Assembly: GCF_016834455.1 (NCBI RefSeq)
Contig: NZ_CP069213.1
Location: 3,139,501 to 3,203,500, forward strand
Length of the DNA stretch: 64,000 bases
Origin: Shewanella litorisediminis
GTDB lineage: Bacteria > Pseudomonadota > Gammaproteobacteria > Enterobacterales > Shewanellaceae
Reading direction: 5' to 3'
The first letter of the stretch is position 1. Each line of letters starts with the position of its first letter. A program made the position numbers and the translations under genes. Below the pieces are notes generated by a model. The model ran no database searches and was not told the origin of the DNA. It was given only the letters and a program-made list of their open reading frames with translations. Shown piece by piece: positions 1-64,000 of this stretch.

Positions 1-450
1 AAGTGGGGCTGTTCTGTCTTCGCGATGCTCTTTAAACACACCCGTTTCATGTAACTTTTGGTGCAGACTGCCACCAAAGGCCACGTTCATTTCCTGGAAG
101 CCACGGCATATACCCAGTACCGGTACGCCTGCTGCGATAGCCGCCTTAATCAAGGGCAAGGTGGTGGCATCACGACGGGGATCATGATGAGTTCCCGGCT
201 CGCTGGCCGGCCCCGAATAGTGATGTGGTTCGACATTGGAAGGTGAACCCGTGAACAGAATGCCGTCCAGGCGCTCAAGCAACAATTCCGTTGGCATACC
301 ATCACCAATAGAAGGAATGATAAGCGGCCAACCGCCTGTGCCATTAATCACACCTAAGAGATATTTTTCTCCCACCGTATTAAACGTCTGCAGTCCAATC
401 GGGGTATTACAGGCAGAGACACCAATCAGGGGTATCGTGGCGTCAGACAT
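1..450 (-). CDS. puuD: Gamma-glutamyl-GABA hydrolase (PuuD-like), partial
   Basis: The gene runs off the left edge; the first 150 residues are visible. It is a class I glutamine amidotransferase-type peptidase: the nucleophile elbow GICRGFQEMN is present with Cys at residue 115, as in the peptidase C26 / PuuD family. PuuD releases GABA from gamma-glutamyl-GABA in the cytoplasm, the last step of the gamma-glutamylated putrescine pathway. The start ATG at 450 has a good ribosome binding site (AAGGTG). puuR, puuB and puuC lie beside it, which supports the assignment. The catalytic His/Glu of the C-terminal half lie outside the window. Confidence 0.9.
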   Translation of the reverse strand, partial: MSDATIPLIGVSACNTPIGLQTFNTVGEKYLLGVINGTGGWPLIIPSIGDGMPTELLLERLDGILFTGSPSNVEPHHYSGPASEPGTHHDPRRDATTLPLIKAAIAAGVPVLGICRGFQEMNVAFGGSLHQKLHETGVFKEHREDRTAPL

Positions 451-776
451 ACTTCACCTTGCAGTTGATTCAGTGTTTGAGTTTTGTGATCGCCCTCAAA
501 CTCGGCGTTCATTTTTTCACACAGTACACGGAAATATTGAACGAGGCAATAGCCCACTTACCTCTGCGCAGCACTTTTATAACAATAAAATTTTATCCGC
601 TAACAATCAGCCACTTAGGCTAATACAGCCCATATAAACACGTTGTGAAGCCCGGAGGTTTCGCCCGCAGCCAGTGGGATAAAAAGGAAATAACCGCCTG
701 AGAGCCGAATTCGAAAAGCGGCCATATTTGGTTAAAATTATTTACATCAGTGTTTGAAATGGTGGCAGCCAGCCAC

Positions 777-835
777 CCAAAAGAGTGCAAAGTGGCAATT
801 GATGGCGCAAAGCGCCCCAAAAGGGTGCAAAAGTG
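777..835. repeat. Direct repeat CCAAAAGRGTGCAAA, two copies
   Basis: Copies at 777-794 and 817-835 read CCAAAAGAGTGCAAAGTG and CCAAAAGGGTGCAAAAGTG, 40 bases apart. Both carry GTGCAAA, the core of the 12-base element found upstream of puuR/puuB and of the transaminase gene. They may be PuuR sites for puuD, or only a local duplication. Confidence 0.5.
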
Positions 836-840
836 ACAGA

Positions 841-873
841 TACAACAACGGCCCTTGAAGGGCCGTTGTTGTA
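841..873. terminator. Hairpin downstream of puuR
   Basis: A perfect 14-bp inverted repeat (841-854 with 860-873) and 5-base loop lies 16 bases past the puuR stop codon. There is no long T tract on either strand, so termination may be partial. Confidence 0.6.
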
Positions 874-889
874 TTTGAACGGGAAAGTA

Positions 890-1453
890 TCAGAAGTTGG
901 CAGGTGTAGTGGCACTGACCAGATGGCAAGGCTCATCGAAGGGATTTCTGAACCTGTGGGGCAATTCGCTGTTGAAGTAATAGCTGTCACCGGCTTCGAG
1001 CACAAACACCTCGTCACCTACTGTCAGCTCGAATTTGCCTTCAATCACCAGCGCGGCCTCTTCGCCAACGTGCTTGAGCATCTCTTCACCGGTATCCGCA
1101 CCGGGAGGATAAATCTCACTCATCACCGACATGGCCCGGTTGGGATAGTCACGGCCAATCAGCTTGAACTCCAGGGGACCTGTACCAATATCCAGCAGCT
1201 CGTCGGCGCGATAGACAATCTTTTGTTCGGCAGATGCCGAGTCGCCGATAGAGAAAAACTCCACCAGCGACATAGGTATGCCGGCCAACACTTTTTTCAG
1301 TGAACTCACCGACGGGCTCACGCTGTTTTTCTCAATCATTGAGATGGTACTGTTGGTCACACCGGCACGCTTGGCAAGCTCACGCTGAGACAAGCCTTTC
1401 ATTTTCCGGACTGCTTTGAGACTGGCTCCGATATCCAAATTTGTCACCCCCAA
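890..1453 (-). CDS. puuR: XRE-cupin transcriptional regulator, PuuR-like
   Basis: This 187-residue protein has an N-terminal XRE helix-turn-helix (about residues 7-61, with RELAKRAGVTNSTISMIEK) and a C-terminal cupin (about 110-180). The architecture is that of PuuR, the putrescine-responsive repressor of the puu genes. It lies between puuD (same strand) and divergent puuB, as expected for a local repressor. The start is uncertain: the frame offers TTG at 1453 or GTG at 1447, with no clear ribosome binding site, and the frame is closed upstream by a TGA. The 12-base element at 1481-1492 lies just upstream and could mediate autoregulation. Confidence 0.88.
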   Translation of the reverse strand: MGVTNLDIGASLKAVRKMKGLSQRELAKRAGVTNSTISMIEKNSVSPSVSSLKKVLAGIPMSLVEFFSIGDSASAEQKIVYRADELLDIGTGPLEFKLIGRDYPNRAMSVMSEIYPPGADTGEEMLKHVGEEAALVIEGKFELTVGDEVFVLEAGDSYYFNSELPHRFRNPFDEPCHLVSATTPANF

Positions 1454-1480
1454 ACAGGTTCAGTTATCTGCACAGCAGAT

Positions 1481-1492
1481 AAAGTGCAAATT
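1481..1492. promoter_or_regulatory. Candidate PuuR operator (AAAGTGCAAATT)
   Basis: AAAGTGCAAATT lies in the puuR/puuB divergent promoter region. Its exact reverse complement, AATTTGCACTTT, occurs at 4858-4869 in the puuC/transaminase divergent region. Assignment to PuuR is inference from position. Confidence 0.5.
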
Positions 1493-1733
1493 ATCTATCC
1501 CGACCGTGAGTACCGCCAAACAATCTCAGGACCGGAAAACAAATTTTCTCAAGCAAACTCAATTAACTGCAATGCGCAAATGGATTAAGGCAGGGCGCAG
1601 CAAATGAGAATACGCATTGTATTTTAGCGGTATTGTGTGTTAAATAAAATGCACACGTATGTTTATCCGCAAAAAGTGTGATGAGTATACAGAGACAAGA
1701 CCAATTTACAATAAAAACAGCGTCGGAGCCCTT

Positions 1734-3041
1734 ATGGCAAACAAATCTCCCATCCACAGCGATAAGTACCCGGATTCATTCTATTTTGCGACGGCAAAAG
1801 AGTTATATCAGTATCCCGTACTGGACAGCACCATCGATGTGGATGTCTGTGTGGTGGGAGGCGGTTTCAGTGGGCTCAACACCGCTATCGAACTGCGCCA
1901 AAAAGGCTTCAGCGTCGCGCTGCTGGAAGCCAAGCGCGTAGGCTGGGGTGCCTCGGGTCGTAACGGTGGCGAGCTTATCCGTGGTATTGGCCACGGACTG
2001 GAGCAATTTCACAACACCATTGGCCAGGAAGGCATCGACGCCATCACCCAAATGGGATTTGAAGCGGTTGAAATTGTCCGGAATCGGGTTGCCGAACACA
2101 ATATCGACTGCGACCTGGCCATGGGCTATTGCGATCTGGCAGTCAAACCCAGGCATATGGTTGAACTTGCTGAAGAATTCGAACATCTGAAAACGGCAGG
2201 TTACCGCCAGGACATTAAACTGCTGCAAAAGGCAGATTTAGGGGAAGTCATAGGCTCTGACTGCTATCAGGGCGCCCTGGTCGACATGGGCAGTGGTCAT
2301 TTACATCCCTTAAACCTGGCCCTCGGTGAAGCCAGGGTCGCCCGTGAGCTGGGTGTACAGATTTTTGAATACAGCGCTGCCACCAAAATCATCAAGGGAG
2401 ATAAGCCCAGGGTAATCACCGAAAAAGGCGAAGTGACCTGTCGTTATCTGGTGCTTGCCGGCAACGCCTACATAGGCCATAAGCTGGAACCTTATGTGGG
2501 CGGAAAGGTATTGCCCGCCGGCAGCTACCTGCTGGCGACCGAGCCCTTGAGCCCCGACCTGCAACAGGAAATCATCCCCAAAAATATGGCCTTTGCCGAC
2601 ATGCGCATTGCACTGGATTATTTCCACCTCTCCGCCGATGGGCGTTTGCTGTTTGGTGGCCTCTGTACCTATTCAGGCAAGGACCCCAGCAACATTGAAG
2701 CCGCACTGAGGCCAAATCTGGAGCGGGTATTCCCCAAACTCAAGGGTGTTCGTATCGATTATCAATGGGGCGGCATGATTGGAATTGGTGCCAACCGCTT
2801 ACCTCAGCTTGGACGCCTGCCGGATGCACCCAATATTTTCTTCGCCCAGGCTTACTCGGGTCATGGCGTCAATGCGACCCACATGATGGCAAAGCTGCTC
2901 GCCGACGCCATTGCTGGTCAGGCAGAACGTTTTGATGTGTTCGCCAAGGTGAAACATATGACCTTCCCCGGCGGCCCTGCGCTGCGCTCACCGCTGCTGG
3001 CAGCGGGTATGCTGTACCACCGCTTTATGGATATTTTTTAA
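1734..3041 (+). CDS. puuB: Gamma-glutamylputrescine oxidoreductase (FAD-dependent), PuuB-like
   Basis: A 435-residue DAO-family flavoprotein. The Rossmann motif GGGFSG is at residues 42-47, followed by the ERSGWGASGRNGGE-like segment (here RVGWGASGRNGGE), and a C-terminal AYSGHGVN motif typical of this family. PuuB oxidises gamma-glutamylputrescine to gamma-glutamyl-gamma-aminobutyraldehyde with release of ammonia and H2O2. ATG 1734 is chosen because GGAG lies a few bases upstream; an upstream in-frame codon at 1659 has no such site. It is divergent from puuR and convergent with puuC. Specificity within the DAO family rests on the puu context. Confidence 0.87.
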   Translation: MANKSPIHSDKYPDSFYFATAKELYQYPVLDSTIDVDVCVVGGGFSGLNTAIELRQKGFSVALLEAKRVGWGASGRNGGELIRGIGHGLEQFHNTIGQEGIDAITQMGFEAVEIVRNRVAEHNIDCDLAMGYCDLAVKPRHMVELAEEFEHLKTAGYRQDIKLLQKADLGEVIGSDCYQGALVDMGSGHLHPLNLALGEARVARELGVQIFEYSAATKIIKGDKPRVITEKGEVTCRYLVLAGNAYIGHKLEPYVGGKVLPAGSYLLATEPLSPDLQQEIIPKNMAFADMRIALDYFHLSADGRLLFGGLCTYSGKDPSNIEAALRPNLERVFPKLKGVRIDYQWGGMIGIGANRLPQLGRLPDAPNIFFAQAYSGHGVNATHMMAKLLADAIAGQAERFDVFAKVKHMTFPGGPALRSPLLAAGMLYHRFMDIF

Positions 3042-3060
3042 CGGCATAGTGATAGTGCCA

Positions 3061-3092
3061 AAAAGAAACCCGCCAAATGGCGGGTTTCTTTT
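3061..3092. terminator. Bidirectional terminator puuB / puuC
   Basis: A 14-bp perfect stem (3061-3074 with 3079-3092) with an AAAT loop, ending in TTTCTTTT on one strand and preceded by AAAAGAAA, lies between the convergent puuB and puuC genes. It can serve both. Confidence 0.9.
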
Positions 3093-3106
3093 CACTCGGG
3101 TAACAC

Positions 3107-4603
3107 TCAGAGCGCTATCCAGGTCGCCTTCACTTCGGTGTATTTCTCAAAGGCATGCAGCGATTTATCCCTGCCATTGCCTGACTGTTTATAGCCACCG
3201 AAAGGCGCAGTCATATCACCACCGTCGTAGTGGTTAATCCACACCATGCCGCTGCGAAGTGCCTTGGCAGTTTTATGGGCCTTACTGATGTCAGAGGTCC
3301 ACACCCCGGCGGCAAGGCCATAGATAGTGTCGTTGGCAATGGCTACCGCTTCATCCATGCCATCAAAGGTGATTACCGACATCACAGGGCCAAAAATCTC
3401 CTCACGGGCGATTTTCATCTGATTGGTTACCCCATCAAACACAGTCGGCGCAACATACACACCGCCGGTTTCGGCAAGCACCTGGCTGCCGCCACACATC
3501 AGCTTGGCGCCTTCATCGTGACCGGCTTTGATATAGCCAAGCACGGTATCCAGCTGCTGCTTATCCACGACAGCACCGCAGGTGGTGGCAGGGTCCAGCG
3601 GATGACCGGGCTGCCAAGCCTCCATTTCCTTGACGATAAGCTTAAGCAGCTCGTCTTTTACCCCGGACTCCACCAAGAGGCGAGAACCCGCGGTACACAC
3701 TTCCCCCTGGTTAAAGGCAATGGCTGAGGCGGCGGCTTCGGCGGCGGCTTTCAGATCAGGCGCGTCATTGAATACGATGTTGGGGCTTTTGCCACCGGCT
3801 TCGAGCCAGACACGTTTCATGTTGGACTGACCGGCATACACCATCAACTGCTTGGCTATCTTGGTGGAGCCTGTGAACACCAGGGTGTCCACATCCATAT
3901 GCAGTGCCAATGCCTGGCCCACTGTGTGGCCAAAACCCGGCAATACGTTGAGCACCCCATCGGGAAGCCCGGCTTCTTTGGCGAGCTGCGCCATGCGAAT
4001 GGCGGTCAGTGGAGATTTTTCTGAGGGTTTGAGCACCACGCTGTTACCTGTGGCAAGGGCTGGCCCCAGCTTCCAACAGGCCATCAGCATCGGGAAGTTC
4101 CAGGGCACGATGGCAGCCACCACCCCGACAGGTTCGCGGGTGATCATGCCGATCTCATTGTGCGGCGTCGGGGCCAGCTCATCGTAAATTTTATCAATGG
4201 CCTCACCCGACCAGCGAATGGCGCGGGCGGCACCGGCGACATCCACCGCCTTTGAGTGCGCGATGGGCTTACCCATATCGAGAGTTTCCAGCAGCGCCAG
4301 CTCGTCGGCATGCTCTTCCAGCAGTTCGGCAAAGCGAATCATCACCTTTTTACGTTTTACCGGTGATTGCAAAGACCAGACTCCGGACTCGAACACCTCA
4401 CGTGCATTGGCAACGGCGATATCGGCATCGGCCTGCTGACAGCTGGCCACCTGAGTCAGCAAACGGCCATCCACAGGACTGATGCAGTCAAAGGTTTCTT
4501 TGCCAACGGCATCGCAATACTGGCCGTTAATAAAGGCTTTACCATTGATTTCAAGGCGCTGTGCCATTGCTTCCCATTCGCTGCGGCTTTGGGGTGTACT
4601 CAT
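3107..4603 (-). CDS. puuC: Gamma-glutamyl-gamma-aminobutyraldehyde dehydrogenase (PuuC-like ALDH)
   Basis: This is a full-length (498 residue) NAD(P)-dependent aldehyde dehydrogenase. It has the PWNFPMLMACWKLGPAL core, the LEAGGKSP segment with the general-base Glu, and the nucleophile in GEVCTAG at Cys303. PuuC turns gamma-glutamyl-gamma-aminobutyraldehyde into gamma-glutamyl-GABA, and family members also accept 3-aminopropanal and similar aldehydes. The gene is convergent with puuB and shares its terminator, and is divergent from the transaminase gene. Function is assigned from family plus puu context. Confidence 0.88.
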   Translation of the reverse strand: MSTPQSRSEWEAMAQRLEINGKAFINGQYCDAVGKETFDCISPVDGRLLTQVASCQQADADIAVANAREVFESGVWSLQSPVKRKKVMIRFAELLEEHADELALLETLDMGKPIAHSKAVDVAGAARAIRWSGEAIDKIYDELAPTPHNEIGMITREPVGVVAAIVPWNFPMLMACWKLGPALATGNSVVLKPSEKSPLTAIRMAQLAKEAGLPDGVLNVLPGFGHTVGQALALHMDVDTLVFTGSTKIAKQLMVYAGQSNMKRVWLEAGGKSPNIVFNDAPDLKAAAEAAASAIAFNQGEVCTAGSRLLVESGVKDELLKLIVKEMEAWQPGHPLDPATTCGAVVDKQQLDTVLGYIKAGHDEGAKLMCGGSQVLAETGGVYVAPTVFDGVTNQMKIAREEIFGPVMSVITFDGMDEAVAIANDTIYGLAAGVWTSDISKAHKTAKALRSGMVWINHYDGGDMTAPFGGYKQSGNGRDKSLHAFEKYTEVKATWIAL

Positions 4604-4983
4604 GATGACTCCGTATCTGTGACTGTTATGGTTATTGATTTCGGGTTTTCGGGATGCAGGTCTGGTTTACGCCAAAGAGTTGTTCTCTCCGCGGGTCCAG
4701 CAAGACGGGAAGTACCCACTGGTTGAATCAACAAAGGCAGCGATACAGCGGCTTCATCACATCGACTTACCTGCATCGCCCTGCTTTGTGTGCGGTCCCG
4801 AAAACGGACACTGGGCTCAGATTACGCTCAGGCATTGAGCATTTCAATATTTTTTACAATTTGCACTTTTTTGCCACAAATAAATGCACAAGGGTATTCC
4901 ATGTTCATTATTTCTGACATAGCATAGCGAATATCAATCACCTTAAAAACTCAAACAACCGATAGGATCAAGGTAAATAATGT
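4604..4983. other. Divergent promoter region puuC / transaminase
   Basis: This is a 380-base non-coding region between divergent genes. It contains the operator candidate AATTTGCACTTT (4858-4869), immediately preceded by a -10-like TACAAT (4855-4860), and AAATGCACA at 4882-4890, which also occurs at 1647-1655 upstream of puuB. No credible gene is seen; small open frames here lack ribosome binding sites. Confidence 0.6.
4858..4869. promoter_or_regulatory. Second copy of the candidate PuuR operator
   Basis: AATTTGCACTTT is the exact reverse complement of 1481-1492. It abuts a TACAAT -10-like hexamer, so a repressor bound here would block transcription of the transaminase-mmsA-cupin genes. Confidence 0.5.
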
Positions 4984-6324
4984 ATGGTCGACTTCAACGC
5001 AATTACAGGACAAGACACACCGTCCCTTGAGCATTACTGGATGCCGTTCACCGCGAACCGCCAGTTCAAAGCCAGCCCACGATTGCTGGCCAGTGCAGAG
5101 GGTATGTTTTACAAAGATGTTGACGGCAATCCGGTACTGGATTCCACCGCGGGCCTTTGGTGTTGTAACGCCGGCCACGGCAGAAAGAAAATCAGTGAAG
5201 CTGTCAGCCACCAAATCCGTGAATTGGATTACGCCCCTTCATTCCAAATGGGCCACCCACTGGCATTCGAACTGGCCAGCCGCCTCGCCGACATAGCGCC
5301 GGCAGGACTGAACCGCATCTTCTTTACCAATTCAGGCAGTGAATCTGTCGATACGGCACTGAAAATGGCGCTTGCCTACCACAGAGCCAATGGCCAGCCC
5401 ACCCGCACCCGCTTTATTGGCCGTGAACTTGGCTATCATGGCGTTGGCTTTGGCGGCATCTCCGTGGGCGGTATCGGCAACAACCGCCGTACTTTCAGCC
5501 AGCAATTGCTGCAGGGCGTCGACCACCTGCCCCATACGCTGGACATCGCCAACAACGCCTTCTCACGAGGTTTTCCCGCCCATGGCCTCGAAAAAGCCGA
5601 GGTGCTGGAACAACTCATTACCCTCCACGGTGCGGAAAACATCGCCGCCGTTATCGTTGAGCCCATGTCTGGCTCCGCTGGCGTGATTCTTCCGCCTCAG
5701 GGTTACCTCAAGCGTCTGCGCGATATCACCAAGAAACATGGCATCTTGCTGATTTTTGATGAAGTCATCACAGGTTTTGGCCGTGTTGGTGACGCCTTTG
5801 CCAGCCAGCGCTGGGGCGTTGTGCCCGATTTGATGACCACAGCCAAAGCACTCAACAATGGTGCTATTCCCATGGGAGCTGTGTTCGTGAGCCAGGATGT
5901 ACATGATGCCTGCATGACTGGCCCAGAGGAACTGATTGAATTCTTCCATGGTTATACCTATTCCGGCCATCCGGTCGCGGCAGCGGCCGCGCTGGCAACA
6001 CTGGATATTTATCAGGAAGAAAAACTGTTTGATCGTACCAAGGAACTCGAAGGCTACTGGGAAGATGCGGTCCACAGTTTGAGAGACCTGCCAAATGTGA
6101 TTGATATCCGCAACACAGGTCTGGTCGCCGGGGTGCAACTGTCACCCAATGATGAAGGCCCGGGGCGCCGGGGCTACAAGGTATTCGAGCGCTGCTTCAG
6201 AAACGGCACCCTGGTGAGGGTCACCGGCGACATCATTGCCATGTCTCCGCCACTTATCGTGGAAAAGCAGCACATCGACCAAATCATTAATACCCTCGGC
6301 GACGCCATTCGCGCCGTTGGATGA
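4984..6324 (+). CDS. Omega-amino acid:pyruvate aminotransferase (class III, PLP)
   Basis: A 446-residue class III aminotransferase. The N-terminal HYWMPFTANRQFK segment is characteristic of the beta-alanine/omega-amino acid:pyruvate transaminase branch. Further marks are the IFDEVITGFGR motif and the PLP lysine in TTAKALNNG (Lys288). Likely reaction: beta-alanine (or GABA) plus pyruvate to malonate (or succinate) semialdehyde plus alanine. The ribosome binding site AAGGT lies about 9 bases before the ATG. mmsA follows after 42 bases, so the pair would carry beta-alanine to acetyl-CoA. Preference for beta-alanine rather than GABA or putrescine is inferred from the mmsA neighbour. Confidence 0.85.
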   Translation: MVDFNAITGQDTPSLEHYWMPFTANRQFKASPRLLASAEGMFYKDVDGNPVLDSTAGLWCCNAGHGRKKISEAVSHQIRELDYAPSFQMGHPLAFELASRLADIAPAGLNRIFFTNSGSESVDTALKMALAYHRANGQPTRTRFIGRELGYHGVGFGGISVGGIGNNRRTFSQQLLQGVDHLPHTLDIANNAFSRGFPAHGLEKAEVLEQLITLHGAENIAAVIVEPMSGSAGVILPPQGYLKRLRDITKKHGILLIFDEVITGFGRVGDAFASQRWGVVPDLMTTAKALNNGAIPMGAVFVSQDVHDACMTGPEELIEFFHGYTYSGHPVAAAAALATLDIYQEEKLFDRTKELEGYWEDAVHSLRDLPNVIDIRNTGLVAGVQLSPNDEGPGRRGYKVFERCFRNGTLVRVTGDIIAMSPPLIVEKQHIDQIINTLGDAIRAVG

Positions 6325-6366
6325 CCCCTTTGCCAGCACAGAATTAACAGGTAGCCAAAGATACCC

Positions 6367-7857
<1,491 letters not shown>

Positions 7858-7865
7858 GCAGATGC

Positions 7866-7883
7866 GGGGCACACCTGTGCCCC
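7866..7883 (+). other. Intergenic hairpin mmsA / cupin
   Basis: A perfect 8-bp stem GGGGCACA / TGTGCCCC with a CC loop sits in the 39-base gap between mmsA and the cupin gene. There is no T tract, so it is more likely an mRNA stability or processing element than a terminator. Confidence 0.4.
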
Positions 7884-7896
7884 CTTCGGAGCAACA

Positions 7897-8262
7897 ATGA
7901 CTGCAAAAATATCTGATATACAGCGATTTTCGGCATCAAACGCCCAAACAGAGCAATATTTCCTTCCCGAGGAAAAACGCCTTGATGGCAATCCGCTGCA
8001 ATCGCTAACCAACCACTATTCCAGCCCCTGTGGCCAGTTTCACGCTGGGGTTTGGCAGAGTGCTGGCGGTAAATGGAATGTCAACTATACTGAACACGAA
8101 TTTTGTGACATTCTCGAAGGGTCCAGCATTATCTGCGACAGCGAAGGTAACTGCCTGACCGTGGAAGCTGGAGACAAGTTCGTTATCCCCGCCGGTTTTA
8201 AAGGCACATGGGAGGTGGTTGAACATTGCCGCAAGATCTATGTGATTTTTGAGCAAAGCTAA
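7897..8262 (+). CDS. Small cupin-domain protein
   Basis: A 121-residue single-domain cupin. The pattern GGKWNVNYTEHEFCDILEGS followed by VEAGDKFVIPAGFKGTWEV fits the DUF861 / ureidoglycine-aminohydrolase-like cupins. No signal peptide. GGAG lies 6 bases before the ATG. As the third gene after the transaminase and mmsA, it probably belongs to polyamine or beta-alanine catabolism, but its reaction is unknown. Small cupins of this kind are commonly found in puu-type clusters. Confidence 0.8.
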   Translation: MTAKISDIQRFSASNAQTEQYFLPEEKRLDGNPLQSLTNHYSSPCGQFHAGVWQSAGGKWNVNYTEHEFCDILEGSSIICDSEGNCLTVEAGDKFVIPAGFKGTWEVVEHCRKIYVIFEQS

Positions 8263-8370
8263 CAGGTAAACCCGCCATGAGGTCACAGCCAAGTGCTGAT
8301 GTTTGGCAATAAATGTGAACGTGCGAATTAACGTCGTCACTGTCAACAAAAGTAAAATGGAGAATCAAGC

Positions 8371-9099
8371 GTGGATAAATATTTCAATAAAAACAAGCTT
8401 GCTAAGCTGACTGGGATCCTTCTGACAGGTGCGCTGCTGTCCCCTTTGGCCAACGCCGGTGAACTGACCGGTGAAGTTGGGGTGGCCAACGATTACCGCT
8501 TCCGTGGCATATCGCAAACTGACAGTGGTTTCCAGGTTTCTGCAGGCATTGATTATGCCGCCGACTCAGGCTTCTTCGTGGGTGCCTGGGCCAGTAACGT
8601 GGACTTCGGTGAAGACGATGACACCAATATTGAATTGGACATCTATGCCGGTTACTACCATGAAGTCAGTGACGATCTGTCGTTCGACGTCACCATCTAT
8701 CGCTACAACTATTTCGGTGAAACCAGCGATTACGATTACTTCGAAGGCACCGTTGGCGCCGATTTCCATGGTTTCCGTGCTGCTTACTGGTACACCAACG
8801 ACTACAGCGGTTCAGACTACGACTACCATTACCTGGAGTTGAACTACAGCTGGGAATTTGCTGAAAACTGGAGCCTGGACCTGCACATAGGTAACAACTT
8901 CGGCGATGCGATTGAAGATGAAGATTTCGGCTTTGGCGATACCTTTATCGATTACTCCATCGGTGTGTCTACCGAAGTGGCCGGTTTTGGTCTGTCTCTG
9001 GCCTGGCTCGATACCAACCTGGATGACGATGTACAGATCACTGACGATCTGTTCAATACCGAAGGCACAGTGCTCGCCAGCGTAAGCTACGCCTTCTGA
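8371..9099 (+). CDS. TorF-family putative porin (Gcw_chp)
   Basis: A 242-residue exported protein with signal peptide ending around residue 29 (SPLANA-GE). The mature part is an alternating aromatic/acidic beta-barrel-like chain starting GEVGVANDYRFRGISQTDS, the signature of the Gcw_chp / TorF family, and ends in a C-terminal Phe. It should reside in the outer membrane. The start is GTG 8371 with GGAG 10 bases upstream. It follows the catabolic genes, so it may admit their substrates, but it could be a separate unit. The terminator at 9131-9157 closes it. Confidence 0.85.
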   Translation: MDKYFNKNKLAKLTGILLTGALLSPLANAGELTGEVGVANDYRFRGISQTDSGFQVSAGIDYAADSGFFVGAWASNVDFGEDDDTNIELDIYAGYYHEVSDDLSFDVTIYRYNYFGETSDYDYFEGTVGADFHGFRAAYWYTNDYSGSDYDYHYLELNYSWEFAENWSLDLHIGNNFGDAIEDEDFGFGDTFIDYSIGVSTEVAGFGLSLAWLDTNLDDDVQITDDLFNTEGTVLASVSYAF

Positions 9100-9130
9100 T
9101 CCCAGGTCTTTCTCCCTTCCCCCCCAAACA

Positions 9131-9157
9131 AAAACCGCCCAATCGGGCGGTTTTTTT
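9131..9157. terminator. Bidirectional terminator after the TorF-like gene
   Basis: Arms AAAACCGCCC (9131-9140) and GGGCGGTTTT (9145-9154) with an AATC loop and a seven-T tail. It lies between converging genes and touches the stop region of the minus-strand gene at 9156. Confidence 0.92.
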
Positions 9158-9377
9158 ATTTCACCTGGTTCACCCGCGGCACATCTCCGCAGTCTATTTG
9201 ATGTTTCAACTCACGCCAATAACGGCTGAGTTCGGTCAACGGCTGATGCCGCTCAGGGAAGTGGCTGCGCATGTTTTCTATCAGGCGGGCTTGTTTGTCA
9301 CACATCTGCGACCAGGCTTTGGCGTTGGTAAGGGGCATGGGGTCATCCTTAACGTGAGTGGGGTTCCTGTCTTGCAT
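9156..9377 (-). CDS. Small hypothetical protein
   Basis: A 73-residue soluble, charged protein (AWSQMCDKQARLIENMRSHF, then ELSRYWRELKHQIDCGD) predicted to be mainly helical. No family recognised. The second of two tandem ATGs (9377) is chosen because AGGA lies 5 bases upstream. A strong shared terminator directly at its 3' end supports it being a real transcription unit. Confidence 0.55.
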   Translation of the reverse strand: MQDRNPTHVKDDPMPLTNAKAWSQMCDKQARLIENMRSHFPERHQPLTELSRYWRELKHQIDCGDVPRVNQVK

Positions 9378-9482
9378 CATAAATCCTGGGCGCCATATCT
9401 CAAGGTTGCAAATGAGACCTTGTGCACTTTTTTTATAAAAAGTTAAGGCGTATCTTTAACAAAAAACGCCGGGGAATTTTTT

Positions 9483-9827
9483 ATGTTAGCTAACCTTTTG
9501 AAACTGCTTTTTATCGCTATTGGTGTGTACATTCTTTATCGGCTCATCTTTGGGGGTAAAAAAGGCCTGTCGCTGTTCGAGATGCATTTTAAGGAAGGTC
9601 GCATGACCAGCCACAAGGGAAAAATTCCGGAAAAATTTGAGCGCGAGTGCAGAAACCTGGCCAAAGCAGAAAAGCTGACCTGTACTATCCGCGCTGAACG
9701 CCTCGGCGATGTACGCTTACATATTTCGGCAAATGTGCCAGATAATCTGACTCAGCGGATCCGCAATCTGTTTCCTTTTGAGCTGTACGACAAAAAAGCC
9801 GTGGATAATAGTAAGCAAAGCATCTGA
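9483..9827 (+). CDS. DUF3634 family membrane-anchored protein
   Basis: A 114-residue protein with one N-terminal transmembrane helix (about residues 4-22) followed by a basic cytoplasmic domain with the segment GRMTSHKGKIPEKFERECR, matching the DUF3634 proteins common in Shewanella and Vibrio. Function is unknown. GGGGA lies upstream of the ATG. It is a single-gene unit closed by the terminator at 9851-9880. Confidence 0.8.
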   Translation: MLANLLKLLFIAIGVYILYRLIFGGKKGLSLFEMHFKEGRMTSHKGKIPEKFERECRNLAKAEKLTCTIRAERLGDVRLHISANVPDNLTQRIRNLFPFELYDKKAVDNSKQSI

Positions 9828-9850
9828 ATTACCACACTTCAGCTTCCGTT

Positions 9851-9880
9851 AAACGCCGACATTTGTGTCGGCGTTTTTGT
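9851..9880 (+). terminator. Terminator after DUF3634 gene
   Basis: A 10-bp stem (9851-9860 with 9867-9876) rich in GC, with a run of five T, 23 bases after the stop codon. Confidence 0.9.
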
Positions 9881-10006
9881 GATCTGAGCCACCACGACTC
9901 ATTCACCACATAAATGTCAAAACCATTTTTAAGTGAGTTTATCGAAATAACCAGGTTCTCTAATATGGCTCCATCGGCGAACGCCTACTCATAAAGGAAC
10001 ACCAAG

Positions 10007-12109
10007 ATGCTGAAACTCACCGTTGTATCTGTAGCCGTCATTTCAATGTTATCGGCAGCCCCAAGCTATGCCGGCCCAGGCCACAACCATGGCGCAGGTC
10101 AGGACGAGCATGCCCTGACCACCAGCTTTACCTACCAAGGCAAACCCGCCACCGAGGCCACCAAGGCCCACAACGCCAAGGTCGCCGCTGGCCTTAACTT
10201 TGCCGACCAAGAGGCCTTTAACAACACCCGGGCCAAACTCATCGCCAAGCTCGATGATGCCACTGCCGCGCTGCTGGCCGACAAGTTCGAATTTATTGGC
10301 AATGAGACCCCTGATACGGTCAATCCGTCCTTATACCGCCAGGCCCAACTGAACAATGAAGCCTATGGATTATATGAAGTCAGAGACGGCATCTATCAGG
10401 TACGCGGCACCGACCTTGCCAACATGAGCTTTGTGCGCACCGACAACGGCTGGATAGTCTTCGATCCGCTTACCACTTTTGAATCGGCCAAGGCGACACT
10501 CGACTTTGCCCTGAAACATCTCCCGGGCGGAGACAAGCCGGTGGTGGCCATGGTGTATTCACATTCCCACAGCGATCACTTTGGTGGTTCCCGCGCGATT
10601 GCGGAGCGTTTTCCCAATGTAAAAGTGTACGGCTCACATAACATCACCGCCGAAATGGTCGATGAAAACGTCCTTGGGGGCAATGCCATGGCACGCCGAG
10701 CCTCCTATCAGTATGGTAATACCCTATCTCAAGGCAACACCGGCATTGTGGATGCGGCGCTGTCCAACGGCTTGGCCAAAGGGGAAGTCACCTATGTGAT
10801 GCCCCACTATGAAACCAACGCTCAGGGCCAGAAGTTTGAAAAGCTGAACATAGATGGCCTAGAAGTCATCTTTATGGATGCCTCCGGCACCGAGGCACCA
10901 TCCGAAGCCGTAGCTTACATTCCCTCAAAGCAGGCCATCTGGGGCGCCGAAGTGATGTATCACGGTATGCACAACGTCTACACCCTGCGTGGTGCCAAGG
11001 TACGTGATGCCCTCAAGTGGTCCAAAACCATTAACCAGATGATTGAAGCCTGGGGCGGCGAAGCCCAGTTCCTGTTTGCCGCGCACAGCGCACCTGTGTG
11101 GGACAACGACAATATCCTGTCTTACATGAAACTGCAGCGTGACAACTACGGCTTTGTCCATAACCAGTCGCTGCGACTGGCAAACTCCGGTGTAGTGATG
11201 CAGGACATCGGCTGGGAAATTCAAAAGGTCATTCCAGAAACTATCGAGAAAGCCTGGCACACCAACGGCTATCACGGTACTTACAGCCACAATGCCCGCG
11301 CCGTGTACAACATGTATCTGGGTTACTTCGATATGAATCCGGCCAACCTTAACCCTCTGCCAACCAAAGAAGAAGCGGCTAAGTTCGTTGAATACATGGG
11401 TGGTGCCAAATCTGTGCTGAAAAAAGCCAAGAAAGATTTCAGCCAGGGCGAATACAACTTTGTTGCGACTGCGCTCAACAAGGTGGTAATTGCAGACCCC
11501 AGAAACGAAGACGCCCGTAACCTGCTGGCCGATACCTACGAACAGCTGGGATATCAGTCCGAGGGTGCTGGCTGGCGCAATGTATACCTGTCGGGAGCTC
11601 AGGAGCTCAGAGTGGGCATTCAGGACGGCGAGCTGAAATCTGCCTCAGCAGATGTAATTGCCAACATGCCTGTCAGCAGCCTGCTGGACTATCTGGCCAT
11701 CAAGCTTGACTCTGTGAAGGCGCAGCATCATAGCTTTGGCTTTAACCTGGTACTGCCCGACATCAAAGAAACCATCTATGTCGAACTTGCCAACGGCAAC
11801 CTGAACAATATCAAGGTAGATAAGCCCAAGGCCGGTGCCGACCTTACTGTAACCCTGAACAACAAAGATGCCATCGCCATGAACCTGGGCCAGGTATCGC
11901 TGAAGCAGTTGTTTGAAGCCGGTAAGGCCAGCTATGAGGGCAATATCCAGGTACTGGATACCCTCAAGAGCCTGATGGTGGATTTCGACCCTCGCTTTGA
12001 AATCGTGCCGCTGCCGACTCAGACCGAAGCAGATGCCAATCGTAGCCTCTACTACACGAGCGAGCCACAGCACGACGACAAGCATTGGGGACGTCGTCAC
12101 CAGCACTGA
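10007..12109 (+). CDS. Exported alkylsulfatase, metallo-beta-lactamase fold
   Basis: A 700-residue protein with a signal peptide (about 1-22, APSYAG) and the layout of SdsA1/YjcS alkylsulfatases. A metallo-beta-lactamase domain (about 120-350) carries the zinc motif HSHSDHFGG (His186, His188, Asp190, His191). An alkylsulfatase dimerisation domain follows (about 370-510, with GYHGTYSHNARAVYNMYLGY), then an SCP2-like C-terminal domain (about 570-690). It should hydrolyse primary alkyl sulfates such as SDS in the periplasm. The C-terminus ends in a His-rich tail. An insertion sequence lies 18 bases past the stop codon and separates the gene from its probable terminator. Confidence 0.92.
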   Translation: MLKLTVVSVAVISMLSAAPSYAGPGHNHGAGQDEHALTTSFTYQGKPATEATKAHNAKVAAGLNFADQEAFNNTRAKLIAKLDDATAALLADKFEFIGNETPDTVNPSLYRQAQLNNEAYGLYEVRDGIYQVRGTDLANMSFVRTDNGWIVFDPLTTFESAKATLDFALKHLPGGDKPVVAMVYSHSHSDHFGGSRAIAERFPNVKVYGSHNITAEMVDENVLGGNAMARRASYQYGNTLSQGNTGIVDAALSNGLAKGEVTYVMPHYETNAQGQKFEKLNIDGLEVIFMDASGTEAPSEAVAYIPSKQAIWGAEVMYHGMHNVYTLRGAKVRDALKWSKTINQMIEAWGGEAQFLFAAHSAPVWDNDNILSYMKLQRDNYGFVHNQSLRLANSGVVMQDIGWEIQKVIPETIEKAWHTNGYHGTYSHNARAVYNMYLGYFDMNPANLNPLPTKEEAAKFVEYMGGAKSVLKKAKKDFSQGEYNFVATALNKVVIADPRNEDARNLLADTYEQLGYQSEGAGWRNVYLSGAQELRVGIQDGELKSASADVIANMPVSSLLDYLAIKLDSVKAQHHSFGFNLVLPDIKETIYVELANGNLNNIKVDKPKAGADLTVTLNNKDAIAMNLGQVSLKQLFEAGKASYEGNIQVLDTLKSLMVDFDPRFEIVPLPTQTEADANRSLYYTSEPQHDDKHWGRRHQH

Positions 12110-12117
12110 CAAGTTCA

Positions 12118-13340
12118 GGCATTAGCCCAGGGCGGGATTCCACTTTGTGCATAATTTAGCCAAAGAGCAGCTCTGAACGAAATACAGGGCTCCAAGCTGC
12201 ACGCCGGCGCTTACCTGCAAGGCTGTCTTTCTTGCCATTGTGCTGTTTTATTGCACTTAGTGCCGCACGGTTGAATAGGGCCAAATGTTTAGCACCCTCT
12301 GGATCTGACACTTTCAAAGCATCCTCGCGAAAAACAACGTCCAGCACCCAGTGCAGTTGGTTCTCAACGGCCCAGTGGTCGCGGATTGTGCGAGCTGCTT
12401 CCTCAGCGTCCACTGGCAGGGAGCTGACGTACCAACGTGACGAACATGATGTGCTACCATTAACAGTCCGCTCGCTGGCGACCTCTATCAGTGACTTTAT
12501 ATGGGGCCATTTCTTTTTCAGGTCTGGTGACAACTCGGCTTCAGTTTGCATCACGGTCCTGCACTCCTTGCGGCCATGACCGGTGTTGGACTGTTCATAC
12601 GTTTCCAGTTCCTTTGAGTCATAAAGGTTACGGAATGACGCCTGCACTTCCTCAAGCAGCGCTTTTTGATTGGACTTCACCTGGATCACGAAATCGCCTT
12701 TGCGCTGTGTAATTGTGCTCATGGTGGCGACCTGGCAGTGCAACGCGTCGAGCGTGACAATTGCGTTATCCAGTGCCAAGGCATCAATCACGTTTCGGGC
12801 AATCTCGGCTTCTTTGCCTTTGGTATTCGAACTGTCCTGATAAAGCGTGACACCGTTGCTGACATCGAACGCACTGACGACATGAAGTGCATTTTTAACG
12901 TCGTCACTCCACGCACCGCGCATCGTTTTACCGTCAAGAGCGATGACCGACTTACCTTCGCTCTGCCGTTTCTCGTTGATCCAGCTGAACACCGTTTGCA
13001 GCAGAAGCTCACTATCCAAGGCTTTGATAATGTTGGCGATACAGTGTCGTCTGGGGATACCATACTCAAACTGGCGGTACTGCCGTAACCAGTCGAGTTG
13101 TTCTTCACCGAACTCCTGGATCGACTTCCAGCCGGTTGCACCGCTGAGTACGGCAGAGAGTGTCAGGAAGACTACGTCAACCAAGTTGTGTTTAAGATTG
13201 ATTTCCTTACGAGGATCGGGCAGTGTTTCAAGGTGTTCCAAAAGATTCATGTCTGTCAGCTGGTTATGACTAATGCTGATCTGATCATAAGGCTGTGTAA
13301 AAGTTCAACTCAAAGTGGGATCCTGCCCTGGGCATTAGCC
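12118..13340. mobile_element. ISAs1-type insertion sequence with 10-bp target duplication
   Basis: The element is 12128-13330 (1203 bp). Terminal inverted repeats 12128-12147 and 13311-13330 match at 18 of 20 positions and start CAGGGC. It is flanked by perfect direct repeats GGCATTAGCC at 12118-12127 and 13331-13340. The length, ends and single DDE transposase fit the ISAs1 family. The perfect duplication and intact transposase indicate a recent insertion. Confidence 0.93.
12156..13250 (-). CDS. ISAs1 family DDE transposase
   Basis: A 364-residue intact transposase. It starts LEHLETLPDPRK, the DDE_Tnp_1-associated N-terminal domain, followed by the catalytic domain with VIALDGKTMRG and IVTLDALHCQ carrying the two aspartates, and the RDHWAVENQLHWVLDV region with the Glu. 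This is the same family as the H-repeat-associated proteins of Rhs loci. No frameshift or stop is seen, so the element could be active. Confidence 0.95.
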   Translation of the reverse strand: MNLLEHLETLPDPRKEINLKHNLVDVVFLTLSAVLSGATGWKSIQEFGEEQLDWLRQYRQFEYGIPRRHCIANIIKALDSELLLQTVFSWINEKRQSEGKSVIALDGKTMRGAWSDDVKNALHVVSAFDVSNGVTLYQDSSNTKGKEAEIARNVIDALALDNAIVTLDALHCQVATMSTITQRKGDFVIQVKSNQKALLEEVQASFRNLYDSKELETYEQSNTGHGRKECRTVMQTEAELSPDLKKKWPHIKSLIEVASERTVNGSTSCSSRWYVSSLPVDAEEAARTIRDHWAVENQLHWVLDVVFREDALKVSDPEGAKHLALFNRAALSAIKQHNGKKDSLAGKRRRAAWSPVFRSELLFG

Positions 13341-13393
13341 CAGCTAAGAGCTAAAACTACTGTGCTAATGCGGCAATAACCCCAAATCCACTG

Positions 13394-13420
13394 AGAGGCA
13401 GCCCCGGCTGCCTCTTTTTT
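13394..13420 (+). terminator. Terminator separated from the sulfatase gene by the IS
   Basis: A 10-bp stem AGAGGCAGCC / GGCTGCCTCT (13394-13403 with 13406-13415), CC loop and a T run. Removing the IS and one target copy would place it about 75 bases after the alkylsulfatase stop codon, so it was probably that gene's terminator. Confidence 0.85.
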
Positions 13421-13444
13421 TATCCTGCAACAGGAGTTACCTTA

Positions 13445-14383
13445 TTGTTTTACCAGAAACAAATACAAGACCACATGGGCGATTACGGCAAGCTGGATCT
13501 GAATCTGTTGCGGGTATTTATGTGCGTATATCAGCACAGCTCCTTCACTCGGGCGGCGGATGTTTTGGGGTTGACCCAATCATCTGTCAGCAACGCCATT
13601 GCCAGACTCAAAGCACAAATAGGTGAGGAGCTCTTTGTGCGCACCGGACGCGGCATTACTGCTACAGCCGCAGGGCATCAATTATATCGGGGTTTGTCTG
13701 TCGCCATGGAGGACATTGCCGCCACACTGGATGCCTTTAAAGCGTTCGATCCGGCCACCAGCACCCGTCAATTTACGGTGTATACCTACGAAGCGGCAAC
13801 TCATACGCTGCAACACCTGCTCGAACCCCTCCTGCGCGACTTGAAACTGGGGATTGTATTCAAAGACATGACCGCCGATCCCGAAGGCGTTTACCAAGCG
13901 CTCTATAGTGGCAGCGCCGACATGGTGATAGACATTCTTCCCCCCACAGGCAACAGCACCAAAAGCCAGCTGCTTATCGAAGAAAAGTTTGTATGTGTCG
14001 CTGCCCGTAATCACCCAAGGATCCATGGCAGCCTTTCGGCAGAGCAATATGCGGCAGAACGCCACTGTGTCTTAAACCTCAGCCGTCATGGTTTAAGTCT
14101 TGGCGAGATCTTCTGCGACGAGCCCCTGCCAGAACGGCACATCTATAGTGAGAACAACAGTGAAATCAGTATGATGGCTAGCATCGCCCGAAGCGAAGCC
14201 ATCGGCATTGCGCCCTCACGGCTGGCCCGAGCCTATGCACCTTTATTGCAATTACAGGTACTGCCCTTCCCTTTCAAAAGCCGCGCCATCCCGGTTTACA
14301 TGGTTTGGCCCCGGCGAGTAGATAACCAACCTTCCCACCGCTGGCTCAGAGATATTCTCAGTCAGGCGGTGTCCAATCAATGA
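13445..14383 (+). CDS. LysR family transcriptional regulator
   Basis: A 312-residue LysR protein. The winged helix-turn-helix is near the N-terminus (LDLNLLRVFMCVYQHSSFTR, then DVLGLTQSSVSNAIARLK) and a LysR substrate-binding domain follows. The family usually senses a small molecule and acts on a neighbouring gene. The start is probably TTG 13445, since AGGAG sits 8 bases upstream; the ATG at 13475 has no ribosome binding site. The next genes on the same strand (DUF6662-like, FMN-binding, ApbE, membrane protein) are the likely targets, but this is inference. Confidence 0.88.
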   Translation: MFYQKQIQDHMGDYGKLDLNLLRVFMCVYQHSSFTRAADVLGLTQSSVSNAIARLKAQIGEELFVRTGRGITATAAGHQLYRGLSVAMEDIAATLDAFKAFDPATSTRQFTVYTYEAATHTLQHLLEPLLRDLKLGIVFKDMTADPEGVYQALYSGSADMVIDILPPTGNSTKSQLLIEEKFVCVAARNHPRIHGSLSAEQYAAERHCVLNLSRHGLSLGEIFCDEPLPERHIYSENNSEISMMASIARSEAIGIAPSRLARAYAPLLQLQVLPFPFKSRAIPVYMVWPRRVDNQPSHRWLRDILSQAVSNQ

Positions 14384-14531
14384 GCTGAAAACAAGCTTAA
14401 ATTTTATTAGCCATATTTATCAATAACATAGATATGAAAAGCACAAAAACATAATGCGAACCATTTTCATTTTCACCTGCATTATCTAAAATGCGCAGCA
14501 GTTTGGACATAACATCAAGATGGGAATGAAC

Positions 14532-15428
14532 ATGAAAGCAACAAAACTTGGGCTATGCATATTTGCCCTGCTCGCCACAGCAGTCAGCCAACACAGCCTT
14601 GCGGGTGAAGATCTGTTTGGCTATATCAAAGGCGCCGAAGCCCTGCCTGAAGGCGCCTCTGAGCTATACCAAAAAGTCACAGTACGTGACGGCAAGAGCG
14701 TGGCTTCGTATCAGGGTATCGACTTCGAGACCGAATACGAATACGGGGTTTCCAACAAGTTTTCTTCATCGGTTTCGGCCAAGTTTATGTCGCTGGATAC
14801 CAAGGGCCTATCCATTGATGGCTACCTGCCGGGGGCCAAAGATATAGGTTTCAAAGCCTCTGGCGTGGAATTGGGAATGGCCTACATGTTCCTCAGTCCC
14901 GCCAAAGACGATGTGGGTCTGCAGGCCAGCCTGTCACTGGACTACGACTGGATTGACAAGCACTCAGGCTATGACAAAGACACACTGTCGCTGGAGCTGG
15001 GACTGCAAACACAAAAGTACTTTATGGAAGGTGAGCTGGTTTGGCTTGGTAACATGGCGGTGGAAACCACCTACGCCAACCGCGCCCCCATCGATAACCT
15101 ACCGGAGGATTTTGACTGGCCAACCGATCCGGAAATGGAGATCGAGCTTAAATTCGGTACAGGCCTGAGCTATCGTTTCGCCCCCAACTGGTTTGTCAGC
15201 GCCGAAGTACTCTACGAGACCGAATTTGAAACCGAAGTAGGTCAGGAACGCTGGTCATGGTTCGCCGGTCCTTCACTGCATTACGGCAGCGCCAACTGGT
15301 GGGCAACACTGACCTGGCTGCCTCAGCTTGCCGGTGGTGGTGAGCAGTTTGACGGCCAGGATACCGACCTGCACCTGATTGAAAAAACAGAGCAGGAATG
15401 GCGCTTTAAGATCGCCTACAACTTCTGA
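14532..15428 (+). CDS. Exported DUF6662-like beta-barrel protein
   Basis: About 298 residues. The signal peptide (KATKLGLCIFALLATAV, cleaved near HSLAG) is followed by a mature chain of amphipathic beta strands with many aromatic residues, ending in Asn-Phe, as in outer membrane barrels. It resembles the poorly described DUF6662 family. ATG 14532 is chosen because GGGA lies 8 bases upstream; in-frame ATGs at 14520 and 14526 are alternatives. A hairpin with four T (15438-15461) separates it from the FMN-binding gene, which would allow partial read-through, so co-expression with the flavin genes is plausible. Confidence 0.7.
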   Translation: MKATKLGLCIFALLATAVSQHSLAGEDLFGYIKGAEALPEGASELYQKVTVRDGKSVASYQGIDFETEYEYGVSNKFSSSVSAKFMSLDTKGLSIDGYLPGAKDIGFKASGVELGMAYMFLSPAKDDVGLQASLSLDYDWIDKHSGYDKDTLSLELGLQTQKYFMEGELVWLGNMAVETTYANRAPIDNLPEDFDWPTDPEMEIELKFGTGLSYRFAPNWFVSAEVLYETEFETEVGQERWSWFAGPSLHYGSANWWATLTWLPQLAGGGEQFDGQDTDLHLIEKTEQEWRFKIAYNF

Positions 15429-15437
15429 TTGCAGGAT

Positions 15438-15461
15438 GGGGCGTCCGTCGACGCCCCTTTT
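15438..15461 (+). terminator. Weak terminator or attenuator before the flavin genes
   Basis: Perfect 8-bp stem GGGGCGTC / GACGCCCC with a CGTC loop, followed by TTTT, lying 12 bases before the ATG of the FMN-binding gene and just ahead of its TGGAG ribosome binding site. Confidence 0.6.
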
Positions 15462-15472
15462 GGAGAATCACA

Positions 15473-16024
15473 ATGTCTGACTCCCTGTTAAACAACAGCC
15501 TCTGGTTTATTCCCATGACTTTTGTGGCGGCACCTGCCGTGGCCGCCGATTACCTGAGTATCCCTCTGGCGCAGCAGTTACTGTTTCCCTCCGCGAGTAG
15601 CTTTATCGAGCGCCCTACCCTGTTTGACAGCGGTGCACGCAGCGCTATCAAATCCCATGCCGGCACCAGACAACGTCAGGACCACCAGCCCATTTGGCGG
15701 GTAGAAAAAGACGGTCAGTTACAAGGCTGGTTTATGGTCGATGACGTTATAGGCAAGCACGAATACATTACCTACGCCGCCGCCATCAGCGCCGACGGCG
15801 AAGTCATGGGCATAGAAGTGCTGAGCTACCGCGAAACCCACGGCGCAGAAGTACGAGACGAAAGCTGGCGCACCAACTTCAAAGGCAAAAGTCTGAAAGA
15901 CCCCTTCAAGCTCGATGAAGATGTGCCCAATATCAGCGGCGCTACCCTCAGTTGCCGTAATCTGCTTGATGGAGTCAAAAGACTGCTGACCATCCACGAG
16001 CTTTTTCTGGCCCGCGAGTCCTGA
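15473..16024 (+). CDS. Exported FMN-binding domain protein
   Basis: A 183-residue protein with a hydrophobic N-terminus (about 10-25) ending in AVAA, consistent with export, then an FMN_bind domain of the RnfG/NqrC type. The flavinylation signature SGATLS is at residues 155-160, with Thr158 in the position where ApbE attaches FMN by a phosphoester bond. An apbE gene begins at the very next base after the stop codon, strongly suggesting this protein is its substrate. Predicted role: a periplasmic flavin electron carrier. Confidence 0.85.
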   Translation: MSDSLLNNSLWFIPMTFVAAPAVAADYLSIPLAQQLLFPSASSFIERPTLFDSGARSAIKSHAGTRQRQDHQPIWRVEKDGQLQGWFMVDDVIGKHEYITYAAAISADGEVMGIEVLSYRETHGAEVRDESWRTNFKGKSLKDPFKLDEDVPNISGATLSCRNLLDGVKRLLTIHELFLARES

Positions 16025-16846
16025 GTGCTGCGCCGCGCCAAACCCATGCTGGGCACCCTGACGGACATCAGGATCACTGCCCCCGGCCATGCTGATGTAA
16101 AGGTAGCGATGACTGACGCCTTTCGGCTGATGAGCGAGATAGACACCAGCCTGTCGTTTCATCGGCCGATGAGTGCACTTTCGTCCCTCAACGCCAGCCC
16201 GATGCAATGGACCGACATGGGCAGACATGGCGCCAGGATACTCTGGCTCGCCAAAGCGCTGGGCAGGCTGAGCGATAACCGTTTCAATGTCACCCTGGGC
16301 GGCGCTCTGGTCACCGTCGGAGCACTGCCCTGTCATACCGAAGCCGACTTTTTACCTTGTGGCAGTTGGGAAGACATAGAGATAAAAGGCACCCGGGCCA
16401 GGCTTAAACGGCCGGTTCTGGTTACCCTGGATGGCATTGCCAAGGGCTACGCGGTGGACATGGCAGTAAGCTGCCTTAAACGCTCTGGGGTGCGCGCAGG
16501 CTCGGTCAATGCCGGGGGCGATCTCAAAGTGTTCGGGGAATACGGCATTAAGGTGCTGCTGAGAAACAGCCAGGGCTTTACCGATACCCTGTGGCTCAAG
16601 AATGCTGCACTGGCAAGCTCAAGGCTCGGCGGTGGGCCGGATGCGCGCTTCCCCTCGCTTATCATTTGCCAGGATGCTCCCCCGGAAAATTCCCCGCAGA
16701 CCGAGTCCCTGCTATCTGTTATCGCCCCTTTTGCCTGGCGTGCCGATGCGCTCACCAAGGTGCTGGCGTCTGCCACCCCAGATATGGTGACTCGCCTCGG
16801 CGGACACATTCCTTACCCAGCATCAAACCCTGAGTCCACGCCCTGA
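16025..16846 (+). CDS. apbE: ApbE family FAD:protein FMN transferase
   Basis: A 273-residue ApbE-family protein, short for the family (often 300-350) because it starts almost directly at the MLGTLTDIRI core. It has the GIAKGYAVDMAV and AGGDLKVFG motifs that bind FAD and metal. ApbE transfers FMN from FAD to a Thr/Ser of FMN_bind proteins. The start is GTG 16025, immediately after the preceding TGA. No signal peptide or lipobox is visible, unlike most periplasmic ApbE proteins, so where it acts is open. The partner is almost certainly the FMN-binding protein upstream. Confidence 0.88.
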   Translation: MLRRAKPMLGTLTDIRITAPGHADVKVAMTDAFRLMSEIDTSLSFHRPMSALSSLNASPMQWTDMGRHGARILWLAKALGRLSDNRFNVTLGGALVTVGALPCHTEADFLPCGSWEDIEIKGTRARLKRPVLVTLDGIAKGYAVDMAVSCLKRSGVRAGSVNAGGDLKVFGEYGIKVLLRNSQGFTDTLWLKNAALASSRLGGGPDARFPSLIICQDAPPENSPQTESLLSVIAPFAWRADALTKVLASATPDMVTRLGGHIPYPASNPESTP

Positions 16847-16858
16847 GACAAGAGACTG

Positions 16859-17371
16859 ATGAAACGCTTAAACGGATATCCTGACTGTTTTTTTTACCTG
16901 CTTATTGTGTCGATGACGCTTTGCGCCGCCACCGGGTTTGCCATGTATCCCTGGGTACTGGAATTTAAACTGGAATGGGAACTGCCCATGATGCTTAATG
17001 GTCGATGGCGCTTGCCTCTGGTGAGCACTCACGCTCTCAGCGCGGCTGTGCTGCTGATACTTCTCGGTGCGCTTTGGCAAGTCCATATACGCGCAGGCTG
17101 GCGTAAAAAGAAAAACCATGTCAGTGGGCTCTTAATGTCACTTTCCATGATGCTGTTGATGCTGACAGGTGTTGGTCTTTATTACCTGAGCGCAGAGTCG
17201 GCGCAGTTTGCAGCAAGCCTTGCCCACTCGGGAATGGGATTATCCCTAGTGTGCGTATTCACCTGGCACTGGGTAAAGGGCCGCAGGGTAAGGAGGCAAA
17301 AAATCCAGCAGGCAGCCAGTAAGCACACCAGCTCCCGGCAGGCGTTAAAGCAGCATTCTTTGACTGAATAA
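16859..17371 (+). CDS. Four-helix membrane protein, possible haem-binding redox subunit
   Basis: A 170-residue integral membrane protein with four hydrophobic helices (about 10-28, 55-75, 83-103, 115-135) and a basic C-terminal tail. Histidines lie in or near helices: VSTHALSA, WQVHIRAG, LAHSGMG and FTWHWVKG. This resembles small cytochrome b-like proteins such as the DUF4405 group that accompany FMN_bind and ApbE genes, though I cannot confirm a family match. It lies 12 bases after apbE and may pass quinol electrons to the flavinylated protein. That role is inference. Confidence 0.7.
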   Translation: MKRLNGYPDCFFYLLIVSMTLCAATGFAMYPWVLEFKLEWELPMMLNGRWRLPLVSTHALSAAVLLILLGALWQVHIRAGWRKKKNHVSGLLMSLSMMLLMLTGVGLYYLSAESAQFAASLAHSGMGLSLVCVFTWHWVKGRRVRRQKIQQAASKHTSSRQALKQHSLTE

Positions 17372-17393
17372 GTCGCTGCTGGAACTATCGGGG

Positions 17394-17588
17394 CTACTGG
17401 TTGAGCCTGCCGTCCCGGCGGGCATCATCGAGGATGCGCTCATTGTCTTTCACCATGCCATCCTGCTCGGGGAGCTGAGGTTGATTCACCTCTTTGGCAG
17501 GTTCGGGGTCAAGCCAGTGAACATTCTCGCAGCCACCCAGGCACAGGCCTGCCAATAACACCCCCACCCCGTATTGAGGTTTTATCAT
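17394..17588 (-). CDS. Small lipoprotein
   Basis: A 64-residue precursor with a signal sequence and lipobox LCLGGC (Cys about residue 20), giving a mature lipoprotein of about 45 mostly polar residues rich in Asp, Glu and Pro. ATG 17588 is preferred over 17603 because AAGGAGAG precedes it at good spacing. No family recognised. It is convergent with the membrane protein gene. Confidence 0.65.
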   Translation of the reverse strand: MIKPQYGVGVLLAGLCLGGCENVHWLDPEPAKEVNQPQLPEQDGMVKDNERILDDARRDGRLNQ

Positions 17589-17693
17589 ACGCTCTCCTTT
17601 CACAGCGATAGCACAGCCATGGCAGTCAAATAGTCAGATTTAAGAATAGATACTGGCATAAATGTGTATCGGTATTTAGTTCGGCCATACGCA

Positions 17694-18254
17694 TTACTCA
17701 CAAAAGCGCCGTATCAGCACCACCAGCTCATCGATGCGCTGATTACTGAGTTGCCGATAGTCGAAATAAGGACAGACGATAAGGCGGCGATGACGGTCTA
17801 TGGCAAATCGCTCACTTAGCCACTCGAGTTGCAATCCGCCGTTTTCCCTGTCGCTGAAAGCAGTGCCGTAACCTTTCCCCATCACCAGATACAAAGGGCC
17901 AGTTCGCGCATCAAGGGGGGATGAAAACAGCAGCGCGGTGCCGCAGTTTGGTTGCAGCAGCATTGCATCCCGATACGCCTGCCAGCTATCAAATTGGCTC
18001 ACGGCCGCAACCGCTGGCAATGCCTTTTTAATCACCTCATCGGCGGCCATGGCCCACATTAACTTGGCATACACGTTAAACACCTTGCGCCAGCCATTGC
18101 CACAGGCGTCGCCTATGGCTTTGATTTCGCCGCTCACCAGCGCGCGGCAGCTGGCAAGCTCGCCAAGCCCCATAAAGGGTGGGCGATTGGCGATACAGAC
18201 ACCCAATTGATAGTGTTCATCACCCAGGCACACGGGTGGTCTTGTGCTTGTCAT
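17694..18254 (-). CDS. Hypothetical protein, DUF6942-like
   Basis: A 186-residue soluble protein without signal peptide or membrane segment. Features include GDACGNGWRKVFNVYAKLMW and SDRENGGLQLEWLSERFAID. It resembles a conserved uncharacterised family of Shewanella and relatives (possibly DUF6942), but I cannot verify that. The second ATG (18254) has AGGGA at good spacing. It is divergent from zapE. Confidence 0.65.
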   Translation of the reverse strand: MTSTRPPVCLGDEHYQLGVCIANRPPFMGLGELASCRALVSGEIKAIGDACGNGWRKVFNVYAKLMWAMAADEVIKKALPAVAAVSQFDSWQAYRDAMLLQPNCGTALLFSSPLDARTGPLYLVMGKGYGTAFSDRENGGLQLEWLSERFAIDRHRRLIVCPYFDYRQLSNQRIDELVVLIRRFCE

Positions 18255-18398
18255 CTTCATTCCCTTATTCGATTTGCCGGTTCAGGCAGGCGAAATGGGC
18301 CACAGCATAGGTTATCCGCACCGGGACGCCAAGGGCTGCGACAGGGCGGCAACAGGGCTGATATACTGCCACTCTTTGTGCCTCCCCGACCTTGCTGT

Positions 18399-19520
18399 AT
18401 GCCAGACACTCGCCAAATCCCTGATTTTTCATCGCCAAGTGAAGCTTACCAACGGCTGTGCCAAACATCCCGGCTGCACCAGGACCCGGCACAGCTGGCG
18501 GCTCTGGCCGCCTTACAATTCAGATTCGAGTCGCTTCAGAGGCACGCTGGCACTAAGGGGCTTTACCTGTGGGGTGATGTGGGCCGGGGCAAGACCTTAC
18601 TGATGGATCTCTTCCATGCCTCCCTCGGGAATATCCCCAACCTGCGGCTGCACTTCCATCACTTTATGGCACGTATTCACCGGCAATTAAATCAACTCAC
18701 CGGTGTACGTGACCCACTGAGACATCTGGCACGGCAGCTGGCAAAGGACTGCCGCGTTCTCTGTTTCGATGAGTTTTTTGTCTCGGACATTGGTGATGCC
18801 ATCATTTTGGGGCGCCTGTGCGAGGCCCTGTTTGATGAAGGCGTTATGCTGGTCGCCACCTCCAACACGCCAATTCACAAGTTGTATGAAAACGGCCTGC
18901 AGCGGGACAGGTTTCTGCCTGCCATCGAGCTCTTGCAGCAACAGCTGGAGTCCATTCACTTAAACGGCAGTGTGGATCATCGCCTCAGGGCAAATACAAA
19001 AGCCGCGGGGCTGCCGCGCTGGCAGTGTGGCGGCGATGCTGATTTCGAGGCCCTATTCGGCCCTGAAGCAGTTAGCAATCTTGAAATGCAGATACTGGGG
19101 CGCCCTATTCATGCCAGACGCACCGCTTCGGGCGTTGCCTGGTTCCGCTTTGAAGACTTGTGTGATGGTCCCCGCTCGCAACTGGACTACATGGCGCTGG
19201 CGGAGCAGTTGGAGATATTGGTGCTAAGCGACGTGCCAAGGCTCGGCGGCGAGCCCCGGGGCTGGATCCGCGCCCGGGGTACCGAAGATGGCGTTGAAGC
19301 CACCATCACTGGCGAGCGCATCTTGAGTTATGCCCCACAGGATGATGCGGCGCGGCGCTTTATTGCCTTGGTGGATGAGTTTTACGATCAGGGCAAGCAG
19401 CTGTTTTTACACACCCAGGTCCCCCTCGACGAGCTTTATTGTCAGGGGGCTCTGGGATTTGAGTTTCGCCGCACCCAAAGCCGGCTTCAACAGATGCTGC
19501 GGGCCGATTGGCCGGGCTAG
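18399..19520 (+). CDS. zapE: Cell division protein ZapE (AFG1-type ATPase)
   Basis: A 373-residue AFG1/ZapE P-loop ATPase, normal length for the family. Walker A GDVGRGKT is at residues 59-66, and Walker B is CFDEFF in the segment CRVLCFDEFFVSDIGDA; the sensor region is VATSNTP. ZapE associates with the FtsZ ring during constriction in E. coli. The ATG at 18399 gives the family-standard N-terminus; a longer frame upstream lies in the divergent promoter. The last 4 bases overlap the stop region of the convergent amidohydrolase gene. Confidence 0.92.
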   Translation: MPDTRQIPDFSSPSEAYQRLCQTSRLHQDPAQLAALAALQFRFESLQRHAGTKGLYLWGDVGRGKTLLMDLFHASLGNIPNLRLHFHHFMARIHRQLNQLTGVRDPLRHLARQLAKDCRVLCFDEFFVSDIGDAIILGRLCEALFDEGVMLVATSNTPIHKLYENGLQRDRFLPAIELLQQQLESIHLNGSVDHRLRANTKAAGLPRWQCGGDADFEALFGPEAVSNLEMQILGRPIHARRTASGVAWFRFEDLCDGPRSQLDYMALAEQLEILVLSDVPRLGGEPRGWIRARGTEDGVEATITGERILSYAPQDDAARRFIALVDEFYDQGKQLFLHTQVPLDELYCQGALGFEFRRTQSRLQQMLRADWPG

Positions 19521-20971
19521 ATGTCCTTGCGGCCGGTGTTAAGGATTTGCACCGCCGCAGCGGCATTGTCTTTCCAGCGCGTGAGCTGAGCTTCGTTGTG
19601 ATACTCCCCGCCCAGCACCAGACTATCGATTTTCAGTGTCGCGCTGATATCCGCCAGGGGGTTGGTCTTTAGCACCAACAAATCCGCCCGCTTACCCTCG
19701 GCAATACTGCCGTAATCCTTCTCCAGCCCCATGAATTTGGCCCCATCGAGAGTGGCAGCGCGCAAAATTCTCGCCGGGCTCAATCCTGCCTTCTGCCACA
19801 GCTGCAATTCTGTATGCAGCCCTTCAGCAGGATAAACATAAGTATTGAGCGCCGCGGAGTCACTGCCCGCAAGCAGCATTACCCTGGCGGCATCCAGATG
19901 ACGCAGCTGACTAGCTTCGCTCTCATAGCGCTGCTTGCGCGCTTGCCACTGCTCGGGCGTTTGCTCGCCCATGCGTTCGATGCGCCAGCGATACTTATCG
20001 GTAAAGGCCGTAGTCAGATAACGCAAAAACGCATCCTGACTGTGATTGTTGGTGTCGAGATTCGCCAGCTGATAACCACCAATCAGGGTGGGCGTCACGG
20101 CCACCCCCTCCGCCGCCAGCATCTTGTATCCCTCTGAGGCCACGTGCTGCTCGAATCCCTGCCGGTATCGGGCGGCGGCATCTTTGGCCGACAAACTGCC
20201 GTCTCTCACCGACGCCGCGATGGCGGCCTCGTCCCTGTGCCCCAAACGCAGCACGTAGGAGGCATGCTCAATACTCGACAGCCCGGTGCGGGCGGCATCG
20301 GCCACACTCACGCCATAGGGAATGTGGCTGGATACCCGATACCCACGGCTGTGAGCTTCGGCCAGGGTTTTAAGATAGAGCGCCGGTGTCATGGTGTTTT
20401 CGGTTATCTTGATGAAATCCACCTGCATGGCGACAAGCTTCTCCATGCCGCGGCGCATGGCAGCCTCATCACCCACTTCCATATCGCCGTTCCACAGGGA
20501 GTCTATGCCCTCAAATTTTTGGCCTGCCGAGAAAATACGCGGACCAAGGCGTTCGCCATCGGCAATTTGCCGGCGCCATACCATCACTTCCGGGGCAAGG
20601 TCGCTGGCAGCTTCGCGCACCGCCGTAATGCCATAGGCCAGATAGAGGGGGAGCAGCAGCGCGTTATCCTCCACCAGCTCACGCCCCTCAAAGTGCACAT
20701 GCATATCCCACAATGACGGCAACAGATACTGGCCGCCCAGATCTTGCGTGCTGTCGGCCTCCAGAGGCTCATTCGCCGGGGCCACATGCACAATACGGCC
20801 ATCTTCAATCAGCAGCTGCTTACCCTGTACCAGACGGCCTTGCTCCACGTCCACCAACTGGAAATTGGTCAGTTTGAGGCTTTGGGCATGGGCGTGAGCC
20901 GTCAACCCCAATGCCAGGCCGAGACTTAAGGTCAGGCTAAGGGTTCGAGCGAGTGGTTTGAGTCTGGTCAT
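19517..20971 (-). CDS. Exported amidohydrolase-family metal-dependent hydrolase
   Basis: A 484-residue protein with a signal peptide (about 1-29, ending HAHAQS) and an amidohydrolase TIM-barrel. The metal motif DMHVHFEG lies near the N-terminus, SSHIPYG and SSIEHAS supply further histidines, and LLAGSDSAA supplies the late Asp. It belongs with imidazolonepropionase-like or prolidase-like exported amidohydrolases; the substrate is unknown, perhaps a peptide or cyclic amide. It is divergent from a LysR gene, with an AT-rich inverted repeat ATTTAGAAATTAAAT (21031-21045) of LysR-box type between them. Confidence 0.85.
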   Translation of the reverse strand: MTRLKPLARTLSLTLSLGLALGLTAHAHAQSLKLTNFQLVDVEQGRLVQGKQLLIEDGRIVHVAPANEPLEADSTQDLGGQYLLPSLWDMHVHFEGRELVEDNALLLPLYLAYGITAVREAASDLAPEVMVWRRQIADGERLGPRIFSAGQKFEGIDSLWNGDMEVGDEAAMRRGMEKLVAMQVDFIKITENTMTPALYLKTLAEAHSRGYRVSSHIPYGVSVADAARTGLSSIEHASYVLRLGHRDEAAIAASVRDGSLSAKDAAARYRQGFEQHVASEGYKMLAAEGVAVTPTLIGGYQLANLDTNNHSQDAFLRYLTTAFTDKYRWRIERMGEQTPEQWQARKQRYESEASQLRHLDAARVMLLAGSDSAALNTYVYPAEGLHTELQLWQKAGLSPARILRAATLDGAKFMGLEKDYGSIAEGKRADLLVLKTNPLADISATLKIDSLVLGGEYHNEAQLTRWKDNAAAAVQILNTGRKDI

Positions 20972-21086
20972 TATCTGGGATCCTTTGAGGGTCTTGTTAT
21001 TGTGCCCCCAGTCTAGGACGCGGCCATTTGATTTAGAAATTAAATAACGAAATAATCATCAGTGGATTTCCCACTGGAATATAACT

Positions 21087-22010
21087 ATGTCATCCCCATC
21101 GCTCGGCACTGGGCAGGTATTCCCCCAACAGGCCTTGCTTGATCCTGTGCTGCTGCGGGCATTCGTGGCGGTGGCCGACAGCGGCAGCTTTACCCGGGCC
21201 GCTGCCGCCACCCATTTAACCCAATCCACCGTGAGCCAACAGGTAAAAAGGCTCGAGCAGCAGCTGGGCTGCGAGCTACTTAGCCGCAAGGGACGCTACG
21301 CCATGCCCACAGTGGATGGCGAGCGGCTTTTGGGTTACGCACGGCAAATTTTGGCTCTGATGGCCGAGGCGGGCATGGCGCCGGAGCGGCCCCCCTTGCT
21401 GCGCCTCGCTGTGGCAGAAGACTTTGCCGGAAACACCCTGATGCCCATCCTGATGAAACTCAGGACACGCTATCCCAACGTAAAGCTCGAGGTGCAATCG
21501 GGCCTCAGTAAACCGCTGTATCAGGCGTTTCAGGAAGGAATGGTGGATGTGGCGCTGATTAAACAGCGCCCGGGAGAGCACCCGGCAAAAGCCTGTTGGC
21601 CAGAGGCGCTGAGCTGGCTTGCCGCCGCAAACTGGCAACCCGAAAAGGCAGGAAAGCCCTTGCCCCTGGTTGCCTTTCCGGCAGGCGGCCTTTATCGCAA
21701 TGAAATGGCCCAGTTGCTGGATGAAGCTGGCATTCCCTGGCGACTGGTGTACAGCAGCAACTCCCTTGAGGGGGTGCTGTGCGCCGTGGCCGCCGGGCTG
21801 GGGGTCAGTCTGTTACCCAGCCGTTTTATCAGGGCCGGGGAACATAAAGAGATAGCATCGCTACCCCAGGCAACCGCCATGGAACTGGCGTTGCACCTTG
21901 CCGGCTCACCGGGGGCAGAACTGCAGTGCCTGGCGGATGAAATCGGCGCTTATTGCGACCGGCTCTCCAGTGGCAGCTCATCACTGTCATCCCCCAGTAC
22001 ATCGGCGTAA
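21087..22010 (+). CDS. LysR family transcriptional regulator
   Basis: A 307-residue LysR regulator. The N-terminal helix-turn-helix ([20 protein letters not shown], then [20 protein letters not shown]) is followed by a substrate-binding domain. Being divergent from the amidohydrolase gene, it likely controls it through the 21031-21045 inverted repeat. Its 3' end overlaps the end of the convergent glnE gene by 61 bases, so both C-termini are coded on opposite strands of the same DNA. Confidence 0.88.
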
Positions 22011-24835
22011 ATGGCACACACCCGCTCACTGTGCTCGGCAACGGCAATGGCAGGTAGCTGCCCGGCCTCACGCTGCAGGGTGAGCCTATGATTTTCATCC
22101 CGCAGGGTACAGTAAGCGGCAATCAGCTGCTGCGCCAGACTGAGTGGCAGTATGTCGAGTTCGGCGGCCGTCTGGAAAATCCGCACGTTATCAGACCACA
22201 CAGTCAGGTCCTCAAATTCGGCGCTGCCCGCCAACACCAGATACTGGGCAATAAACTCAATATCCGCGATGCCACCGGGGCTTTGCTTCAAATCGAACAT
22301 GCCCTCGTCCACTTTCAGCAGGTGCTCACGCATCTTGGTGCGCATGGCTTTGACCTCGCCCTTGAGCACCGCGGGATCCCGTACCTTGCCAAGCACCTCG
22401 GCGCGAATCTCGCTGAAACGGGCCGCCAGTTGGTTATCGCCAAACACAAAGCGTGACCGCACCAGTGCCTGATGCTCCCAGGTCCAGGCTTCTTGCTGCT
22501 GATATTCGCCAAATCGCTCAATCTCGCTCACCAGCAAGCCTGATGCCCCGGAAGGGCGCAGCCGCATATCCACTTCATAGAGTTCACCCGACGTGGTGCG
22601 GGTCGAGAAAAGGTGCAAAATGCGCTGGGCCAGTTTGAGATAAAAATGGCTGGTTTCGATTTGCCGCTCCCCGGTGGTAAGGCCTGCTCCCTGATGATTG
22701 TGCAAGAACACCAAATCCAGATCGGAGCCATAACCCAGCTCGATACCACCCAGCTTGCCATAGGCTATCACGGCAAAGCCCATCTGCCCGGGCTCCAGGT
22801 GCGCAGGAACCCCATGACGGGATGCGACCTGCCCCCATGCCTGATGCACCACCTGCTCAATAATGGCTTCGGCGAGGAAAGTTAAGTGGTCGCTGACCTG
22901 CATAATCGGCAAAACCCCGGTGACGTCGGCGGCGGCAATCTTGAGTTGCTGGGTCAGCTTGAACTGGCGCAGGGCTTCCATTTGCTGCTCCATGTCATCT
23001 TCCGGCACCCGCAGGAGATACTGGCGCAGCTCGCTGCCATAGTCGTCGAGGGAGGTGATGTCATAAAGGGCAGCCGGATCGATAAGTTCATCCAGCAGCA
23101 TGGGAAACTTCGCCAGCTGATCGGCAATCCAGGGGCTGACGCAGCAGAGGCTGACCAATTGGGCTCTGGCGCCCGGGTTTTCACACAGGAGCTCCAGATA
23201 GGTGGTGCGGGTCAACACCTGCTCAACCACATTGAATACCGGGGAAAAGGCAGCCGACGGCGTGGGCATGGACACCAGTTCCCCCAACAGTTTGGGCATC
23301 AGGCGGTCGAGGGTTTCCCGCCCTCTGGGACCGATGGGGCGCCGCGACATGGTTTCACGCCAGCCCTGAAGCAAAGGCCAGAGCGCCGGATCGTCGATGT
23401 GCTGATCTTTCAGCAGCGCTTCGGCATGGTCGTCTTCCTGCACATTCCAGAACTGCCAGGTCCAATGTTCGTGATTCTCTTCGGCTTCTTCGCCGCCCAC
23501 TGTGGCGCGAAAGTGACGGTGAATTTTGCCCATGGCCGCTTCGATATGGGCGCGCAGGTCAAACTCATTGGCCATTTCCAGGGCACAGCACAATCGCTGC
23601 CAATCCAGCGGGTTATCCGGCAGAGTCTGGGTTTGTTTGTCGTCGATGGCCTGCAGCAGGTTTTCAACCCTTCTGAGCAGCACATAAGCGTTTTTCAGCT
23701 CATCCACCGCCAGGTATTCCAGTTGGCCCAGGCTGTACAGGGTATCTATGGCGCCAAAAAGACTCTGGGTGCGCAGGCTGGGTTCACGCCCGCCCCGGAT
23801 AAGCTGAAAGCTTTGCACCACGAACTCGACTTCACGGATACCGCCGGCCCCCAATTTGATGTTGTCGGTCAGGTGGCGGCGTCTCACTTCCTGGGCGATA
23901 AGCTGCTTCATGCGGCGCAGCGATTCTATCGCCGAAAAATCGATATAACGGCGGTAAACAAAGGGGCGCAGCAAACTGTGCAGCTCATCGCTGCAGCCGC
24001 TCCAGGGGCCCAGCGCCCGGGCCTTGACCATGGCGTAGCGCTCCCAGTCACGGCCCTGCTCCTGATAATAATCTTCCAGCGCACTGAAACTGACCACCAA
24101 AGGGCCGCTCTCGCCGTAGGGGCGAAGACGCATATCCACCCGGAACACAAAACCATCGACAGTGACCTGAGACAGGAGATTCACCAGTCGTTGTCCCATG
24201 CGGATAAAAAACTGCTGGTTATCCAGCGATTTGCGCCCACCCTGGGTTTCGCCGTGCTCGGGGAAAGTAAAAATCAGGTCGATGTCAGAGGAGAAATTCA
24301 GCTCACGGCCACCCAGTTTACCCATCCCCAGGATCATCAGGGGCTGAGGGCGACCATCGGGATCGGTGGGGGTGCCGAGGCTTTGGCACATCTCCCGGTA
24401 AAGCCAATCACGGGCAGCGATAATCAGGGCTTCAGCCAGCGCAGAGATATCCAGCAGCGACTCACCCAAGGGCGCCTTTCCGGTAAAGTCGCGCCAGGCC
24501 AAACGTGCCATCTGAAAATTACGGTAGCGCCGAAGCACCGCCTTGGCGTCTTCTTCTGCCGTGACAGACGCCAGCGCCTGATGCAGTTCCCGGTCAAAAG
24601 CACTTCTGTCGACCTTGTCCAGCAAACCGTCAAAGAGTCTGGCAATGCGCTCGGGATGGCGCGACAGCTCTCTGGCAATAAAATCGCTCAGCCCGGCAAC
24701 CTGTTCCAGTTCCCGGCGCTGCACCGAGTCGAGCCCAATCAGAGACTCAGGATGGTGCGCCTCCAGAGATGCCAGCCACAGGCTGCCTTTTTCTTTGATT
24801 TCTTTCGGTATTTCTGCCTGATGTTGCTGCGACAT
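21950..24835 (-). CDS. glnE: Bifunctional glutamine synthetase adenylyltransferase / adenylyl-removing enzyme
   Basis: A 961-residue GlnE of normal length. It has two nucleotidyltransferase domains, each with its signature: [18 protein letters not shown] in the N-terminal deadenylylating half and [18 protein letters not shown] in the C-terminal adenylylating half. It modifies glutamine synthetase in response to nitrogen status signalled by PII. ATG 24835 is chosen because AGGGAA lies just upstream; a TTG 15 bases earlier is unlikely. A 17-bp palindrome (24858-24874) sits about 23 bases before the start. It fits better as an operator for the divergent operon but could affect glnE too. Confidence 0.96.
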
Positions 24836-24857
24836 AGTGTTCCCTGACAACCGAGTA

Positions 24858-24886
24858 TCGACATATTATGTCGAGAATGATATAGG
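24858..24886 (+). promoter_or_regulatory. Operator palindrome and promoter of the lipoprotein-DUF350-aminopropyltransferase operon
   Basis: TCGACATATTATGTCGA (24858-24874) is a perfect 8+1+8 palindrome. Its first six bases act as a -35 (TCGACA), followed after 17 bases by TATAGG (24881-24886). The core GACATATTATGTC recurs twice upstream of the yjfI-like gene in the same register relative to the -35. The leader to the first ATG would be about 155 bases. Confidence 0.7.
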
Positions 24887-25050
24887 TAGTGGGTCTGCAT
24901 TCCCGCATCCCGGGGGCAAGACGCCGATACCCGGATAAGGTTACTATAAACCTCTGGGGATGACCTACGGGTTAACCCGATAATATTCCCTGAATTTTTA
25001 ATGCACCGTCCAAGGCGTTCGCCTGCGGTGCAGGGATTAACGGAGTGAAA

Positions 25051-26028
25051 ATGGCAGGATGGCTAAAACGCATCTTTCTCCCTCTTGGAGCTGTGATGCT
25101 GATGCTTGGTCTGGGAGGCTGCGGCGACGATGGCGCGGCCCAGCAGGCGAAGGAAATCGAAAAATACCTCACGCTCACCGAGAGCCGCATCAATACCCTC
25201 GGGAGCATGCTGGATAAGGGCGAAATCCGCAACGCAACCCTGATTACCCAGTATGCCGAGCGGCTGAAGGCTCAGGATGCGTCCTTATCGCCAATCATTG
25301 ACGCCCTGTCACAGGATGCGGCCCGGGGGCCCCTGTATCAAAGCCTGGTCAGGCGCCGCAGCGACGCCCTCGCGCCCGGGAACTTTGTCGATGAAGACAT
25401 GCGCCTTGCGGAGCTGGAAAACCTTTATCAGGCGGCCGACCCTATTCTTTATAACGACATGCTGTCAGACCCCCTCAATGCACTGGCGGATATGTCGGGC
25501 GGCACCCTGCCGCGAATGAATGCCATCAGCCGCGAGGCCGAGCTAGCCGCCAATGGTGAAGACTTTGGACCGGGCAGCCAGCTCGTCGGCAACCCCACCT
25601 ATGGTCAATGGCAAACCGGCAGCGATGGTACCTCGTTCTGGGCCTGGTATGGCATGTATGCCATGTTCTCCAACCTGTTTCACCGGCCGGTTTACTACGA
25701 TAACTGGTCCAGTCGTCGCCATTACAGCTATTACAACGACGTAGGCCGCTACCGCTACAGCTCCCCCAGGGATCTGGCACGCCAGCAGCAGGTGTTTACG
25801 CAGGCGAAAAAGCGCTTCGACAGCCAGGGCAAGCGTTTCGACAGCCCCTATGCCAAAACCCGCAGCGGTGCCAGCGGCCTGTCACGACAGAGCCAGCAGG
25901 CACCCAGCGTGGCCCAGGCCGCCAAGGCCCGTACCGAAAAACAGAAATTCCGCTCCAACTATGCCAAGGACAGCAGTTTTCGCGATGCCAAAAACCGCAC
26001 CAGCCGCAGCACCCGACGTGGCAAGTGA
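25051..26028 (+). CDS. Lipoprotein, first gene of the DUF350/aminopropyltransferase operon
   Basis: A 325-residue precursor with an uncleaved-size hydrophobic N-terminus and lipobox LGLGGC (Cys about residue 24). The mature part begins with a helical region (about 30-75) and has a central Trp/Tyr-rich segment (SFWAWYGMYAMFSNLFHRPV, then YYDNW). Its C-terminus is basic, low in complexity and rich in Ser, Arg and Gln. GGAG sits 5 bases before ATG 25051. It resembles in layout, not clearly in sequence, lipoproteins with tyrosine/serine-rich tails in yjf-type clusters. The following gene overlaps or abuts it, so they are co-translated. Function unknown. Confidence 0.72.
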   Translation: MAGWLKRIFLPLGAVMLMLGLGGCGDDGAAQQAKEIEKYLTLTESRINTLGSMLDKGEIRNATLITQYAERLKAQDASLSPIIDALSQDAARGPLYQSLVRRRSDALAPGNFVDEDMRLAELENLYQAADPILYNDMLSDPLNALADMSGGTLPRMNAISREAELAANGEDFGPGSQLVGNPTYGQWQTGSDGTSFWAWYGMYAMFSNLFHRPVYYDNWSSRRHYSYYNDVGRYRYSSPRDLARQQQVFTQAKKRFDSQGKRFDSPYAKTRSGASGLSRQSQQAPSVAQAAKARTEKQKFRSNYAKDSSFRDAKNRTSRSTRRGK

Positions 26029-26051
26029 GCCCAGAAATTAAGGATCTGATG

Positions 26052-26951
26052 ATGACACTGTTACAAGACTATGGCCTGACACAAGAACTGTTGCTGATCC
26101 TCGCCATCGACCTCACCATCGCCGTGCTGCTGCTCACCGCCATGCGATATCTGCAGGGGTGGAGCGTCAAGGTCAACAGCAGCCATGAGCTGGCGGAAAA
26201 AGATAATGCCGCCTTTGGCATCAGCACTGCCGGCGCCGTGCTGGCATTGGGTATTGTGCTCACGGGCGCCATCACAGGCGCTGCGGCCCCCGATTACCTC
26301 ACCGAAGCCATCGGCATGAGCGCCTACGGGGTGTTTGGTATGCTGCTGATTAAAGTCGGCCGGGTCATGCACGACAAAATCGCTCTCAACAACATCGACA
26401 AAAATGCCCAAATACTCAAAGGCAATTTGTCGGTGGCACTGGTGGATGCCGCCGCCGCTGTGGCCACGGCCATTATCATCCGCGCCAGCCTCCTGTGGGT
26501 TGAAGACTTAACCATCAATACCTTTATCGCCATAGGCACCGCCTTTGTGGTGTCACAATTGATGCTGGTACTGCTGACACGACTTCGCGAAAATCGCTAC
26601 AGCGCCCGCAATCAGGGCGCCTGTATGCAAGAGGCGCTGGCAAAGGGGCACACCGCACTCGCTATCCGCCACTCAGGGCACATGCTGGCCATGGCATTAA
26701 CCTTCAATGCCGCGAGCCACTTTATCCTGTTCTCGCCAACGGCCTATCTGACCAATCTGCTTGGCTGGCTGTGTTTCTCGCTGGTGATGCTGCTGGCGCT
26801 CTCGCTGCTGCTGAAGCTGGTCAAATTGCTGGTGCTGGCCCGTATCAATCTCGCCGATGAAATCGAGCGCCAACACAATGTGGGACTTGCTGCAGTCGAG
26901 GTCGCCATCAGTATCGCCATTGCGCTTATTCTCACCGGATTGATGGCTTAA
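26052..26951 (+). CDS. DUF350 family membrane protein (YjfL-like)
   Basis: About 299 residues with roughly eight transmembrane helices, apparently two DUF350 units in tandem (the second about 150-299). The conserved small-residue segment KDNAAFGISTAGAVLALGIV is typical of DUF350 / YjfL. Three start codons are possible: GTG 26025 (overlapping the previous stop), ATG 26049 and ATG 26052; the last has AAGGA at best spacing (26040-26044). DUF350 proteins accompany PspA-like proteins and polyamine-related enzymes in yjf-type operons. No biochemical function is established. Confidence 0.82.
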   Translation: MTLLQDYGLTQELLLILAIDLTIAVLLLTAMRYLQGWSVKVNSSHELAEKDNAAFGISTAGAVLALGIVLTGAITGAAAPDYLTEAIGMSAYGVFGMLLIKVGRVMHDKIALNNIDKNAQILKGNLSVALVDAAAAVATAIIIRASLLWVEDLTINTFIAIGTAFVVSQLMLVLLTRLRENRYSARNQGACMQEALAKGHTALAIRHSGHMLAMALTFNAASHFILFSPTAYLTNLLGWLCFSLVMLLALSLLLKLVKLLVLARINLADEIERQHNVGLAAVEVAISIAIALILTGLMA

Positions 26952-26954
26952 GCC

Positions 26955-28670
26955 ATGGCGCTGGCACAGGACCTGCCTCAGCCTTTAACCCCGGCCAAAC
27001 ACCTCGGCCGCCTGGATGATGCACTGCTATTGGGGATAATGGCCCTTTTAGCCGGGTGTGGCCTCATTTACGAGTATCTGCTCAGCCACTACGCCGGGCG
27101 AATTCTCGGTGCCATGGAAGCCGCCATCTACACCATGATTGGCTTGATGATTGTGGCCATGGGAGCAGGCGCCTTCGCTGCGCGCGCAATTCGCAATCCC
27201 TTTGCCGGTTTTGCATTGCTGGAGCTGACGGTAGCCCTGCTTGGCGCCTCCAGCGTACTGTTTTGCGCCGCCGCCATCGGCCTCACCCAAAGGTTGCCAC
27301 AGCTGCTGGCTGATACCTTTGGTTTGCCACCTGACCTCTTGCCAACCGGCGGGTTTCTGGGCCAGATACAACAACTGATGCAGTATCTGCCCTATTTGGT
27401 GGGTACCTTGCTGGGGCTGTTAATCGGCATGGAAATTCCACTTATCGCCAGGGTGCGCCAGGCACTTTCCGATGAGCATCTGCTGCACAACGCCGGTACC
27501 ATCTATGGTGCCGACTATATAGGCGCGGGTGTCGGGGCTGCCATCTGGGTAGGCCTGATGTTGGCCATGGATATTCAGCTTGCCGCCGCCCTCACCGCCA
27601 GCGTGAATTTGTTGGCAGGCTTGGCTTTTATTTTGCGTTTCAGAACCCGCCTCAGACACTTTTTCTGGCTGTTGCTTGGGCACATTCTGGCATCAGTGGC
27701 ACTCTTGCTACTTGCCATCAAGGGGCCGGCACTGGAGCAGGATTTCAATAACCTGCTCTACAAAGACAAGGTTATCTATTCCCAGGCAACCCGGTTTCAA
27801 CAACTGGTATTCACCGAAAGACTCAGGGGCACGGCTCCCCCTGTGTATTCCCTGTACCTGAATGGCCGTTTGCAGTTTTCCACACAGGACGAAGCCATTT
27901 ATCACGGCTTTTTGGTATGGCCGGCAATGATGGCTGCCGCGCGGCACGACAGAGTACTCATTGTCGGTGGCGGTGACGGCATGGCCGCACGGGATGTGCT
28001 CCAGTGGCAACCCAGGGAAGTGGTGCTGATGGATCTGGATGAACAGCTGGTGCGCTTGTTTCAGTCACCGGCTGACGACATGCCAACGCGTCTGGCCAAT
28101 GCACTGCTGAGGCAAAATGCCGCGGCGCTGCAGGATGCAAGACTCTCGCTGATGTTCGATGATGCCTTTAACGGAGTAGACAAACTCATCGAAGCGGGCC
28201 AGCACTTTGATGTGGTAATAGTCGACTTACCGGACCCAAGCCATCCGGATCTTTCCAAACTCTATTCCGACCTCTTCTATCGCAAACTCAAAGAACTGCT
28301 GAGCCACGACGGCGCCATTGCGATTCAATCCACCTCCCCCTGGCATGCCACCCGCGCCTTTCTGAGTGTGGGTAATACCCTGGAGTCGGCAGGATTCAAC
28401 ATTGCCCGCTATCACCAAAATGTGCCCAGTTTCGGTGAATGGGGCTGGACGCTGGGCACACTGTCAGGCTCGGCCAAAGACAAGGTGATGGCGGCAGAGC
28501 CCATACCCCATGCCTGGCTCAGCAAAGAGATGATAACCAGCGCCTTTGCTTTTCCGCCGGGATTTGAGGAGCGGGCTGGGGCGGTGGACATCAACCAATT
28601 CGGTTCTCAGGTGATTTATCAATATCATCAGGAAGCCTGGCAGGAAGAGAGCGGTATCAATTTGTTTTAA
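26955..28670 (+). CDS. Membrane-anchored polyamine aminopropyltransferase (spermidine synthase-like)
   Basis: A 571-residue fusion of an N-terminal membrane region (about 20-260, seven or so helices) to a spermidine-synthase-type methyltransferase-fold domain (about 270-520). The nucleotide-binding motif GGGDG is at residues 338-342, MDLDEQ provides the acidic ribose-binding residue, and VDLPDPSHPD stands where spermidine synthases have the catalytic D-x-x-D-P loop. It starts 3 bases after the DUF350 stop, so translation is coupled. It likely transfers an aminopropyl group, or acts on a related membrane-associated acceptor. The true acceptor is unknown. Confidence 0.85.
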   Translation: MALAQDLPQPLTPAKHLGRLDDALLLGIMALLAGCGLIYEYLLSHYAGRILGAMEAAIYTMIGLMIVAMGAGAFAARAIRNPFAGFALLELTVALLGASSVLFCAAAIGLTQRLPQLLADTFGLPPDLLPTGGFLGQIQQLMQYLPYLVGTLLGLLIGMEIPLIARVRQALSDEHLLHNAGTIYGADYIGAGVGAAIWVGLMLAMDIQLAAALTASVNLLAGLAFILRFRTRLRHFFWLLLGHILASVALLLLAIKGPALEQDFNNLLYKDKVIYSQATRFQQLVFTERLRGTAPPVYSLYLNGRLQFSTQDEAIYHGFLVWPAMMAAARHDRVLIVGGGDGMAARDVLQWQPREVVLMDLDEQLVRLFQSPADDMPTRLANALLRQNAAALQDARLSLMFDDAFNGVDKLIEAGQHFDVVIVDLPDPSHPDLSKLYSDLFYRKLKELLSHDGAIAIQSTSPWHATRAFLSVGNTLESAGFNIARYHQNVPSFGEWGWTLGTLSGSAKDKVMAAEPIPHAWLSKEMITSAFAFPPGFEERAGAVDINQFGSQVIYQYHQEAWQEESGINLF

Positions 28671-28743
28671 CAAGGAACGGCCCAAAACAGGTCACGCCCT
28701 AAAACAGGCTACACTCGGGGCGAAAAAACGACCAAGATAATAC

Positions 28744-28793
28744 TTGACATATTATGTCCCAGTGTTATCTTGAACCACAGACATAATATGTCA
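28744..28793 (+). promoter_or_regulatory. Promoter with two palindromic operators upstream of yjfI-like gene
   Basis: A sigma70-type promoter TTGACA (28744-28749), 16-base spacer, TATCTT (28766-28771). Operator 1 GACATATTATGTC (28746-28758) overlaps the -35; operator 2 GACATAATATGTC (28780-28792) covers the start of the transcript. The 14-base strings at 28745-28758 and 28780-28793 are exact reverse complements, centres 34 bases apart. This is a double-operator repression layout. Confidence 0.75.
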
Positions 28794-28805
28794 GAGAGGA
28801 CAACT

Positions 28806-29219
28806 ATGAATATCCACGCTATCGCCAATCATCTCAATGGACTGGGTGACAACAGCCAGACCGGCTTCAGGTTTGATTGTTATCCCATCGAAGGTGATGT
28901 GGAGGTACTGCAGGTCAATATCGTAGGCCGGGAGGAGATCCCGATTTTTGTGTCGGTTACCGATAATCAGGTGCTCTGCATCAGCTACCTGTGGGGTGAA
29001 GACGAAGTCAAAACCGAGACCCGTGCCGAGATGTTTGAAACCATGCTGGAACTGAACATCCCCATGCCACTGTCGGCCTTTGCCAAAATCGACGACAAAT
29101 ATGTGGTGTATGGCGCGCTGTCGCTCAAGTCCAGCATGGCTGAAATAGAACAGGAGCTCAGTGTCCTGTCAGACAACTGTCTCGAAGTTATCGCCGAAAT
29201 GGCCGATTACCTGAATTAA
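28806..29219 (+). CDS. DUF2170 family protein (YjfI-like)
   Basis: A 137-residue acidic soluble protein, matching the length and layout of YjfI/DUF2170. An N-terminal segment with HLNGLGDNSQTGFRFDCYPI precedes a core containing LCISYLWGEDEVK and MPLSAFAKIDDKYVVYGALS. ATG 28806 has GAGGA at good spacing, and the operator palindromes lie just upstream of it. The following pspA-like gene begins 10 bases after the stop. DUF2170 proteins co-occur with YjfJ/PspA-like proteins; the biochemical role is unknown. Confidence 0.85.
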   Translation: MNIHAIANHLNGLGDNSQTGFRFDCYPIEGDVEVLQVNIVGREEIPIFVSVTDNQVLCISYLWGEDEVKTETRAEMFETMLELNIPMPLSAFAKIDDKYVVYGALSLKSSMAEIEQELSVLSDNCLEVIAEMADYLN

Positions 29220-29229
29220 GGAGCGCATT

Positions 29230-29919
29230 ATGGGCATTCTCAACAAAATTCTGACCGCCTTTCGCGGTGGCGCCAACGAAATTGGCCAAAACATTGTCGA
29301 CGCTAACTCGACCCGTATTTTTGAGCAGGAAATTCGCGACGCCGAAAAGCACCTGACCAAAGCCAAGCGTGATCTCACCGACGTCATGGCCAAAGAAATG
29401 GCTGCCGCCCGTGAAGTTGACCGCTTGAAGCGCACCATTGCTGAGCATGAAGGCTATGCGACCCAGGCGCTGGAAAAAGGCAATGAGGCACTGGCTCTGG
29501 AAGTGGCCGAAAAGATTGCCCAGCTCGAGCAGGAACTGGCCGAGCAACAATCTGCCAATGAGGCCTTCTCCAATAACGCCGCCAAGCTAAAAGAGCTGGT
29601 GAAGAAAACCGAGCGTCAGTTGGCCGATTATCAGCGTCAACTGTCGATGGTAAAAACCACCGAAAGCGTGCAAAAAGCCACCGCCTCCATCACAGACTCT
29701 TTTGCCTCAAGCAACTCCAAGCTGCTGAATGCCAAAGAGTCGCTAGAGCGTATCAAGGCCCGTCAGCAACAGTTTGATGACCGCATGAAGGCCGCAGAAA
29801 CCCTCGAGAGTGAAAACAGTGACAAGTCACTGGCTGCCAAACTGGCTGAAGCCGGCATCGGCGAGCAAAAGAGCGATGCCAATGCAGTGCTTGAAAGGCT
29901 TAAAGCCCGTAAAGGCTAA
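29230..29919 (+). CDS. PspA/IM30 family protein (YjfJ-like)
   Basis: A 229-residue, almost entirely helical coiled-coil protein. It starts GILNKILTAFRGGANEIGQN and contains the long heptad-rich segment expected for PspA/Vipp1 (ESCRT-III-like) proteins. These assemble on the inner face of stressed membranes. Context with YjfI-, YjfK- and DUF350-like proteins identifies it as the YjfJ type rather than the phage-shock PspA of the psp operon. AGGAG precedes the ATG. Confidence 0.9.
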   Translation: MGILNKILTAFRGGANEIGQNIVDANSTRIFEQEIRDAEKHLTKAKRDLTDVMAKEMAAAREVDRLKRTIAEHEGYATQALEKGNEALALEVAEKIAQLEQELAEQQSANEAFSNNAAKLKELVKKTERQLADYQRQLSMVKTTESVQKATASITDSFASSNSKLLNAKESLERIKARQQQFDDRMKAAETLESENSDKSLAAKLAEAGIGEQKSDANAVLERLKARKG

Positions 29920-30018
29920 TCGCCTCGATACATACAACACCCGGGCCAAACGGCGCCGGGTGTTTGCGTTTGTTCTGTACCACCCGTTATGCACATCTTC
30001 CGCGCACGGAGCTCTGAC

Positions 30019-30666
30019 ATGAGTTTTTTCAAAAGCCTTTTCGGTGACAAGCCGGTTCCCCCCAGAGTCATTAAGCACCCCAAAGAGCTGAAAAAAGGCG
30101 ATATTATCAGCCTGGACAACGACTTTGGCCTGCCAAAGCAACTCCGTGGCCAGTCGTTGGAAGTGATTGCGGTCAATACCTATGAGTTTGAGCGCAGTCA
30201 GGAAACCGAATGGCAGCTCAAAGGGGCCGGTGGCGATACCCTCTACATGGGTCTGGTAGATGACGATGAGCCAGCGCTGTGCTTCAGCTTCAAGATACAG
30301 CGTGGTGACGTAGAAACCCTGTTTGACCTGGATGCCTTCAGCGATATTTTTGAAGAAGATTGCAAGGCAAGCCTCTCGACGCAGCAGGTTCCATCTCATC
30401 TTGAGCAATGGGTTGCAAATCAATACCATGAGGTTGTATTTGCTCAATTCGGTTACTTTCACCGCGAAGACTATCGGGGTCTTAAACCACCTCAGGATGC
30501 GAACGGTGCCACGGGAGAGCCCTTTGAGCGCTATCTGTTGGAAGATGCGAGCGAAACCTATTCGGTGGAAGTGGAAGTGTTCGAAGGCGGAGAGACAGAC
30601 GTGCTCGTCGGCCTGACAAAGCCCCTTGGGATTATTCGAGAGTACTGGCCAGGAACCCCATCATGA
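30019..30666 (+). CDS. DUF2491 family protein (YjfK-like)
   Basis: A 215-residue soluble acidic protein. It begins MSFFKSLFGDKP, and length and motifs (LKKGDIISLDNDFGLPKQLR, YMGLVDDDEPALCFS) fit DUF2491/YjfK. ATG 30019 has GGAG upstream and gives the family N-terminus; a longer frame starting at 29989 lacks support. Its last bases overlap the start of the next gene (ATGA), so the two are translationally coupled. Function unknown; always found beside YjfI/YjfJ-type genes. Confidence 0.87.
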   Translation: MSFFKSLFGDKPVPPRVIKHPKELKKGDIISLDNDFGLPKQLRGQSLEVIAVNTYEFERSQETEWQLKGAGGDTLYMGLVDDDEPALCFSFKIQRGDVETLFDLDAFSDIFEEDCKASLSTQQVPSHLEQWVANQYHEVVFAQFGYFHREDYRGLKPPQDANGATGEPFERYLLEDASETYSVEVEVFEGGETDVLVGLTKPLGIIREYWPGTPS

Positions 30667-30992
30667 CCAAGACTAAACACCCGCTGCCGGAAACCTGGCT
30701 GCAAAATCAAAAGGCCGCCAAGGCGACTCAGGTTGCCTTCGATTTGGACGAAAAATTTCAGTACCAGATCCGCAAAGCCGCCCTGGATGCCAATCGCAGC
30801 CCATCGGATCAAATTCGCTCCATCCTGGGCCTGCCGGTTGCCAAGCGGCCGACCCGTCCCAGGCTCACAGTATCACTGAGTCCCGAGGACTATGTTCGAC
30901 TGGCCGAAAAATACGGATTGAGTGCCGACTGTCAGCTTGAAATTAAAAAGCGGGTACTGGAAGACCTGGTCAATTTTGTTTCTGAAAACTGA
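30663..30992 (+). CDS. Possible tandem ribbon-helix-helix protein
   Basis: A 109-residue basic protein overlapping the yjfK-like stop by 4 bases. It has two similar halves. The first is TQVAFDLDEKFQYQIRKAAL followed by DANRSPSDQIRSILGL. The second is RPRLTVSLSPEDYVRLAEKYG followed by a helix. Each reads as a short beta strand with alternating residues then two helices, the ribbon-helix-helix pattern, so one chain could mimic an RHH dimer. It is the only candidate DNA-binding protein in the operons that carry the GACATAWTATGTC operators. The fold and role are inference. Confidence 0.6.
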   Translation: MTKTKHPLPETWLQNQKAAKATQVAFDLDEKFQYQIRKAALDANRSPSDQIRSILGLPVAKRPTRPRLTVSLSPEDYVRLAEKYGLSADCQLEIKKRVLEDLVNFVSEN

Positions 30993-31024
30993 GTAACAGC
31001 CCATTAAAGGCTCGGGGGAGTCGG

Positions 31025-31861
31025 ATGCCGGAACATACAAACATGCACGTAAAACCCAATAAAAGCCCACAGCCGATAGAACTGGCGATGATGCTCCTGT
31101 CCTTGCTGGCCGTGATTGTGGTCCTGGTGATGACCTTTGGTCGCCTCGATGCCGAAACCTATCGGCTGCTGCTTTTTATCGATACCGGCATTTGCAGTAT
31201 TTTTCTGCTGCACTTTTTTGTTGGGCTTTTTAAAGCTGCCAATAAATGGCACTTCATCCGGGATCACTGGATTGACTTTGTCGCCAGCATCCCGGCCATC
31301 GAAGCCCTCAGGTTCGCCCGTCTGTTTCAAATTCTAAGGGTCATCCGACTTATTCGCATGAGTCGCTCCCTTTTGGCTCACATGCTCAGACAAAGACGCC
31401 AGGCAACGCTGGCGAGCCTCTTGGTGGCATTGGTTACCATTCTGACCCTGTCCTCTGTGGCCATCTTATTGGTGGAGTCCCCAGCTGACGGCTCAAACAT
31501 ACTCACCGCCGAGCAGGCTATCTGGTGGGCCATGGTGACCATCTCTACCGTGGGTTATGGCGATCATTATCCTGTCACCACCGCCGGGCACATAGTCGGC
31601 TCCATGGTCATCGTCTGTGGTGTCAGCTTTTTCGGTATTATTTCGGGCTATATGGCTTCGGTATTTGTTGCGCCGGACGAGGAAGAGCGACAGGAGGCCC
31701 AGACCGAAAATATTCGCCATGAGCTGGAAGCGGCGCTCAGGCGCATGGAAGACAATCAGGCCAACATGCTGAGGGAAATGGCCGCGCTCAAACATGCACT
31801 CAAAGAAGCCAGGTATACGCCGGCCCAGGAAGGCGCCGATAACAAACAAGCGGAGCAATGA
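31025..31861 (+). CDS. Voltage-gated-like potassium channel
   Basis: A 278-residue membrane protein with six predicted helices. An S4-like segment has regularly spaced arginines (RFARLFQILRVIRLIRMSR). Then come S5, a pore loop with the K+ selectivity filter TVGYGD at residues 175-180, and S6. The C-terminus is a cytoplasmic coiled coil (about 215-265). GGGGGAG precedes the ATG. It closes the yjf-like operon; potassium channels are recurrent partners of these genes. The terminator at 31896-31922 follows. Confidence 0.9.
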   Translation: MPEHTNMHVKPNKSPQPIELAMMLLSLLAVIVVLVMTFGRLDAETYRLLLFIDTGICSIFLLHFFVGLFKAANKWHFIRDHWIDFVASIPAIEALRFARLFQILRVIRLIRMSRSLLAHMLRQRRQATLASLLVALVTILTLSSVAILLVESPADGSNILTAEQAIWWAMVTISTVGYGDHYPVTTAGHIVGSMVIVCGVSFFGIISGYMASVFVAPDEEERQEAQTENIRHELEAALRRMEDNQANMLREMAALKHALKEARYTPAQEGADNKQAEQ

Positions 31862-31895
31862 CTCTTCGTCTTTAAAGACTTGCTGATAATGAATA

Positions 31896-31922
31896 AAAAC
31901 GCCCGACTTACCCGGGCGTTTT
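31896..31922. terminator. Bidirectional terminator channel / ygiF
   Basis: A 10-bp stem AAAACGCCCG / CGGGCGTTTT (31896-31905 with 31913-31922), A-rich before and T-rich after, between the converging channel and ygiF-like genes. Confidence 0.9.
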
Positions 31923-31996
31923 CGTTTCTATGCATGCTCAGAATCAAATCACCCGCCTTATCGGGCTATTTGGGACATCATCGACCCACACATGAA

Positions 31997-33475
31997 TCAG
32001 GTCTGCCAGTAAGGCAATTGGGTTAATGCCGAGCGGCGGCTCTGCTCCAGTGCATGCATCAGGCTCAAGGACTTATCATCGAGCCACTCCTGCATCTCGG
32101 TAGCGGGGCCAGCCAACTCCCCGAGCAGAACATAAGCTCTCAGGGTATCTATGCCGCGACGCAGGTCCTGCCAGGGTGCCCGGTACTGATGCCTGGCATC
32201 GCTGCTGTAGAGCTCACCATAGGCAAGCCCCACCAGCAGCGCTTCATCGAGGGCACTGCCTAAACGCAAAAAGTCACAGGCTCTTGGACTCTCTGAACCC
32301 TGTTCTGGCATCAAGCCCTGAATGCTTTCCCGGGATGCCTGCTGCAGGGCATCTGCCACCTGACGAAGCCCGGTTTCGGCCATCGATTTGGGCGACATCA
32401 ATATGCGAACCAGCGCTAACTGCACCCGGCCGTATGCTGGCATGCGCCAAAGCGCTTGCAGTCGTTCGGTCGATGGCTGAGCGCCGAGACGCGCCTGTGC
32501 CTCCTGCTGCCAGTGCAGTGCATCTTTACGCCGCCCAAGCAACGAATCCCGGTTTTCCGCAATAAAGGTAAGCGCAATAAGCTCGTCCACAAACCCAAAG
32601 GCCTGACGAATGTCGTTGAAGCCTGCCTCAAGCTCGGGCGTTAACAGAGTAAACTGTCGGCAGCTGGCTTCAAGCAGTCCAATGCAGGTACGCATCCTTA
32701 ACCAAAGCGAAGCGCTGCCATTGGGATCGTCCACGGATTGCCCCAGCAGGTCTTCCAACAATTGCCAACGTTCGAGGGCGGTTTCCAGTAAGGTCGTCAG
32801 GGCGTGCTCGGCACTGTCGTCAGGGTCAAGCGGAATGGTTTCAAGCGCCTGGGGAGCCGCTTTGGTCGCCATTCCGGCGAGTCGATAACCGCGCTGCGCC
32901 TTACTGGCCTTCCCCAAACGTAAAGGGATGGTGTTTGCGAGCTCTGCAGCCAAATCAAGGAGAGCCAAAGGCTCGCCGGCCATCAGTTCAAACTCCAGCT
33001 CACACAGGGGCTCTTCGTTACCCGCAGCGCAAATCAGCCCCTGATCCAGGGCGATTTCGATGCGATTGCGGCCTTCTTCCACCAACCAGGTGAGACGTCT
33101 GAAATCGGTATTGAAAATACAGGCAAGCTCGGCCTGCGTTTCATTCAGGTTTGCGCCTTCAGGCCAAATATGTTCAGGAAACAGAGACAATACAGGTGAA
33201 TCAGCCTCGATATCGACGTTATATTCGGGCCGGGTATGAATACCGCCTACCACCTTGCCTGCGGTCTTGATGGTTTGCTCGCGCTTGCCATTGCGACCAC
33301 GCACCCTGAGGCCCATATCCCACTGACGCAGCTGCATGTCGGGAGTATCAAAGTATCCGTTGCTCAACTTTGCATCGTCGCGGATACTGTGCGTAAATCT
33401 GTTATTGAGTGCCTGAATGAGGCTATCTTTATATTCGGGAAGGAAAAAAAGCTTGAGTTCTATCTCGGCTTCCAT
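31997..33475 (-). CDS. ygiF: CYTH and CHAD domain protein, inorganic triphosphatase YgiF-like
   Basis: A 492-residue protein. The N-terminal CYTH triphosphate-tunnel domain (about 1-200) starts with the metal/phosphate motif EAEIELKLFF (ExExK). A C-terminal CHAD helical domain (about 220-490) supplies conserved histidines and basic residues. YgiF hydrolyses inorganic triphosphate. In E. coli the order is glnE-ygiF-ygiM; here glnE and ygiF are separated by a 7-kb block and ygiM lies beyond the pit genes. The neighbouring phosphate transporter fits phosphate metabolism. Confidence 0.9.
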   Translation of the reverse strand: MEAEIELKLFFLPEYKDSLIQALNNRFTHSIRDDAKLSNGYFDTPDMQLRQWDMGLRVRGRNGKREQTIKTAGKVVGGIHTRPEYNVDIEADSPVLSLFPEHIWPEGANLNETQAELACIFNTDFRRLTWLVEEGRNRIEIALDQGLICAAGNEEPLCELEFELMAGEPLALLDLAAELANTIPLRLGKASKAQRGYRLAGMATKAAPQALETIPLDPDDSAEHALTTLLETALERWQLLEDLLGQSVDDPNGSASLWLRMRTCIGLLEASCRQFTLLTPELEAGFNDIRQAFGFVDELIALTFIAENRDSLLGRRKDALHWQQEAQARLGAQPSTERLQALWRMPAYGRVQLALVRILMSPKSMAETGLRQVADALQQASRESIQGLMPEQGSESPRACDFLRLGSALDEALLVGLAYGELYSSDARHQYRAPWQDLRRGIDTLRAYVLLGELAGPATEMQEWLDDKSLSLMHALEQSRRSALTQLPYWQT

Positions 33476-33531
33476 TGAAAAGGACCCTGGAGTTCATCAA
33501 AAATTCATCAAACTGACACCTAAGCGTCATA

Positions 33532-33565
33532 ATGTCATACTGTTGTCACAATTCTTCAGTATGAT
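33532..33565 (+). promoter_or_regulatory. Pho box and promoter of the DUF47-pit operon
   Basis: ATGTCATACTGTTGTCACA (33532-33550) holds two TGTCA repeats (33533-33537 and 33544-33548) exactly 11 bases apart, as in the PhoB consensus CTGTCATAnAnCTGTCAyn. A -10 TATGAT (33560-33565) starts 10 bases after it, the standard geometry in which the Pho box replaces the -35. Confidence 0.75.
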
Positions 33566-33706
33566 GCGCGCCGTGGGTTAGGTTATAACCCGATAGTATA
33601 AAGACTTGCGTTTTTTAGGTAAAAACACAGTTTCAATACGTGGACGCTTGGGTTACCATGCGCCCGCAATTTCCAATAGTGGAATAACCTACATAGGTAA
33701 ACGGCT

Positions 33707-34387
33707 ATGCCAGTAAACTCCATTTTGGGCGTGTTTGCAAAATCGCCAATCAAGCCGCTGCAAGAGCACATCGATAAAGTGCACGAGTGCGCCAACTTCC
33801 TCATCCCCTTCTTCGAAGCCACTACTTCAGGAGATTGGGATACAGCCACAGAGCTTCGCAAGCAAATCAACAAAGCAGAAAAAGAAGCGGACGCCCTTAA
33901 GCGTGAAATCCGTTTGACCCTGCCCGGTGGTTTGTTCATGCCTGTAGAACGGACTGACCTGCTGGAGCTTTTGACCCAGCAAGACAAGATTGCCAATAAA
34001 ACAAAAGACATCTCCGGCCGCATCATAGGCCGTAACCTCGTCATTCCTGCACCTATCCAGGAACCTTTTATGGCTTACCTCAAGCGTTGTCTGGACGCTG
34101 TGGCCATGGCCAAAGAAGCTATCAACGAACTCGACGAACTGCTTGAAGCCGGTTTCCGTGGTCGTGAAGTCGCCCTGGTAGAAAAAATGGTCAGTGAACT
34201 CGATGCCATCGAAGAAGATACTGACGCACTGCAAATCACCGTACGCCGCGGTCTCTATGCCGTTGAAGCAGGCATGAGCGCCGTTGATGTGATGTTCCTT
34301 TATAAGATCATCGAGTGGGTTGGCGACTTGGCCGATCTCTCAGAGCGTGTCGGTTCCCGCCTTGAGCTGATGTTGGCTCGCGTATAA
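33707..34387 (+). CDS. DUF47 / TIGR00153 PhoU-like Pit accessory protein
   Basis: A 226-residue helical PhoU-like protein of the DUF47 (TIGR00153) family. It begins PVNSILGVFAKSPIKPLQEH and has the conserved segments LTLPGGLFMPVERTDLLELL and VDVMFLYKIIEWVGDLAD. These proteins are encoded directly before low-affinity Pit transporters and are thought to adjust their activity or phosphate signalling. The pit gene starts 15 bases downstream. A Pho box controls the pair. Confidence 0.92.
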   Translation: MPVNSILGVFAKSPIKPLQEHIDKVHECANFLIPFFEATTSGDWDTATELRKQINKAEKEADALKREIRLTLPGGLFMPVERTDLLELLTQQDKIANKTKDISGRIIGRNLVIPAPIQEPFMAYLKRCLDAVAMAKEAINELDELLEAGFRGREVALVEKMVSELDAIEEDTDALQITVRRGLYAVEAGMSAVDVMFLYKIIEWVGDLADLSERVGSRLELMLARV

Positions 34388-34402
34388 CGAAGGTTATAAA
34401 AA

Positions 34403-35674
34403 ATGGTTGATATATTTGTCACCTATGGCCCGTGGCTGATTGCCATCGCGGCCGCATTCGGTTTCCTGATGGCTTGGGGTATCGGCGCCAATGACGTAGC
34501 CAACGCCATGGGAACCTCGGTTGGCTCCAATGCCATTACCATCAAGCAGGCGATCATCATTGCGATGATTTTCGAATTTGCCGGCGCTTATCTGGCCGGT
34601 GGTGAAGTAACCAGTACCATACGTAACGGCATTATTGATGCCAGCTACTTTACCGAAGTACCGCACCTGCTTGTGTATGGCATGATAGCCGCACTGCTGG
34701 CGGCGGGTATTTGGTTGGTTGTAGCCTCTGCGCTGGGCTGGCCCGTGTCTACCACCCACTCAATCGTGGGCGCCATCATCGGCTTCGCCGCTGTGGGTGT
34801 CGGCTCTGAAGCCGTTGCCTGGGGTAAGGTAACCGGTATCGTGGGTTCCTGGATTGTAACCCCCGCCATCTCCGGCTTTATCGCCTTCCTGATTTTCCAA
34901 AGTGCCCAGAAGCTGATTTTCAACACCGATAACCCGCTGGAAAACGCCAAGCGTTACGTGCCGTTTTACATGGCACTGGCCGGTTTTGTGATGTCACTGG
35001 TCACCATCAAGAAGGGGCTGAAGCACGTAGGTCTGCACTTCTCTCCTTTGGAAGCCTACGCACTGGCCATCGCCATCGGTATCGCCGTTGCCATTGTGGG
35101 TAAACTCTTTATCGGCCGCCTGAAAATGGCTGAAAAAGCTGACCGCCACACCCAGTTTGCCAACGTGGAAAAAGTGTTTGCCGTGCTGATGGTGGTTTCT
35201 GCCTGTTGTATGGCCTTTGCCCACGGCTCAAACGACGTAGCCAACGCCATCGGCCCTCTGGCTGCCGTCGTGTCTGTGGTTAACAGCGGTGGTGAGATTG
35301 CCTCCAAGTCTGCACTGGTATGGTGGATTTTGCCTCTGGGCGCCTTCGGTATCGTGTTTGGTCTGGCAATTTTCGGTAAGCGCGTGATGCAAACCATTGG
35401 TAAAAACATCACTCACCTGACCCCAAGCCGTGGCTTTGCTGCCGAGCTGGCTGCCGCCTCTACCGTGGTAATTGCCTCGGGTACAGGTTTGCCAATCTCC
35501 ACCACCCAGACTCTGGTGGGTGCGGTATTGGGTGTAGGCATGGCACGTGGTATCGCTGCGATTAACATCGGTGTGGTACGTAACATCGTTGTCAGCTGGG
35601 TAGTCACCCTGCCAGCAGGTGCCGGCTTGTCCATCATCTTCTTCTACATCATCTGGGGTGTGTTCGGCGGATAA
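34403..35674 (+). CDS. pitA: Inorganic phosphate transporter, PiT family
   Basis: A 423-residue membrane transporter of the PiT family with about ten helices. It carries the two repeat signatures MAWGIGANDVANAMGTSVG (N-terminal half) and FAHGSNDVANAIGPLA (C-terminal half), and GWPVSTTHSIVGAIIGF and GLPISTTQTLVGAVLGVG. It imports phosphate as a metal-phosphate complex or with cations, driven by the ion gradient. It is co-transcribed with the DUF47 gene from a promoter with a Pho box, so it may rise on phosphate limitation instead of being constitutive. Confidence 0.95.
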   Translation: MVDIFVTYGPWLIAIAAAFGFLMAWGIGANDVANAMGTSVGSNAITIKQAIIIAMIFEFAGAYLAGGEVTSTIRNGIIDASYFTEVPHLLVYGMIAALLAAGIWLVVASALGWPVSTTHSIVGAIIGFAAVGVGSEAVAWGKVTGIVGSWIVTPAISGFIAFLIFQSAQKLIFNTDNPLENAKRYVPFYMALAGFVMSLVTIKKGLKHVGLHFSPLEAYALAIAIGIAVAIVGKLFIGRLKMAEKADRHTQFANVEKVFAVLMVVSACCMAFAHGSNDVANAIGPLAAVVSVVNSGGEIASKSALVWWILPLGAFGIVFGLAIFGKRVMQTIGKNITHLTPSRGFAAELAAASTVVIASGTGLPISTTQTLVGAVLGVGMARGIAAINIGVVRNIVVSWVVTLPAGAGLSIIFFYIIWGVFGG

Positions 35675-35713
35675 GCAATTGAACAGCTTAAACCACTGAC
35701 AACAAGCCAAAAA

Positions 35714-35743
35714 CAAGAGGGAAGTCGCGAGACTTCCCTCTTG
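35714..35743 (+). terminator. Hairpin after pitA
   Basis: A perfect 13-bp stem CAAGAGGGAAGTC / GACTTCCCTCTTG with a GCGA tetraloop. No proper T tract follows, so it may be an inefficient terminator or an mRNA-stabilising end. Confidence 0.6.
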
Positions 35744-35801
35744 CATTGGCGCCGCCAAATCCCTAGCATGGTGGCACACTTTTGCTGATGGGATGTAATC
35801 T

Positions 35802-36404
35802 GTGTTCAGACCCTTGTTTCTTGCCGGAGCCCTGCTCCTCTCCCCGGCCCTGTTGGCTGAAAATCTGCCGCGCTATATTTCCGACGACATCTACATTTAC
35901 CTGCATAATGGCCCGGGCAACGAGTACCGCATTCTGGGCAGCATCAACGCAGGCACCCAGGTGTCTTTCACCGGCAAAACCTCGGGTGACTTTTCAGAAA
36001 TCGTCGACCATCGTGGCCGTGATGGCTGGGTTCGCAGTGATGCTCTGAGCAGTGACAAGAGCCTGAAACAAAAGCTGGAAGAGGCAGTGAAAGCGCTGGA
36101 AGACAATCGTGCCGAACTCGCTGCCGTGCGGGAAGAATTCAAAGACGCCGATGGCACCATCCGTGGTCTGCGTGAGCAGCTTGCCAAGGCCGATGAGCTG
36201 GTGAGAACCGCCATCACCGACAAGGACAATGCCGAAGCCGCAAGAGCGCAGGCAGAATCCGAAATGCAGTCGCTGAAAAACAACGAGCGTTTCCGCCTGT
36301 GGCAGGAGGGTGGCCTTATTGCCGCGCTCGGTATTCTGGTGGGAGTCATTCTGGTGTATCTACCCCGTCCGCAAAGGCGCCGAAGCGGCCGCTGGATGAA
36401 CTGA
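35802..36404 (+). CDS. ygiM: TIGR04211 SH3 domain protein (YgiM-like)
   Basis: A 200-residue membrane-anchored protein. The order is signal peptide (about 1-19, ALLAEN), bacterial SH3 domain (about 22-85, with YIYLHNGPGNEYRILGSI and RDGWVRSDAL), long coiled coil (about 90-165) and a C-terminal transmembrane helix (about 172-190) with a basic cytoplasmic tail. The start is GTG 35802. In E. coli ygiM follows ygiF near glnE; the shared neighbourhood supports orthology. It probably acts in the periplasm near the cell envelope; the exact role is unknown. Confidence 0.88.
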   Translation: MFRPLFLAGALLLSPALLAENLPRYISDDIYIYLHNGPGNEYRILGSINAGTQVSFTGKTSGDFSEIVDHRGRDGWVRSDALSSDKSLKQKLEEAVKALEDNRAELAAVREEFKDADGTIRGLREQLAKADELVRTAITDKDNAEAARAQAESEMQSLKNNERFRLWQEGGLIAALGILVGVILVYLPRPQRRRSGRWMN

Positions 36405-36662
36405 TATCGGCCCAAGGCCCCATTGATTTCAAACAGTGGGGCCTTGTCAATTGGGCGTTACGCACGCTTATCCCAATCCAAATCAAACAATCTTCACATT
36501 CCCTCCCCATCCAGTGTCGCCGATCACATTTTGCATGTATAATTTGCGCGCCCGAGACGTCAAATTGTATACAAAATGAAATAAAGGCGTCCGCCGGAGC
36601 GTCGGCCACCCCCAGTGAGCGTGCCCGATACCCCCTTAACCGGCCCAGATGGAAAGATAACT

Positions 36663-39600
36663 ATGTTCAAAGCGAGTGAAGTACTGGCAGGTCGTTACGA
36701 CAACGCCAATCTCGACGAATTGTTCAGTCTGATCAGTCAAAACTACATCGTTGATGAGGAAGCCTACCTCAAAGAACTGATTGCGCTGGTTCCGTCGAGC
36801 GACGAAGAAATCGCGCGCATCACCAGCCGTGCCCACGACCTGGTGGCCAAGGTTCGCCAATACGAGAAGAAAGGTTTGATGGTTGGCATCGATGCCTTCC
36901 TGCAGCAGTACTCCCTGGAAACCCAGGAAGGCATTATCCTCATGTGTCTGGCCGAGGCCCTGCTGCGTATTCCCGATGCCGAAACCGCCGATGCCCTGAT
37001 TGCCGACAAGCTGTCCGGTGCCAAGTGGGATGAGCACATGTCCAAGAGCGACTCTGTGCTGGTAAACGCCTCCACCTGGGGCTTGATGCTGACCGGTAAA
37101 ATCGTCCAGCTCGACAAGAATCTCGACGGCACCCCAAGCAACCTGCTGAGCCGCCTGGTAAACCGTCTGGGTGAGCCTGTTATCCGTCAGGCCATGTACG
37201 CCGCCATGAAAATCATGGGCAAGCAGTTCGTACTGGGTCGTACCATCGAAGAAGGCCTGAAAAACGCCGCCGACAAGCGTAAGCTGGGTTACACCCACTC
37301 CTACGACATGCTGGGCGAAGCCGCCCTGACCATGAAGGACGCTGACAAGTATTATCGCGATTACGCCAATGCCATTGAGGCACTGGGTACGGCCAAGTTC
37401 GATGAGAGCGAAGCCCCGCGCCCCACTATTTCCATCAAGCTCTCAGCCCTGCACCCACGCTACGAAGTGGCCAATGAAGACAGGGTAATGACCGAGCTGT
37501 ATGGCACCCTGATCAAACTTATCGGGCAGGCACGTCGTCTGAACGTGGGTATCCAGATTGATGCCGAAGAAGTGGACCGTCTCGAACTGTCACTGAAACT
37601 CTTCAAGAAGCTGTACCAGTCTGACGCCGCCAAGGGTTGGGGTTTACTGGGTATTGTGGTGCAGGCTTACTCCAAGCGCGCCCTGCCGGTACTCATGTGG
37701 CTGACCCGCCTTGCCAAAGAACAGGGCGATGAAATCCCGCTGCGTCTGGTGAAAGGCGCCTATTGGGACAGCGAGCTCAAGTGGGCCCAACAGGCCGGTG
37801 AAGCGGGCTATCCGCTGTTCACCCGCAAGGCTGCCACCGATGTGTCTTACCTTGCCTGTGCCCGTTACCTGCTGTCTGAAGCGACCCGCGGCGTAATCTA
37901 TCCGCAGTTTGCCAGCCACAACGCCCAGACTGTTGCCGCCATCACCGCCATGGTGGGCGATCGCAAGTTTGAATTCCAGCGTTTGCACGGCATGGGACAG
38001 GAACTCTATGACACTGTGCTGGCCGAAGCGGCCGTACCCACAGTGCGCATCTACGCCCCGATTGGTGCCCACAAGGACCTGCTGCCCTACCTGGTGCGTC
38101 GTCTGCTGGAAAACGGTGCCAACACCTCATTTGTACACAAACTGGTGGATCCCAAGACGCCCATCGAGTCGCTGGTGACCCATCCGCTGAAAACCCTGCA
38201 AGGCTACAAGACCCTGGCAAACAACAAAATAGTTAAGCCCGCCGATATCTTCGGTGCTGAGCGCAAAAATTCCAAGGGACTCAATATGAACATCATTTCC
38301 GAATCCGAGCCATTCTTCGCGGCCCTGGAAAAATTCAAGGACACCCAGTGGAGCGCAGGCCCGCTGGTCAACGGTGAGACCCTGTCGGGTGAAGTGCGTG
38401 ACGTGGTCAGCCCCTACAACACCACCCTGAAAGTGGGCCAGGTCGCCTTCGCAAGCGAAGCAGCCATCGAGCAGGCCATTGCCGGTGCCGACAAGGCATT
38501 TGCCAGTTGGTGCCGCACCCCGGTTGAGACCCGCGCCAATGCCCTGCAAAAGCTTGCGGATCTGCTGGAAGAAAACCGCGAAGAGCTGATTGCCCTGTGT
38601 ACCCGCGAAGCCGGCAAGAGCATCCAGGACGGTATCGACGAAGTGCGCGAAGCAGTGGACTTCTGCCGTTACTACGCGGTGCAGGCCAAGAAGATGATGA
38701 GCAAGCCCGAGCTGCTGCCAGGCCCAACAGGTGAGCTGAACGAGCTGTTCCTGCAGGGTCGTGGCGTGTTTGTGTGTATCAGCCCATGGAACTTCCCACT
38801 GGCCATCTTCCTTGGTCAGGTAGCCGCCGCACTGGCAACCGGTAACACTGTCATTGCCAAGCCAGCAGAGCAAACCTGCCTGATTGGTTTCCGCGCCGTA
38901 CAGCTGGCCCATGAGGCAGGTATTCCAAAAGATGTACTGCAATTCCTGCCCGGCACAGGTGCCCTTGTGGGTGCCAAGCTGACCTCAGATGAGCGTATCG
39001 GCGGCGTGTGCTTTACCGGCTCTACCACCACTGCCAAGGTCATCAACCGTGCCCTGGCCGGTCGTGATGGCGCCATCATTCCGCTGATTGCCGAAACCGG
39101 TGGTCAGAACGCCATGGTGGTTGACTCCACCAGCCAGCCTGAGCAGGTGGTGAACGATGTGGTATCTTCCGCATTCACCAGCGCCGGTCAGCGCTGCTCT
39201 GCACTGCGGGTGCTCTATTTGCAGGAAGACATCGCCGAGCGCGTACTGGACGTGCTCAAGGGTGCTATGGATGAACTGACCCTGGGTAACCCAGGTTCGG
39301 TGAAAACCGACGTGGGCCCTGTGATTGATGCCGCTGCCAAGGCCAACCTGAATGCCCATATCGACCATATCAAGCAGGTGGGTCGTCTCATTCACCAACT
39401 GAGCCTGCCGGAAGGTACCGAAAACGGTCACTTCGTGGCGCCAACCGCGGTGGAAATCGACTCCATCAAGGTACTGACCAAAGAAAACTTCGGTCCTATC
39501 CTGCACGTGGTGCGCTACAAGGCTGCCGATCTGCAGAAGGTTATCGATGACATCAACTCTACCGGTTTCGGTCTGACCCTGGGCATCCACAGCCGCAACG

Positions 39601-39839
39601 AGGGCCATGCCCTGGAAGTGGCCGACAAGGTGAACGTGGGTAACGTGTACATCAACCGCAACCAGATTGGTGCCGTGGTTGGCGTGCAGCCATTCGGTGG
39701 TCAGGGCCTGTCCGGCACTGGTCCAAAAGCTGGCGGTCCACACTACCTGACCCGTTTTGTGACCGAGAAGACCCGCACCAACAACATTACCGCCATCGGT
39801 GGTAATGCGACCCTGCTGTCTCTGGGCGACGCCGACTGA
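36663..39839 (+). CDS. putA: Bifunctional proline dehydrogenase / L-glutamate gamma-semialdehyde dehydrogenase PutA
   Basis: A 1058-residue PutA without the N-terminal ribbon-helix-helix DNA-binding domain found in E. coli PutA (1320 residues), so it should not act as its own repressor. The FAD-binding proline dehydrogenase barrel is about 80-500 (motifs RLVKGAYWDSE and YPQFASHN). The aldehyde dehydrogenase domain is about 550-1040 with nucleophile Cys845 in AGQRCSA. It converts proline to glutamate at the membrane, feeding electrons to quinone. ATG 36663 follows GGAAAG. A -10-like TATAAT (36538-36543) is upstream; no matching -35 was found. Confidence 0.96.
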   Translation: MFKASEVLAGRYDNANLDELFSLISQNYIVDEEAYLKELIALVPSSDEEIARITSRAHDLVAKVRQYEKKGLMVGIDAFLQQYSLETQEGIILMCLAEALLRIPDAETADALIADKLSGAKWDEHMSKSDSVLVNASTWGLMLTGKIVQLDKNLDGTPSNLLSRLVNRLGEPVIRQAMYAAMKIMGKQFVLGRTIEEGLKNAADKRKLGYTHSYDMLGEAALTMKDADKYYRDYANAIEALGTAKFDESEAPRPTISIKLSALHPRYEVANEDRVMTELYGTLIKLIGQARRLNVGIQIDAEEVDRLELSLKLFKKLYQSDAAKGWGLLGIVVQAYSKRALPVLMWLTRLAKEQGDEIPLRLVKGAYWDSELKWAQQAGEAGYPLFTRKAATDVSYLACARYLLSEATRGVIYPQFASHNAQTVAAITAMVGDRKFEFQRLHGMGQELYDTVLAEAAVPTVRIYAPIGAHKDLLPYLVRRLLENGANTSFVHKLVDPKTPIESLVTHPLKTLQGYKTLANNKIVKPADIFGAERKNSKGLNMNIISESEPFFAALEKFKDTQWSAGPLVNGETLSGEVRDVVSPYNTTLKVGQVAFASEAAIEQAIAGADKAFASWCRTPVETRANALQKLADLLEENREELIALCTREAGKSIQDGIDEVREAVDFCRYYAVQAKKMMSKPELLPGPTGELNELFLQGRGVFVCISPWNFPLAIFLGQVAAALATGNTVIAKPAEQTCLIGFRAVQLAHEAGIPKDVLQFLPGTGALVGAKLTSDERIGGVCFTGSTTTAKVINRALAGRDGAIIPLIAETGGQNAMVVDSTSQPEQVVNDVVSSAFTSAGQRCSALRVLYLQEDIAERVLDVLKGAMDELTLGNPGSVKTDVGPVIDAAAKANLNAHIDHIKQVGRLIHQLSLPEGTENGHFVAPTAVEIDSIKVLTKENFGPILHVVRYKAADLQKVIDDINSTGFGLTLGIHSRNEGHALEVADKVNVGNVYINRNQIGAVVGVQPFGGQGLSGTGPKAGGPHYLTRFVTEKTRTNNITAIGGNATLLSLGDAD

Positions 39840-39854
39840 TAGTCGACTCCCCTT

Positions 39855-39884
39855 AAAAAAGCCGGGCTATTGCCCGGCTTTTTT
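39855..39884 (+). terminator. Terminator after putA
   Basis: A 13-bp stem including GCCGGGC / GCCCGGC, flanked by six A and six T (arms 39855-39867 and 39872-39884), 16 bases past the putA stop. Confidence 0.93.
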
Positions 39885-39959
39885 GTGCCCCTTGCACGCC
39901 GGCGTCATTGGCTATACTTGATTAACCCCGATTATGACCGCCATCAGAGGAACAGCCCA

Positions 39960-40136
39960 ATGAGCGATAAACTGCTGACACTGGACGAAGTTGCCAAGCT
40001 GCTCGATAAATCTGCCGTCACCATCAAACGCTACGCCAGGGAACACCTGCTGACCAATGTCGGCGAAGGCGATGAGCTTATGTTCAGGGAAGAGGAAGTG
40101 ATGCGCTATCTGGAGTTTTCCAAACGCCTGGGTTAG
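39960..40136 (+). CDS. Small helix-turn-helix (MerR/excisionase-like) protein
   Basis: A 58-residue protein that is essentially one winged helix-turn-helix of the MerR/excisionase type: LLTLDEVAKLLDKSAVTIKR followed by a short wing and EEEVMRYLEFSKRLG. ATG 39960 follows GAGGA at good spacing. No phage or integrase genes are nearby, so a stand-alone regulator is more likely than an excisionase. Targets unknown. Confidence 0.75.
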   Translation: MSDKLLTLDEVAKLLDKSAVTIKRYAREHLLTNVGEGDELMFREEEVMRYLEFSKRLG

Positions 40137-40215
40137 CCGGGCTGAAGCCGACACTGCCCGGGAGTAAACCGGGAATACTGCATCATCTTAAGAACACAAC
40201 CTTATGAGTTCGAAT

Positions 40216-40248
40216 AAAAAAACAGGGCCAAAGCTGCCCTGTTTTTTT
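40216..40248. terminator. Bidirectional terminator HTH gene / cydC
   Basis: Arms 40216-40228 and 40236-40248 (ACAGGGC / GCCCTGT core) flanked by A7 and T7, lying between the small HTH gene and the end of minus-strand cydC. Confidence 0.92.
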
Positions 40249-40258
40249 CGACTGCCCC

Positions 40259-41986
40259 TTACTCTCGGCAAAGGGACAGAGCCCGGTATTCCGGATGCTG
40301 AGCCACCAGGGCCTCGTGGCTGCCACTGGCCCGCACCCGGCCATTTTCCAGGATATGAATCGCATCCATCTCCGTCATGGCGGTGAGCCTGTGACTTATC
40401 ATCACCAGGGTTTTGTCTTTGGCGTGCTCAAACAGGAGGGCCAGCATTTGCCGCTCGGTGCGCCGGTCAAGGCCTTCTGTGGGTTCGTCCAGCAGTAAAA
40501 TGGGGCTGTCTTTCAAGAGTGCTCGGGCAATGCCGATGCGGCGGGTCTCACCGCCCGAGAGCAAGCGTCCGCCTTCGCCAATCCACTGCTTGAGCCCGTC
40601 GCTGCCCTCGGCCAAATAACCCAGCCCTACCCGTTCCAGCACCTGCATCAGCGCCACATCGGTGGGCGGTGTCTCACAGGCCATGGCAAGGTTGTCCTTT
40701 AGGGTACCGGCGAAGAGATGCACCCGCTGGCTCACCACTGTGATGGCGGAGCGCAGGGCTTTTTCAGTGACATCCTGAATGTCTGTCTCCCCCACCAGAA
40801 TGCGCCCCGAGTCGGGGTTATATCCCCGGGTCAGCAGGGTAAAGAGACTGGATTTGCCCACCCCGGTTTTGCCGAGCACTGCCACCCTGCTCCCCTGGCG
40901 GATTCGCAGAGAAAACTGTGACAGCACCGGATGCCGGGGTTGGTAACCAAACTCGATGTCTTCGAAATAGATATCCCCGGCAGGCAGCTGCGCTTTATCG
41001 CCAAACGCGATATCGCTTTTCTTGTCGATAATGTCATTGACTCTGTCGCCCGCAGCAAGACACCCCGCCAGCTGACTGAACGCCCCAGCGAGCGGCATCA
41101 GCATTTCCATCACTGCCAGACTGGCAAAGAGCACCATGGCCGCCAACGGCCCGGGGGGCACCCTGTCGCCGACACCGCTCGATGCCATGACCAACATCAG
41201 CAGGATGAGCACGCCATGCACCAGCACCAGCACCGCCTGCGACAGCCCCTGCAGGCTTGCCATGGTGCGCTGCGAACGTTGCCATTGCTGCTCGGTAAGG
41301 TCCAGATCATGACGATACTTATCCAACGCCCCAAACAGCCACAGCTCTGCCAGCCCGCCCAAAAACTCCAGGGACTGCACCCGGTAGCGGCGCTTTTCAT
41401 TGACGACCGCCACGGCGCTGCTGCGCCCAAGCAGATAAAAACTGAGGGGAATACAGCAAAGCGCCAACAACACCCCCCCACAAAGCAGCATGGCGAGGCG
41501 CGAGTCAAACCATCCGATAAAGGCAAACAGCGCCAGCAGCACAGCAACAAAGGCCCCCATGGGCACCAGGAGACGCAGGTACAGATGATCCAGGGTGTCG
41601 ATATCGGCGACCAAACGGTTGAGGAGTTCAGACTGCCGCAGTCCCGCCAAATCCTTGTCCGCCAGAGGCATCAGCGCCCGCCATACCTTTACCCTGAGCT
41701 CGGTCAGCAGTCTGAAGGTGGCCTCGTGGGTGGCAAGGCGCTCACCATAACGGCTCGCGGTGCGGGCAATGGACAAAAACCGCACCCCACCCGCCGGGGT
41801 GAAAAAGTTAAAGGCCTGCGCCGTGGCAAGGCTCAGCCCCGCAACCGCGGTAGCCGACAAAAACCAGCCAGACAGTGACAACAGGCCGATTCCGGCCACC
41901 AGGGTGATAAAGGCCAGTAACAAACCGGTAAACATCATCAACCATTGACGGCGAAGCAGAGGTAAAAAAAGTTTAATCAGGTTCAT
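40259..41986 (-). CDS. cydC: Heterodimeric ABC transporter subunit CydC
   Basis: A 575-residue fused ABC transporter half: six-helix membrane domain (about 1-310) and ATPase domain (about 330-570) with Walker A GKTGVGKSS, signature LSGGETRRIGIARAL and Walker B ILLLDEPTEGLD. CydDC exports cysteine/glutathione and is needed to assemble cytochrome bd and c-type cytochromes. ATG 41986 has GAGGT upstream and lies 4 bases after the cydD stop; a longer frame to 42118 overlaps cydD and is not needed. Confidence 0.93.
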   Translation of the reverse strand: MNLIKLFLPLLRRQWLMMFTGLLLAFITLVAGIGLLSLSGWFLSATAVAGLSLATAQAFNFFTPAGGVRFLSIARTASRYGERLATHEATFRLLTELRVKVWRALMPLADKDLAGLRQSELLNRLVADIDTLDHLYLRLLVPMGAFVAVLLALFAFIGWFDSRLAMLLCGGVLLALCCIPLSFYLLGRSSAVAVVNEKRRYRVQSLEFLGGLAELWLFGALDKYRHDLDLTEQQWQRSQRTMASLQGLSQAVLVLVHGVLILLMLVMASSGVGDRVPPGPLAAMVLFASLAVMEMLMPLAGAFSQLAGCLAAGDRVNDIIDKKSDIAFGDKAQLPAGDIYFEDIEFGYQPRHPVLSQFSLRIRQGSRVAVLGKTGVGKSSLFTLLTRGYNPDSGRILVGETDIQDVTEKALRSAITVVSQRVHLFAGTLKDNLAMACETPPTDVALMQVLERVGLGYLAEGSDGLKQWIGEGGRLLSGGETRRIGIARALLKDSPILLLDEPTEGLDRRTERQMLALLFEHAKDKTLVMISHRLTAMTEMDAIHILENGRVRASGSHEALVAQHPEYRALSLCRE

Positions 41987-41990
41987 GGCC

Positions 41991-43775
41991 TTACCTCCCA
42001 TCACACACCGGGGTGTCCAGGCTGCTCGCAAGCCCCGACTCAGACAAGAGCTCGGCAAAAAGGCCGTTGGCGTTGGCAAGCTCCGCTGCCGTCCCCGACT
42101 CCACAATGGTGCCGGCATCCATCACCAGCACCCGGTCGAGCTGAGTCAGCGCTTCAAGGCGATGGCTCACCATCACCAGACTCAGGCCCTCACTCTCCCG
42201 CATAATGCTGTCCATCACCTTGCGCTCACTGTCCACATCCAGGCTGGCGCCGGGCTCGTCCAGTAAGAAGATTTTAGGCTGCCCTGCCAGGGCTCGTGCC
42301 AGCGCCAGTCGCTGGGCTTGCCCCACAGACACGCCGCCTCCACCTTCGGCGATGGCGTGTGACAGGCCATCGGCCGACCCGGCCACAAAATCCGCTATCT
42401 GCGCCTTGGCGAGCAACCCATGTATTTGCTCATCGCCAAGCTCTCTGCCCATGGCAATGTTGTCGCGAAGGCTGCCGTGGAAGAGATGTGGCTCCTGTCC
42501 AAGCCAGGCCACGGCGCCGCGCCACTGGGCCATATCCAGCTCGGTAAAAGGTATACCGCCGACCGTCAGCTCCCCCTTAAAGGGCAAAAAGCCGAGCAGC
42601 GCATGCAAGAGGCTGCTTTTGCCCGCCCCGGATGGCCCGACAATGGCAAGGCGCTCACCTTGCCTGAGGCTGAATGACAGCGGCCCTGCCAGCAGCGCAC
42701 CCTGATGGCTGTAAATACTCAGATCCCGTGCTTCGATATCGAAACTGCCGGGAAGTGGCTCCTTGCCTTGCTGTTTATCGATATCGATGGCCAGCAGTTC
42801 AGACAGCGCCTCGGCGGCGGCCACCGCCTGCGCCTTGGCGTGGTAATGGGTACCCATGTCTCTGAGGGGCTGATAAAACTCAGGTGCCAACATCAGCACA
42901 AAGAGGCCGGTAAAGAGGCTGATACTCTGGCCGTAATGGCCAAAATCCAGGTGCCCCAGGTAGCTGAAGCCGAAATAAACGGCGACCAGGGCAAGGCTGA
43001 CAGCGGCAAAAAATTCCAGCACCGCCGAACTTAAAAAGGCCATGCGCAGCACCGCCATGGTGCGGCTTCGAAATTCGTCTGAGGCTTTTTCGATAGCCCG
43101 TCCTTCGGCTTCTGCTCTGTCGAATAGCCTGAGGGTAATTATGCCCCTGAGCCTGTCCATAAAGTGCCCTGACAACCTTGAGAGGGCAGCAAAGTGCTTA
43201 CGGTTGGCGTCGGCGGCCCCCATACCAACCAGGATCATAAAGAGTGGAATGAGTGGCGCCGTGCCCAGCAAAATCAGCCCTGCGGCCCAGTTCAGCGGAA
43301 ACACACAGGCGAGAATAACCAAAGGTATCATGGCAGCCAGCGACAGCTGCGGCAGATAGCGGGCGTAAAAGTCGTGCAGATCTTCGATTTGCTCCAGCAC
43401 CACGGCGCCCCAACTGCCAAGGGGTTTGCCCTTGATGAAGGCAGGGCCCAGTGCCGAGAGACGGTTTAATACCTCGCCTCTGAGCTCAGTGCGAAGGCGG
43501 CGGCCCGCTTCAAAGCTGACCCGCTCACGTCCCCACGCCACCGCCGCTCTGGCGATGATAAGCCCCAGCAGTGCGGTTATCTCAGCCCCAACGGCTGAGA
43601 TGGTTTCACCCTGCATCACCACGGCGCTCAGCATACTGGCGAGCAGCCAGGCCTGGCCTATGAGTAACAAACCAGCGAGCAGGCCCAGCGCAACACTCAG
43701 CAGCAGAAAAGGACCACAGGCGGCCTTACGGGATTTGAGCCAGAAGGCAAGTTGTTTTTCGAGGGATTTGTCCAT
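41991..43775 (-). CDS. cydD: Heterodimeric ABC transporter subunit CydD
   Basis: A 594-residue ABC half-transporter. The N-terminal membrane domain has the family segment LLIGQAWLLASMLSAVVMQG. The ATPase domain carries Walker A GPSGAGKSS, signature VSVGQAQRLALARAL and Walker B IFLLDEPGASLD. It pairs with CydC, encoded 4 bases downstream, to export cysteine and glutathione to the periplasm. The pair forms its own operon ending at the shared terminator. Confidence 0.93.
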   Translation of the reverse strand: MDKSLEKQLAFWLKSRKAACGPFLLLSVALGLLAGLLLIGQAWLLASMLSAVVMQGETISAVGAEITALLGLIIARAAVAWGRERVSFEAGRRLRTELRGEVLNRLSALGPAFIKGKPLGSWGAVVLEQIEDLHDFYARYLPQLSLAAMIPLVILACVFPLNWAAGLILLGTAPLIPLFMILVGMGAADANRKHFAALSRLSGHFMDRLRGIITLRLFDRAEAEGRAIEKASDEFRSRTMAVLRMAFLSSAVLEFFAAVSLALVAVYFGFSYLGHLDFGHYGQSISLFTGLFVLMLAPEFYQPLRDMGTHYHAKAQAVAAAEALSELLAIDIDKQQGKEPLPGSFDIEARDLSIYSHQGALLAGPLSFSLRQGERLAIVGPSGAGKSSLLHALLGFLPFKGELTVGGIPFTELDMAQWRGAVAWLGQEPHLFHGSLRDNIAMGRELGDEQIHGLLAKAQIADFVAGSADGLSHAIAEGGGGVSVGQAQRLALARALAGQPKIFLLDEPGASLDVDSERKVMDSIMRESEGLSLVMVSHRLEALTQLDRVLVMDAGTIVESGTAAELANANGLFAELLSESGLASSLDTPVCDGR

Positions 43776-44019
43776 GTATATCCTGCGCCAACGCCCCTTG
43801 ACCGGGGCCGGGAATTACGGCAGGGAGGCAGTATCTCAGTGTTTGAAGGAGGAGGAAACCCAAGTCGGTGGATTTGTTAAGGGATTCACAGAATTTGCGC
43901 TGGATCAAAAAAACGCTTAAGTCTGAGTTAAGCCAACCCCTTGTGTGTTGGGGGTGTGGCCGGTTGGCGATGGCGTTTTAGCATAAACAGGGAAAAGAAT
44001 ATCCACCAGGAACAGGCAG

Positions 44020-45285
44020 TCAGCTTGCTGAATTGTCCTTGGCTGTCGCCGCCGCATCACCGGCGTGAGACCCCTCTGTGGTTAACGCTTCCTCCAGACC
44101 ATCTTCTCTGAATGTCTCTTTGTCGCAGGTAGCATCATTGCCAGGCCCTGACTCGGAGTGGGCGGTTTCCTGAAGCGATGCCAACTCATCGCCCCTGAAA
44201 GACGGCTCTCGTTCATCACGGGCTGCGCCGTAACGCACCAAGAGATGCCACAACCATTTGAGCTCGCTCATTACCTCGGCTTTATGACCCCGGGCGCGCC
44301 AGCGGGTTGGAAAACGGCTGACTTCCCGCGCCGCAACACCGATGGCATAGGCCGTGACTGTGCCATCGATGGCGACTCGCTGCGCCAGTGACGGCATGCC
44401 TGCACCGCGAAAATCCCGCACCACATGCTCAACATCCAGACTCAGGCCCGAATGCCAGTAAAGAGCTATCTGATAACGCTCAGCAATCGCGCGCAGCAGG
44501 GGTTCAATCTCTGTGCCTCTGAAACTCGGGTCGGCCACCAGCGCCTCTATGTCCTCTGCCAAAAGCAGCGGCCCGTGGATCTGCGCCTCGATATAGTGAT
44601 CCAGATTGCCCGACAAGCCGCGCTCAAATCTGAGGCCTATGTCTTCGCCCAGGGTCGAGACGAGCCTCTCCACCAGTTTGGCCGGCGCCAGGCCATGCTC
44701 ACCCAGGGCGTAACGCCGCTCGAAACTCTCGGTCAGCAAGGCCGCCATCACCATCTCAAAGGCGTCCGCTGTGCCCTTGTCGCGGGGATTGCGGTAAGAA
44801 TCGTTAAAACAGAAGGTGGCCCGCGACAGCACTTCCGGTTTTGTCAGGAAGTAGCAACTGCCAAACCGCGGTGCCGGACCATTGGGAGCAAGCAGTAAAT
44901 CGAGGGCGCCGTATTTGGGGCGGGCAGCTATGTCAGTTGTCAGCTCTCGGAAAAATTGCCGCTCCCAGTGATCCCGGGCACCACCAATCTCAGGCGATAA
45001 CAGACCGGACGAAATATGGGTTTCAAACTGGCAACGATAACGCCCGTCCTGCAACAGGCCTTCAGCCACCGTCAGCCCCCGGGAATCGAGCCTGTCCGGA
45101 TGAAAGTGCAAGGCAATGCGACCATGGATGGCCACGGCCTGCATGGCCGCATTGAATCGTCCCGGCGCGATGTCTGACATCTGCAGCACATTACGGATGA
45201 TCCCGAGGGCGGATTCACGCTCTTCCCGGGCATAACGACTCAGGCTTTCTATCGCCAGATACTGGCTGCTCGGCGATCGCGGCAT
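44020..45285 (-). CDS. DUF3626 domain protein
   Basis: A 421-residue soluble protein with no signal peptide. The central region has the DUF3626 hallmarks: AIHGRIALHFHPDRL, KYGALDLLLAPNGPAPRFGSCYFL, then RATFCFNDSYRNP. ATG 45285 is preferred because AAGGAG lies 4 bases upstream; an upstream ATG at 45357 has no ribosome binding site. The C-terminal 60 residues are low-complexity and acidic. The family's activity is not established; the layout around RFGSCYF and FNDS has some resemblance to ADP-ribosyltransferase-like folds, which is a guess. It stands alone between cydDC and nirK. Confidence 0.78.
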   Translation of the reverse strand: MPRSPSSQYLAIESLSRYAREERESALGIIRNVLQMSDIAPGRFNAAMQAVAIHGRIALHFHPDRLDSRGLTVAEGLLQDGRYRCQFETHISSGLLSPEIGGARDHWERQFFRELTTDIAARPKYGALDLLLAPNGPAPRFGSCYFLTKPEVLSRATFCFNDSYRNPRDKGTADAFEMVMAALLTESFERRYALGEHGLAPAKLVERLVSTLGEDIGLRFERGLSGNLDHYIEAQIHGPLLLAEDIEALVADPSFRGTEIEPLLRAIAERYQIALYWHSGLSLDVEHVVRDFRGAGMPSLAQRVAIDGTVTAYAIGVAAREVSRFPTRWRARGHKAEVMSELKWLWHLLVRYGAARDEREPSFRGDELASLQETAHSESGPGNDATCDKETFREDGLEEALTTEGSHAGDAAATAKDNSAS

Positions 45286-45450
45286 CATGCTCCTTGTGGC
45301 TGGCCGGAAAAGGTTGAAAACACTGCAAAGATAGCAGAGCGGCCGCTGGCTCTCCATCTAAATTAACAGCCTTTAATGAGAAGCATTTTCTCATCTCTCA
45401 TCAGTTAGTTATCTGTTCATTTGACGTTAACGGAAAGTTTTTTTCGTCAG

Positions 45451-45489
45451 TTGACCTTCATCAATTGCTTTTTCGCCCATGGCGATAAT
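45451..45489 (+). promoter_or_regulatory. FNR/DNR-type box and promoter of nirK
   Basis: TTGACCTTCATCAA (45451-45464) fits the Crp/Fnr family consensus TTGAY-N4-ATCAA. A -10 GATAAT (45484-45489) begins 26.5 bases from the box centre, placing the box near -40, as in class II activated promoters. A similar layout precedes the copD-like gene. Confidence 0.7.
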
Positions 45490-45582
45490 TTAGTCACCAG
45501 AAAAGGATTCTCAACACAAAGCGCCTCCACACAGGGAGGCCATAAAAAACCATCACGCGATATCACAACCATGGAGTTTGGC

Positions 45583-46764
45583 ATGAAAAACGAACAGCAA
45601 TCTATCGAACATGGCGTGGACACCAACCGCAGACAATTTCTGGGTGGTTCTGTGGGCGCAGGCCTCGTGGGACTGGGGCTCGCCTCCGGGCTGATGGCCA
45701 GCCAAGCCAATGCCACCACCGCAGGCACCAAGGCCAAAAGCGATCGCATGGCCAACTACACCGCCGATCAACTGGAGCGCGTAAAACAAGAGCTGGTGCC
45801 CCCTCCATTCGTACCCAAACATGATCAGGTCGCCAGCGGCAAACCCAAGGTCATTGAAGTACGTCTCGAAGTGGAAGAAAAACAAATTGAGCTGGAAAAC
45901 GGCGTCTATGCCTGGGTGTGTGCTTTCAACGGCAGTGTGCCCGGACCGCTCATTGTGTGCCATCAGCATGATTATGTTGAGCTGACTCTGGTCAACCCCA
46001 AGACCAATGTGCTGTCGCACAATATCGACCTGCACTCCGCCACCGGCGCAATGGGCGGCGGCGAGCTGACTCTGGTTGCCCCCGGGCAGGAAGTCACCTT
46101 CCGCTTCAAGGCCACCAAGGCCGGCACCTTTGTTTACCACTGTGCCCCGGGCGGCATCATGATCCCCTGGCACGTGGCCATGGGCATGCATGGCGCCATC
46201 ATGGTGCTGCCACGGGAAGGCTTGAGTGACGGCGACGGCAATCCGCTGCATTACGACCGCGCCTATTACATTGGCGAAGCTGACTTCTACGTGCCCAAGG
46301 ATGCCCAGGGCAATTACAAACGTTACAACCAACTGATGGAAAGCATGGAAGAAGTGCTCAACACCATGAAAACCCTGCTGCCTTCCCATATCGTCTTCAA
46401 CGGTGGTGTGGGCGCCCTGACCGGCAAACAGGCCTTGAATGCCAGGGTGGGTGAGTCGGTGCTCTTTATCCACTCCCAGGCCAACCGCGACACCCGCCCC
46501 CATATCATCGGCGGTCACGGTGACTATGTGTGGCCCGCAGGCTCCTTCGCCGATAGGCCACAGCGGGATCTGGAAACCTGGATGGTGGCCGGTGGCAGCG
46601 CCGCCGCTGCACTCTACACCTTCCGCCAGCCAGGTCTGCACGCCTACGTTAACCACAACCTGATTGAGGCCATCATGAAAGGCGCTGCAGCCCACATCAA
46701 GGTGGACGGCGAGTGGGATGACAACCTGATGGTACAGGTGAGGAAGCCCAGCGCCATCGCCTGA
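45583..46764 (+). CDS. nirK: Copper-containing nitrite reductase NirK
   Basis: A 393-residue, two-cupredoxin-domain NirK that reduces nitrite to nitric oxide in the periplasm. The N-terminus is a Tat signal (RRQFLGG, Arg16-Arg17). Type 1 copper ligands are His146, Cys187, His197 and Met202; type 2 ligands visible are His151 and His186, with a late His in the C-terminal domain; catalytic Asp149 is in SHNIDLH. The segment [11 protein letters not shown] has one residue more than the C-A-P-P-G-M-V-P-W-H of Alcaligenes-type enzymes. ATG 45583 has GGAG 7 bases upstream. SCO, PCuAC and a Crp/Fnr regulator follow. Confidence 0.94.
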
Positions 46765-46835
46765 GCTGTTGTCCTCTGACATACCGCGGCGAGAAACCCC
46801 AATGGGTAAGCCATCGCCGTAAGCACCTTGCTACG

Positions 46836-46853
46836 CCGGGCCAGGAGGCCCGG
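46836..46853 (+). other. Hairpin between nirK and the next gene
   Basis: A perfect 7-bp CCGGGCC / GGCCCGG stem with an AGGA loop, without a T tract, just ahead of the AAGGAG ribosome binding site at 46856. It could stabilise nirK mRNA or tune expression of the next gene. Confidence 0.5.
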
Positions 46854-46867
46854 TTAAGGAGTCTGAT

Positions 46868-47764
46868 ATGACCGGTCCGCGCCATACCACAGGGTTTCGG
46901 GCACGCCAGCTTGCATGGTTGAGCGCCTTTGTGTGGCCACTCAGCCAGCCCCTGCTGGCCGCCGAGCCACTGAAAGACTACCGGCTGGAAGCTGCGGTTT
47001 ATCAGTGGTATGGCGCACTGGACTCAGGAACAGCCACTGTATCCGGTGAGCAGGCGGTGGCTGTTACACTCCCGGAGTATCAGGGCACACAGGGCGGCGG
47101 TGCCCATCATATTCTCGCCATCACGCCACTGCCCGCCGCCACACCATTACCAGCCACCACGCCAGCAGCGCGCGATGGCTCGCCTTTACAGGCTTCAGTG
47201 TCCCTGGAGTTTTTGCCTCCATCACCCGGCGACATAACCCGGGGACACTACCTCGAAGTCACCCTGAGTTTTGATGCTGCCATGGCTTTAACGGCGCACA
47301 GTACCGAGGTGCACGAGCAGGACGACTTTGACTCTCGCTTTCGCCCCTCCGCCGACACCAACCTTATCCGGGCCCTGATTTATCGCTGGACGGCTCAGCT
47401 GGATGCGCCGGGCACCCGTTATCCAAACGCCCTGCCCCCTTTTACCAACGGTGCCAGCTTTATCACGCCGGAAAGGGGAATCAACACGGCAGAGGCCTAT
47501 CTCAGCTACCTCGAAAGCCTGCAACATCAATCAAGCCGGCGGGAAATCAAAAATCTGATATTGCAGTCCAGCGTGCAACCGGGGGAATACCAGGTGAGCT
47601 TCGAATACCAATGGCGGGCACAAAACGCCCGGGGTGAAGAAGAGCTGTCCCAACTCCAGGTCGATATGACGCTCATCCTGCAGGATGGACAGGCAAAAAT
47701 TTCTGCGTATCGGGAGCGCTTTCTCCCCCCAGTGACCGATCTTGGCGCCGAAGTCCGGTGCTAA
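46868..47764 (+). CDS. Exported protein of unknown function in the nirK cluster
   Basis: A 298-residue protein with a signal peptide (about 1-34, QPLLAAEP). The mature part has no family I recognise. It shows beta-rich stretches (KDYRLEAAVYQWYGALDSGT, then LEVTLSFDAAMALTAH), a low-complexity Pro/Ala/Thr loop (about 80-105), and HHILAI and TEVHEQDD segments that could bind metal. AAGGAG precedes the ATG. It lies between nirK and two copper-delivery proteins, so a periplasmic role in NirK maturation or copper handling is reasonable but unproven. Confidence 0.7.
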   Translation: MTGPRHTTGFRARQLAWLSAFVWPLSQPLLAAEPLKDYRLEAAVYQWYGALDSGTATVSGEQAVAVTLPEYQGTQGGGAHHILAITPLPAATPLPATTPAARDGSPLQASVSLEFLPPSPGDITRGHYLEVTLSFDAAMALTAHSTEVHEQDDFDSRFRPSADTNLIRALIYRWTAQLDAPGTRYPNALPPFTNGASFITPERGINTAEAYLSYLESLQHQSSRREIKNLILQSSVQPGEYQVSFEYQWRAQNARGEEELSQLQVDMTLILQDGQAKISAYRERFLPPVTDLGAEVRC

Positions 47765-47778
47765 GCCAGGAGAGCCTT

Positions 47779-48438
47779 ATGATAAACAAGCGTATTCAAG
47801 CAGCCGCCTTCGTCGGCAACGCCTTATCCATCCTGTCTTTGCTGTTCGTGCTTGCCACTGCCCAGGTACAGGCGCAGATGCCTGTGCTCAAAGGCATTGG
47901 CGGCGATTTCAGCATGCAAAGCAGTAAAGGGACTCAGGTTAACCTCAGCGACTTTCGCGGTAAGGTGGTGATGATGTTTTTTGGCTATACCAACTGCGCC
48001 GACATTTGCCCCACCACCATGGCCCATATCAGCCAGCTGATGCAAAAAATGCCGGCGGAGGAACGCGCCCGGATTCAGGTGCTCTTTGTCAGCATCGACA
48101 GTGATTACGACACCCCAAAACACCTCAACAAATACCTGAGCTACTTTGACCCCAGTTTTATCGGTCTGGTGGACGAACGGGCCAAAATCGATGAAGTGGC
48201 CGCCATGTATCACGCCGATTACAGCAAACTCGCCGACGATAAGGTCACGACCGAGTACAAAAAGCTCCGTCTTGAACGTCAGGGCAGCGCCGGAAAGGGC
48301 TATCTCTATTCCCACACCGCCAAGATTTTTGTACTCGACCCCGAAGGCCGGGTGCGGGGCTTCTTTTACACTGGCACGCCGCTGGACGAAATGCAGGCCG
48401 ACATTTCCTCTCTGCTCAATCCTGAAGCCCAGGGTTAG
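47779..48438 (+). CDS. SCO1/SenC family copper-binding protein
   Basis: A 219-residue periplasmic thioredoxin-fold SCO protein. An N-terminal signal/anchor (about 12-33) precedes the copper motif CADIC (Cys73, Cys77), and the conserved copper His lies in YSHTAKIF near the C-terminus. SCO proteins deliver copper or keep copper-site cysteines reduced for cupro-enzymes. ATG 47779 has AGGAG upstream and starts 14 bases after the preceding stop. With PCuAC next, it likely serves NirK copper loading. Confidence 0.9.
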   Translation: MINKRIQAAAFVGNALSILSLLFVLATAQVQAQMPVLKGIGGDFSMQSSKGTQVNLSDFRGKVVMMFFGYTNCADICPTTMAHISQLMQKMPAEERARIQVLFVSIDSDYDTPKHLNKYLSYFDPSFIGLVDERAKIDEVAAMYHADYSKLADDKVTTEYKKLRLERQGSAGKGYLYSHTAKIFVLDPEGRVRGFFYTGTPLDEMQADISSLLNPEAQG

Positions 48439-48467
48439 TCAAACCACGACTCTTAAGGAAAAGCATC

Positions 48468-48941
48468 ATGACATTCAGTTTCAGACGCCTCATCAAACCC
48501 GCCCTGCTGCTGGCTCTGGTCAATTCCAGCGCCCCCTTCGCAGGGGAGGTCATGGTCCACGATGCCTGGATAAGGGCCATGCCTCCCAATGCCAGGGCTG
48601 TGCCTGTTTACCTGTCACTGCACAATGGCAGCGACTCATCCATCGCCCTCACCGCCATAGAAACGCCCCTTGGCCGGGTTGAACTGCACCAGAGTATTCA
48701 ACAGGGGGAGATGATGAAAATGCAGCGCGTCGAGCGCATCGAGGTAGCCGCCCATGAGATGGTCAAACTCGCCCCCATGGGCTATCACGGCATGCTGCTG
48801 GACATGCAGGCGCCCCCGGCAACCGGGGAACAAGTCGCACTGACACTGCACTTTGACAACGGTGAAACCGCACGGGTGGAAGCGCCTGTGATAGCAGGGC
48901 AAGGAAAGATGATGGCCTCGGGCCATGAGCATCATCACTGA
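48468..48941 (+). CDS. PCu(A)C family periplasmic copper chaperone
   Basis: A 157-residue exported PCu(A)C (DUF461) protein. The signal peptide is about 1-25 (SSAPFAG). The copper motif of spaced His and Met is present: VELHQSIQQGEMMKMQ, later MVKLAPMGYHGMLLDM. The C-terminus ends GHEHHH, an added copper-binding tail. PCuAC proteins pass Cu(I) with SCO partners to cupro-enzymes. AAGGAAAAG precedes the ATG. Confidence 0.9.
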   Translation: MTFSFRRLIKPALLLALVNSSAPFAGEVMVHDAWIRAMPPNARAVPVYLSLHNGSDSSIALTAIETPLGRVELHQSIQQGEMMKMQRVERIEVAAHEMVKLAPMGYHGMLLDMQAPPATGEQVALTLHFDNGETARVEAPVIAGQGKMMASGHEHHH

Positions 48942-48962
48942 TCCCGGCCTTATCCACCTAAG

Positions 48963-48976
48963 GCGATCCAGATCAA
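48963..48976 (+). promoter_or_regulatory. Weak FNR/DNR-like box before the Crp/Fnr gene
   Basis: GCGATCCAGATCAA has a perfect right half (ATCAA) and a left half matching TTGAT at 3 of 5 positions. No convincing -10 is seen at the spacing used by nirK, so autoregulation is only a possibility. Confidence 0.35.
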
Positions 48977-49033
48977 TGATTTGAATGGAAATGTGACTTA
49001 GTCTGCCCTTCAGTAACCGAGCCGGGGGGCAGC

Positions 49034-49852
49034 ATGATCACCGACATTCAAACCAGTCAGATTATTCACCAGCACCATCTTTTCTCTCCCCTTGCGCCGA
49101 GGCAATTGGAGCAGCTGCTGGCGGGAGCCGGTCGAATCAGCCTCGCGCCACAGGAGCACCTCTTTCACCGTCAGGATCCGGCCAAACGCTTTTATCTGGT
49201 GCTCAAAGGCAACCTGCAACTCTATATCACCAGCGCCCAGGGCCAGCTCAAGGTACTGGAAGTGGTGCGACCGAATCATTCCTTTGCTGAGGCACTGATT
49301 TTCAATCAGGAACCTTTTTACCCGGTATCGGCTCAGGCGGTGCAGGCCTGCGAGCTGGTGAGTTTTGATGCTGAGGCCTATCTTGCCATTCTCAAGCAGA
49401 GCCCGGATGCCTGCATCGCCGTGATGGCGGCCATGAGCATGCGTCTGCACAAGGATATTCAGGAAATTGAAAATCTATCGCTGCAAAACGCCGAGAACCG
49501 GCTGCTGATGTTTTTGCTCAGGCACAGCAAACCTTCCGGGGACAACAGCGGCATGCTGACCCTGGATGTACCCAAACGTACCCTGGCGTCTCGCTTGTCG
49601 ATTCAGCCGGAAACCTTCTCCCGGCTGATAAAAAAGATGAACAGTGAGGGCATGATAGAAGAGTCGCGGGGGCTGATTAATATTCCGGACCTCAGCCGTC
49701 TTTACGAAAGTATTCAGCAGCTTGAGCCTGCCGCCTGTGGCCGTTGCCCCATGGCCATCAAGAAAGCGGCGCTGAAACAGGCCGCGGCCGCGAACAAAAC
49801 CCCCTTGAATGCCAGAACGCTGGCGGACAGGATCCCGGCCAGCGTGGGTTAA
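49034..49852 (+). CDS. Crp/Fnr family regulator of the nitrite reductase cluster
   Basis: A 272-residue Crp/Fnr protein, somewhat long for the family. The cyclic-nucleotide-binding-type sensor domain (about 10-130) precedes a winged HTH (about 160-225; VPKRTLASRLSIQPETFSRLI). It lacks the N-terminal cysteine cluster of Fnr and so resembles DNR/NnrR-type regulators that sense nitric oxide through haem. The C-terminal tail (after 230) has CGRCPM, an unusual pair of cysteines. It likely activates nirK and perhaps copD through TTGAY-N4-ATCAA sites. Confidence 0.85.
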   Translation: MITDIQTSQIIHQHHLFSPLAPRQLEQLLAGAGRISLAPQEHLFHRQDPAKRFYLVLKGNLQLYITSAQGQLKVLEVVRPNHSFAEALIFNQEPFYPVSAQAVQACELVSFDAEAYLAILKQSPDACIAVMAAMSMRLHKDIQEIENLSLQNAENRLLMFLLRHSKPSGDNSGMLTLDVPKRTLASRLSIQPETFSRLIKKMNSEGMIEESRGLINIPDLSRLYESIQQLEPAACGRCPMAIKKAALKQAAAANKTPLNARTLADRIPASVG

Positions 49853-49918
49853 ACAGACTGAGCCGGTTTGGGGCTGGCGGCAAGCTGGCTCAGTTGGTCA
49901 GATTCCTGACTGAATGTG

Positions 49919-50446
49919 TCAGGTTCCGGACGGGGTTTCACAGCTGCCAATCAGGGTCTTGAAGTGTTGCCCCAGATCCTGACCGGCGAAAGACTGTGCC
50001 TGGCTTACCATCTGCGCCAATGTTTGGGAGGCCCCTTCCAACCCCTCCTGTTCAATCAAGGCCTTGGCATAGGCCGCCACATCGGCGCCCTGTTGCAGGA
50101 GGGCCGCCGCACTTTGCAGGTCAAACTCCTGCTCCATCATAGACTGCACATTGGCCAGCAGCTCAGCCACCTTGGCAGACTCCACCAACGCACCTTCAAC
50201 CTTGACCAGCTCACCCACTGGGTCGTCGGCAAGCTTATTGGCCACACAGGCCGCCACTGAACCTGCCTCAGCGCTCTTCACCACAGCATCCAGCCCCTCG
50301 GCGCGAATTTGCTCAACCGCTTGCTGAATGTCAGCATTACGCGCGAGCCAGGCCTGCTCCATGGCCGCCTTTTCATCGCCCCCAAACCAGCCGCATCCAG
50401 ACATCAGCAGGGCACCCAATGCCAAGGTAAGAATTTTTTGTGTCAT
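49919..50446 (-). CDS. Hypothetical lipoprotein
   Basis: A 175-residue lipoprotein precursor with lipobox LMSGCG (Cys about residue 18) and a helical, Ala/Gln-rich mature chain. Two cysteines (AACVANK and near the C-terminus GSCETP) could form a disulfide. AAAGGAAAAGG precedes ATG 50446. No family recognised. It is convergent with the Crp/Fnr gene and divergent from rhlE. Confidence 0.7.
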   Translation of the reverse strand: MTQKILTLALGALLMSGCGWFGGDEKAAMEQAWLARNADIQQAVEQIRAEGLDAVVKSAEAGSVAACVANKLADDPVGELVKVEGALVESAKVAELLANVQSMMEQEFDLQSAAALLQQGADVAAYAKALIEQEGLEGASQTLAQMVSQAQSFAGQDLGQHFKTLIGSCETPSGT

Positions 50447-50687
50447 TGCCTTTTCCTTTAAATCAACTATCCATAAACAAGGCATAGAGAACTATGCCGC
50501 CCCGTGTTGCCACAGTGTTCCAGAATCGCCTTAAACGGGGATGAACGAGGATAACCAACAAATAAACGCAGGTTTGCGGCCATTTACATGGCGGCATGCC
50601 CGGTGCTTTGGTAAGCTTGCGCCCCCTGTTACGGGTCTGGCCACCAAGCCTGTCCGGACACCTTTCCTGCAAGCAAGAGAAGACTGC

Positions 50688-52319
50688 ATGAGTTTTGCCT
50701 CACTGGGCCTGTCGGCGCCCATCCTCAAAGCCCTCGATCATAAGGGCTATAAAACCCCGTCTCCCATTCAGGCCCAGGCCATTCCTGTGGTGCTTGAAGG
50801 CCGGGATTTGCTCGCCGCAGCCCAAACCGGTACCGGCAAAACCGCAGGCTTTACCCTGCCCTTGCTCGAATTGTTGTCCCAAACCCAAAAGGCAGGCCCC
50901 AAGCAGGTGCGTGCCCTTATCCTGACCCCAACCCGCGAGCTCGCGGCGCAAATAGCCGACAACATCAGCGCCTACAGCAAGTACCTGCCGCTGAAAAGCA
51001 CCGTGGTATTTGGTGGGGTGGGCATTGGCCCACAAATCACCACCCTGCGCCGTGGTATCGACATTCTGGTGGCCACACCGGGCCGCCTGCTGGATTTGCA
51101 CCAGCAAAATGCCGTGAGCTTCCATGGTCTGGAAATTCTGGTGCTGGATGAAGCCGACCGCATGCTGGACATGGGTTTTATCCACGACATCAAGCGCATC
51201 CTGAAATTGCTGCCGGCCAAACGACAAAATCTGTTGTTTTCGGCCACCTTCTCGCCGGAAATCCGCACCCTCGCCCATGGACTCTTGCACAATGCCGCCG
51301 AGGTATCTGTTACCCCAAGAAACAGTGCCGCCGAGTCGGTAAAGCAATGGATAGTCCCGGTGGACAAAAACCAAAAGCCGGCCCTGCTTGCCGAGCTGAC
51401 CCGTTTTTACCGTTGGCAGCAGGTGCTGGTATTTTGCCGCACCAAGCACGGCGCCAACCGCCTGGTACGCCAGATGGAAGCCGAAGGCATCAAGGCCGCC
51501 GCCATCCATGGCAACAAGAGCCAGAACGCCCGTACCCAGGCGCTGGCCGACTTCAAACGCGGCGCCATCCGCATGCTGATTGCCACCGACATTGCCGCCC
51601 GCGGCATTGATATCAGTGAGTTACCCAACGTGGTGAACTTCGAACTGCCCCACGTGCCGGAAGACTACGTGCACCGCATCGGCCGCACCGGTCGCGCCGG
51701 CGCCAGCGGTGAAGCGGCCTCGTTGGTTTGCAATGAGGAAGCCAAGCAATTAAGGGATATTGAAAGGCTGATTAAGCAGTCGCTGCCCCGCAAAGAGTTT
51801 GTGGGTTTTGAACCGGTTCACGGCCTGCCGCCAAGCGAAAATCAGGGTAAGTCCAAGCCTGGAAGTCAGCAAGGTGCCAAGCCGGGCAATAAGAGCCAGG
51901 GGCGCAAGCCACAGGGCCAGAGCCGCAATGCACAGCCCAAACAGCGCCAGGGCAGCCGAGCGCAGGAAGAGCGGAACCTGCAGGACAAAGCCCCATCCCG
52001 CAGCGAACAGCCGCGCCGGGAAAGAAGCAGTAACGACCAGGCTCGCGCTGAAAAGCCACGCACTGACAAACCACGCAGCGACAGAGCCCGTAGCGACAAA
52101 GCCCGTAGCGACAACGCTCGCAGCGAAAGCGGCCGCAGCGATATCCGTAGTGACAGCGCTCGTAACGACAAGCCACGCACCGACCGCCCGAACACTGACA
52201 GAGCCGCCGGCAATAAGCCCCGCAGCGGCAATCGCCCCCAGGGACAGGGCCAGCAGCGTGCTCAGGGCCAGCAGCGCCCCCGCAGCAATGCCAAAGGTGG
52301 CGATCGCAATCAGGCGTAA
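50688..52319 (+). CDS. rhlE: DEAD-box ATP-dependent RNA helicase RhlE
   Basis: A 543-residue helicase with the full motif set: Q motif, AQTGTGKT (I), PTREL (Ia), DEAD (II), SAT (III), RGIDI (V) and HRIGRTGR (VI). The C-terminal 170 residues are a basic, disordered tail made largely of RSD/RTD/RSE repeats, expected to bind RNA non-specifically. ATG 50688 gives the conserved [16 protein letters not shown]-terminus. A terminator follows at 52341. RhlE acts in ribosome maturation and RNA turnover. Confidence 0.94.
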
Positions 52320-52340
52320 TCTTGCCCAAGCGAGACAATA

Positions 52341-52366
52341 AAAAACCGGCCAATGGCCGGTTTTTT
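52341..52366. terminator. Terminator after rhlE
   Basis: An 11-bp stem AAAAACCGGCC / GGCCGGTTTTT with an AAT loop and six T, 21 bases after the stop codon. Confidence 0.93.
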
Positions 52367-52427
52367 GTTTGCGGGCTGTTTTCATCACTGCCCGCTCTCT
52401 TCAAGCTACTGGCTACAGAAGCTTGGG

Positions 52428-52985
52428 CTACAGGCTGCAGCGCATATCATCACAATCACCTCGTTCAAATGCCGCTGAAGTGCGATGAGCTGCATTGTCG
52501 GAATTCACCGCATTCTCAGATGTTTCTGCCAGCAGGGCTCCTATCATCTTACCGAGTTTCATATCTTCCAACGGCCCCAGGTGTTGCATCCTCACCCGGC
52601 CATCGGCATCCAGCAGCACCAGGGTCGGCGTGCCCTGAAATCCCCAGCGAGCCATGGTCTCGGGAATACGTCCAGCCGGACGGTCGATGGCAATGGGAAA
52701 CCTGAGCCGATACTCATGCACAAAGGCCTGCAGCGCCTCTGGCCCCATCACCCCGTGGTGCTCAAACACCGAGTGCAGCCCCATGATGGCAATTTCATCA
52801 CCGAAGCTATTTGCCACCCGGGCAAGTTGCGGCAGACCATGGCTGATGCATGCAGGGCACAGCATCTGAAATACATAAATCAGCAGTGGCTTGCCACGAA
52901 AATCATCAAGGCTTAAGGGTTTTGGCGTATTGAGCCAGCCACTGGCGGCAAGCGCCGGTGCCAGCGGGAATTCAACGTGCGACAT
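52428..52985 (-). CDS. Thioredoxin-fold redoxin (TlpA/AhpC-TSA-like), cytoplasmic
   Basis: A 185-residue thioredoxin-fold protein. It has the redox motif MLCPACISHGLPQL with C-P-A-C and the cis-proline region GFQGTPTLVLLDADGR. There is no signal peptide, unlike most TlpA-type proteins, so it should be cytoplasmic. A C-terminal tail ends with CDDMRC, a further Cys pair. It lies 10 bases downstream of the exported 248-residue protein gene and is probably co-transcribed with it under the cysteine-rich MarR regulator, suggesting a redox response unit. Confidence 0.8.
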   Translation of the reverse strand: MSHVEFPLAPALAASGWLNTPKPLSLDDFRGKPLLIYVFQMLCPACISHGLPQLARVANSFGDEIAIMGLHSVFEHHGVMGPEALQAFVHEYRLRFPIAIDRPAGRIPETMARWGFQGTPTLVLLDADGRVRMQHLGPLEDMKLGKMIGALLAETSENAVNSDNAAHRTSAAFERGDCDDMRCSL

Positions 52986-52995
52986 AACCAGTTCC

Positions 52996-53742
52996 TCAGT
53001 GATTTACCTTACCCGGCAGACTCAGATCCCCTGAGGCCACATCGAACACATCCACCACGCAAAACAGCGGCGTATGCAGATTGGCGCTGACCCTGAGCCC
53101 GGACGTTACCCCATCAAAGCTGGCGGACGTGACAACATCGATATTGTCGAAAGGCACCTTCACCTCGACTCTGTCGCCGCTCAGCAGCGGGTCGAAGCCG
53201 GGACTGTCGATAAACAGCGGCAACCCGGGCCAGGTCTTGGGCAACTTGGGGCGCGCTCCTTCGGGAATATCCTTCACCTTGAGCTTTCCGGGGCCGCATG
53301 CCTCATCCGCTGCCAATACCACCCAGTGGCTGTGCCAAAGGTCGCCATCGTTGTCGGTATTGTTGTCGCCGTTTTCATCGAACAGCGGGGTATCGTCGAA
53401 GTCCGGGTGACTCGCCACCGCCAGCGCCAGAATACCTGCCCCGGCTTCAAAGCCCACTTCGCCACTGTCGATACTGGTCGGCCATACGTAGGCAAAGGCC
53501 GAGGCGCCCGCGAGCTTGCCACCGGCGTTGGGAGTGAGGCCCCCGGCTTCACCGGCAACGCCCATGTGGAAGGTTGCCACATTGCCCTTGGTGGTGATTT
53601 TGGCGTGCACTATGTCAAAGGCGGGTTCTATCGCCTTATCGGTTTTGGCCTGAATACCGCCCTGATGGGCGCCGTGGCCTATTGCGGCTGCGCTGAACAG
53701 CAAGCCTGACAGGGTTGCAATGGCAAGTTGTGACGATTTCAT
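52996..53742 (-). CDS. Exported protein of unknown function, MarR-controlled
   Basis: A 248-residue protein with a signal peptide (about 1-22) and mature N-terminus HGAHQGG. The core has aromatic and acidic beta-type segments and a Ca-binding-like stretch DENGDNNTDNDGDLWHSHWV, also rich in His. A conserved CGPGK Cys and a late CVVDV Cys are present. No family recognised. ATG 53742 follows AAGGAG. One MarR-type operator sits directly upstream (53757-53779). Metal binding is inference. Confidence 0.72.
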   Translation of the reverse strand: MKSSQLAIATLSGLLFSAAAIGHGAHQGGIQAKTDKAIEPAFDIVHAKITTKGNVATFHMGVAGEAGGLTPNAGGKLAGASAFAYVWPTSIDSGEVGFEAGAGILALAVASHPDFDDTPLFDENGDNNTDNDGDLWHSHWVVLAADEACGPGKLKVKDIPEGARPKLPKTWPGLPLFIDSPGFDPLLSGDRVEVKVPFDNIDVVTSASFDGVTSGLRVSANLHTPLFCVVDVFDVASGDLSLPGKVNH

Positions 53743-53756
53743 GGTGGATCTCCTTA

Positions 53757-53829
53757 ATTGTTTTGAGTCGAAACAATTAAAACCAAAATGATCCAGCCTT
53801 GTCAACATAGTTTCGAGGCGATACAATTA
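53757..53829. promoter_or_regulatory. Two matching MarR operators over overlapping divergent promoters
   Basis: Operator 1 (53757-53779) and operator 2 (53807-53829) match at 19 of 23 positions (ATnGTTTnGAGnCGAnACAATTA), centres 50 bases apart. The marR promoter is TTGTCA (53799-53804), 17-base spacer, TACAAT (53822-53827), predicting a transcript that starts at or next to the ATG (53834). The minus-strand promoter is TTGACA (53805-53800), 18-base spacer, TTTAAT (53781-53776). The two -35 elements overlap in TTGTCAA. Confidence 0.75.
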
Positions 53830-53833
53830 TTTC

Positions 53834-54400
53834 ATGACCTCAGAAACCATCCAGATCCAGCAGTTGCTGGAACGCATTGCGGCGCTGCTGCGCGGCGAAA
53901 GGCGAAACAAATTAGTCGAGTTGGGGCTGCTTCCGGTGCAGTTCGATGCCCTGTGCTATCTGGGAGAGTGCAACCGCTACTCAGACACCCTGATGGCCCT
54001 GTGTGAATACCTGGGCCAGACCAAGGGAACCGTATCGCAAACGCTGAAGGTGTTGGAGAAAAAGGGGCTGATTGAGCGCCAGAGCGATGCCAAAGACAAG
54101 CGGGTGGTGCACCTCAAACCCTCTGAGGCTGGATTGGCACTGCTCGCCGAACTGGCCCAGTCTCCCCTGCTTTGTGCCTTGCACACAGAGCATGGATTCG
54201 ACACCCGGCTGCAAGGCTCCCTCGCTGAGCTTTTAAAGCAGCTGCAACAGGCCAATGGTGGCCGCACCTTTGGCGTGTGCCGCCAGTGCCGCTACAACCA
54301 AAGCCCTGCCGAAGGGCATTTCCAATGCGGTCTGACCGGAGAAGCCCTGTCTGAGGCGGATACACGGCTTATCTGCCGTGAATATGAACGTATTGATTAG
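53834..54400 (+). CDS. MarR family regulator with C-terminal cysteine cluster
   Basis: A 188-residue MarR protein. The winged helix (LMALCEYLGQTKGTVSQTLK, then VLEKKGLIERQSDAKDKR) is standard. The C-terminus adds a compact four-cysteine segment after residue 150: CRQC, then C about 12 residues later and a final C near the end, reminiscent of a zinc or Fe-S site. No ribosome binding site precedes the ATG and the promoter suggests a leaderless mRNA. It is divergent from the exported protein/redoxin operon, each gene having a matching operator at its 5' end. Confidence 0.85.
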   Translation: MTSETIQIQQLLERIAALLRGERRNKLVELGLLPVQFDALCYLGECNRYSDTLMALCEYLGQTKGTVSQTLKVLEKKGLIERQSDAKDKRVVHLKPSEAGLALLAELAQSPLLCALHTEHGFDTRLQGSLAELLKQLQQANGGRTFGVCRQCRYNQSPAEGHFQCGLTGEALSEADTRLICREYERID

Positions 54401-54650
54401 TAAATAAAAAACTGTATTGCGCCGGTTTTTTATGAAAGTACACAAGACCTCTATCGATAGCCCCACAGGCCAGCAGACTATCATGCATCAGCGCTGGCGT
54501 GCCTTCACCGAAGCGGTCGTAAAGCTGCCTGAACCTGTCGTCGGCAAGGTACATGGCCGCGAGCATGGGCTGCCGCGCCTTCGCCGAAGCGGTAGTAACA
54601 CTGCCTGAACCTGTCGTCGGCAAGGTACATGGCCGCGAGCATGGGGTGCC
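54369..54650 (-). pseudogene. Fragment of a TipAS-domain (MerR-type) regulator with internal duplication
   Basis: On the minus strand two frames read MLAAMYLADDRFRQLYDRFG and, in the second copy, MLAAMYLADDRFRQCYYRFG, the style of the C-terminal end of TipAS antibiotic-recognition domains (aromatic-rich, D-x-RF, Y-x-R-x-G-x-G). No N-terminal DNA-binding part remains; an in-frame TGA lies upstream. The two copies come from a 76-base tandem duplication (54501-54645) that also shifts the frame. The family call is tentative. Confidence 0.45.
54501..54645. repeat. 76-base tandem duplication
   Basis: The 69 bases at 54501-54569 recur at 54577-54645 with about five differences (period 76). The period is not a multiple of three, so it disrupts the remnant reading frame. 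It may be a hotspot for slippage or a trace of decay. Confidence 0.85.
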
Positions 54651-54865
54651 GTGCTCCGGGGCACTCGCCATTGGTAGAGCGTCAGCGGCACTGCGCCACA
54701 CTCTCTCCTTAAAAACGGTTCGTAAACACGTGTTTTAGCATTTCAGACGAATTTATTTGAGCCCCTTTCGAAAGTGCACCCAAAAAGCACCGCAGTCGGG
54801 CGTTACAGCGTTAAAATGGCTTGGTCCTGAGAAAAAGCCCCTTTATTTTAGCCTTGGAGCCTAAA

Positions 54866-55195
54866 GTGCATCCCACTAAAATCACCTTTTACGAGCGGTT
54901 CGAACCCATCATTCTGTCCGGTGACAAGACCATCACCATCCGTGATGAGGCAGAGTCCCACTATGTGCCCGGCACCCGGGTCGCCGTCCATACCTATGAG
55001 ACAGACCGCTGGTTTTGCGATATTGAGATACGCTCTGTCACCCCCATTCAGTTCGATGACCTGAACGAAGAGCACGCCCGCCAGGAGCATCTGTCACTGG
55101 AGGATTTGAAACGTATCATCCGCGATATCTACCCCGAGCTGGATTCCCTCTATGTGATTGAGTACCGCCTTCTCGCCCGGGACCCAGCTGGGTAA
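54866..55195 (+). CDS. yqfB: N4-acetylcytidine amidohydrolase, YqfB-like (ASCH domain)
   Basis: A 109-residue ASCH-domain protein closely resembling E. coli YqfB (103 residues): ITFYERFEPIILSGDKTITI followed by RDEAESHYVPGTRVAV. YqfB hydrolyses N4-acetylcytidine to cytidine; the Lys in GDKTITIRDE and the conserved Glu and Thr are the expected active-site residues. The start is GTG 54866, with GGAG upstream. It precedes the PhzF-like gene by 136 bases. Confidence 0.88.
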   Translation: MHPTKITFYERFEPIILSGDKTITIRDEAESHYVPGTRVAVHTYETDRWFCDIEIRSVTPIQFDDLNEEHARQEHLSLEDLKRIIRDIYPELDSLYVIEYRLLARDPAG

Positions 55196-55331
55196 TGCGT
55201 AAGGCTGACTTTCAGCCCTCCAGAGCCCGTGGGCAGGGCTCCTGGGTTGACTCAAGGCAAACAAGCTGAAATAACAATACCTTGCATAACAATTTCTGAA
55301 TACATTTCCGATATTGCTTCAAGGAAGTCCC

Positions 55332-56132
55332 ATGGAAATAACCCTGTATCAGGTCGATGCTTTCGCAAGCCGGGTGTTTGAAGGTAACCCGGCCGCAGTG
55401 TGCCCCCTGCCCCACTGGCTGGACGATAAGCTGCTCGCCAGAATTGCCAATGAGAACAACCTGTCGGAAACCGCTTTTTTCGTCCCCAAAGACGGGGGCT
55501 ATCACCTGCGCTGGTTTACGCCCGCTGAGGAAGTGGATCTCTGTGGCCACGCCACCCTGGCCGCAGCACATGTACTTTTTAATCACCTTGGCCACCAGGG
55601 GGATGACATAGACTTCCATACCCTGAGCGGCACTCTCACAGTAACGCACAGCAACGGACTCTATACCCTCGACTTTCCAGCCACTGAGCCACAGGCCATC
55701 GAGGTACCCGCCGCCCTGATTGCGGGTCTCAGTTCGGGCGCAGAGGCCGTGCTCGCCGGCTTTGATTATGTCGTAGTGCTCAAGGATGAAGGGAGCGTAA
55801 AAGCCCTGACACCGGACTTTGCCCCCTGGCACAGCCTGCCCCTGAGAGGGGTTGTAGTCACAGCGCCCGGTGATGAGGTGGACTTCGTCAGTCGCTGCTT
55901 TTTTCCAAAGCTCAAGGTGGACGAAGACCCGGTAACGGGATCGGCCCATTGTGAACTGACGCCCTATTGGGCCAAAAGGCTCAATAAAACCCGACTGACG
56001 GCCCGGCAACTTTCGTCCCGCCCCGGCAGCCTGGTCTGTGAACTCCGTGACGACAGAGTCAGGATCTCCGGTCAGGCCGTGGACTATCTCAAAGGCACCG
56101 TTTTACTGCCTGATGCAGAGGTTAAGGGCTAA
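55332..56132 (+). CDS. PhzF family isomerase/epimerase
   Basis: A 266-residue PhzF-fold enzyme. It has the conserved NPAAVCPL, SETAFF (catalytic Glu region), RWFTPAEEVDLCGHATLAAA and DPVTGSAHC motifs. The family includes PhzF of phenazine synthesis and many stand-alone isomerases of unknown substrate; no phenazine genes are nearby, so the latter applies. ATG 55332 follows AAGGAA. Confidence 0.88.
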   Translation: MEITLYQVDAFASRVFEGNPAAVCPLPHWLDDKLLARIANENNLSETAFFVPKDGGYHLRWFTPAEEVDLCGHATLAAAHVLFNHLGHQGDDIDFHTLSGTLTVTHSNGLYTLDFPATEPQAIEVPAALIAGLSSGAEAVLAGFDYVVVLKDEGSVKALTPDFAPWHSLPLRGVVVTAPGDEVDFVSRCFFPKLKVDEDPVTGSAHCELTPYWAKRLNKTRLTARQLSSRPGSLVCELRDDRVRISGQAVDYLKGTVLLPDAEVKG

Positions 56133-56194
56133 AGCGCCTTCTGATACGACGGCCAACCGGCGCTAACTCCCGTTCGCCTACTTTTTTCCGTGAA

Positions 56195-56233
56195 TTAACC
56201 TGGATCAAGGCGCTTTGATTCCCCTCCCTTAAT
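56195..56233 (+). promoter_or_regulatory. FNR/DNR-like box and promoter of the copD-like gene
   Basis: TTAACCTGGATCAA (56195-56208) differs at one half-site base from the nirK box. A -10-like CTTAAT (56228-56233) starts 26.5 bases from the box centre, the same spacing as at nirK. The implied transcript start near 56240 argues for a translation start downstream of that point. Confidence 0.55.
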
Positions 56234-56285
56234 CTTGGCGCCATCGCCCATCAAACTGACGGGGCGCCTTTGGGGAATCTTGACC

Positions 56286-56765
56286 TTGTACGCCACGATT
56301 TTACTGCTCCATGTGCTGGGGGCCACTCTCTGGACCGGAGGCCACCTGGTATTAACCCTAAGCATTCTGCCCGGTGCCATAAAAAACAACGACCCACAGC
56401 CTTTACTGGATTTTGAGTCCCGGTTTGAAAAGCTGGCCATGACCGCACTCGCGGTGCAGGTCACCACGGGAATGATGCTGGCGCGCCACTATTTGCCCAA
56501 CCCGGCCCTCTGGTTTGCCGAAGCTCAGCCGTTTTCGGCCATCATCAAGGCCAAGATGCTGCTGTTGCTGCTGACGCTTCTGGTTGCACTGAATGCCAGA
56601 TTCAGAGTGCTGCCACAGCTTGCCGCCCTGTCGTCTGGCACTCCGATGTCAACCAGCAAAACCCGTCTGCTTTACACCATGGCAACCCATGTCATGGTGG
56701 TTACCCTGCTATCTGTGGCATTTGTTATCGTTGGTGTGGGAGTGCGTACCGGCTGGTTTTACTGA
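56286..56765 (+). CDS. CopD-family membrane protein
   Basis: About 159 residues with four transmembrane helices. The N-terminal LLLHVLGATLWTGGHLVLTL and a late THVMVVTLLS helix carry histidines as in small CopD-type copper transport proteins. No ATG is available: TTG 56280 or 56286 follow GGGGA, and a TTG at 56235 lies before the predicted transcript start. TTG 56286 gives the usual short N-terminus of this family. An FNR/DNR-like box upstream links it to the nirK copper regulon. Confidence 0.75.
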   Translation: MYATILLLHVLGATLWTGGHLVLTLSILPGAIKNNDPQPLLDFESRFEKLAMTALAVQVTTGMMLARHYLPNPALWFAEAQPFSAIIKAKMLLLLLTLLVALNARFRVLPQLAALSSGTPMSTSKTRLLYTMATHVMVVTLLSVAFVIVGVGVRTGWFY

Positions 56766-56864
56766 CGCCTGAAGACAGAGGTGTGGCAAGCAATCAGCAA
56801 TAACTTGAATTTTAAGCCAATCCCTGTAGTTTAGGTTGGAACCACCACGCCACCGGACTGTGCA

Positions 56865-57428
56865 ATGACACCCGTTTCCCGACGCTTATCATCCGGGCTG
56901 TTCCTGCCCTTGATGACACTCTGCCTTGCCCTCGTTGGCACAGGCGCGAAGGCGGAAGATCTCGTCACCATAGAAACCTCCTTGGGCGAGATGACCTTTG
57001 CATTTTTCCCCGATGAAGCCCCCCAAACCGTCGCCAACTTTAAACGACTGGCGCAAAGCGGCTGGTACGAAGGCAAGTCTTTCTACCGGGTGGTCAAGGG
57101 ACATGTTATTCAGGCTGGCAGCCTGGATGAAAACAGCGAGCCCATGGTGGAAGCTGAGTTCAATCATCATCCCCACCTCAAAGGCACCCTGGGGCTTGCC
57201 CGGGACGAAGACCCCAATTCTGGCTCCACAGAGTTTTACATCTGCCATGGGGCCCGGCCACATCTGGATGGCCGTTACACCGTATTTGGCCAGCTGGTTT
57301 CCGGCGAGGCCGTGCTCGACGCCATCGCCAATGTAGAAGTCATTGAAAAATATTATGATGAAGACAAAAAAGTCGCCTTCCACGAACCCAAAACGCAGGT
57401 AACTATCAAGGCGGTGAGGCTGCATTAA
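56865..57428 (+). CDS. Periplasmic peptidyl-prolyl isomerase, cyclophilin type
   Basis: A 187-residue cyclophilin with signal peptide (about 1-31, GAKAED). The domain follows as TIETSLGEMTFAFFPDEAPQ, then FYRVVKGHVIQAGS (catalytic Arg) and ARDEDPNSGSTEFYICHG. It catalyses cis-trans isomerisation of X-Pro bonds in exported proteins (PpiA-like). It is a single-gene unit ending near the shared terminator at 57544. Confidence 0.92.
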   Translation: MTPVSRRLSSGLFLPLMTLCLALVGTGAKAEDLVTIETSLGEMTFAFFPDEAPQTVANFKRLAQSGWYEGKSFYRVVKGHVIQAGSLDENSEPMVEAEFNHHPHLKGTLGLARDEDPNSGSTEFYICHGARPHLDGRYTVFGQLVSGEAVLDAIANVEVIEKYYDEDKKVAFHEPKTQVTIKAVRLH

Positions 57429-57543
57429 CCCAGATAAGTTCGCTCGGAATATAAGGCATGGCACCAAACCATCCCATTGGACAGCGTTAGGCAAAGTCTC
57501 GTCGAAGAGGTCTGAGGCAAAACAGGCATTTGCAGAAGCTGAT

Positions 57544-57571
57544 AAAAAAGCTGCCCTGAGGCAGCTTTTTT
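57544..57571. terminator. Bidirectional terminator cyclophilin / membrane protein
   Basis: A 12-bp stem AAAAAAGCTGCC / GGCAGCTTTTTT with a CTGA loop between converging genes. Confidence 0.92.
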
Positions 57572-57604
57572 AGTGGTTTGAACCCGGTGTCTGAGGGGTT
57601 GATA

Positions 57605-58726
57605 TCACTGACCAAAGGCCGGCGAAATACAGCGTTTCACACTGTAGCTGTACCCCAAAGGAACGCTGTCGTCCTTCAGGATCTCCAGGATTTCGTAGTC
57701 GTTCAGCTCCACCACCTTACTGCCTTGCGAATGTTGGCAACGGGAGCGACTATCTGATTCGTATACATAAATAAAATACGCCAGCATCGACTGCTGCAGA
57801 CTGTGGTAGCGTTCGGCTCGGGCCCGCATTTCACGTACCGGCATGGAAGCCAGATTGGTCGTATCTCCGTCTCGGGTGATATGTACACCCAAATTGGCGG
57901 CGGGCTCCTCGGGCTCGTCAATCACAGCGCCAGCCACAGACGCCGGCTCGGCGTTGCCCGTTGAGTCTGGGGCGGATGCGGGCAATATCCCGGTTTCTAT
58001 CACCTTTTTTTGCACATCTTCATCGGCATGGAAAAATCCTTCATATAAGCCCGACGTGAAGGCGCTGGATTCCGAACCGACGCCGGTAAAGGCACCCAGC
58101 ATCAACAGCTGGATAAGCAGCGCAATACTCCAAAACCAGCGCACCAAGGCGGTGGTAAACACAAAGCGGTAATGGGGTGGGTGCCAGAGCGCGTGAATAC
58201 CAAAGGGCTTGAGCAGTAACAGCAGCAATAAGTAAAAGGGCATGGCCACCTGGGCCAGCAGTAACATCAGCAGCGAGGTGATAAAGAACCACCCCGGCAA
58301 ACTGAGCAAAATCGCAAAGTTATGACTGTATGGCAGACTGGATGCCGCCACCCCGGTCACCTCATTGACCATGCCTGCCGCATTGCCCAGGGCAAAGTTG
58401 GCCACGACCGCATAGAACAGCAGGATGAGAGCCTTACCCGGCAGGCTGTGCCACACGTGTAAAAAGCGCGGCCAGAACTCACTCACCAGGCCGGTTAACA
58501 TCATCAGGGACATCAGGGCGAGAAACCATGGGCCCAACTCCAGCATCAACACCAGCTCAACCAGCAGCAACACTGTGGCTGCCACATAGCAGCGCTGGGC
58601 AAAATTAAGGCTTTGCCAGAATCGTTTCAGGCTGATGAGGATGCGCGTGAGTGGTCGGGTGAAGGGGCGATTGAACAGCCCCGAAATTTTCATTTTTACC
58701 TGGGAGGTAAGTGCCGGTAATTCCAT
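57605..58726 (-). CDS. Unknown multi-spanning membrane protein
   Basis: A 373-residue integral membrane protein with about six helices in the N-terminal 240 residues, then a polar region (about 240-373) with a Pro/Glu/Ala-rich stretch and a helical end. No family recognised; conserved-looking features include NEVTGVAASSLPYSHNFAIL and HPPHYRFVFTTALVRWFW. ATG 58726 or an upstream GTG (58744) could start it; neither has a clear ribosome binding site. It is convergent with the cyclophilin gene. Confidence 0.65.
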   Translation of the reverse strand: MELPALTSQVKMKISGLFNRPFTRPLTRILISLKRFWQSLNFAQRCYVAATVLLLVELVLMLELGPWFLALMSLMMLTGLVSEFWPRFLHVWHSLPGKALILLFYAVVANFALGNAAGMVNEVTGVAASSLPYSHNFAILLSLPGWFFITSLLMLLLAQVAMPFYLLLLLLLKPFGIHALWHPPHYRFVFTTALVRWFWSIALLIQLLMLGAFTGVGSESSAFTSGLYEGFFHADEDVQKKVIETGILPASAPDSTGNAEPASVAGAVIDEPEEPAANLGVHITRDGDTTNLASMPVREMRARAERYHSLQQSMLAYFIYVYESDSRSRCQHSQGSKVVELNDYEILEILKDDSVPLGYSYSVKRCISPAFGQ

Positions 58727-58810
58727 ATTTAATAAGCGCCGCACTGTGTGTAATCCATTGTGCCCACAAGATACTGGAAACCAATTTTTTACACCAGCAT
58801 GAGTGGCCTA

Positions 58811-59698
58811 TCATCGCCCCAGCAATCGATAGAGCTCACCCCGTCGCACCTCGCTTTCGGCGCTCGCCAAAGTGCCATCGGCGAGCCATATTGCCAGTTG
58901 CTCTGCGATGATGGGCGCAGTTTGGGTGCGGCTCATGCCCGGTTTAAGGGCGTCCTGATACAGTAACCGGATCAGCACCCAGTCCATGGGGGTAAGCAAG
59001 TCTGCTGCGGCTTTATCGTTGAATACGGAAGGAAATATCGCCTCGCTATCGTTTGGCAGCCCCAGCACCTGGGTCAGCTCTTCCACCACGCAGGATACCA
59101 ACTTGCCATGCATCCTGGCCTGATCCACAGGAATAAACACCTGTGCCCGGCGGATAACACCGCCCGGCGCCTCAAAATGGGCAAGGCACACGGCTCCGTG
59201 CAGATTGGCAGCGGCTTTAGCCCCCAGGCGCCGCTTCACTTCCCCCTCCCAATCCCGCTGGCGGGTAAAAAGAATATGAAGATTTGCCTCTTTAACACCC
59301 ACTTCACGGATACGGAGCCCTGTGAGTTCACCAAGCTGCTTAAAATGCATAAGCACCAACTGGCGCTGCACCGGCTCCTGAACCTGCTCTTCGATGGCAA
59401 ATCGTATCTCACCGACCCACTTGGAAAGGGGAAAACTGCCAGCCTCATACTCGCGGCCGTGAACGATAGCGGCAAACGAGCGTGCCACATACCCGGGGTT
59501 GAGATGATTGCCAGCACCGGGTTCAAAATCGGTGGCAAGCGGCTTTGCCGATGCAGTGGCAATGACCAGCAGCCCGGTCAGCAGCAGCCCTGCTAATGGG
59601 ACTGCGGTTACCGTCACGGCTCTTGGCTGCAAAGCGACTCCAGTTCCCGGCCGCAAGGCGGCAGGGCGCAACAGCCGGTAGAACCATCCAGTACTCAC
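58811..59698 (-). CDS. DUF2927 domain protein, membrane-anchored or exported
   Basis: A 295-residue protein with a hydrophobic segment (about 35-52) near the N-terminus and then a DUF2927 domain. Its signature includes a pair of acidic/cysteine segments (SCVVEELTQVLGLPNDSEA) and IFPSVFNDKAAADLLTPMDW followed by RLLYQDALKPGM. The start is GTG 59698, with AAGGAT upstream; an upstream ATG at 59755 lacks one. DUF2927 proteins resemble metallopeptidase-like folds without proven activity. Divergent from the hydroxylase gene. Confidence 0.8.
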   Translation of the reverse strand: MSTGWFYRLLRPAALRPGTGVALQPRAVTVTAVPLAGLLLTGLLVIATASAKPLATDFEPGAGNHLNPGYVARSFAAIVHGREYEAGSFPLSKWVGEIRFAIEEQVQEPVQRQLVLMHFKQLGELTGLRIREVGVKEANLHILFTRQRDWEGEVKRRLGAKAAANLHGAVCLAHFEAPGGVIRRAQVFIPVDQARMHGKLVSCVVEELTQVLGLPNDSEAIFPSVFNDKAAADLLTPMDWVLIRLLYQDALKPGMSRTQTAPIIAEQLAIWLADGTLASAESEVRRGELYRLLGR

Positions 59699-59885
59699 AT
59701 TACATCCTTTTTCACTATTACTTTTGGCGTATGCTGAAAGCTTAGCACGTCGCATTTCACCAGAGCGCTATATCCGTCATCCGGGCTGTGACATAATCGC
59801 CGCAATTGCATTAAGCGGCCAATGGAGCCAGCAACCGGGCTCACCCGAATTATGCCACCCCACCACGACACAAGGATATTCAGCC

Positions 59886-61052
59886 ATGGATGAGCAGTAT
59901 CACTATCAGCAAAGGGACGTGCCCCCACACCCCCACAAGGCCTTCCGACTCGGAGAAGGTAAAATCAGTGGCTACGCCAGCGTATTTTTAGGGGCGCTCT
60001 CCCTTCTGGCCGTGCTTGCCTATCTTTATCCTTCCTACCTCACCACCACCGAACTCAGGGCGGTTTACAACGCCGAAGAGCTTCAGCAAGTGCTGAAATA
60101 CGGCATGTATTTTTCACTGTTTTTTGGACTGCTGACCTTTGTGCTTGGGGGATACAGACGCCTGGGCATGGCGGGGATCGCCCTGACCGGCATCGCGTTT
60201 TTACTGGGCGGCTGGCAAATCCCGGTTGGGCCTGTGGCGCCAAAAGCGCTATCCCTCGGTGTCGACTGGCTTATCCTGGCGTTCTTGGGGTCAGTATTTA
60301 TTTTTATGACCCTGGAGAAACTGCTGCCACGGTATAAAGATCAGGTGATTTTGCGCCCCGGCTGGGGGCTGGATCTCTGGTATTTTGTGTTTAACCATTT
60401 GGCCATTTCTGCCATTTTGTTGTACGCCAACTACCATGTGAGCCACTTTCACTGGGCGGTAAGTGACCCTGTGCAGGCCTGGATTCAGGCGCTGCCGCTG
60501 TGGGTACAGGTGGTGGCCATCATACTCGCGGCCGATTTTGTGCTCTATTGGGAACACAGGCTGTTTCACGAGGTGGGCTTTTTGTGGCCCATCCATGCGG
60601 TGCATCACTCGGTGGAAGATTTAGACTGGCTCGCAGGCTCCCGAGGCCACTTTATTCAGATGTTCTCCGAGCGTGCCATGGTGATGGTGCCATTGTATCT
60701 GCTGGGGCCTGACAAAGCCGCGCTGGACATCTATGTGGCCTTTGCGGCGCTGCAGGCGGTGCTTATCCACTGCAACACCCGGCTGCATTTTGGTCCCATC
60801 AAATATCTGTTGGTGACGCCCTGGTTCCACCACTGGCATCACAGCTCGGAAAAGCCAGCCATAGATACCAACTACGGTGCCCACACACCCATTTACGACT
60901 GGCTTTTTGGCACCTTGCATGTGCCTTCAAAGCATTGGCCCGCCCACTACGGCACCACCAAGCCCCTGCCCCGCTCCTTTATGGGACAGCTCTGGTATCC
61001 CTTTGCCTGTTGGTTGGCCAGGCGCAAAGCATCGAGCGCTGACCAAGCCTGA
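59886..61052 (+). CDS. Sterol desaturase / fatty acid hydroxylase family membrane protein
   Basis: A 388-residue integral membrane di-iron enzyme of the FA_hydroxylase family. After about six helices it shows the histidine motifs HRLFHE, HAVHHS, a late HCNTRLHFGP and HHWHHSSEKP, which ligate the two irons. Such proteins hydroxylate or desaturate membrane lipids; the substrate is unknown. ATG 59886 has AAGGAT upstream. Terminator at 61081. Confidence 0.88.
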   Translation: MDEQYHYQQRDVPPHPHKAFRLGEGKISGYASVFLGALSLLAVLAYLYPSYLTTTELRAVYNAEELQQVLKYGMYFSLFFGLLTFVLGGYRRLGMAGIALTGIAFLLGGWQIPVGPVAPKALSLGVDWLILAFLGSVFIFMTLEKLLPRYKDQVILRPGWGLDLWYFVFNHLAISAILLYANYHVSHFHWAVSDPVQAWIQALPLWVQVVAIILAADFVLYWEHRLFHEVGFLWPIHAVHHSVEDLDWLAGSRGHFIQMFSERAMVMVPLYLLGPDKAALDIYVAFAALQAVLIHCNTRLHFGPIKYLLVTPWFHHWHHSSEKPAIDTNYGAHTPIYDWLFGTLHVPSKHWPAHYGTTKPLPRSFMGQLWYPFACWLARRKASSADQA

Positions 61053-61080
61053 AGCAACCTCGTTAGCGAAACGTAAAAAC

Positions 61081-61110
61081 AAAACGCCCGGCAAATCAGC
61101 CGGGCGTTTT
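61081..61110. terminator. Bidirectional terminator after the hydroxylase gene
   Basis: A 12-bp stem AAAACGCCCGGC / GCCGGGCGTTTT (61081-61092 with 61099-61110), between converging genes. Confidence 0.92.
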
Positions 61111-61133
61111 ATTCAGATGAAGGCAAACATCAA

Positions 61134-63059
61134 TCAACCGCGCCTGCGGCTTCTGCGGCGCATGCGGCCTTCGACATCGCCTTTTTGCGGCTTGGGCTGA
61201 CCGGATTGCTCACCGCTCAGCGCATCCTCGCTAAACGCCTCGGCAGTCGAAACCTCATCCGCAGAGCCTTCTTCATCGACCTCGGTCTCTTGCTGAGCAT
61301 CCTTTTTATCGCCCTTGAACACGGACTTGAAGATGCTCGTCACCGACGGCAGCTTGACTTTGGGCTCGGCTTTTTCTGCCTTTATGGAAGACTCAGCCTC
61401 CGGCGCCTTATCCTCAGGCAACTTTACTGACACAGTGGCGCTATCTTTAGCCCCGGGCTCAGTAGCAGACGCCTTCTGAGCCGTCCCGGCAGGGGTAAAA
61501 TCCTCCGGGGAAAAGCCAAATAATCCGTCTTTACCCTGGGGGCGACTGGGCAACGGGTCTGGCAAAGTGCTGGGCATCAGGGACGCGAAAAAATCATCGG
61601 GGTTGGCCTTCACAGCGACCGGGTCCAACGACCGAGAATCACCTTTTAATGCCCCTGTGGGGACAGACACATCACCGGCGGCTGGCACCTCTGCAAACCC
61701 GATATCGGCTGTGCCCTTGGCCGCTTCGGCGGCATCGAGGGAAGCGATAAAGTCGTTTACCGAAATCATTTTGGGCCGCTTTACAGCAACAGGATCCTTG
61801 GGAACCAATGCGGGATCTTTTGCCGGGGTGGCAGCAGTGGCAGCCTGGGGCACTGTCATCCCGGACGCACCTGTCTCAGGCTTAAAAGCCAACGACGTGG
61901 CTGCCTGGGGCTCAGTACTCCCATCGGCGTCCTCACTCTCAACAGCCTCATCAGGCTCTGTACGGGAAGCTTCATTTGCAGTTTCCTTTACCACTGGCAG
62001 CGGCTCCAGTGCATTGGACAACTCCTGCTCCCAGGCCAGTGACAGAGCCAGATCGGCACTGAGCCCCTCATCATCTTCAGGCAAAAGCAGCTCGTGTTCG
62101 GCTTGTGCTTCCACCTCGCCTGACGCCATTGACGCATTCTCTATGAGTTCGAGGCGGATTACTGCTGACGGCTCATGCGATGGAGTCGCCGGGAGCACTG
62201 ATTCAGCCTGCTCCAGCGCGATGGACTCAAACTCAAGAGGGGCGATTTCAATACTGGCCTTGGGTGCATCAACGAGCAGCTCGCTATCGACTTCGAGCGG
62301 GTCGCTGTCGATTTCAGACAGTTCAGGTTCGGCGCCAATCACGGGTTCAGGCTCAGGCTGATGCTTAAGCTCAGGCTCAGGCTGATGCTTAAGCTCAGGC
62401 ACAGGCTTACGCTCAGGCACGGAGTCAGATGCAGGGGCTAAGGTGGCAGTAGAAACGGCAGCGGCTTCGATTCGAGGCGCCACCGTTAAACTTGCCATCC
62501 CCGAGGTCACCAGAGGTGCACTCACTGTGTTTGACACCGCATCCTGACCCGCATCGGCTTTTGCCTTGCGCTCACGCAGACACAGGTCAAACCCGTCGCT
62601 CACTTCGGTAAGTTCGACTTTGGCCATCGCCAGCGCGTAGCCAAGGTCGTCCAGTTGCTTGCGGTACTGGCCTGCATCTTCCTCAATGCCCGCAATCCCC
62701 CGTTTGACCTCGTCGCTGAGCTTATGGGTCAGGCGCTTGTAGGTGGTAATTTCCTGCTCCAGCTCACGGAGCACCCCCTGGGTGGTCGTCACGCTGGCCT
62801 CAAGGGCTCCGACCTGCTGTGTCAGTTGCTGACGTCGGCGTTCAAATGCTGCCGAGAGCGTGGGTGGCACAGTTGTCGCCACTGGAGCAGGCGTGGGGAT
62901 GTGGCCACTGAATTCAGGAATATGACTCACGGGGAGCCACTGGGTATACGAAGGGTGCCAGCCATAACTCTCGGGTTTATCCTGTAAAAACGCGATAGCC
63001 TCGGCATGGGTCAATGGCGCGCTCTGGGCACCATTATGTGAAAGAATCCATTTCTTCAT
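61134..63059 (-). CDS. GYF_2 (DUF4339)-like domain protein with long low-complexity region
   Basis: A 641-residue protein. The N-terminal 60 residues form a small Trp-rich domain (KKWILSHNGAQSAPLTHAEA and WHPSYTQWLPVSHIPEF) that matches the GYF_2/DUF4339 style. A coiled coil follows (about 75-170), then about 400 acidic, low-complexity residues including a repeat PEPELKHQ x2, and a basic Arg-rich end (RMRRRSRRRG). No signal peptide. It is a paralogue of the next gene, which shares the N-terminal domain. Function unknown. Confidence 0.75.
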   Translation of the reverse strand: MKKWILSHNGAQSAPLTHAEAIAFLQDKPESYGWHPSYTQWLPVSHIPEFSGHIPTPAPVATTVPPTLSAAFERRRQQLTQQVGALEASVTTTQGVLRELEQEITTYKRLTHKLSDEVKRGIAGIEEDAGQYRKQLDDLGYALAMAKVELTEVSDGFDLCLRERKAKADAGQDAVSNTVSAPLVTSGMASLTVAPRIEAAAVSTATLAPASDSVPERKPVPELKHQPEPELKHQPEPEPVIGAEPELSEIDSDPLEVDSELLVDAPKASIEIAPLEFESIALEQAESVLPATPSHEPSAVIRLELIENASMASGEVEAQAEHELLLPEDDEGLSADLALSLAWEQELSNALEPLPVVKETANEASRTEPDEAVESEDADGSTEPQAATSLAFKPETGASGMTVPQAATAATPAKDPALVPKDPVAVKRPKMISVNDFIASLDAAEAAKGTADIGFAEVPAAGDVSVPTGALKGDSRSLDPVAVKANPDDFFASLMPSTLPDPLPSRPQGKDGLFGFSPEDFTPAGTAQKASATEPGAKDSATVSVKLPEDKAPEAESSIKAEKAEPKVKLPSVTSIFKSVFKGDKKDAQQETEVDEEGSADEVSTAEAFSEDALSGEQSGQPKPQKGDVEGRMRRRSRRRG

Positions 63060-63104
63060 AGTGATCATTCTTGTTCATCGCCACGGCGACTGTGTGGAAT
63101 GGGG

Positions 63105-63536
63105 TTAGCCTTGTCTTACGGCAAAACCGGCCAGCTTTTTCTGCAACGCCTCATACTGCTCATTGATGGTGCGCAGGGTCTGATTGACCTCTTGATTCAG
63201 GCTCTGAGTGACCGTTTTGCTGCCCTTGATATCGGCACCGAGTGCCGACAGGCTTTGCTGCAGTGACGTCAGGCTGGCGGCTATGGGTTCGAGCGACTGC
63301 TTTAGCCCTTGCTCTTTGGCGAATACCCGCTCAATCAAGGCCTGTGGCACGGCTTTGGGTGGCGGCGGGGGCGTTAGCTTAAGCTCAAACTCGTCGATGT
63401 GGCTTACCGGTACCCACTGGGCAAACGATGGCTCCCAGGCATAGCTGTCTGGATGGGCTGCGATAAACAGATTGGCTTCAGTCAACCCAAAGGGGCCACT
63501 GATCTCGCCCTGATGGGACAAATACCATTCCTTCAT
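63105..63536 (-). CDS. Short GYF_2-like domain protein, paralogue of the neighbour
   Basis: A 143-residue protein with the same N-terminal domain as the 61134-63059 protein: KEWYLSHQGEISGPFGLTEA, then WEPSFAQWVPVSHIDEFEL. It is followed by a Pro stretch and a coiled coil (about 70-135) that resembles the coiled coil of the long paralogue, but it lacks the low-complexity part. The two genes are 45 bases apart and on the same strand, so they probably form an operon and could hetero-oligomerise through the coiled coils. Confidence 0.78.
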   Translation of the reverse strand: MKEWYLSHQGEISGPFGLTEANLFIAAHPDSYAWEPSFAQWVPVSHIDEFELKLTPPPPPKAVPQALIERVFAKEQGLKQSLEPIAASLTSLQQSLSALGADIKGSKTVTQSLNQEVNQTLRTINEQYEALQKKLAGFAVRQG

Positions 63537-64000
63537 AGATCACCTCTTACCTTTTTGTATTGGTACTACTTGGTTTTTTCATTGTTCAGGCGTGATGTTC
63601 TAACCATTGCAGCGGGCTATCTGTTCTCAGGGGAAAACCCACTACAACAACCGGCTACATTAACCGATGTTTTTTTACAAGACCACCGATAAGGCGTAAA
63701 TCCCGGATAAAAATTAATCGCCATTCGTACGGAAAAACCCTTACAAACCAGTCAAAAGACTGAAAACCTTGCGAATACCTCTATTCGAGGCTTAAACAAA
63801 TCAAAGGATTGACCCCAGGTCTTAAGAAAGCCATAGCAGGTATCATGTTGACGAAGGAATGCAGGCCTCTGAACAACACCCCACTCCAGTAACACTGAGG
63901 TTTGATTGACGCAGGTATTCATTGGCAGACCTCAGTTAAAATCGAGGCTTAAGCCTCTCGTGCCCACTTTCAGGGATGAAGGAAAGCCCTGCTTTCTCTG
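63537..64000. other. Intergenic region at right edge
   Basis: These 464 bases show no convincing gene. They include the promoter side of the GYF_2-like pair and, near the end, a 14-base palindrome GAGGCTTAAGCCTC (63944-63957); CGAGGCTTA also occurs at 63786-63794. A gene starting beyond the edge may be controlled from here. Confidence 0.5.

Follow-up and report, generated by a model that had tools for sequence, protein, structure and literature searches.

What functional unit do five consecutive open reading frames in Shewanella litorisediminis form, and where would the electrons of their flavin go? The five frames span positions 13445–17371 of the window (the whole 64,000-nucleotide stretch of DNA that was analysed), lie on the forward strand and encode a LysR regulator, a DUF6662 protein, an FMN_bind protein, an ApbE-family protein and a membrane protein (Table 1). 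The initial annotation had described them as five consecutive genes, which the frame positions bear out, with Pfam naming four of the five, and as a compact flavinylated electron-transfer cluster. The gene set is indeed of the flavinylation type, but it is a widespread four-gene operon rather than a local cluster. Judged from gene order, the true unit is the predicted operon of the last four genes, DUF6662 to the membrane protein.

Table 1 Features of the locus (positions in the window)
Feature	Position	Strand	Remarks
LysR regulator	13445..14383	+	Pfam HTH_1 2.6e-21; flanking gene outside the conserved module
Fur-box-like element CATAATGCGAACCATTTTC	14450..14468		51 bases upstream of the DUF6662 start
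DUF6662 protein, predicted outer-membrane beta-barrel	14520..15428	+	Pfam PF20367 3.9e-95; N-terminal leader
FMN_bind protein, predicted exported flavin carrier	15473..16024	+	Pfam PF04205 2.1e-10
Flavinylation motif SGATLS	15935..15952	+	Residues 155-160, context DVPNISGATLSC; putative acceptor Thr158
Divergent ApbE-family protein	16025..16846	+	Pfam PF02424 4.2e-25; GTG start, without leader
Four-helix membrane protein, predicted diheme cytochrome b	16859..17371	+	Four conserved His; model mean pLDDT 94.1

The four genes are complete and in the same order in 65 of 80 loci (the best 80 of 180 relatives, from an FMN_bind scan), which excludes chance association and confirms the expected conservation of the gene set. 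Counted singly in the same best 80 of 180, DUF6662 is present in 70, ApbE in 77 and the membrane protein in 72. Loci with the complete set belong to several proteobacterial classes, Verrucomicrobia and others, and all four core genes also occur, in order, in nine same-genus loci (L036–L044). Shewanella sp. ANA-3 has the module as well (L050). A draw of 398 genomes from the phylum contained DUF6662 in 11, the window's own genome included, and at 10 of these 11 loci FMN_bind and ApbE genes of the module type adjoin it. Alignments comprised up to 91 rows (the window, the nine same-genus loci, the same-order locus L045 and 80 contig loci), with three genomes represented twice (L038/L048, L040/L049 and L044/L053). 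Flanking genes were picked by a home-made method based on codon-position composition, which misses some genes.

The neighbourhood rules out LysR as a member of the unit, contrary to its initial inclusion in the cluster: it adjoins the module in only two of the nine other same-genus loci (L037 and L038). In L036 and L039 the matches named lysR, at about 26% identity, are located away from the module. The LysR cluster is found in 5 of 86 loci and, of the best 80 of 180, only in L048, which shares its genome with L038.

The DUF6662 protein passes the PF20367 cut-off (319 bits versus 27). Its AlphaFold2 model (mean pLDDT 93.2) is a barrel with 13 strand segments, probably 12 strands if segments 260–266 and 269–274 are taken as a single broken strand. 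The closest structures are FapF (5o65, Z 23.2) and the COG4313 outer-membrane channel of Pseudomonas putida (4rl8, Z 22.7, 2.7 Å over 240 residues), in agreement with the outer-membrane character first assigned to the protein. At 11% identity, and with FapF being an amyloid secretion protein, the likeness at Z ~23 is one of barrel fold. A flavinylated barrel like DUF3570 was considered and rejected, as [ST]GA[ST] is absent from the matched stretch in 89 rows. The model also resembles hydrocarbon channels such as CymD, less closely than the COG4313 channel, and these likenesses would suit a catabolic unit that joins LysR and an alkyl sulfatase to the module: a substrate, sulfated or hydrophobic, would enter through the barrel, and its oxidation would supply electrons to the flavin chain. 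Alkyl sulfatase, LysR and module do lie next to one another in the window, if a transposase gene is disregarded, and likewise in L037 and L038, where LysR directly follows the alkyl-sulfatase gene. However, neither gene lies beside the module in the seven other same-genus loci, and with the LysR cluster as scarce as described above we regard such a unit as very improbable.

The FMN_bind protein passes the PF04205 cut-off with 41.5 bits versus 22. It begins with a hydrophobic leader that, by eye, ends in APAVAA ahead of DYL, a form kept in homologues. A home-made hydropathy measure finds an export-type leader in all 85 parsed rows; of the six of 91 rows left unparsed, five (the window included) have a leader by eye and L093 has none. 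The flavinylation motif is intact, as first reported, and starts at residue 155, so the numbering of Thr158 is correct. Of the 91 rows, 87 have the motif as [ST]GA[ST] and four as SGGT or GGAT, and none has lost the acceptor Thr. The FMN_bind consensus, as given in the part of a review drawn on here (PMC12052999), is D-x-x-[ST]GA[ST], and loss of the Asp three residues before the motif has minor effects. This Asp is replaced by Pro152 in the window protein and present in 1 of the 87 motif-bearing rows; all four other FMN_bind proteins of the window genome have it. Module proteins instead have a fixed Asn two residues before SGAT and commonly a Cys three after the Thr.

The ApbE-family protein scores 89.2 bits against PF02424 (cut-off 25.6), covering only profile positions 2–195 of 266, and its open frame has 273 amino acids. 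Since the codon preceding the GTG is the in-frame stop of FMN_bind, the start cannot be moved upstream, and the protein does lack an evident signal peptide, as had been noted. The hydropathy threshold for a leader, which is not a signal-peptide predictor, is reached by 1 of 84 module ApbEs, exactly at the threshold, versus 19 of 20 other ApbEs from the same genomes (84 of 90 module rows were parsed, with the inspection reaching back no more than 30 codons from the motif versus 45 residues in the controls). Fusion to FMN_bind by stop readthrough was discarded: a single in-frame stop (TGA or TAG) separates the frames in only 5 of 90 pairs, the window included, and we take this as chance.

The active site of the module ApbEs is rebuilt. 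The Ser-His-Asp set of Vibrio cholerae ApbE is Ser241, His257 and Asp285, according to the consulted part of PMC12052999. Ser and Asp are kept in 81 and 83 of 85 module ApbEs, respectively. The catalytic His is absent at its column in 77 of the 85, the window protein among them, versus 0 of 20 controls; the alignment is gappy there, and within four columns some His is present in 33 of 85 and none in the window protein. With this His missing, flavinylation by the module cannot be taken for granted. Where a residue should face the isoalloxazine ring, at a column that we equate with E. coli Tyr60, the 85 have His (72), Gln (11), Tyr (1) or Phe (1), versus Tyr (11) or Trp (9) in the 20 controls. 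Lys for Thr at what is presumably a metal-ligand position was dismissed as a mark of the subfamily, because it occurs in 83 of 85 module ApbEs yet also in 7 of 20 controls. As far as the material used from PMC4767422 goes, an aromatic residue stacks on the isoalloxazine in the FAD-binding ApbE class, and the residue is polar in the FAD pyrophosphatase class. In their sequences, both the module enzyme and its putative substrate thus depart from the usual ApbE/FMN_bind consensus.

ApbE usually acts outside the cytosol and takes FAD there. The module pair would pose the question of where and how a secreted protein gains its covalent flavin. Of 35 genomes searched (from the best 80 of 180 loci), the module ApbE is the sole ApbE match in nine, and in eight of these the module FMN_bind protein is also the only one of its kind. 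A leaderless ApbE and an exported FMN_bind protein, each without a second copy in eight genomes, suggest that flavinylation precedes export. Our tentative proposal, to which we give somewhat less than even confidence, is that the rebuilt ApbE would flavinylate the FMN_bind protein in the cytoplasm, either ahead of export or while it proceeds, that covalent FMN would cross the inner membrane on the polypeptide (the leaders are mostly Sec-like, a few twin-arginine-like), and that enzyme and substrate would have co-diverged. Such an enzyme would not need FAD outside the cytosol. Alternatively, the module ApbE may not be the enzyme that transfers the flavin: the carrier would be flavinylated by another, periplasmic ApbE of the cell (that at G000:C1:3003622, for example), and the leaderless protein would serve FAD cleavage, flavin supply or similar. 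The loss of the catalytic His favours this, as does the polar residue facing the isoalloxazine, a trait of the FAD pyrophosphatase class (PMC4767422), and the window genome has two further ApbE matches. Genomes in which the module ApbE is the only one, and the acceptor Thr kept in every FMN_bind row, argue against it, and we consider it unlikely, if well worth bearing in mind. The module ApbE also provides a natural active site minus the proposed general base, useful for probing the transfer mechanism.

The last gene encodes a membrane protein that matches no Pfam family at E ≤ 0.1 and has four helices in its model. His58, His76, His123 and His137 are invariant in all 62 aligned proteins (62 of 68 listed sequences, the others being 20–60% identical to that of the window), and all 84 rows, checked later, retain the four together in 82, with L089 and L123 as exceptions. 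The four-helix, His-bearing protein of the initial annotation thus stands. The four retained His fit a predicted diheme cytochrome b. Among the 62 members, weak family matches (E ≤ 0.1) include PF01292 in 27 and DUF4405 (PF14358) in 21, the best of the latter at 4.8e-5. Structural matches are headed by b-type cytochromes, namely cytochrome b6 (Z 12.0), E. coli superoxide oxidase 5oc0 (Z 11.0, 2.9 Å over 130 residues) and hydrogenase-1 cytochrome b (Z 10.9); designed four-helix proteins match as well (Z ~11), and Z values in this range may mean a common helical-bundle arrangement only. The helical matches returned by Foldseek were unspecific, and all had E > 0.001. The PepSY membrane families PF03929 and PF16357 are not matched by the window protein, and neither is among the 25 families (of 51) listed for the 62 members.

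A link to iron comes from the region upstream of the operon. The Fur-box-like element there matches GATAATGATAATCATTATC, which we take to be the Fur consensus, at 14 of 19 positions, a score reached at five positions in the whole window. Ten aligned upstream regions, read by eye (one, from L051, taken from a rough start), have a similar element at the same place, weak in L040; that of the nearest relative, L036, scores 12/19 (p 0.45). Among the 62 of 80 loci with a usable upstream region, 17 have a Fur-like site at p ≤ 0.05 and 45 do not, compared with 15 of 173 other upstream regions in the same loci (Fisher 5e-4; shuffles preserved base content only). Based on these sites, the module is probably transcribed under Fur-type, iron-responsive control.

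The neighbouring genes also point to iron at several loci. In tblastn searches of the best 80 of 180 loci, FeoB was found in 11 and bacterioferritin in 7, and flank scans added FTR1 in 2 proteins; FeoB and bacterioferritin neighbours are clustered in few groups, so the counts are not independent. Of 49 genomes searched (for 49 of the 80 loci), 43 have a single FeoB, which in 8 lies inside the fetched module locus, with rough chance arithmetic giving ~0.15. A porin, related to one that adjoins another FMN_bind gene of the window genome, is present in 11 of the best 80 of 180 loci (tblastn). The downstream flank scan was led by methyltransferases (5/97) and not by iron families, and most of the best 80 of 180 loci have none of the iron genes sought in the fetched DNA. 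Together, the Fur-like sites and the FeoB, bacterioferritin and FTR1 neighbours make iron a likely acceptor.

The module is probably an iron-regulated envelope electron-transfer unit, a ferric reductase serving iron uptake. Electrons from the quinol pool or another membrane donor would pass to two hemes b of the four-helix protein, from there to FMN on Thr158 of the exported FMN_bind protein, and on to Fe(III) or a ferric chelate, which would be reduced so that ferrous iron can enter the cell. The DUF6662 barrel would serve as the channel through which the iron species or chelate crosses the outer membrane, and DUF6662 would thereby gain a role. From gene order, barrel fold, four His, flavinylation Thr, export-type leader, leaderless ApbE, Fur-like sites and the iron-gene neighbours of some copies we infer heme and FMN binding, the path and direction of the electrons, Fur control, iron as acceptor and channel function; the full chain, an operon under Fur-type control that carries electrons over the inner membrane to a flavinylated periplasmic protein and then to ferric iron for ferrous uptake, seems to us evenly balanced between right and wrong.

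The same flavin–cytochrome chain might instead run in reverse or serve another periplasmic redox couple, for example by taking electrons from superoxide or some reduced compound and passing them to the quinone pool. Its membrane component resembles CybB (5oc0), a four-helix superoxide oxidase that presumably oxidizes superoxide and feeds the quinone pool, cytochrome b561 matches occur in 27 of 62 members, and sequence cannot tell electron direction; the scarcity of iron genes at most loci fits this too. At several loci, Fur-like sites and iron-gene neighbours speak against it, as does the dedicated outer-membrane barrel, which suggests traffic over the outer membrane, and we find it doubtful as an account of the module. 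The iron-reductase reading, if true, would extend the flavinylated electron-transfer systems by a widespread member whose link to iron assimilation can be tested.

How does the module compare with known systems? In the open-licence literature found (main texts), DUF6662 is not named and the four-gene set not described. That the module represents a kind of flavinylation system which this literature does not name, and that its rebuilt ApbE acts in the cytoplasm before export, we hold jointly with some reserve, at a little below an even chance. The portion of Meheust et al. 2021 (PMC8238504) used here covers PepSY-like, MsrQ-like, NapH-like, DsbD and NQR/RNF-like flavinylated systems, with iron assimilation proposed for several and Fur repression for some PepSY-like ones. 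Like the module, they cluster an ApbE gene with those for a flavinylated extracytosolic protein and a membrane electron carrier. In contrast to the five kinds as described there, the module has a DUF6662 barrel and an ApbE without leader, and its membrane protein matches none of them in the window; the 25 families (of 51) listed for its homologues do not include them either. The DUF4405/FezC flavinylation-associated cytochromes, as presented in the parts consulted of Huang et al. 2024 (PMC11334425; preprint PMC10979944), are likewise small membrane proteins with four conserved His and an adjacent ApbE, the likeness to His58/76/123/137 being in the number of conserved His only. They have six transmembrane helices, whereas the window protein has four in its model, lacks a Pfam match and is partnered by an FMN_bind protein and a barrel. 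With CybB and the cytochrome b561 family the membrane protein may share a four-helix cytochrome arrangement, and 27 of 62 members have a weak family match; unlike them, the window protein has no family match and an ApbE gene next to it. A parallel to the leaderless enzyme is in Klebsiella pneumoniae, where, in the account taken from PMC12052999, a cytoplasmic ApbE that also lacks a signal peptide and has its own substrate flavinylates fumarate reductase. There the substrate is soluble and the enzyme cytoplasmic, whereas the module substrate has an export-type leader, and its pairing with an apparently cytoplasmic ApbE would be unusual.

The operon is real and widespread, and is best read as an iron-regulated flavin–cytochrome electron-transfer module with an outer-membrane channel. 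The chances that it is an iron reductase are about even in our judgement, and electron transfer as such is the more probable. As the initial annotation described, five genes follow one another on the forward strand of the window (3,139,501–3,203,500 of a single contig; genome 4.24 Mb). The DUF6662, FMN_bind, ApbE and four-helix membrane protein genes are tightly packed, with intergenic gaps of 44, 0 and 12 bases. A scan with the FMN_bind alignment across named genomes confirmed 180 relatives. The best 80 of these, used for the neighbourhood survey, are titled Alteromonadales, beta- and alphaproteobacterial groups, Verrucomicrobia and others. The neighbourhood survey upheld conservation of the gene set, with all four genes in order in 65 of these 80 loci; at least two of the 15 remaining loci are cut by the locus end (L072, L082). 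Individually, ApbE is present in 77/80, the membrane protein in 72/80 and DUF6662 in 70/80. A search starting from DUF6662 covered 398 genomes of the phylum and found the gene in 11; module-type FMN_bind and ApbE lie beside it in 10 of the 11 loci (exception, L136). Of 59 further same-genus genomes, nine carry an FMN_bind orthologue (68–97% identity), and the gene order is identical in all nine of these loci. The operon is patchy in the genus, because the membrane protein is found in 14 of 117 genomes (a separate draw, window's own counted). LysR, initially counted as part of the cluster, does not belong to it: it adjoins the module in two of the nine same-genus loci, there just after an alkyl-sulfatase gene. 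These two genes are directly adjacent in L037 and L038, and in the window a transposase gene parts them. In the window a lone TGA separates FMN_bind from ApbE, which are read in the same frame; such a stop also occurs in L036 and L119 (TGA) and in L122 and L123 (TAG), making 5/90 pairs.

Features located in the window and in related loci
Feature	Location	Positions	Strand	Remarks
DDE transposase gene	window	12156-13250	-	between alkyl-sulfatase and LysR genes
Fur-box-like element CATAATGCGAACCATTTTC	window	14450-14468		14/19 to Fur consensus
FMN_bind/ApbE stop	window	16022-16025
Own-genome cluster L047	G000:C1:608300-620300	5141-10073		TonB-receptor-like protein, porin, second short FMN_bind (TGATLS), PepSY-like membrane protein
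Porin	L122	4590-5912		in DUF6662's usual place, directly before FMN_bind
Tandem DUF6662 pair	L102	4033-5906		before FMN_bind; module-type ApbE and membrane protein absent from locus
Further ApbE-like gene (L143)	window's genome	G000:C1:1932285-1933031		Asp motif AGMLST, no evident leader

The FMN_bind motif of the module is D-[IV]-x-N-I-S-G-A-T-L-S-C, and the acceptor Thr is kept in 91/91 rows. Among the 87 rows with [ST]GA[ST], Asn lies two residues ahead of the motif in all and Asp three residues ahead of it in one; in 77 rows the third residue past the Thr is Cys. The four remaining FMN_bind proteins encoded in the window's genome carry Asp three residues ahead of the motif. L070 and L093, from one metagenome bin, have copies with SGGT rather than SGAT. 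All 85 parsed rows reach our hydropathy threshold for a leader; a small-x-small (AxA-like) site follows the hydrophobic stretch in 82, the first ten residues hold no Lys or Arg in 26, and three leaders have paired Arg (L045, L062, L120). Six rows were left unparsed, among them L093, which by eye has no leader.

The reported lack of a leader in ApbE was borne out: the module ApbE begins at its catalytic domain, and in the window the codon before its start is an in-frame stop. A hydrophobic leader is found in 1/84 module ApbEs (L090, at threshold) compared to 19/20 control ApbEs, taken one each from 20 of the genomes searched, the window's included. Of the Ser-His-Asp set, 8/85 module ApbEs and 20/20 controls have the His; a His within four columns, in a gappy stretch, occurs in 33/85, and the window protein has none. 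In the column that we take to match the flavin-adjacent Tyr of E. coli ApbE, 83/85 module ApbEs have His or Gln and 20/20 controls have Tyr or Trp. According to one study, E. coli ApbE in which this Tyr is changed to Ala or Asn hydrolyses FAD (PMC4767422). No second ApbE match was found in 9 of 35 module genomes searched, and eight of these nine have no second FMN_bind match either; four of the eight are titled isolates (L063, L071, L079, L121) and the others are metagenome bins, possibly incomplete. Given the invariant acceptor Thr, the simplest account from sequence is that the module ApbE flavinylates the module carrier before export: FMN would be attached by the leaderless ApbE, and the carrier then exported. 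This combination of a leaderless, altered ApbE and an exported substrate most deserves experiment.

Iron genes accompany part of the family. Of the 43 loci from genomes with FeoB, 8 contain the gene; in six of the eight it is downstream and 73–100% identical to one seed, five of the six being titled Hydrogenophilales or Thiobacillus. By tblastn on the best 80 of 180 relatives, FeoB is present in 11/80 loci (less surely in L095, at 28% identity), bacterioferritin in 7/80 and a porin in 11/80. Among the 25 Pfam families listed for each flank scan, Ferritin occurs in 4/93 upstream and 2/97 downstream proteins, and FeoB_N and FTR1 in two upstream proteins each. The L047 porin is of the same kind as the module-associated one, and this cluster, named by eye except for FMN_bind and porin, may form a further set for iron reduction. 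PepSY-like and P19 systems have known links to iron (PMC8238504).

Five window positions score at least 14/19 to the Fur consensus. On the plain consensus L036, L037 and L038 score 12, below the window (shuffles 0.20–0.45), and the best score in L036 and L037 falls at another place than the window's. In the upstream alignment a like element is in place, TAATGCGAACTATTTTCAT in L036 and TAATGATAATGATTTGCATT in L044, and is weak in L040. Fur-like sites with p ≤ 0.05 occur in 17/62 loci compared to 15/173 control regions, a statistic that ignores kinship.

The DUF6662 model (pLDDT 93.2) has 13 strand segments, which we read as a predicted 12-stranded barrel, and its structural matches include FapF and a COG4313 channel (Z about 23). 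The membrane protein is modelled as four helices. Gly26, His58, Gly70, His76, Gly90, Tyr109, His123 and His137 are invariant in 62 sequences, and the four His occur together in 82/84 rows. First structural matches include cytochrome b6, formate dehydrogenase, superoxide oxidase and hydrogenase cytochromes (Z 10.9–12.0); designed four-helix proteins match with like Z, and taken alone these model-based matches would be weak evidence. Helices 2 and 4 of the model each carry two of the four His, placed toward opposite ends, an arrangement that resembles the one in diheme b cytochromes.
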